22,320 nt of DNA from a virus. The notes beneath the pieces were generated by a model. It did no database searches. It was given only the letters and a program-made list of their open reading frames with translations, and had not been told where the DNA came from. The DNA is taken from the IMG/VR virus record IMGVR_UViG_3300048446_000034, positions 1 through 22,320 of that record; one strand, written 5' to 3'. Both the position numbers and the translations under genes were made by a program. The first letter of the stretch is position 1; each line of letters opens with the position of its first letter. Below are positions 1-22,320 of the stretch, piece by piece.

Positions 1-1
1 A

Positions 2-868
2 GCAGCTAAGGATCTGCCCGAAAACCCAGAGGCAAAAGGCTTTGTGTTCTCTGGTGGTAAGTGGTGGATGGTTAATCCATCTGCTGAAAACAAAACGCAT
101 TTGCCTAGCGGGTACTATGAGCAGCTTCTCGGCGGTAAGAATGCTGATTGGATCAGATGCTACGCTGAAGGCAAGTACACGTTTGTACAAGAGGGGCGTC
201 CGGTCTGGCCTGAGTATGACGATGATATGATGTCGGGTGATGTTACTTATGATCCGCAATATCCCTTGCAGATCGGTGTTGACTTTGGTTTGACGCCAGC
301 CGCTATCTTTGGGCAGCGTACATCTGGTGGCGCGTGGAAGGTTCTCGATGAGCTTGTGACGTTTGACATGGGGCTTGAGAGATTTGGGCAAGAGTTACTG
401 GCTAAGATCGCCGCGAGCTTTAATAAGGCTGATGTGGTGATATGGGGTGATCCCGCCGGCAACAAGCGCGATGAGATCTATGAGGTCACTGCCTTCGATC
501 ACTTGCGCTCGATTGGTTTCAAAGCATCTCCGACTGACAGTAACGCGTTTAACGTGCGCCGTGAGGCTGCTGCTGCGCCTATGAATAGGCTGGTGGGTGG
601 CAAGCCTGGTCTAATGATAAACAAGAAATGCTTGCGGGTACGAAAGTCTTTGGCCGGTGGTTACTTCTTCAAGCGTCAATCTCTCGGCGCTGGGCAAGAG
701 CGCTTCAAGGATATGCCGGTAAAGAACGAGCATTCTCACTGCGGGGATGCGTTTGGGTATCTGATGCTGGGTGGTGGCGAGCAACGTCGATTGCGGCGTG
801 GTACATACGGCAGCAGCTTTGGCGGTGGTCAGACATTCAACGCAACAACAGACTTCGAGATCTTCTGA
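2..868 (+). CDS. Terminase large subunit, C-terminal part (truncated by window start)
   Basis: The ATPase-nuclease that cuts concatemeric DNA and drives it into the prohead. Only the C-terminal portion is present: the frame is open from base 2 and has no start, so the ATPase domain lies upstream. The visible part is the RNase H-like nuclease domain. IGVDFG (Asp at 281-283), WGDPAGN (Asp at 449-451) and the terminal HCGDAFGY (Asp at 746-748) are placed like the three metal-binding acidic residues of this fold. The downstream portal and T7-like tail genes fit a podovirus terminase. The stop TGA (866-868) overlaps the start of the next gene (TGATG), suggesting coupled translation. Family assignment is strong; the exact subfamily cannot be told without the N-terminus. 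Confidence 0.9.
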   Translation, partial: AAKDLPENPEAKGFVFSGGKWWMVNPSAENKTHLPSGYYEQLLGGKNADWIRCYAEGKYTFVQEGRPVWPEYDDDMMSGDVTYDPQYPLQIGVDFGLTPAAIFGQRTSGGAWKVLDELVTFDMGLERFGQELLAKIAASFNKADVVIWGDPAGNKRDEIYEVTAFDHLRSIGFKASPTDSNAFNVRREAAAAPMNRLVGGKPGLMINKKCLRVRKSLAGGYFFKRQSLGAGQERFKDMPVKNEHSHCGDAFGYLMLGGGEQRRLRRGTYGSSFGGGQTFNATTDFEIF

Positions 869-1347
869 TGGGATTGGTTCAGCTTCCAGAGTTCCGCATG
901 AGTTCCGACGAGCAGCTTGTTCCTCTGCGCTATGAGCATGTCGCCAGAATGCGACTGGCCGATGATAACAAAGAATACATGGAGTATATTCCCAACTACA
1001 TAGATTATATTTGGGATAACTCTGAGGATGGATGGAGCTGGGCGGGTATTGGTCGAGGCAAGGTTGTCATAGCTTTTGGCATTCGGCATATCTGGCATGG
1101 TCTAGCAGAGATGTGGCTTGTTCCCAGCAAGGACATTGGCAGTCATGCGATATCACTTGTGCGTGGCGCAAGGGCCGTAACCGATACCGCTTTGCAAGAT
1201 TATGGGGTCAGAAGGCTACAAATCTGCGTAAAAGTAGAAAATGATACCGCATTTAAGTTTGCCAAAGCACTACGTTTTGAGGTAGAAAGTGTTATGAGAA
1301 AGTTTGGCCCAGAGGGGGCTGACTACTACATGATGACGAGGTTTTAA
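868..1347 (+). CDS. GNAT-like acetyltransferase fold protein
   Basis: Predicted 159 residues. The frame is open back to 628, but the ATG at 868 overlaps the terminase stop and avoids a 240-bp overlap, so I take 868. The C-terminal half has a GNAT-like pattern: a strand AEMWLVPSKD, a helix after it, the strand RRLQICVKV, then the helix NDTAFKFAKALRFEVESV and a last strand ending DYYMMTRF, as in the acetyl-CoA binding half of N-acetyltransferases. Similar small GNAT-fold proteins occur beside structural genes of T7-like phages, where some are virion or internal proteins. The canonical R/Q-x-x-G-x-G/A loop is not obvious, so catalysis is uncertain and a structural role is possible. Substrate unknown. 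Confidence 0.65.
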   Translation: MGLVQLPEFRMSSDEQLVPLRYEHVARMRLADDNKEYMEYIPNYIDYIWDNSEDGWSWAGIGRGKVVIAFGIRHIWHGLAEMWLVPSKDIGSHAISLVRGARAVTDTALQDYGVRRLQICVKVENDTAFKFAKALRFEVESVMRKFGPEGADYYMMTRF

Positions 1348-1348
1348 C

Positions 1349-1585
1349 ATGGCGGGATTATTAGGTGGCGGTCGACGCGGCCCTACTCAGGCAGAAAAAG
1401 ATGCTCAGGCGGCTCAGGCAAGATCTGAAGAACGCGCAACAGCTCAGGAACGCACAGAGATGCAGGGCGCTCAGGCTCGTCGCCGGTTGCGCCGTACTGG
1501 TGGAATGAAATTGCTGTTCTCTCCAGCGCGTCAAGAAGGGGCGGGAGATATACCTAGAGCAACTAAACTCGGTGGTGGTCAGTAA
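1349..1585 (+). CDS. Small Gln/Ala/Arg-rich phage protein of unknown function
   Basis: 78 residues starting one base after the stop of the GNAT-like gene and sharing one base with the next gene (TAATG at 1583-1587). The N-terminus is Gly-rich (MAGLLGGGRRGP), the middle is a charged helix rich in Gln, Ala, Glu and Arg (about residues 15-48) that may form a coiled coil, and the end is basic (RRRLRRTGG then LLFSPARQ). Small proteins with a Gly-rich head and an Arg-rich C-terminal motif are common between terminase and portal in podoviruses. I know of no assigned function. The tight spacing supports translation within the head operon. Confidence 0.65.
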   Translation: MAGLLGGGRRGPTQAEKDAQAAQARSEERATAQERTEMQGAQARRRLRRTGGMKLLFSPARQEGAGDIPRATKLGGGQ

Positions 1586-1962
1586 TGAAAAGGCCAAAGG
1601 CCAGGCCATACTCCCCAACTCCAAGAATGAGTGCTGGGGCTGGGATAAAGGATACCTTTAATAAGGTTAAGGCTGATATTGGGGGTCGCCCTTTAACTGC
1701 GATTTCAATGGGAAAAATTACTGGCGAAACCGGTCAGTCTGAGGGGTCAAAAAAAGTTATGGCCGACCTTGAGCGAAAAAGCTCTGAGGATCGCAGGGAA
1801 AGAAATAGGCGAGCTTCCTCAGTAAATGATGCTGCCGCAAAAAGGCTTGCTGAGGAGAAGGCTGCCGGTCAACGCCGAAGAAAAAAGTTTGAAAAAGAAA
1901 AGGGTGAAAAAACCAAAAAGAGAAGGGCATTACTGCTTAATATAGAGAAGGCAAAAAAATGA
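1585..1962 (+). CDS. Small highly basic protein, possible -1 frameshift donor
   Basis: 125 residues, not recognised. The second half is a very charged, probably helical Lys/Arg/Glu segment (about residues 55-125) with runs such as RRRKKFEKEKGEKTKKRR, suggesting nucleic-acid or capsid-lining contacts. The start ATG at 1585 overlaps the previous stop. Its last codons are GCA AAA AAA followed by TGA (1951-1962). The seven A residues at 1953-1959 form an A AAA AAA slippery heptamer, and slipping back one base there would enter the frame of the 42-residue gene at 1959, giving a 167-residue fusion. That the gene is real rests on operon packing and composition. The frameshift is a hypothesis. Confidence 0.6.
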   Translation: MKRPKARPYSPTPRMSAGAGIKDTFNKVKADIGGRPLTAISMGKITGETGQSEGSKKVMADLERKSSEDRRERNRRASSVNDAAAKRLAEEKAAGQRRRKKFEKEKGEKTKKRRALLLNIEKAKK

Positions 1963-2087
1963 CACGTATTAGAGATTTTCAAAAAGTCTATGATGTAAAG
2001 AAAGCTGCTAAGGCTCCAGCCAAAGAAGAAAAGGCTGCTGCTGAAAAGCCAGCAAAGAAAGCTCCAGCAAAAAAGAAGGCGAAGTAA
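1959..2087 (+). CDS. 42-residue Lys/Ala/Pro-rich basic peptide (histone-tail-like composition)
   Basis: A short gene starting at an ATG that overlaps the previous stop (ATGA at 1959-1962) and ending at TAA 2085-2087, directly abutting the ATG of the next gene. A purine-rich AGAAGG at 1945-1950 lies 8 bases before the ATG and can serve as ribosome binding site. The product begins MTRIRDFQKVYDVKK and ends in a low-complexity tail with repeated KAPAK/KPAKK motifs, as in histone H1 tails and other DNA-compacting proteins. It may be an independent DNA-binding peptide, or a C-terminal extension of the preceding protein reached by -1 frameshifting. Function is inferred from composition only. Confidence 0.55.
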   Translation: MTRIRDFQKVYDVKKAAKAPAKEEKAAAEKPAKKAPAKKKAK

Positions 2088-2393
2088 ATGGCTGTTTTAT
2101 CAAAAGATACTGGTTTGGTTACAGCAGCGTTGACTGCTCAAAACACATTCACCGATTGGATTTACTCCACAAAAGAGTTCAATCTATCAATCTCTGGTAC
2201 GTTTGTAGGCACGATCACAGTGCAGCGGGCTTTCGATACGGCTAGTCCAGATGCCGATGCGCGTGATGTTGATACGTTTACTGCTCCGATTGAAACCTAT
2301 GGCTTTGAGCCATCTGGCGTTGCATTGTATCGCGCTGGCTTCAAGACTGGTGAATTTACAAGCGGAACGGCAAATATTCGCATTGGCCGGTAG
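2088..2393 (+). CDS. Small beta-rich phage structural protein, unknown function
   Basis: 101 residues, with its ATG immediately after the preceding TAA. Alternating hydrophobic pattern and high Thr/Ser/Gly content (FNLSISGTFVGTITVQRAF, then DVDTFTAPIETYGFEPSG) indicate a compact beta-sandwich; the end, RAGFKTGEFTSGTANIRIGR, looks like a final hairpin. I recognise the general type: small beta proteins encoded next to portal or capsid genes in many podoviruses, presumably head or decoration components. I cannot give a specific role. No signal peptide or membrane segment. Confidence 0.65.
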   Translation: MAVLSKDTGLVTAALTAQNTFTDWIYSTKEFNLSISGTFVGTITVQRAFDTASPDADARDVDTFTAPIETYGFEPSGVALYRAGFKTGEFTSGTANIRIGR

Positions 2394-2402
2394 GAGGCCA
2401 GT

Positions 2403-2657
2403 ATGGTTGCTAAGAGATTTCAAAGCGCAGAGGGCGGCTTGAACGAAGCTGGTCGCAAGAGGTTTGGAATGGGCCGCAAGTTAACATCAGGAACAAACCC
2501 AAGGCGCGTTAGTTTTGCTGCGCGCTTTGCCGGCATGAAAGGCCCAATGAAAGACGAGAAGGGTCGGCCTACTCGCAAGGCATTGGCTCTCAAGGCATGG
2601 GGGTTTGGATCTGTTGAGGCTGCTCGCAACTTTGCCCAGCGGAATAAAAAAGGATAA
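2403..2657 (+). CDS. Small basic phage protein, DUF6321-like
   Basis: 84 residues with an excellent ribosome site: TAGGAGG at 2391-2397 also contains the stop of the previous gene. The product is strongly basic. Its core LNEAGRKRF, then SFAARFAGMKGPMKDEKGRP, then TRKALALKAWGFG matches my memory of the DUF6321 type of small phage protein, in which a LNEAGR start, an SF-x-ARM-x-GM-x-GPM middle and a KALALRxW end are conserved. No function is established for that family. Arg/Lys density suggests nucleic-acid contact. Its position just before the portal gene suggests a packaging or head role, which is inference. Confidence 0.7.
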   Translation: MVAKRFQSAEGGLNEAGRKRFGMGRKLTSGTNPRRVSFAARFAGMKGPMKDEKGRPTRKALALKAWGFGSVEAARNFAQRNKKG

Positions 2658-2661
2658 TTAA

Positions 2662-4224
2662 ATGGCTCGGCTGAATGTAAGAGATATTATTGAACGTGAG
2701 GCCAAAGCTCAGGCTCGCAAGGATGAATGGCGCTCGATCTATGAGGATTGCTATGAGTTCGCTCTACCGCAAAGAAACCTATACTCAGGTTATTATGAGG
2801 GCGGTGTAGCTGGCAAAGGCAAGATGTCTAGGGTCTTTGACTCTACCGCCATACACGCCACCCAGCGCTTTGCTAATCGCATACAAGCTGGTTTGTTTCC
2901 TCCGCAAAAGGAATGGTGTCGCCTAGAAGCTGGCTCTGGGATACCGGAACAGCAGCAGCCCCAAGCTCAGGCTGCTCTGGATGCTTATACGACCCGTATG
3001 TTTGAGGTTATGCGTCAGACTAACTTTGATCTGGCTATGGGTGAGTTCCTGCTGGATCTTTGCGTAGGTACTGCCGTAATGATGGTGACGCCTGGTGATG
3101 AGGCAACGCCTATCCGCTTTACGCCTATCCCTCAGTATCTCGTCGCTATCGAGGAAGGCACATTCGGAAACGTCGATAACGTCTATCGTAAGCTGCGTAT
3201 GAAGGCTGAAACGATACCGCAAGAGTTTCCTGATGCTGAGATAACTACAGAACTTGCCGAAGCGATAGCACAATCACCATCTAAAGAGATCGATCTTATG
3301 GATGCTGTGATATATGACTATGAGCGCGCTATGTATTGCTATCACGTTATTTGGCCAGCCAAACGGCAAGAGCTTGTATATCGCACAATGAAATCATCTC
3401 CGTTCATCGTCGCTCGCTATATGAAGGTGGCCGGTGAGATCTATGGCCGTGGCCCATTAGTTACAGCTATCTCTGACATCAAAACCCTTAACAAAACTGT
3501 TGAGCTGGTTCTCAAGAATGCCTCTCTGGCAATCGCTGGTGTATATACAGCGGCAGATGATGGCGTTCTCAATCCACAGAATATCAAAATACAGCCTGGT
3601 TCGGTCATCGGTGTCGCTCGTAACGGTGGCCCTCAGGGTGCGTCACTGGCTCCTCTCCCTAGAGCCGGTGACTTTAATGTCAGCCAGATCGTGATGAATG
3701 ATCTGCGTATGAACGTGAAGAAGATCCTGATGGATGACACGTTGCCGCCTGATAATATGTCTGCTCGATCAGCAACAGAGATTGCAGAAAGATCGCGTGA
3801 ACTGGCTACAAACTTAGGCTCTGCCTTTGGCCGGTTGATAGACGAGACAATGGTGCCGATTGTATCGCGCATTCTGTTTATCATGGATCAGCAAGGCTTC
3901 ATCGATCTGCCCCTGAAGGTAAACGGCGTTGAAGTTAAGGTTACGCCGGTTGCTCCTCTGGCTCAGGCTCAGAAGCTACAAGAGGTAAACGACATTGTGC
4001 AGTTTATGCAGATCGCCAATGCTCTCGGCCCACAGGGTCAAGCGGCTCTGTCTATACCGCGCATAACACAATTCATCGCAAGCAAGATGAACATAAACCA
4101 AGAACTGCTTACCACACCGGAAGAGCAGCAAATGATGATGGAACAGATGCAGCAAGCAATGATGGCAGAACAAGGCCCACCCGCTGCAACTGATGGTGGG
4201 GCCACAATGGAGGCAATGCAATGA
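2662..4224 (+). CDS. Portal protein (podovirus head-tail connector)
   Basis: 520 residues, the usual length for T7-type connector proteins. It forms the dodecameric ring at the packaging vertex, binding terminase during packaging and the tail adaptor afterwards. The N-terminus (RKDEWRSIYEDCYEFALPQR, then RVFDSTAIHATQRFANRIQ and GLFPPQKEWCRLEAG, residues 20-95) is characteristic of the Head-tail_con family. Further landmarks are PQYLVAIEEG and the stem/crown part with DTLPPDNMSARSATEI near residue 365. The C-terminus is low complexity (Gln/Met-rich, about residues 487-505). AAGGAT upstream at 2651-2656 serves as ribosome site. The stop overlaps the next gene (ATGA at 4221-4224). Confidence 0.93.
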   Translation: MARLNVRDIIEREAKAQARKDEWRSIYEDCYEFALPQRNLYSGYYEGGVAGKGKMSRVFDSTAIHATQRFANRIQAGLFPPQKEWCRLEAGSGIPEQQQPQAQAALDAYTTRMFEVMRQTNFDLAMGEFLLDLCVGTAVMMVTPGDEATPIRFTPIPQYLVAIEEGTFGNVDNVYRKLRMKAETIPQEFPDAEITTELAEAIAQSPSKEIDLMDAVIYDYERAMYCYHVIWPAKRQELVYRTMKSSPFIVARYMKVAGEIYGRGPLVTAISDIKTLNKTVELVLKNASLAIAGVYTAADDGVLNPQNIKIQPGSVIGVARNGGPQGASLAPLPRAGDFNVSQIVMNDLRMNVKKILMDDTLPPDNMSARSATEIAERSRELATNLGSAFGRLIDETMVPIVSRILFIMDQQGFIDLPLKVNGVEVKVTPVAPLAQAQKLQEVNDIVQFMQIANALGPQGQAALSIPRITQFIASKMNINQELLTTPEEQQMMMEQMQQAMMAEQGPPAATDGGATMEAMQ

Positions 4225-4478
4225 GTTCACCCGAAGGCTGGGAAGGATTAACCCAAGCTGTGAGTGAAGCGCCAAGAGCCGACGATATAGACATCCTATA
4301 TGGTAAGGTTTTCAAGAGTTCTGAGGGGCAGAAGGTTCTAAGCCATTTGCGCAGCGTTACGATTGAGCAACCGACTTGGCACCCTGGAGAAGATGCGAGC
4401 TTTGGTTATGCTAGGACAGGAATGGCAGAGATTGTTCGTATGATTGAAAAAAGAATAGGAAGGTCAAACAATGGCTGA
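4221..4478 (+). CDS. Bbp19-like small phage protein
   Basis: 85 residues, translationally coupled to the portal by a 4-base ATGA overlap and overlapping the scaffold gene by 8 bases. The pattern DILYGKVFKSSEGQKVLSHL, then an aromatic TWHPGEDASFGYARTGM and a final helix VRMIEKRIGR fits the Bbp19 type of small phage proteins (VF-x-T/S-x-x-G-x-x-VL-x-x-L, then an F-x-x-G/TG-x-x-x-x-V-x-x-I helix), which lie between portal and scaffold or capsid genes. No enzymatic motif. The role in head assembly is inferred from position. Confidence 0.65.
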   Translation: MSSPEGWEGLTQAVSEAPRADDIDILYGKVFKSSEGQKVLSHLRSVTIEQPTWHPGEDASFGYARTGMAEIVRMIEKRIGRSNNG

Positions 4479-5241
4479 AGAAGCGGCAGCAGTAGAAGCG
4501 GATGCAGATGCACCGATGATTAACGTATCGGAACCGGAGGCTCCCCAAGAGGATGCACCCATTCCGGTTCACGAACAGCCACAGGAGGAGATGCAGTCAT
4601 CTGATGATGACGATGGGCCACTAGAGCGCCCTGAGTATTACCCTGCAAAGTTTTGGGATGAGGATGGCCCTGATGTTGAAAAGCTGGCAAAAAGTTACGC
4701 GGAGCTGGAAAAGAAGTTTAAGTCGGGCAAGCATAAAGCACCGGAGCAGTATGATATATCTTCATTGGCGGATCAGGGTTTGGACGCTGACGATCCGACT
4801 GTCTCCGTATATCAGGACTGGGCTAAGGAAAACGGGATTAGCCAGGATGCTTTTGAGGATCTTGCTGGTCGCGTCTTATCTATGGCGAAAGATGAGCAAG
4901 AGAGTGTCCAGTACGATCAACGCGCTGAAATGGAGAAGCTAGGCTCTAACGCCTCTGAGAAGATCCAGATGACTGAGCGCATCTTGCAGAAGGCACCTCT
5001 CAACAACTCTGAGCGTGAAGCGATAGCATATTCTCTGAACAATGCCGACTCGATCAATGCGTTCTTAAAGTATCATCAGGCCATTACGAATGAGAACATT
5101 CCGATCAAGCCTGTGGTCGAGCAGCAAGACTTTACTAGGGAAGATCTTGAGTCGGCAATCGCAGATCCTCGCTGGAAAACTGATGCCGCTTGGCGCACAA
5201 AAATGGAACGTCAATGGTTCCAATCTCAGCAAAGAGCCTAA
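4471..5241 (+). CDS. Capsid assembly scaffolding protein
   Basis: 256 residues between portal and major capsid protein, the standard position for a T7 gp9-like scaffold. The first 50 residues are acidic, Pro/Glu/Asp-rich and probably disordered. Then comes PAKFWDEDGPDVEKLAKSYA-ELEKKF, the typical scaffold element, followed by long helices and a C-terminal block ending RWKTDAAWRTKMERQWFQ, likely the capsid-binding helix-turn-helix. Scaffolds fill the prohead and leave before or during packaging. The start ATG at 4471 overlaps the previous gene by 8 bases, with AGGAAGG at 4457-4463 as ribosome site. No protease gene is seen here, so scaffold removal is probably by exit and not digestion. Confidence 0.87.
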   Translation: MAEEAAAVEADADAPMINVSEPEAPQEDAPIPVHEQPQEEMQSSDDDDGPLERPEYYPAKFWDEDGPDVEKLAKSYAELEKKFKSGKHKAPEQYDISSLADQGLDADDPTVSVYQDWAKENGISQDAFEDLAGRVLSMAKDEQESVQYDQRAEMEKLGSNASEKIQMTERILQKAPLNNSEREAIAYSLNNADSINAFLKYHQAITNENIPIKPVVEQQDFTREDLESAIADPRWKTDAAWRTKMERQWFQSQQRA

Positions 5242-5245
5242 ACTC

Positions 5246-5274
5246 TTGCAATAAGTATCGCTTGCGTGTATTTT
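5246..5274 (+). promoter_or_regulatory. Weak sigma70-like promoter candidate before capsid gene
   Basis: TTGCAA at 5246-5251 and TATTTT at 5269-5274 are separated by exactly 17 bases, each matching four of six consensus positions. It lies in the only large gap of the head module, where extra capsid transcription would be useful. It overlaps the left arm of the long stem at 5258-5351, so a transcript starting near 5281 would lack that arm; the two readings compete. Evidence is limited to spacing and partial matches. Confidence 0.25.
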
Positions 5275-5351
5275 GGCCTTAACGGCTAACCGCGCACCGG
5301 CCCGTTAGATGTAGTATTCTACTGGCTGGCGCGGCCATAACGCGCAAGCGA
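5258..5351 (+). promoter_or_regulatory. Candidate multi-branched structured RNA in capsid leader
   Basis: A 94-nt element between scaffold and capsid genes. Closing stem: 5258-5269 pairs with 5340-5351, 12 bp with one G-U and no mismatch (9-bp core TCGCTTGCG / CGCAAGCGA). After a small asymmetric loop, TGGCC 5274-5278 pairs with GGCCA 5333-5337. Inside are two hairpins: TAACGG 5280-5285 with CCGTTA 5302-5307, extended by CCG/CGG at 5290-5292/5298-5300, and GTAG 5311-5314 with CTAC 5319-5322 around a TATT loop. Two smaller hairpins follow (CCGA/TCGG 5356-5366; AACG/CGTT 5369-5380) before the capsid ribosome site. There is no T-tract, so it is not a simple terminator. It could be an RNase III-type processing or stability element, or a translational control element. 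Confidence 0.6.
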
Positions 5352-5395
5352 CCGCCCGAACCTCGGATAACGGAAGCGTTTTGTTGAAACCCACT

Positions 5396-5402
5396 AGGAG
5401 GT
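5396..5402 (+). promoter_or_regulatory. Strong ribosome binding site of the capsid gene
   Basis: AGGAGGT, a perfect 7-base match to the anti-Shine-Dalgarno, 7 bases before the capsid ATG at 5410. It is among the strongest in the window and lies just downstream of the structured leader, consistent with the high output needed for the major capsid protein. It fixes the capsid start at 5410. Confidence 0.85.
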
Positions 5403-5409
5403 ATCTGCA

Positions 5410-6249
5410 ATGGCGCAGAACGTCACTACGGCGTTTGTTGATCTTTTCGACTCTGAGGTCAAACAAGCGTATCAAGCCGAATCGCTGCTTCGCGGCACGA
5501 TGCGGACACGCAGCGGAGTAGCTGGAAACACTGTAAAGTTCCCCACAATCGGGAAAGGTGTTGCTACACTTCGCGTTCCACAAACTGATGTCACACCACT
5601 GAACGTGACCTATGGTCAGGTAACTGCAACGATGGAAGATTACATCGCGGCAGAATATTCAGACATCTTCCAGCAATCGCACATTAACTTTGATGAGCGC
5701 TCTGAGCTGGTTCAAGTCGTATCTAAATCTATCGCTCGTCGTATGGATCAGATTATGATTGATGCTTTGAATGCTGCTACTGGCACATCAGCTGTTGCTA
5801 CAACAGTTGGCCCAGGTGGTAACACTGACATGAACATCGAGAAGCTACGCGCAACAGCAAAAGCTCTTAACGAGAAGAACGTACCATCTGAAGGTCGTTA
5901 CTTGTTGATGCACGCAACACAGCTCGATTCATTGCTCGGTGAACAAGAGATCACAAGCCAAGACTTTGCTGCGGTAAAAGCTCTTGTGCAAGGTGAGATC
6001 AACACGTTCATGGGCTTTAACATTTTGACAATGGGTGATCGTGACGAAGGTGGTATTCCTAAGCCTTCAACTCGTACCTGTTTTGCTTGGCACAAAGATT
6101 CAATGGGCTACGCTGAGTCAATGGCGCAAAAAACTGAAGTAAACTATGTCCCTGAAAAGACATCGTTCTTGGTTAGCTCCATGTTCTCTGCTGGTTCCGT
6201 TTCAATCGACGGCGAAGGCATTGTCAAAATCGCTTGTACTGAAGCATAA
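5410..6249 (+). CDS. Major capsid protein
   Basis: 279 residues with a perfect Shine-Dalgarno, directly after the scaffold. The sequence shows the expected HK97-fold features of podovirus capsids lacking a delta domain: an N-terminal arm, then GNTVKFPTIGKGVATLRVPQ (E-loop/strand region, about residues 39-60), the long spine helix around DERSELVQVVSKSIARRMDQ with IMIDALNAAT (about 96-124), the A-domain helix NIEKLRATAKALNEKNVP, then the RYLLMHATQLDSLL strand-helix and a C-terminal strand pair. A small gene coupled downstream (6262) may be an accessory head protein. The identification rests on context and overall pattern. The length is shorter than T7 gp10A, and I see no slippery site producing a long minor form. 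Confidence 0.88.
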   Translation: MAQNVTTAFVDLFDSEVKQAYQAESLLRGTMRTRSGVAGNTVKFPTIGKGVATLRVPQTDVTPLNVTYGQVTATMEDYIAAEYSDIFQQSHINFDERSELVQVVSKSIARRMDQIMIDALNAATGTSAVATTVGPGGNTDMNIEKLRATAKALNEKNVPSEGRYLLMHATQLDSLLGEQEITSQDFAAVKALVQGEINTFMGFNILTMGDRDEGGIPKPSTRTCFAWHKDSMGYAESMAQKTEVNYVPEKTSFLVSSMFSAGSVSIDGEGIVKIACTEA

Positions 6250-6261
6250 GGAGAGTAGACA

Positions 6262-6507
6262 ATGGCATTCGCATCTGCAAACTGGTCAACTGTTGCTGCA
6301 TCAAAGAGCGGAAACGCTCCAGCGATGTATACTTACAGCTCATCCGCTGATAATTTGGCAACTGTTAAAGGCTCTGGTTACTTCAACACAGTTCAAGCGC
6401 TTATCACAACTGGTGATGCCCTTTGGGTCGTTGCCAGTGATAGCCAAGCGTTGTGTAAGTTAATCAATACCAGTGGCGTTATAACCGTCACTGACTTGAC
6501 TACCTAA
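6262..6507 (+). CDS. Small head-associated protein (possible decoration or head fibre component)
   Basis: 81 residues, 12 bases after the capsid stop with AAGGAG (6248-6253) as ribosome site. Composition is Ser/Ala/Thr-rich and beta-prone. The core SSADNLATVKGSGYFNTVQALITTGDALWVVASDSQALCKLI matches a pattern I recognise in small proteins next to capsid genes of many phages (GSGYFN-x-x-x-x-x-L-x-x-GD followed by a strand and a short C-terminal hairpin). No enzymatic motif. It ends in a tandem stop TAATAA and is followed by the hairpin at 6515-6532, so it is the last gene of the capsid transcript segment. Decoration function is inference. Confidence 0.65.
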   Translation: MAFASANWSTVAASKSGNAPAMYTYSSSADNLATVKGSGYFNTVQALITTGDALWVVASDSQALCKLINTSGVITVTDLTT

Positions 6508-6514
6508 TAAGGTT

Positions 6515-6532
6515 GGGGCGGTTCGCCGCCCC
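6515..6532 (+). terminator. GC-rich hairpin with TTCG loop after the head genes
   Basis: GGGGCGG (6515-6521), loop TTCG (6522-6525), CCGCCCC (6526-6532): a perfect 7-bp G/C stem. It is followed by TTCCCC, not a true T-run, so it is a weak intrinsic terminator or a 3'-end stabiliser that partly separates capsid mRNA from tail mRNA. It sits 8 bases after the TAATAA stop and before the next ribosome site AGGAGG (6545-6550). Confidence 0.6.
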
Positions 6533-6555
6533 TTCCCCACTAACAGGAGGGCAAT

Positions 6556-7173
6556 ATGGCCGCTGGTGATACCTCACTTTCAATATGCTCGGATGCTCTT
6601 ATCCTGTTGGGCGCAGCGCCCATTTCGTCGTTTACAGAGGGTACTGATGCAGCACAGGCTTGCGACAGACTATATCCGGATGTACGCGATACACTCTTAT
6701 CAAACTATCTTTGGAGCTGGAGCGTAAAGAAAGAGCAGCTTGGTCGCTTATCTTTCACGCCGGTAGATGAATGGAAGTATGCTTATCAGCTTCCTGGCGA
6801 TATGCTCTCAGGCGTTATAGCGTTATTCCGAAGCTCAGGCCTTGGTCAACAGCCTATTCGGTATGGATGGGAGATCTATGGCGATCAGATCTATACCAAC
6901 TTTGAAGAGGTCTTTATTGATTACCAAGGCTCGGTAGCAGAAAGCAAAATGCCCAATTACTTTGTGCGCTTGCTTCGTACTGCGCTGGCCTCTGAGATTG
7001 CCTTTGTAATTACCGATCAAATATCCAAGGCAGATTATTTTCGAGCTCTAACATACGGAACACCGGCTGATAGTGGTCGTGGCGGTCTGATGCGCGAAGC
7101 AATGAATGTTGATGGTCGTGGCAAGCCGCCGCAAGTCATCGAGGATTATTCACTTATTGATGTGAGATACTAA
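6556..7173 (+). CDS. Tail tubular protein A (T7 gp11-like adaptor)
   Basis: 205 residues, the usual size of the T7 gp11 family, which forms the dodecameric ring joining portal to the nozzle. Landmarks: the N-terminal SICSDALILLGAAPISSFTEGTDAAQACDRLYPDVRDTLL pattern (helices with an LG-x-x-PI turn, residues 8-48), SNYLWSWSVKKEQL, then DEWKYAYQLPGDML (around residues 74-87) and a DQIYTNFEEVFIDY strand pair before the C-terminal helix bundle. This motif order is characteristic. The ribosome site AGGAGG is 5 bases before the ATG. One base separates it from tubular protein B, which supports co-assembly. Confidence 0.9.
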   Translation: MAAGDTSLSICSDALILLGAAPISSFTEGTDAAQACDRLYPDVRDTLLSNYLWSWSVKKEQLGRLSFTPVDEWKYAYQLPGDMLSGVIALFRSSGLGQQPIRYGWEIYGDQIYTNFEEVFIDYQGSVAESKMPNYFVRLLRTALASEIAFVITDQISKADYFRALTYGTPADSGRGGLMREAMNVDGRGKPPQVIEDYSLIDVRY

Positions 7174-7174
7174 A

Positions 7175-9373
7175 ATGCGGATCATCCAGTTCCAAACCAA
7201 TTTCTCGGTTGGCGAGCTTGATCCGCTTATTCGCGCTCGTACTGATCTACAGCAATATCAGAATGCTTTGGAAGAAGCGACGAATGTAGTCGTTCAACCT
7301 CAAGGTGGATTTAGACGCCGTGATGGCCTTGAGTTCATTTATGACTTTGGATCTACGTTCACAGACTTTAAGGTTATTCCTTTTGAGTACAGCGTAACCG
7401 ATAGTTACTTTTTGGTTTTGGTTAATCAGCGCATCTATGTATTTAAGTCTGGGGTGCTGCAAGCGAATATAAACGGCTCTGGCAATGATTACATTGCAGC
7501 AACGTCTATAACGACTGCCATGCTCGATGAGATCAATTACACGCAAGCGGTTGATACGCTCATTCTCTGCCATGAAGATCTGCAAACCAAACGCCTGGTG
7601 AGAAACAGCGATACGTCTTGGACACTGGAGAACTTGCCGCTAACTAATCTGCCGCAATATCCTTATGCCTTTGATACTCACCAGCCAAACTTTACGATTA
7701 CGCCCAGCGCATCGACAGGCAATATTACGATCACTGCATCTTCTGTAACGACTGACACCGGCACAGCACAGGCGGGTGGCGCAGATACAATCACGCTCAA
7801 ATCAGCAACATCATATACCGTCGATGATGAGCCTAATGGAATGTTCATAACCTTAACATCTGGCACCGGTTCTGGCCAAACTCGCCATGTTGAGGACTAT
7901 GTTGCTTCCACAAAGGTTCTTACGGTTTATCCCGCATGGGATACGGCTCCAGATGCCACAACTGGTTATAAGGTAGAGGCGTTTGCTCCTGCTGCTGTTG
8001 GTGAATATGCTCAGGTTCTCAGCACCTTTGGTCGCGCTCGATATGTAGAGTTTGTTTCTGCCACAGAAATGAAGGCCGTTGTTGAGGTCAACTTCTTTGA
8101 CACTAGCGCAATCACTGCCGGTAACTGGGAAAGCGAGCATGGCTATGAGGATGTATGGTCAAACACTCGCGGGTGGCCAAAGTCTGCTGCATTCCATGAG
8201 GGCCGGTTATACTTTGGTGGATCTAAGTCGCGACCCAATACCGTATGGGGTTCTGGCGTTATAAACTACTTTGACTTTAATCCTGGCACTGGCCTCGATG
8301 ATGAGGCTGTAGAAGCAACGATCAACACCAATCAGCTTAACACGATTGTTAATCTGTTCTCAGGCAATGACTTCCGCATCTTTACAACCGGCGGTGAGTT
8401 TGTTGTTCTCCAGACTGGTGATAATCCTATCACGCCTTCATCGTTCTTTGTTCGCCCGCAAACGCGGCTGGGTGCAAAGGCTGGCATTCCGATTGAAGAT
8501 CTTAACGGTGCGTCTGTGTTTATTCAGCGCCAGGGTAAGTCTATCAATGCGTTTCAGTTTGGTGATACGACTGCATCGTACCAGATCCAGAATATTTCTG
8601 CTCTCAGCTCTCATTTGCTGAAAGATCCAACTGATATGGCTGCGCGTCGAGCGGCCTCAACTGATGAGTCAGATCGTTTGTTTGTGGTAAATGCCACAGA
8701 TGGATCTATGGCGGTGTATTCTATCCTGGTTGGTCAGAACGTGATTGCGCCTAGTCGGTTTACAACTGACGGTGAGTTTATTGCGGTTGGCGTTGATATC
8801 GCTGACGTTTATGTAATCGTAAAGCGTACTATCAATGGCACTGCAAACTACATGCTGGAGAAGTTCAACACATCTCTAACGCTGGATAGCGCCAAGAGCG
8901 GCGGTGCTGCTGCCTCAGTGAACATGAACCAGCTAGAGGGCGAGACTGTATCAATCATTCGTGATGGGGTTGTGGAGCCTACTCAAGTCGTGCCAGCATC
9001 GCCCTACACGATTACCTTCGCATCACCAGCAACAGCCAGCTATCAGGTAGGATTGGACTACACTGTAACGGCTCGGACAATGCCAGCGGAGCCGGTGTTA
9101 TCTTCTGGCTCGGTGCAAGGATTTAAGAAGCGGATCATACAAGTTGATGCTATCATCAATGATACGCAAGATATGACTATCAACGGCAAGCAAGTTTCCT
9201 TTAGGAACTTTGGCGAGGATGTGCTCGATACAGCGGTGCAACCGTTTACCGGCACTAAGACTGCTCACGGCTTGCTGGGATATACTGGCACTGGACAAAT
9301 AACGATAAGCCAATCTGTGCCATTGGCCATGACCGTTCTGGGTCTTGAATATCGTTTAAGTGTGGGGAATTGA
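7175..9373 (+). CDS. Tail tubular protein B (T7 gp12-like nozzle)
   Basis: 732 residues, hexameric tail nozzle of podoviruses. The N-terminus is diagnostic: QFQTNFSVGELDPLIRARTD, then LQQYQNALEEATNVVVQPQG and GFRRRDGLEFIYDF (residues 5-66). The body is beta-rich with the recurrent pieces WPKSAAFHEGRLYFGGSKSR (about residues 336-355) and NDFRIFTTGGEFVVL, typical of the beta-propeller-like platform. An inserted Thr/Ser-rich beta domain lies around residues 170-270. The C-terminal part has RTINGTANYMLEKF and ends with a beta domain. In T7 this protein carries the channel for ejection and contacts the fibres. Confidence 0.92.
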   Translation: MRIIQFQTNFSVGELDPLIRARTDLQQYQNALEEATNVVVQPQGGFRRRDGLEFIYDFGSTFTDFKVIPFEYSVTDSYFLVLVNQRIYVFKSGVLQANINGSGNDYIAATSITTAMLDEINYTQAVDTLILCHEDLQTKRLVRNSDTSWTLENLPLTNLPQYPYAFDTHQPNFTITPSASTGNITITASSVTTDTGTAQAGGADTITLKSATSYTVDDEPNGMFITLTSGTGSGQTRHVEDYVASTKVLTVYPAWDTAPDATTGYKVEAFAPAAVGEYAQVLSTFGRARYVEFVSATEMKAVVEVNFFDTSAITAGNWESEHGYEDVWSNTRGWPKSAAFHEGRLYFGGSKSRPNTVWGSGVINYFDFNPGTGLDDEAVEATINTNQLNTIVNLFSGNDFRIFTTGGEFVVLQTGDNPITPSSFFVRPQTRLGAKAGIPIEDLNGASVFIQRQGKSINAFQFGDTTASYQIQNISALSSHLLKDPTDMAARRAASTDESDRLFVVNATDGSMAVYSILVGQNVIAPSRFTTDGEFIAVGVDIADVYVIVKRTINGTANYMLEKFNTSLTLDSAKSGGAAASVNMNQLEGETVSIIRDGVVEPTQVVPASPYTITFASPATASYQVGLDYTVTARTMPAEPVLSSGSVQGFKKRIIQVDAIINDTQDMTINGKQVSFRNFGEDVLDTAVQPFTGTKTAHGLLGYTGTGQITISQSVPLAMTVLGLEYRLSVGN

Positions 9374-9374
9374 T

Positions 9375-9863
9375 ATGGCTGTTTTAGCTCCATTAGCAGC
9401 ATCAGCGGGTGCAGTAGCGGCCAGTAGTGGGTTTCAGCTTGCTATGGCTGGGGTTTCTGCTGTTGGCTCAATAGCTGCGGGTGCTGCCCAGCGCAGACAA
9501 TATGAGGCGCAAGCAAGACAAGCAGAGCTTCGCGGCAGATCTGAGGCCATTGCATATAAGCAAAGGGGCGCTGATGCTCTGCGCAATCTAAACGAAACGC
9601 TTGCTGCTGTTATCTCTCGATCGGCGGCTGGCGGTGTAGATCCTACATCTGGATCTGCTGCGACTTTACAGAGATATGCTTTAGCTGAAGGCGCAAGAGA
9701 AAAGGCTATTGCTCAGGACAACGCTCTTATGGCTCTCGGCCAGGCCAGCACTCAGGCGGGCATTTATCAATCTGCTGGTCGTGCAGCACAATTAACATCT
9801 TATGTTTCTGCTGCGGGTACGCTCGGACAGGGTGCATATAGATATGGACAACTACAAGGTTAA
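9375..9863 (+). CDS. Internal virion protein (T7 gp14-like)
   Basis: 162 residues from the ATG at 9375; a GTG at 9360 would add five residues overlapping the previous gene, but GGGGAA at 9364-9369 sits well before 9375. The N-terminal 40 residues are Ala/Gly/Val-rich and hydrophobic (LAPLAASAGAVAASSGFQLA, then VSAVGSIAAGAA), followed by a long Ala/Gln/Arg helix (RRQYEAQARQAELRGRSEAI). This matches T7 gp14-like proteins, which leave the virion first and make an outer-membrane pore. Position right after tubular protein B and before the large internal proteins supports this. Sequence identity in this family is low, so part of the call rests on gene order. Confidence 0.72.
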   Translation: MAVLAPLAASAGAVAASSGFQLAMAGVSAVGSIAAGAAQRRQYEAQARQAELRGRSEAIAYKQRGADALRNLNETLAAVISRSAAGGVDPTSGSAATLQRYALAEGAREKAIAQDNALMALGQASTQAGIYQSAGRAAQLTSYVSAAGTLGQGAYRYGQLQG

Positions 9864-9866
9864 GAC

Positions 9867-12416
9867 ATGGCTATTCTTCCCAGATATCAGCGTATCGGTT
9901 TACAAACCCGCCAGCCTCAACAGTTGGACTTTGCCGCTACGCGGGAACAAGCCAGGCTTGGTCAGACCATTTCTCAGCAAGTCGATCGTATGGCTGACTT
10001 TGCCTTCAAAGAAGCATCTGCGGCTGCTGCGGTAAGAGGACAAGAGCGCGTTAGAGAAGAGGGCGCTCGTCCTACTCTTGCGGCAATAGAAGAAGCCGGT
10101 GGCCCTTCTACGATTGCAGAACGTGCAGCATATGCTTTGGGCAGTCGCGTGGCTGTTGCTGAAATACAGAACGAAGCTGAGATCGAGATCATGCGCGTCT
10201 TGGCAGAGGGTGAAAGAAACGAAACGCCCTTTACTTCTATCCAGGCGCAGCTTGCAGATATTAAGGATGGTTACTCTGCGTCACTAGATACAATAGACCC
10301 AGAAGCAGCATTGATGTTGCAGACCAGGTTGTCCTCTGCATCCGTTAAAGCAGAAGAAAAATATTCTAATTATTATGTAAAGTTACAAGCATCAAAGGCT
10401 AAGGCCAAAGTAAACACCGCTGCTGATGTTCAGCTTGAGCGCATTCTCGGCACTGCAATATTACCTGGCTATAATGCCGAAAAGATAAGAAGTGATATTG
10501 ATGTTAGTCTTGATTTACTGGCGGGTTTGGGTGCTGATGATGCAACGCTTATTGCCTTTAAAGAGCAAGCGTTTAATGCTGCTATAAAAGAAAACACAAT
10601 TTACAGATTCAATACAGCGGATCTTGATACTCAGGCTGAGATGCTGACTGGCATGGAAACAAAGCCTGTTGCTGGTATGTCTTTAGCGCAAACTCAAACT
10701 CTGCGTAAGCAACTGCGAGCTGACTACAATTCTAAACTGCGCGTTACTCAAGGCGAGGCTGCGGCTGTTGTCGCTGATGTCAATGAGCAAAGCCGCATAT
10801 TAGCATTGGGCGGTATGCCTTCGCAGAAAGAAGTATTGACGCTGAGAGAGCGAGCTGACGCTGCCGGTGATTATGGTGCGGGTGCAAGGGATGCTGTCGG
10901 GCGTTTGCAGTTCAACATGGATAAGGCTGCTGCATTTCGTAAGATGACGCCAGAAGATCTAGCTGCTGAGGTGCAAGCCCTTAGCCAAGGTCTTGAAGGT
11001 ATGGGTGAGGCTGGAATTGATACGCTCATAGAAGCTGAAACATTAAAGGTTGCGCAGGCGTATCTAACTGCTGCTGAGGCTGGTGTAGAAAAAGCTCAAA
11101 CAGCTCGCAAAGCAGAGTTCAAGCCTATTGTTGATAACCTGGCGAATGAAATTGCAGACTTCCAAAAGATAGTTGATTCCGGTCGCGCTGTAGAAAGTGG
11201 GGATATTGCAAAGTTAATTGAAGCTGTCAGCAATGTTCCAGAAGATCTAAGGCAAGATCTTACTGAGGATGTTATGGCGTTAAACATAACAAGTGCTACT
11301 GCTGAGGCTGTAGGCAATATGACGCCAGCCGAAGCTGCTGGATACATTAGATCCCTCGGAGCGGGCATTGAGGGCATTGGCGATGCTGGATTAGATACTC
11401 CGGTCGAGATAGAAACATACGATCTTGCGAAGAAAATGCTTTCTGGCATGGAGGCAGAACTAAAGAAAGATCCTCTGTCATACGCTATGCGCGTTGGCCT
11501 TAACGATGCAAATGGCAATGCTATTGAAATCACACCGATTGATTTTACAAACCCAGATGCAACAATAGAAACTATGAAGAAACGGATTAATGATGCGACT
11601 ATTGTTTCTTCTAAGTATTCAACGCCGGTAACATATTTTACGCCGCAAGAAAGATCTATGCTGGCTGAAGTTATGGATGGTGCCGATCGCTCTCAGCGTA
11701 TGTTTATATTAGGTGGTATTGTTGATGGCGCTGGCCAAGCCGCTCCTGATATGATGGCTGAAATATCTAAGACTGCTCCAGAGTTTGCCGGTATTGGTGC
11801 GCTGGTTGTAAACGAGAGAATGGATGCGGCTAACTTTGCATTGCGTGGAATGGATAAGCTAAAAGGTGGATATAAACCGCCTGAGTTTACCGCTTCAAAT
11901 ACAGATGTATTATTTAATGCAAAAACCACTGAGGCTTTACGTTACTTGCCAAATACAATTGGAATTACCAGAGAGGTCGCTACAGCAATCTATGCTGACA
12001 TGGCTAACACTAACAATTTACAAAACTTCGATGAAGATCTTTGGGAAGATGCTATAAATCTTGCCCTTGGAGCTGATGGAGCTGGCAATGGTGGTATTCA
12101 AGAAGTCCGTGGCGCAAATACACTTGTACCGCCAAACCTAAGTTCTGATGATATTGAAGCAGCATTAAAGGCAATGACACCGGAGAGCATAGCTGCTGCT
12201 TCTGGCGGTCAAGTTTTAAGCGCAGAATATGCAGAAGAGATTTCTGGCCGTGGAATGTTTAGTTTAGACAGTAATTACAAACCAATATCATATGGTGGAA
12301 ATAATTTTGTCCTAGTATATGGAGATCCTAGCACTGGCGAGCCTATATATGTTTTTGATGAAACCGGTAGTGCATTGACTTTTGATATGCAGAAGTTAGT
12401 TGAGGCCACTCAATGA
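9867..12416 (+). CDS. Large internal virion protein (T7 gp15-like ejection protein)
   Basis: 849 residues, mostly helical and Ala/Glu/Gln-rich with probable coiled coils (about residues 20-80, 130-200, 260-420). The start MAILPRYQRIGLQTRQPQQL resembles the common N-terminus of podovirus internal proteins of this size. Position between a gp14-like gene and the polyvalent protein suggests the gp15-type component of the ejectosome that spans the periplasm. A 52-residue helical motif is duplicated (residues 359-410 and 484-535, 21 of 52 identical). I see no lytic transglycosylase motif. It is coupled to the next gene by an ATGA overlap at 12413-12416. Function is assigned from size, composition and order more than from motifs. 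Confidence 0.72.
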   Translation: MAILPRYQRIGLQTRQPQQLDFAATREQARLGQTISQQVDRMADFAFKEASAAAAVRGQERVREEGARPTLAAIEEAGGPSTIAERAAYALGSRVAVAEIQNEAEIEIMRVLAEGERNETPFTSIQAQLADIKDGYSASLDTIDPEAALMLQTRLSSASVKAEEKYSNYYVKLQASKAKAKVNTAADVQLERILGTAILPGYNAEKIRSDIDVSLDLLAGLGADDATLIAFKEQAFNAAIKENTIYRFNTADLDTQAEMLTGMETKPVAGMSLAQTQTLRKQLRADYNSKLRVTQGEAAAVVADVNEQSRILALGGMPSQKEVLTLRERADAAGDYGAGARDAVGRLQFNMDKAAAFRKMTPEDLAAEVQALSQGLEGMGEAGIDTLIEAETLKVAQAYLTAAEAGVEKAQTARKAEFKPIVDNLANEIADFQKIVDSGRAVESGDIAKLIEAVSNVPEDLRQDLTEDVMALNITSATAEAVGNMTPAEAAGYIRSLGAGIEGIGDAGLDTPVEIETYDLAKKMLSGMEAELKKDPLSYAMRVGLNDANGNAIEITPIDFTNPDATIETMKKRINDATIVSSKYSTPVTYFTPQERSMLAEVMDGADRSQRMFILGGIVDGAGQAAPDMMAEISKTAPEFAGIGALVVNERMDAANFALRGMDKLKGGYKPPEFTASNTDVLFNAKTTEALRYLPNTIGITREVATAIYADMANTNNLQNFDEDLWEDAINLALGADGAGNGGIQEVRGANTLVPPNLSSDDIEAALKAMTPESIAAASGGQVLSAEYAEEISGRGMFSLDSNYKPISYGGNNFVLVYGDPSTGEPIYVFDETGSALTFDMQKLVEATQ
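10941..11471 (+). repeat. Protein-level duplicated 52-residue motif in the gp15-like gene
   Basis: The copy at 10941-11096 (residues 359-410, starting KMTPEDLAAEVQALSQGLEG) and the copy at 11316-11471 (residues 484-535, starting NMTPAEAAGYIRSLGAGIEG) align without gaps with 21 of 52 identical residues. Shared core: MTP, G-x-EG-x-G-x-AG-x-DT, E-x-ET. The spacing is 125 residues. The DNA of the two copies has diverged, so this is an old internal duplication and not a recent DNA repeat. Confidence 0.75.
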
Positions 12417-15400
12417 ACTTTGACCAACCCGATCCGCTAGACATTCTTCCCCAGCAGGGCTTGCAAGCACCACCTGGTACGCTTACGGAAAATCTTACGA
12501 CTGCGTTTGATGTTGCTCGCTTCAACGGTGGGTCTGGTGCAAACAGCAAAGCATTTACTATGCTGGAAGTCTGGGGGCCGATCGTAGACCTAGCCAATCA
12601 AAACGGCGGCGACTTTGAAAACCCTGGCATATACCTCAGCAGCAGCTTGTTTGATACAAGTGCGCCTCGCGTTTATGAGCGGCAAACCCAAGAGCTTTAT
12701 TCTTGGATGGCAGAGAACAGACAATCATTGCCGCCAGAGCTACAAGATATAACGCCTGATGTAATCGATCAGCGTACTAAAGACTTTGTGCAGTCTAAGC
12801 AGAATGAATTAGCAGAGCTTGCGAGAACAAATCCTGACCTGGCTAGTGCATCTGCTCGGTTTATTGGCTCTATGGGTTCAGCGTTTGGTGATCCGGTAAC
12901 GCAAGCCACAATGCCGTTTGGCGGTTGGTCTAAATCATTCTGGAAGAACGTAATGCAGAGCGCTGCTATAAATGCTGGCGTTGGTGCAATTACTGAGGTT
13001 GATGTTGCCAAGTGGTATAATGAGCTTGATCTGGAATATAGCTATCAAGACTTTCTGGCAAATGTAGCTATCCAAGGCGCATTCGGCGCAGCATTGCCGG
13101 TTGCTGGTCGCGGCATACGAATGACTGCGGAGCAAGCAAAGAAAGGCTGGGAAGTATTATCTGGCAAAGGCCGCAAGCCTATTAGCCCAGAGGATCAAGC
13201 TTTGGTTGATGTCCTCGAAGCACAAGAGGAAGTGGTTGCCACTAATCCGCTAGAAACGCCGCAAGATCCTAATGTGGCAGAGTTTGAGCATCAGAGCCGT
13301 TTAACTGCCGCACAAGCGGCGATAGAGAACAATCAAGCGCCTAAGATAACGCCAGAGCCAAACGCGCCTATAAAGCCCGCCGTGGCAGCAGAGGCAGCAG
13401 ATAATCTTGACGGTGTTCTATACACCTTAGATCCAGAGCAAATTGCTGTTGATGCCAAGACGTTTCAGTTCAAGGCTGGCGGCGATGAGTTTGGCGTAAC
13501 AGAAAGACTGCAAGGTATAACTACCTGGGATAAATACAAAGCTGGTGTTGTAACGGTGTATGAATATGCCGATGGTCGTTTGGCTATTGCTGATGGCCAC
13601 CAGCGTCTAGGTCTAGCAAAGCGGATTCGGTCGCAAGATCCTTCTCAGGATGTAAAGGTTATCGGGTATAAGCTGCGCGAGGTTGACGGGATCAGCCCAG
13701 AAGAAGCGCGTGTTATTGCTGCAATGAAGAATATTGCAGAAGGCACTGGTACATCTATTGATGCGGCTAAGGTATTGCGGGTTGAGCCCGATAGATTGTC
13801 AGAACTGCCGCCACGTTCTGAGCTAGTACGCCAGGCTAGAGATATGATGGCTCTAAGCGATGAGGCATTCGGTGCTATCGTTAATGAAGTGATACCGGCA
13901 AACTATGGCGCTATCGTTGGCAGATTGATTGATGATCCTAAGCTGCAAGATGCGGCTATCCAGGTCTTAGCCAAGTCTGAGCCTAGCAATGCCTTCCAAG
14001 CAGAATCAATCGTGCGCCAGGTGCGTGAGGCTGGAGCTGAAGAGGTAGAGCAAATATCTCTATTCGGTGAAGAGCTGGTAACTGAAAGCTATTATGTAGA
14101 ACGTGCAAAGGTCTTAGATCGAGCATATAAAGAACTGCGCCGTGATAAGGCAGCATTTGAAACATTGGTTCGTAACTCGGAACGCCTGGAAGCAGAAGGC
14201 AACGTCTTAGTTAAGGAAGCAAACGAAAGAAAGGCGAATACAGATGGCCAAACGATCGCGCTCCTCCAAACGCTTGCAAACAGAAAAGGGCCGCTCTCCG
14301 ATGCCCTCAACCAAGCAGCAAGAACAGCCAGAGACACAAACAGCTATGTCGAAGCAACCAGAGGTTTCCTCGATGCTGTCAGAGGATCAATTGAATCGGG
14401 CGACTTCGACCGCATATCTTCTGGCGACATTGGACGCGCTGTCGATGGTACGCCGCAGATCGCTCGATCTGAAATTGAAAAAGAACCAGCCCTTGAGGGC
14501 TTCGACGAGCCAACAGGGGTAGCAGCAGAACGCCAGGCCGATCAGCTAATTGATGATATGTTTGGCGCTGACGAGGTAGATGCTGACTCTATTGCTGGCC
14601 TCAAACGGTTGCTTGATGAAAGCCCGACCAGAGATCAGATAGACAATCATCCATCTGTGATTAAAGCGCTAGATGAAATGGAAGCTCGCGCAGAAACGTC
14701 TGGCATAGAAGGTTACAACACAGAAGCCTGGCATAACTCTCGCGTTTATAAAATAGATGACCAGGATGTTACCTCAACAGCAGAGGCAATGGTTCGGTTT
14801 GAGCTTGATGCAGAGCAGTTAGCATTTAAAGAACTAGGCATAGATCCGCAGCCTGTTTTCAGAAACAAAGAACTGACTATAGTTTTAGGCCCACCCGCTG
14901 CCGGTAAAAGCACAATCGCTAATGAATTAGCCGTTGCAAACAGATCTGCTATTCTTGACAGCGATGAGATTAAGAAGGCGCTGCCAGAGTATGAGGGCGG
15001 TATTGGTGCATCAGCGGTGCATGAAGAGAGTTCTGACCTGGCAAAGATCTTACAATCCTTGATGATCGAGCAAGGAACTAATATCGTTCTGCCGAAGGTG
15101 GGGCATTCTGCCTCTAGTATTCGTAAAGTAATATCACTATATAAAGATAAGGGGTACAAGGTTCGTCTTGTAAATATGGATGTTACCCCAGAAAACGCAT
15201 ATCAACGTATGATCGGGCGTTTCGTATCTTCTGGCAGAATTATTCCACCGGCATATCTTGATGCTGTTGGAGCTAATCCATCTGCCACATTTAGAACATT
15301 AAGACAGGAGGGCGCAGCCGATGGCTATGCAGAAATCGACAACAATGGCGGCTTCAATGACCCCAAAGAAATCAGAGAAATCTCAGGAGACAACCCGCTA

Positions 15401-15703
15401 TCAGGATCTAGCTTCGATGTACCTTCGGGTGGACGAACAGGACCAGACGCTATCAGAGTCGCAGAGCGCGATAGTGCAACGTATTCTCTCGAAAAAACGC
15501 AGCCTACCCCAGGCGGAGGAATAGCTGACGATATAAATACATCTGACATCTTTGACGATATGGATCTTGAGGTTCCTCTTGGTGAACGCTTAGATCCTGA
15601 CACTAATGAAGTTGTGCCAACAACTATGACGCTTAAAGATGTTAAGGCTCAAATGGATCAAGAAGACGCAATGATATCCCGATTGGAGTTCTGTACAATA
15701 TGA
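12413..15703 (+). CDS. Polyvalent internal virion protein with ParB/DdrB-like and zeta-toxin-like kinase domains
   Basis: 1096 residues. Residues 1-140: helical start. About 149-225: Gly/Ala-rich segment with RFIGSMGSAFGDPVTQATMP and AINAGVGAITEV, a hydrophobic patch usual in ejection proteins. About 332-460: ParB/DdrB-like domain with the strand YTLDPEQIAVDAKTFQFKA and the signature DGHQRLGLA (394-402). About 500-700: helices including GPLSDALNQAARTA and FLDAVRGSI. About 820-990: zeta-toxin-like P-loop kinase with Walker A GPPAAGKS (826-833), LDSDEIKKALPEYEGG, HEESSDL and IGRFVSSGRIIPPAYLD. The end PTTMTLKDVKAQMDQEDAMI is a conserved family tail. Such multidomain proteins are known as polyvalent proteins, thought to enter the cell with phage DNA. 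The kinase target is unknown. Two ORFs are nested in the +1 frame. Confidence 0.85.
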   Translation: MNFDQPDPLDILPQQGLQAPPGTLTENLTTAFDVARFNGGSGANSKAFTMLEVWGPIVDLANQNGGDFENPGIYLSSSLFDTSAPRVYERQTQELYSWMAENRQSLPPELQDITPDVIDQRTKDFVQSKQNELAELARTNPDLASASARFIGSMGSAFGDPVTQATMPFGGWSKSFWKNVMQSAAINAGVGAITEVDVAKWYNELDLEYSYQDFLANVAIQGAFGAALPVAGRGIRMTAEQAKKGWEVLSGKGRKPISPEDQALVDVLEAQEEVVATNPLETPQDPNVAEFEHQSRLTAAQAAIENNQAPKITPEPNAPIKPAVAAEAADNLDGVLYTLDPEQIAVDAKTFQFKAGGDEFGVTERLQGITTWDKYKAGVVTVYEYADGRLAIADGHQRLGLAKRIRSQDPSQDVKVIGYKLREVDGISPEEARVIAAMKNIAEGTGTSIDAAKVLRVEPDRLSELPPRSELVRQARDMMALSDEAFGAIVNEVIPANYGAIVGRLIDDPKLQDAAIQVLAKSEPSNAFQAESIVRQVREAGAEEVEQISLFGEELVTESYYVERAKVLDRAYKELRRDKAAFETLVRNSERLEAEGNVLVKEANERKANTDGQTIALLQTLANRKGPLSDALNQAARTARDTNSYVEATRGFLDAVRGSIESGDFDRISSGDIGRAVDGTPQIARSEIEKEPALEGFDEPTGVAAERQADQLIDDMFGADEVDADSIAGLKRLLDESPTRDQIDNHPSVIKALDEMEARAETSGIEGYNTEAWHNSRVYKIDDQDVTSTAEAMVRFELDAEQLAFKELGIDPQPVFRNKELTIVLGPPAAGKSTIANELAVANRSAILDSDEIKKALPEYEGGIGASAVHEESSDLAKILQSLMIEQGTNIVLPKVGHSASSIRKVISLYKDKGYKVRLVNMDVTPENAYQRMIGRFVSSGRIIPPAYLDAVGANPSATFRTLRQEGAADGYAEIDNNGGFNDPKEIREISGDNPLSGSSFDVPSGGRTGPDAIRVAERDSATYSLEKTQPTPGGGIADDINTSDIFDDMDLEVPLGERLDPDTNEVVPTTMTLKDVKAQMDQEDAMISRLEFCTI
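14244..14522 (+). CDS. Candidate nested gene in +1 frame of the polyvalent protein gene (92 residues)
   Basis: An ATG-to-TAG ORF inside the coding sequence of the 1096-residue protein. The product is hydrophilic and basic at its start (MAKRSRSSKRLQTEKGRS), then Gln/Ser/Pro-rich, then a helical stretch DQLNRATSTAYLLATLDALS and a basic end. AAGG at 14231-14234 lies 9 bases before the ATG. Over the 95 host-frame codons read here, third positions shift to C and A (33 C against 19 T), with CTC as five of seven Leu codons and TTC as all three Phe codons; the neighbouring stretches prefer T-ending codons. That is expected if the overlapping frame is under selection, but mosaic import would also explain it. 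No family recognised. Confidence 0.3.
   Translation: MAKRSRSSKRLQTEKGRSPMPSTKQQEQPETQTAMSKQPEVSSMLSEDQLNRATSTAYLLATLDALSMVRRRSLDLKLKKNQPLRASTSQQG
15321..15524 (+). CDS. Candidate nested gene in +1 frame with strong ribosome site (67 residues)
   Basis: An ATG-to-TAG ORF inside the 3' part of the polyvalent protein gene, in the same +1 frame as the other nested ORF. AGGAGGG at 15306-15312, 8 bases before the ATG, is as good as the capsid ribosome site and has no job in the host frame, where it merely encodes Gln-Glu-Gly. The product (MAMQKSTTMAASMTPKKSEK, later LRVDEQDQTLSESQSAIVQR, ending RSLPQAEE) is hydrophilic with a plausible amphipathic helix. Host-frame codons across the stretch shift to GAC, ATC and GGA. 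No family recognised, no membrane segment. Confidence 0.4.
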   Translation: MAMQKSTTMAASMTPKKSEKSQETTRYQDLASMYLRVDEQDQTLSESQSAIVQRILSKKRSLPQAEE

Positions 15704-18168
15704 CTTTTAAAAACTGTATTGATGAGGGCGTTGCTGAAGGTCAGATCACTGAGGATCAGGCCAATGAGATCAAGGGTCTGTTTGATGAGCTAGAAACGCA
15801 GTATAACCGGCAAATGGGTGGTGCTGCTGCAACAGCAAAAGCTGCGGCTGATACATTTATCTCTGCAAAAAAGGCTGCTATACAACGCAAGCGCCGCGCT
15901 ATGCTCCAGGCTACAACCTGGAAGAAGATCAATTATGACTTATCAAATTACAAAACGGCTCTAGGCACACCTGACAAAAACAGAGCGGCTTTGGCATTAT
16001 ATGAGCAAGATCAGACATCAAAGTTCAGAAGCATTGTCCAGGTGCAGCAAGCTGTTCAGCGTAGCGCTACGAGAAAGATGGATGAGTTTTTGTCTACTTT
16101 TCGGCGCAATGTAGTCGGAGAAACAAGAAACAAAGCCCAACTTAAAAATGTAGTTCGTGAGATCTTTGGCGAAGAAACCGGCGATGCGGCTGCTAGAGAA
16201 ATGTCTCAGGCATGGAAAGCATCTTCGGAATATTTACGCACTCGGTTCAATGCTGCCGGTGGTGCCATACCGAAACGCGCTGATTGGGGTATGCCTCAGA
16301 TCCATGACACTATGCGCGTTCGTCAATCAACATATAAAGAATGGCGAGACTTCATCTCTCCGCGCTTAGATCTAAAAAAAATGATAGATGAGCAAACGGG
16401 CTTGCCTTTCTCAGATGCAAAGCTTGCGGATGCTATGCGTGATGCTTATGAAACAATCAGCAAAGATGGATTTAACAAAGTTAAGCCTGGCACAATGACA
16501 GGCAATAAGTCCTTTGCTCAACGCAATCAAGATCATCGTTTCTTTGTTTTTGAAAACGCAGATGGCTGGATGGAGTATCAGCAGAAGTTTGGGAATCCAA
16601 ATGCGTTTGACGCAATGATGGGCCATATTGATATGATGTCGCGTGACATTGCTATGATGGAAGTGCTTGGCCCTAATCCAAGGGCAACAACAAACTTTAT
16701 CAAACAAACATTAGAAGCTGACGCTGCTGGCGATGCAAAACTAGAACGCGCTGCTAGACGCACTGGCGCATCTATTGATGCTCTATACTCTGCGGTAACT
16801 GGATCTATAAATGCACCTGTTGACAGTATGCTTGCATATACATTCGCCGGCATTAGACAGGTATTGCAATCGGCGCAGCTCGGTGGCGCGGCTATTGCTG
16901 CAACAACTGATATGAATTTTGGTCGCATTGCTCGATCTATGGTTGGCTTGCCGCAAACCAAAATGCTGAAGAAATACTTGGACTTTATGAACCCTCTCAG
17001 CATGGAAGAGAAAGGACGCCTGGCTATTCGCCTGGGTCTAACGGCTGAAGGCTGGTCAACTCTTGCCGCTACACAAATGCGTTACGTTGGTGACTTGTCA
17101 GGGCCAGAGATAACGCGCCGTATGGCTGACTTTGTTATGAGGGCTTCGCTGCTTTCTCCCTGGACGAATGCCGGTCGCTGGTCTTTTGGAATGGAGTTCT
17201 TAGGAAACCTGGCTGACAACGCTGGCAAGACATTTAAGCAGCTCGACCCCATGATGCAGAAAACGCTAGATCACTATGGGATTGGCGCTGACAAATGGGA
17301 GATTGTTAGAACAACCCCGCTCTATGAATATGAGGGCGCTTCGTTTCTAAGAGCTGAGGACATCGAGGCCCGTACAGATATACGTTCAGATTTAGCCCGT
17401 GACTTAGCAACTAATCTCTTGGCTATGGTAGAGACAGAAACAAACTTTGCTGTACCCAGCTCGTCGCTCCGTGGCCGTACCGCTCTAACTGGTGATACTC
17501 GTCCAGGCACAGTTGCCGGTGAGCTTACTCGATCGTTTGCCATGTATAAAAACTTTGGCGTTACTCTGGTCAACACGCATATTATGCGCGGACTGGCGCA
17601 ACCTACACAAAGGGCCAAGGGCACTTACTTCGCGGATCTGTTGATTAGCACTACATTGATGGGCGCTCTGGCAATGCAGCTAAAGGAAATGGCTAAGGGC
17701 CGCGATCCTCGCCCAATGACAGATCCAGAGTTTTGGGGCGCTGCAATGCTTCAAGGTGGTGGTCTTGGTATATACGGAGACTTCTTATTCTCAGATGTAA
17801 ACCGTTACGATCGAGGCTTGCCTGAAACTGTTGCAGGGCCGGTTATTGGCTTTATTGATGATGTTAATAAATTAACAACCGGAAATATAGCGCAAGCTAT
17901 CAAAGGCGAAGATACAAATATCGGAAGCGAGTTTATTAACTTTGCCGGTCGCTACACTCCAGGCTCTACGCTCTGGTATTCTCGCCTGGCATTGGAAAGA
18001 ATGGTGCTGGATCAAGGAAAGCTATGGGCAGATCCAGATGCCAGAAGCAAGATGCGCCGGTTGGAATCCAGGTATAAACGTGAATATGGGCAGAATTTCT
18101 GGTGGCGTCCTGGTAAAACCACCCCAGAAAGAGGGCCAGAAGTGTCAAACGTGTTTGAGCAAAGATGA
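15700..18168 (+). CDS. Internal virion / polyvalent-associated protein (T7 gp16-like position)
   Basis: 822 residues, coupled to the polyvalent protein by an ATGA overlap. The N-terminus (FKNCIDEGVAEGQITEDQAN, then IKGLFDELETQYNRQM) and the following basic helix (KKAAIQRKRRAMLQATTWKK, residues about 57-76) are the typical start of a phage protein family that sits right after ParB/zeta polyvalent proteins. The middle has MVGLPQTKMLKKYLDFMNPL, the end is WWRPGKTTPERGPE. A hydrophobic helix around residues 645-660 (LLISTTLMGALAMQLKEM) may contact membrane. Polyvalent and gp16-like proteins together would form the inner-membrane part of the ejectosome. No enzymatic motif seen. Confidence 0.72.
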   Translation: MTFKNCIDEGVAEGQITEDQANEIKGLFDELETQYNRQMGGAAATAKAAADTFISAKKAAIQRKRRAMLQATTWKKINYDLSNYKTALGTPDKNRAALALYEQDQTSKFRSIVQVQQAVQRSATRKMDEFLSTFRRNVVGETRNKAQLKNVVREIFGEETGDAAAREMSQAWKASSEYLRTRFNAAGGAIPKRADWGMPQIHDTMRVRQSTYKEWRDFISPRLDLKKMIDEQTGLPFSDAKLADAMRDAYETISKDGFNKVKPGTMTGNKSFAQRNQDHRFFVFENADGWMEYQQKFGNPNAFDAMMGHIDMMSRDIAMMEVLGPNPRATTNFIKQTLEADAAGDAKLERAARRTGASIDALYSAVTGSINAPVDSMLAYTFAGIRQVLQSAQLGGAAIAATTDMNFGRIARSMVGLPQTKMLKKYLDFMNPLSMEEKGRLAIRLGLTAEGWSTLAATQMRYVGDLSGPEITRRMADFVMRASLLSPWTNAGRWSFGMEFLGNLADNAGKTFKQLDPMMQKTLDHYGIGADKWEIVRTTPLYEYEGASFLRAEDIEARTDIRSDLARDLATNLLAMVETETNFAVPSSSLRGRTALTGDTRPGTVAGELTRSFAMYKNFGVTLVNTHIMRGLAQPTQRAKGTYFADLLISTTLMGALAMQLKEMAKGRDPRPMTDPEFWGAAMLQGGGLGIYGDFLFSDVNRYDRGLPETVAGPVIGFIDDVNKLTTGNIAQAIKGEDTNIGSEFINFAGRYTPGSTLWYSRLALERMVLDQGKLWADPDARSKMRRLESRYKREYGQNFWWRPGKTTPERGPEVSNVFEQR

Positions 18169-18183
18169 TAAATCTGCTATAGA
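18155..18183 (+). promoter_or_regulatory. Sigma70-like extended -10 promoter candidate before tail fibre gene
   Basis: TTGAGC at 18155-18160, a 17-base spacer, and TATAGA at 18178-18183 preceded by TGC (18175-18177), giving an extended -10 TGCTATAGA. The -35 lies in the last codons of the preceding gene and the -10 falls in the 40-bp gap before the fibre gene. Position, spacing and the TGn element together make this the best host-type promoter in the window. Some T7-type promoters share a CTATAG core, so a phage polymerase promoter is an alternative, but I see no second copy in another gap. Confidence 0.4.
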
Positions 18184-18208
18184 GTAAGCAAAGGAACGGG
18201 AAAACATC

Positions 18209-21200
18209 ATGTCCGATATCGCAATTAACCCTGTTACGCGCAGAGTTCAGTTCACAGGCAATACTGGAACCGGCCCGTATGCCTTTACATTCAATGTTTT
18301 GCAGTCAAGTGATATCGTTGTTTACAAGAACAACGTGCTGCTGACAGAAACAACCGATTACACTGTATCGATTGATGCGAATGGTACGGGCAACATCACG
18401 ATGGTTGTTGCTTTGGTGCTTACGGACATTCTGACAATCATCGGTGGCCGTGAACTATCACGCACAACTGACTTCGTGACTGCTGGTGACTTGTTGGCTT
18501 CTTCGTTGAATGAACAGCTTGACAGCAATGTCATCATGTCTCAGCAACTTGATGAGCGCTTTGGCCGTACTCTTGCCGTTCCTCCAGGCGATGAAGATGC
18601 AACTCTGAATTTGCCATTGGTAGCTGATCGCGCTGGCAAGCTAATAAGTTTTACCACAAGTGGATCTGTAACTAGCCCAGAAACAACCGCCGCTCAACTT
18701 GATGCTGCTGTTAGTTCTTTTATTAACGCTACGGGAAACAACGCCAGTTCAATTCTTTATGATCCATCTGGAACTGGAGCGGTTCAGACTACCGTTCAAT
18801 CAAAGTTAAGACAGACTGTTTCGGTTAAAGACTTTGGGGCTGTTGGTGATGGAACATCGGACGATACCACAGAAATACAAGCTGCTCTGACTGCCGCTTC
18901 TGGTACAAGTAATGTGTATTTACCTGCTGGCACTTACATAGTCAGCGCAACTATCTTTATTCCAAGCAATACTTACTTTTTTGGAGATGGTAAAAGTAGT
19001 ATTATCAAAATGATTGGGACTGAGGGCCGCAATACTACTGTGGTTATGACTGGCTTTAGAAATAACAAGCGTGAAAACATTGTTATTGAAAATATGCAGA
19101 TTGATTTCAACCGTACCCGCTGGGCTGTTACGGGTGGTAATCAGCTCACTGATGCGTTTAACGGAACTGCTGGATATAGCACCTATCAAGATAACGATGA
19201 AACAGCATTGAGCATTTGTTACTCAGAAAATGTTTTAGTAAAAAACGTCTGGGCTATTGATGGTTATAAGCACTGTATTGATGTTACGGCTCCTGCTTAT
19301 CGGACAGGAACTGACGGTGCGACTTACGACAGCCAACCGTCTAAGAATGTAACACTTCAAAATTGTTATGTCTCTGGTGGAGGTGATGATAACATTACCA
19401 CTCACCACTCAACAGACATTAACATTATTGGATGCTGGTCAGAAAACCCATCTGGTGTTCGTATTCCTCAGAACTCAAACTGCATTGAGATTGATGACGG
19501 TAGCCGAAACGTATTTGTAACTAACTGCGTAACTATTGGCGGTAATTATGGCCTTCAGATTAAAGGGCATGACTACGCACCAGCACCTTACAACGTGATT
19601 GTGAATGGGCTTAGAGCCGTAAACAATACTCAAGGTGTAGAGCTTAGGCACTCAGGCTGGTACGCAAATAAGGCAACCTTTAGTGGCGATGGAAGCACAA
19701 CGGCATTTACACTGCCAAGCGGCTATACGGTTTCTCCGGTTGTTTATGTTGGTGGTGTAAAGCAAACATCAGGATTTTCTGTTAGCGGTGTAACCTTAAC
19801 ATTCACATCGGCCCCCGCTTCTGGGACAGATAACATTGTTGTTTACAAGGCTGACGAGGGAGAAGACCCAGAAATTGTAGACGAAGAAGGCATTACAATT
19901 GCTTACACAGGTACAAGCCCAACGGCTCGTAATGTAATGCTGTCAAACATTTCGGTTATTGCACCTAAGTCTGTAGCTCATCCAACTGTAACAACTGTTG
20001 GTGGTACTGCCATTCCTAATGTTAGTAATACCGGCAATGTTTCTCAGTCAACATACAATGCCATTGCTGGTATGCGTATTCGTTCGTATGAAAATGTTAA
20101 TCTAGTAAACGTTAGTTTTAATGACAGCACTTTAGATTTGGCTGATGATTACAGTGATGCAACAGCCCTATCTACAGATGCAGTGTGTCGGGTTTACAAT
20201 GGCGCATCAAATATTCTTATTAAGAACATGTCTATTTATGGGTTTGGTTCTGGCGACTTAGAAATGGAGCGTGGTTTATACACGACAAACAGCTTAGTAG
20301 GACCAATATCTGTAGATGGCTTTGCTTCTAGTAATGGGCCAGAGCATCCAATTAGGTGCAGTGAAGCTGGAAGTTTATACGAAGGCTACATTGATAATTT
20401 TTTAATTTCTGGCAGTCAATCAGACAAGATTGCTGTGTATGTTACTTGTCCTTTTGTGCAGGTTGGGTCGGGTACTGTAACGGGTTACGGCTCGCCTTCT
20501 GGCGGTGGTATTGGATCAACAGACGTTGCACAACCCAAGGGTATGACTTTTTCAAGAACGGCCCGCAGTTCATCTGGTAATACTACCACTCCAGTTTCTG
20601 TAATGAACTTTGATTGGTATGAAAGAGCAAGTGGTCAAAACTTAGGCTTAGGTGAGGGTTTAAAGCAATCTTGGCGTACACAGTTAGATGCTGACGATTC
20701 TCCTGTTGAGGTTGGTTTTGTTGGTTTCATTAAAAATACTACCCCTGACACAGACAGGATGCATGACTTTGTTGTAGGTAATTCGGCTGATGGCGGCACG
20801 ACTGCGGCTGCTCCTGTGTTTGAGGTTGCATCTGATGGTACTGTTCGCCCATCGGCAAATGGTAGTCAGTCATTAGGTGATGCAAGCCACAGATGGAGTG
20901 AAGTCTTTGCATCTAACGGCACAATCAACACATCTGATGAACGTCAGAAGCAAGACATTGCTGACATAGATGCTGCTGAAACTAGGGTGGCTGTAGTTCT
21001 TAAAGGTAAGTTAAAGAAGTTTAAGTTTAAGGATGCTGTTGCGGCTAAGGGTGACAATGCGCGAGTGCACATCGGTGTAATAGCTCAGGAAGTAAAAGCT
21101 GCTTTTGAGGCAGAAGGCTTAGATGCTCACGACTACGCCATGTTATGCTACGATCAATGGACTACTGGATCGGAAGAAACTGGCGATTTAGAAACACATG

Positions 21201-21256
21201 ACAGTTATGGGGTTCGTTACACTGAGCTTCTAACATTTATAATTTCTGCGATGTAA
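18209..21256 (+). CDS. Tail fibre / tailspike: T7-fibre-like N-terminus, pectate-lyase-like beta-helix, S74 chaperone
   Basis: 1015 residues. Residues 1-155: T7-fibre-like virion attachment domain (RRVQFTGNTGTGPYAFTFNV, then SDIVVYKNNVLLTETTDYTV). From about 205: pectate-lyase-3 start VSVKDFGAVGDGTSDDTTEI, then a right-handed beta-helix to about 770. Within it SGGGDDNITTHH (Asp393, Asp394, His399, His400) resembles a glycosidase/lyase active site, so depolymerase activity is plausible. About residues 488-548 is an inserted domain (FSGDGSTTAFTLPSGYTV, then VVYVGGVKQ). Residues 885-1015: intramolecular chaperone of endosialidase type (S74) with TSDERQKQDI; Ser909 and Lys914 fit the self-cleavage dyad, predicting loss of a 107-residue C-terminal piece after trimerisation. 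Confidence 0.9.
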   Translation: MSDIAINPVTRRVQFTGNTGTGPYAFTFNVLQSSDIVVYKNNVLLTETTDYTVSIDANGTGNITMVVALVLTDILTIIGGRELSRTTDFVTAGDLLASSLNEQLDSNVIMSQQLDERFGRTLAVPPGDEDATLNLPLVADRAGKLISFTTSGSVTSPETTAAQLDAAVSSFINATGNNASSILYDPSGTGAVQTTVQSKLRQTVSVKDFGAVGDGTSDDTTEIQAALTAASGTSNVYLPAGTYIVSATIFIPSNTYFFGDGKSSIIKMIGTEGRNTTVVMTGFRNNKRENIVIENMQIDFNRTRWAVTGGNQLTDAFNGTAGYSTYQDNDETALSICYSENVLVKNVWAIDGYKHCIDVTAPAYRTGTDGATYDSQPSKNVTLQNCYVSGGGDDNITTHHSTDINIIGCWSENPSGVRIPQNSNCIEIDDGSRNVFVTNCVTIGGNYGLQIKGHDYAPAPYNVIVNGLRAVNNTQGVELRHSGWYANKATFSGDGSTTAFTLPSGYTVSPVVYVGGVKQTSGFSVSGVTLTFTSAPASGTDNIVVYKADEGEDPEIVDEEGITIAYTGTSPTARNVMLSNISVIAPKSVAHPTVTTVGGTAIPNVSNTGNVSQSTYNAIAGMRIRSYENVNLVNVSFNDSTLDLADDYSDATALSTDAVCRVYNGASNILIKNMSIYGFGSGDLEMERGLYTTNSLVGPISVDGFASSNGPEHPIRCSEAGSLYEGYIDNFLISGSQSDKIAVYVTCPFVQVGSGTVTGYGSPSGGGIGSTDVAQPKGMTFSRTARSSSGNTTTPVSVMNFDWYERASGQNLGLGEGLKQSWRTQLDADDSPVEVGFVGFIKNTTPDTDRMHDFVVGNSADGGTTAAAPVFEVASDGTVRPSANGSQSLGDASHRWSEVFASNGTINTSDERQKQDIADIDAAETRVAVVLKGKLKKFKFKDAVAAKGDNARVHIGVIAQEVKAAFEAEGLDAHDYAMLCYDQWTTGSEETGDLETHDSYGVRYTELLTFIISAM

Positions 21257-21266
21257 GGAGATAACA

Positions 21267-21998
21267 ATGATTAAGCAGCAAGGTGGTATCTTTGGCCGCA
21301 ATCCCGTTTTCAATTCTATTGAAGCATCTGATGCTACATTCCCTGGAATGACTATTAGCTCCTCTGACGAGAATATTATTAAATTTTATAATAGTGGTAC
21401 ACTTGTAGGGGCAATTGGCTTTCAGGACAGTGACTTGTGGATTGGTGAGGGTGGAGTAGGGTTACATTTTCAAAACACAGGCTCTGACCGCATTGATCCC
21501 TTTGATGTAGCTGGCAATGCAGTGAGAGACAATGGTATAGACTTGGGCGGTAGCTCAAGTAGGTTTGATGACATTTATGCTACGAATGGCACAATCCAAA
21601 CCTCTGATGCCAACGAAAAGCAGCAGATTGCTTCACTCACTACAGCAGAGATGGATGCAGCCAAGGCTATCAGCCAGTTGTTTAAGACGTTCAAGTGGAA
21701 CTCCGCTGTTACTGAGAAGGGTGACGCAGCACGAACTCACACAGGCGTCATTGCTCAAGAAGTAGAGCAAGCCATGACAGACGCAGGGCTAGACGCTGGT
21801 GACTATGCGTTCTTTATTAGCACTACTTGGTGGGAGCACAGTGGTGTGAACTACCCCACGCTTGCAGATGCTCCAGCAGGTTCCACTGAGAGCAACCGCA
21901 AGGGTATCCGCTACCCGCAGCTATTGTCATTCGTAAGTGCAGCTACGGAGCAACGTCTGGCGTCTATCGAAACAAGATTAGATGCGCTGGAGGCATAA
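21267..21998 (+). CDS. Second S74 chaperone tail protein
   Basis: 243 residues, 10 bases after the fibre stop; TAAGGAG at 21254-21260 overlaps the previous stop and supplies the ribosome site. The N-terminus (GGIFGRNPVFNSIEASDATF) is the usual FGRNP-x-FN start of small phage fibre or appendage proteins. A beta-rich shaft follows, then an S74 domain from about residue 93 (DLGGSSSRFDDIYATNGTIQ, TSDANEKQQI, THTGVIAQEVEQAM), ending with the coiled coil TEQRLASIETRLDALEA. The catalytic pair would be Ser113 and Lys118, but the Arg of the upstream paralogue (TSDERQK) is Asn here. It may be a second fibre tip or a trans-acting trimerisation chaperone. Confidence 0.8.
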   Translation: MIKQQGGIFGRNPVFNSIEASDATFPGMTISSSDENIIKFYNSGTLVGAIGFQDSDLWIGEGGVGLHFQNTGSDRIDPFDVAGNAVRDNGIDLGGSSSRFDDIYATNGTIQTSDANEKQQIASLTTAEMDAAKAISQLFKTFKWNSAVTEKGDAARTHTGVIAQEVEQAMTDAGLDAGDYAFFISTTWWEHSGVNYPTLADAPAGSTESNRKGIRYPQLLSFVSAATEQRLASIETRLDALEA

Positions 21999-22005
21999 GA
22001 ATACT

Positions 22006-22203
22006 ATGAGCATGGATAAAAGAACTGTAGCGTCGGCGCATCAGCGCATTGATGGATTGGAGAAGGAAGTTGTGGCTATCAAGACTGAAATGGATATTCA
22101 ATTCAAAGATTTGTTTAACCGCGTGAAGCGCCTTGAGGCCATTATGATTGGTACATCTGGCTTTATTATTGTTTTGCTTCTTCGCATGAACATGATTGGC
22201 TAA
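22006..22203 (+). CDS. Small membrane protein, XhlA/holin-like
   Basis: 65 residues from the ATG at 22006; an ATG at 21982 in the same frame would overlap the previous gene by 17 bases, and GGAGG at 21989-21993 fits the later start better. The layout is an N-terminal coiled coil (AHQRIDGLEKEVVAIKTEMD, then FKDLFNRVKRLEAI) followed by one membrane helix (IMIGTSGFIIVLLLRMNMIG) at the C-terminus. That is the pattern of haemolysin XhlA-like and some phage holin-associated proteins. Position after the fibre genes suits the start of a lysis cassette. No endolysin is in the window, so the holin role is inferred. Confidence 0.5.
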   Translation: MSMDKRTVASAHQRIDGLEKEVVAIKTEMDIQFKDLFNRVKRLEAIMIGTSGFIIVLLLRMNMIG

Positions 22204-22320
22204 TGATCTGTGCGCTCACTAGCATAGCTGTGGGCGTGATGACTTACGGTCATCTTTACACTGCTTGCATATATCGGTGCCCTTCTGGGATTTATAAGTA
22301 TTATCCATACACAATTCGTG
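22203..22320 (+). CDS. Small hypothetical protein, truncated by window end
   Basis: An open frame beginning at the ATG that overlaps the previous stop (TAATG, 22201-22205) and running to the window edge, at least 39 residues. It starts with a short hydrophobic segment (MICALTSIAVGVMTYGHLYT) then a Cys/Tyr-rich part (ACIYRCPSGIYKYYPYTIR). The hydrophobic start could be a membrane anchor or secretion signal. Proteins of this size directly after holin-like genes are often lysis accessories, but nothing here proves that. Coupling to the holin-like gene is the main evidence. Confidence 0.45.
   Translation, partial: MICALTSIAVGVMTYGHLYTACIYRCPSGIYKYYPYTIR

Follow-up and report, generated by a model that had tools for sequence, protein, structure and literature searches.

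A covarying leader RNA, apparently of an uncatalogued family, directly in front of the major capsid gene of marine phages

The stretch of DNA analysed here, referred to as the window, is a 22,320-nt virus record from IMG/VR, and the features of the capsid locus listed below lie on its + strand. A non-coding gap of 168 nt (5242-5409) separates a scaffold-like ORF (4471-5241) from the capsid ORF (5410-6249). This gap had been noted in a preliminary description made from the letters of the window, and both it and the complementary segments named there are present. The closest cultured relative is the Methylophilales (OM43) phage MEP301; the capsid protein of the window is 61% identical to that of MEP301, and the portal protein 62%. 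A capsid search of IMG/VR returned 80 loci, in which the pre-capsid gap measures 166-178 nt wherever the upstream stop could be placed. We refer to the window's own family as family 1, to the MEP301-type relatives as family 2, and to the SI2-type relatives as family 3.

Three relatives (L482, L495, and L517) have a pre-capsid gap of 600-700 nt, with seemingly extra, possibly structured non-coding sequence located 5' of the promoter. In one clade (L007, L008, L014, and similar sequences) the Shine-Dalgarno sequence of the capsid gene is flanked by complementary arms (GCAAAAGGAGGTTTTTGC), which other clades do not have. Elsewhere in the window, positions 12413-15703 encode a late, probably virion, protein of 1096 aa whose residues 817-979 form a zeta-toxin/AAA_33-like kinase domain (Pfam PF06414, E = 3e-19). 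The tail-spike-like protein encoded at 18209-21256 combines a pectate-lyase-like domain with a Peptidase_S74 (endosialidase chaperone) domain at its C terminus.

The features of the capsid locus are listed here; R1 is a covariance model trained on family 1 only.

5246-5251, +: -35 hexamer TTGCAA, its TTG invariant in the alignment of 26 relatives
5258-5269, +: 5' arm of a 12-bp stem, between -35 and -10, with no covariation with 5340-5351
5269-5274, +: -10 hexamer TATTTT; in 57 of the 66 promoters that were scored, the hexamer ends 6 nt 5' of helix P1
5281-5379, +: conserved structured leader RNA (R1 match at 5274-5386, 106.6 bits; covariation)
5281-5285/5302-5306, +: helix P1, compensatory changes in 3 of 5 pairs (family 1)
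5286-5289 and 5301, +: internal loop between P1 and P2, CUAA opposite a single C
5290-5292/5298-5300, +: helix P2, compensatory changes in 3 of 3 pairs across families
5311-5314/5319-5322, +: hairpin PA, compensatory changes in 3 of 4 pairs in family 1 and 4 of 4 across families
5323-5325/5335-5337, +: H-type pseudoknot, UGG with CCA in the P3 loop (family 1)
5329-5333/5341-5345, +: hairpin P3, 97.0% of cells paired, compensatory changes in 4 of 5 pairs
5348-5377, +: 3' hairpin with P4 (5348-5349/5376-5377), P5 (5352-5354/5371-5373), and P6 (5356-5359/5363-5366), from the alignment fold and covariation
5355 and 5367-5370, +: internal loop within the 3' hairpin, C opposite AUAA, a mirror copy of the first loop
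5396-5401, +: Shine-Dalgarno sequence AGGAGG of the capsid gene, identified from sequence and kept across the 26-relative alignment
5410-6249, +: major capsid protein gene (PHROG 3437, E = 6e-55)
6515-6532, +: GC hairpin GGGGCGG-UUCG-CCGCCCC, which marks the 3' border of the unit formed by the capsid gene and an 81-aa gene, 23 nt before the tail gene

The preliminary description had drawn positions 5258-5351 as a multibranched RNA with a 12-bp closing stem, and had offered GCGCG/CGCGC as an alternative pairing that would allow switching. This segment does fold stably (-48.1 kcal/mol, z = -5.5 against shuffled sequences), because it contains a 12-bp inverted repeat with one G-U. However, the closing stem (5258-5269/5340-5351) does not covary among 26 relatives: it is paired in 72.4% of cells, which is also the shuffled mean (72.4%), it has no surplus of compensatory changes, and in several divergent relatives only 2-3 of its 12 pairs are left. 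The proposed second helix, TGGCC/GGCCA (5274-5278/5333-5337), is likewise not conserved in the 26-relative alignment. The three other pairings of that drawing are conserved and covary, namely the hairpins at 5280-5285/5302-5307 and 5311-5314/5319-5322 and the GCGCG/CGCGC pairing at 5329-5333/5341-5345; the last of these is the conserved helix P3 itself and not an alternative partner in a switch. The multibranched, switching architecture with its long closing stem is not the correct one. The limits of the element also had to be redrawn: it extends from 5281 to about 5379, and the earlier drawing lacked both the promoter and the hairpin at the 3' end (5348-5377). When the leader is taken without the arm of the stem (5281-5380), its z-score is -0.25, and free energy was ruled out as evidence for the structure of the true leader; in eight members z-scores between -1.75 and +0.77 revealed no clear excess of stability over shuffled sequence. 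Support for the structure thus comes from covariation and not from stability, and folding energy on its own pointed to the wrong structure here.

The 5' arm of the stem can be read differently. A predicted sigma70-type promoter, TTGCAA-N17-TATTTT, occupies positions 5246-5274 and is conserved; the arm lies between its TTG.. and TA...T hexamers and is therefore read as promoter spacer, outside the leader. A -35/-10 pair with a score of at least 7 was found in 66 of 73 distinct family-1 elements (the mean for shuffles was 19.2), and the spacer is 17 nt long in 64 of these 66. The promoter geometry is similar in the MEP301-type (43 of 48 scored) and SI2-type (15 of 15) relatives; overall, the promoter is located 6-7 nt 5' of P1. 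We infer a transcription start near 5281, where the first base of P1 coincides with the predicted +1, and use of this promoter at the capsid leader; with transcription starting at P1, the capsid mRNA would begin with the leader, and the closing stem would have its 5' arm outside the transcript, because the adjacent promoter would start the RNA downstream of it. MEP301 was reported to have no RNA polymerase gene (PMC8024684), with which a host-type promoter motif agrees.

An intrinsic terminator is found just 5' of the promoter and leader in 62 of the 115 family-2/3 loci. This agrees with a leader placed at the 5' end of its transcript, and it bears on the idea that the element is a conditional switch or an RNase III substrate, with read-through transcripts forming the 12-bp stem and promoter-initiated ones the conserved fold. 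The window's clade has the stem in full, and one pair of relatives (L167/L171) has matching changes on both arms, which leaves a read-through function restricted to one clade a slight chance but no support from covariation. Overall, however, the stem does not covary and is lost in divergent clades, and read-through RNA should be scarce in many family-2/3 relatives because of the terminator upstream; we regard this explanation as very improbable.

The conserved fold consists of six short helices and a pseudoknot in about 100 nt. RNAalifold predicted P1, P2, PA, P3, and the 3' hairpin P4-P6 from the alignment alone. For the 54 sequences of family 1, 94.3% of cells are paired (87.8% after shuffling), the covariation score is 0.231 (0.114 after shuffling, with none of 500 shuffles reaching the observed score), and 13 pairs have compensatory changes. 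Families 1 and 2 were also aligned jointly (39 distinct sequences), with the alignment fitted to the structure. Here 93.5% of pairs form, compensatory changes affect 19 of 26 pairs, and the score reaches 0.564, compared to 0.181 for shuffled alignments (0 of 500) and 0.045-0.064 for slid controls. The MEP301-type leaders aligned by themselves have compensatory changes in 13 of 18 predicted pairs. G-U exceeds A-C in the paired columns of the + strand (42 versus 13), which identifies the RNA as the + strand.

The pseudoknot comprises three pairs only and was not observed in family 2. It is UGG/CCA in nearly all of family 1 and UAG/CUA in L075 and L432, with G-U intermediates in L045 and L077. 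The asymmetric internal loop enclosed by P1/P2 recurs within P5/P6 with its order mirrored; in both, an invariant GG-NNNA faces a single C. The P1/P2 region (5281-5306) contains the invariant GG..AACC/GGCCC. Stability by itself would not call for invariant loops, and the leader shows no clear excess of it over shuffled sequence; a specific partner or tertiary fold is therefore to be expected in addition. One candidate is a leader under feedback or ligand control, in which the conserved loops would bind the capsid protein, the scaffold, or a metabolite and so alter capsid translation. A specific partner would be expected to select for unpaired bases that do not vary, as in the two identical internal loops, and for a pseudoknot; moreover, the leader never occurs away from the capsid gene. 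The alignments, in contrast, revealed no conserved pairing that hides the ribosome binding site, no terminator between leader and gene, and no switch partner, and we consider such control a possibility of rather low probability.

R1 detects the family-2 leaders at the same position, with E-values down to 4.5e-7. A joint covariance model, R2, finds exactly one copy per record in 12 of 12 phage contigs, and likewise one in the complete genome of MEP301. All family-1 matches precede the capsid gene. A family-2 DNA pattern that made no reference to the capsid gene yielded 120 matches, of which 117 stand before a capsid homologue, while a contig ends no more than 92 nt from each of the other 3. Every confirmed copy with sufficient downstream sequence precedes a capsid gene. 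A looser DNA pattern applied to viral contigs returned mostly chance matches, and all of the genuine ones were located 5' of the capsid gene. R2 had no match in the regions searched of HK022 (24000-34500), T7, SI2, the Vibrio phages, and HTVC010P. Copies in bacterial genomes were considered and rejected: a pattern search there gave 120 matches that looked like chance, and none of the 93 loci searched with the covariance model scored above 22 bits (E = 0.004, the loci having been preselected by the pattern).

With a covarying fold fixed directly 5' of one gene, the element is, by its predicted structure and position, a structured cis-acting mRNA leader. The same placement is difficult to reconcile with a processed RNA acting in trans (a packaging RNA or small RNA) or with a self-cleaving ribozyme. 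The compact, pseudoknotted fold with its invariant core and the single copy per genome would suit either, but the linkage to the capsid start codon is strictly in cis, there is no terminator between leader and gene, and no Rfam ribozyme or sRNA was matched; both appear quite improbable.

The search of Rfam 15 that the preliminary description had proposed returned 0 matches in the window at the gathering threshold and, at relaxed E-values, only matches that were at chance level, unrelated, or misplaced. The earlier claim of a structured non-coding leader 5' of the capsid gene, unlike any known ribozyme or riboswitch, is thus borne out, with covariation in its support. The leader was not described in the literature searched, which covered few subscription journals. 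The about-100-nt RNA therefore appears to be a previously uncatalogued family, although structured phage mRNA leaders are known as a kind. The manA and wcaG candidate RNAs are also structured RNAs of marine phages; however, they are tied to metabolic genes of T4-like cyanophages (PMC2864571), and the capsid leader has no Rfam match.

A third, different leader (GCAGACCC..GGCACCC..GGCCC..CTCGRTC) was observed 5' of the capsid gene, behind a similar promoter geometry, in L518-L568 and in L083, which is Dunaliella viridis virus SI2. It has a structure of its own with a covarying closing stem and is not matched by R2; we kept the SI2-type leaders separate from families 1 and 2. HTVC010P and the Vibrio phages have relatives of the capsid protein without any such leader. 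Since the SI2-type leader differs and these phages have none, the leader is not essential to this type of capsid.

On the opposite side of the capsid unit, a strong hairpin is located about 20 nt 5' of the next gene in 25 of 29, 31 of 40, and 11 of 12 distinct relatives of the three families. Its sequence varies among relatives; mostly it lacks a U-tract, and occasionally it is a true terminator. As judged from sequence, the capsid unit is laid out like the T7 gene 10 unit, with another class of promoter: both consist of a scaffold gene, a promoter (phi10 in T7), a short leader, the capsid gene, and, 18-23 nt ahead of the tail gene, a 3' terminator (Tphi) or hairpin. The T7 promoter is recognized by T7 RNA polymerase, whereas the one predicted for the marine leader is of the host sigma70 type. 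The marine leader is about twice as long as the T7 gene 10 leader, to which it is unrelated, and it is pseudoknotted, conserved in sequence, and far more elaborate; and, unlike Tphi, the marine 3' hairpin mostly has no U-tract.

The put RNA of phage HK022, which suppresses termination by binding the beta' zinc-binding domain of RNA polymerase, is likewise a structured RNA of a phage and also follows closely after a host-type promoter. If the leader were a processive antiterminator of this kind, the nascent RNA would bind the host RNA polymerase and cause read-through of a long late operon. Its position at the head of a long block of late genes and immediately after a host-type promoter motif, comparable to HK022 putL (PMC9378689), would fit, as would the absence of an RNA polymerase of its own from MEP301 (PMC8024684). 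However, the 12-20 kb from the leader onward in ten relatives contain almost no intrinsic terminators, and three of the five that were found sit upstream of the promoter, which weakens a put-like role. The folds differ as well: put has about 70 nt and two stem-loops and belongs to early promoters (PMC9378689), whereas the marine leader has about 100 nt, six helices with a pseudoknot (P1/P2, PA, P3 with the pseudoknot, and P4-P6), and precedes a capsid gene. Together with the absence of an R2 match from the HK022 region searched, this makes antitermination an unlikely function.

We favor the reading that the leader acts in cis and forms the extreme 5' terminus of an mRNA dedicated to the capsid. 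Helices at the 5' terminus slow mRNA decay. Because P1 would begin at +1, no single-stranded 5' end would be offered to 5'-end-dependent decay, and the compact, sequence-specific core may keep the leader folded or be bound by a factor. A leader folded or bound in this way would prolong the life of the capsid mRNA and permit heavy translation, while the 3' hairpin would protect the opposite end of the unit. The alignments and searches make it nearly certain that a new structured RNA family, present once per phage genome, is located directly between a host-type promoter motif and the major capsid gene. The proposed mechanism, in which the leader raises the stability or translation of the capsid mRNA, is more tentative and in our estimate falls slightly short of even odds. 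To the statement as a whole, a new RNA family that is also a cis-acting 5' leader of capsid mRNA acting on its stability or translation, we assign a probability of about 0.5.

Each phage virion requires capsid protein in hundreds of copies, and to our knowledge capsid supply in phages without their own RNA polymerase has been little studied. The strongly covarying RNA family described here occurs in hundreds of viral contigs, most of them marine, as well as in a single cultured phage, MEP301, whose host is an OM43 methylotroph, and the leader probably helps to make the large amount of capsid protein needed for each virus. More speculatively, and with only a low probability, the sequence-specific, pseudoknotted 5'-end RNA may be a nuclease-resistant cap, a counterpart in bacterial viruses of exonuclease-resistant viral RNAs, or a new element that binds RNA polymerase or the ribosome. 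With a covariance model that detects it cleanly, the leader is a defined, testable RNA element that would, in either role, raise capsid output in a widespread group of marine phages.
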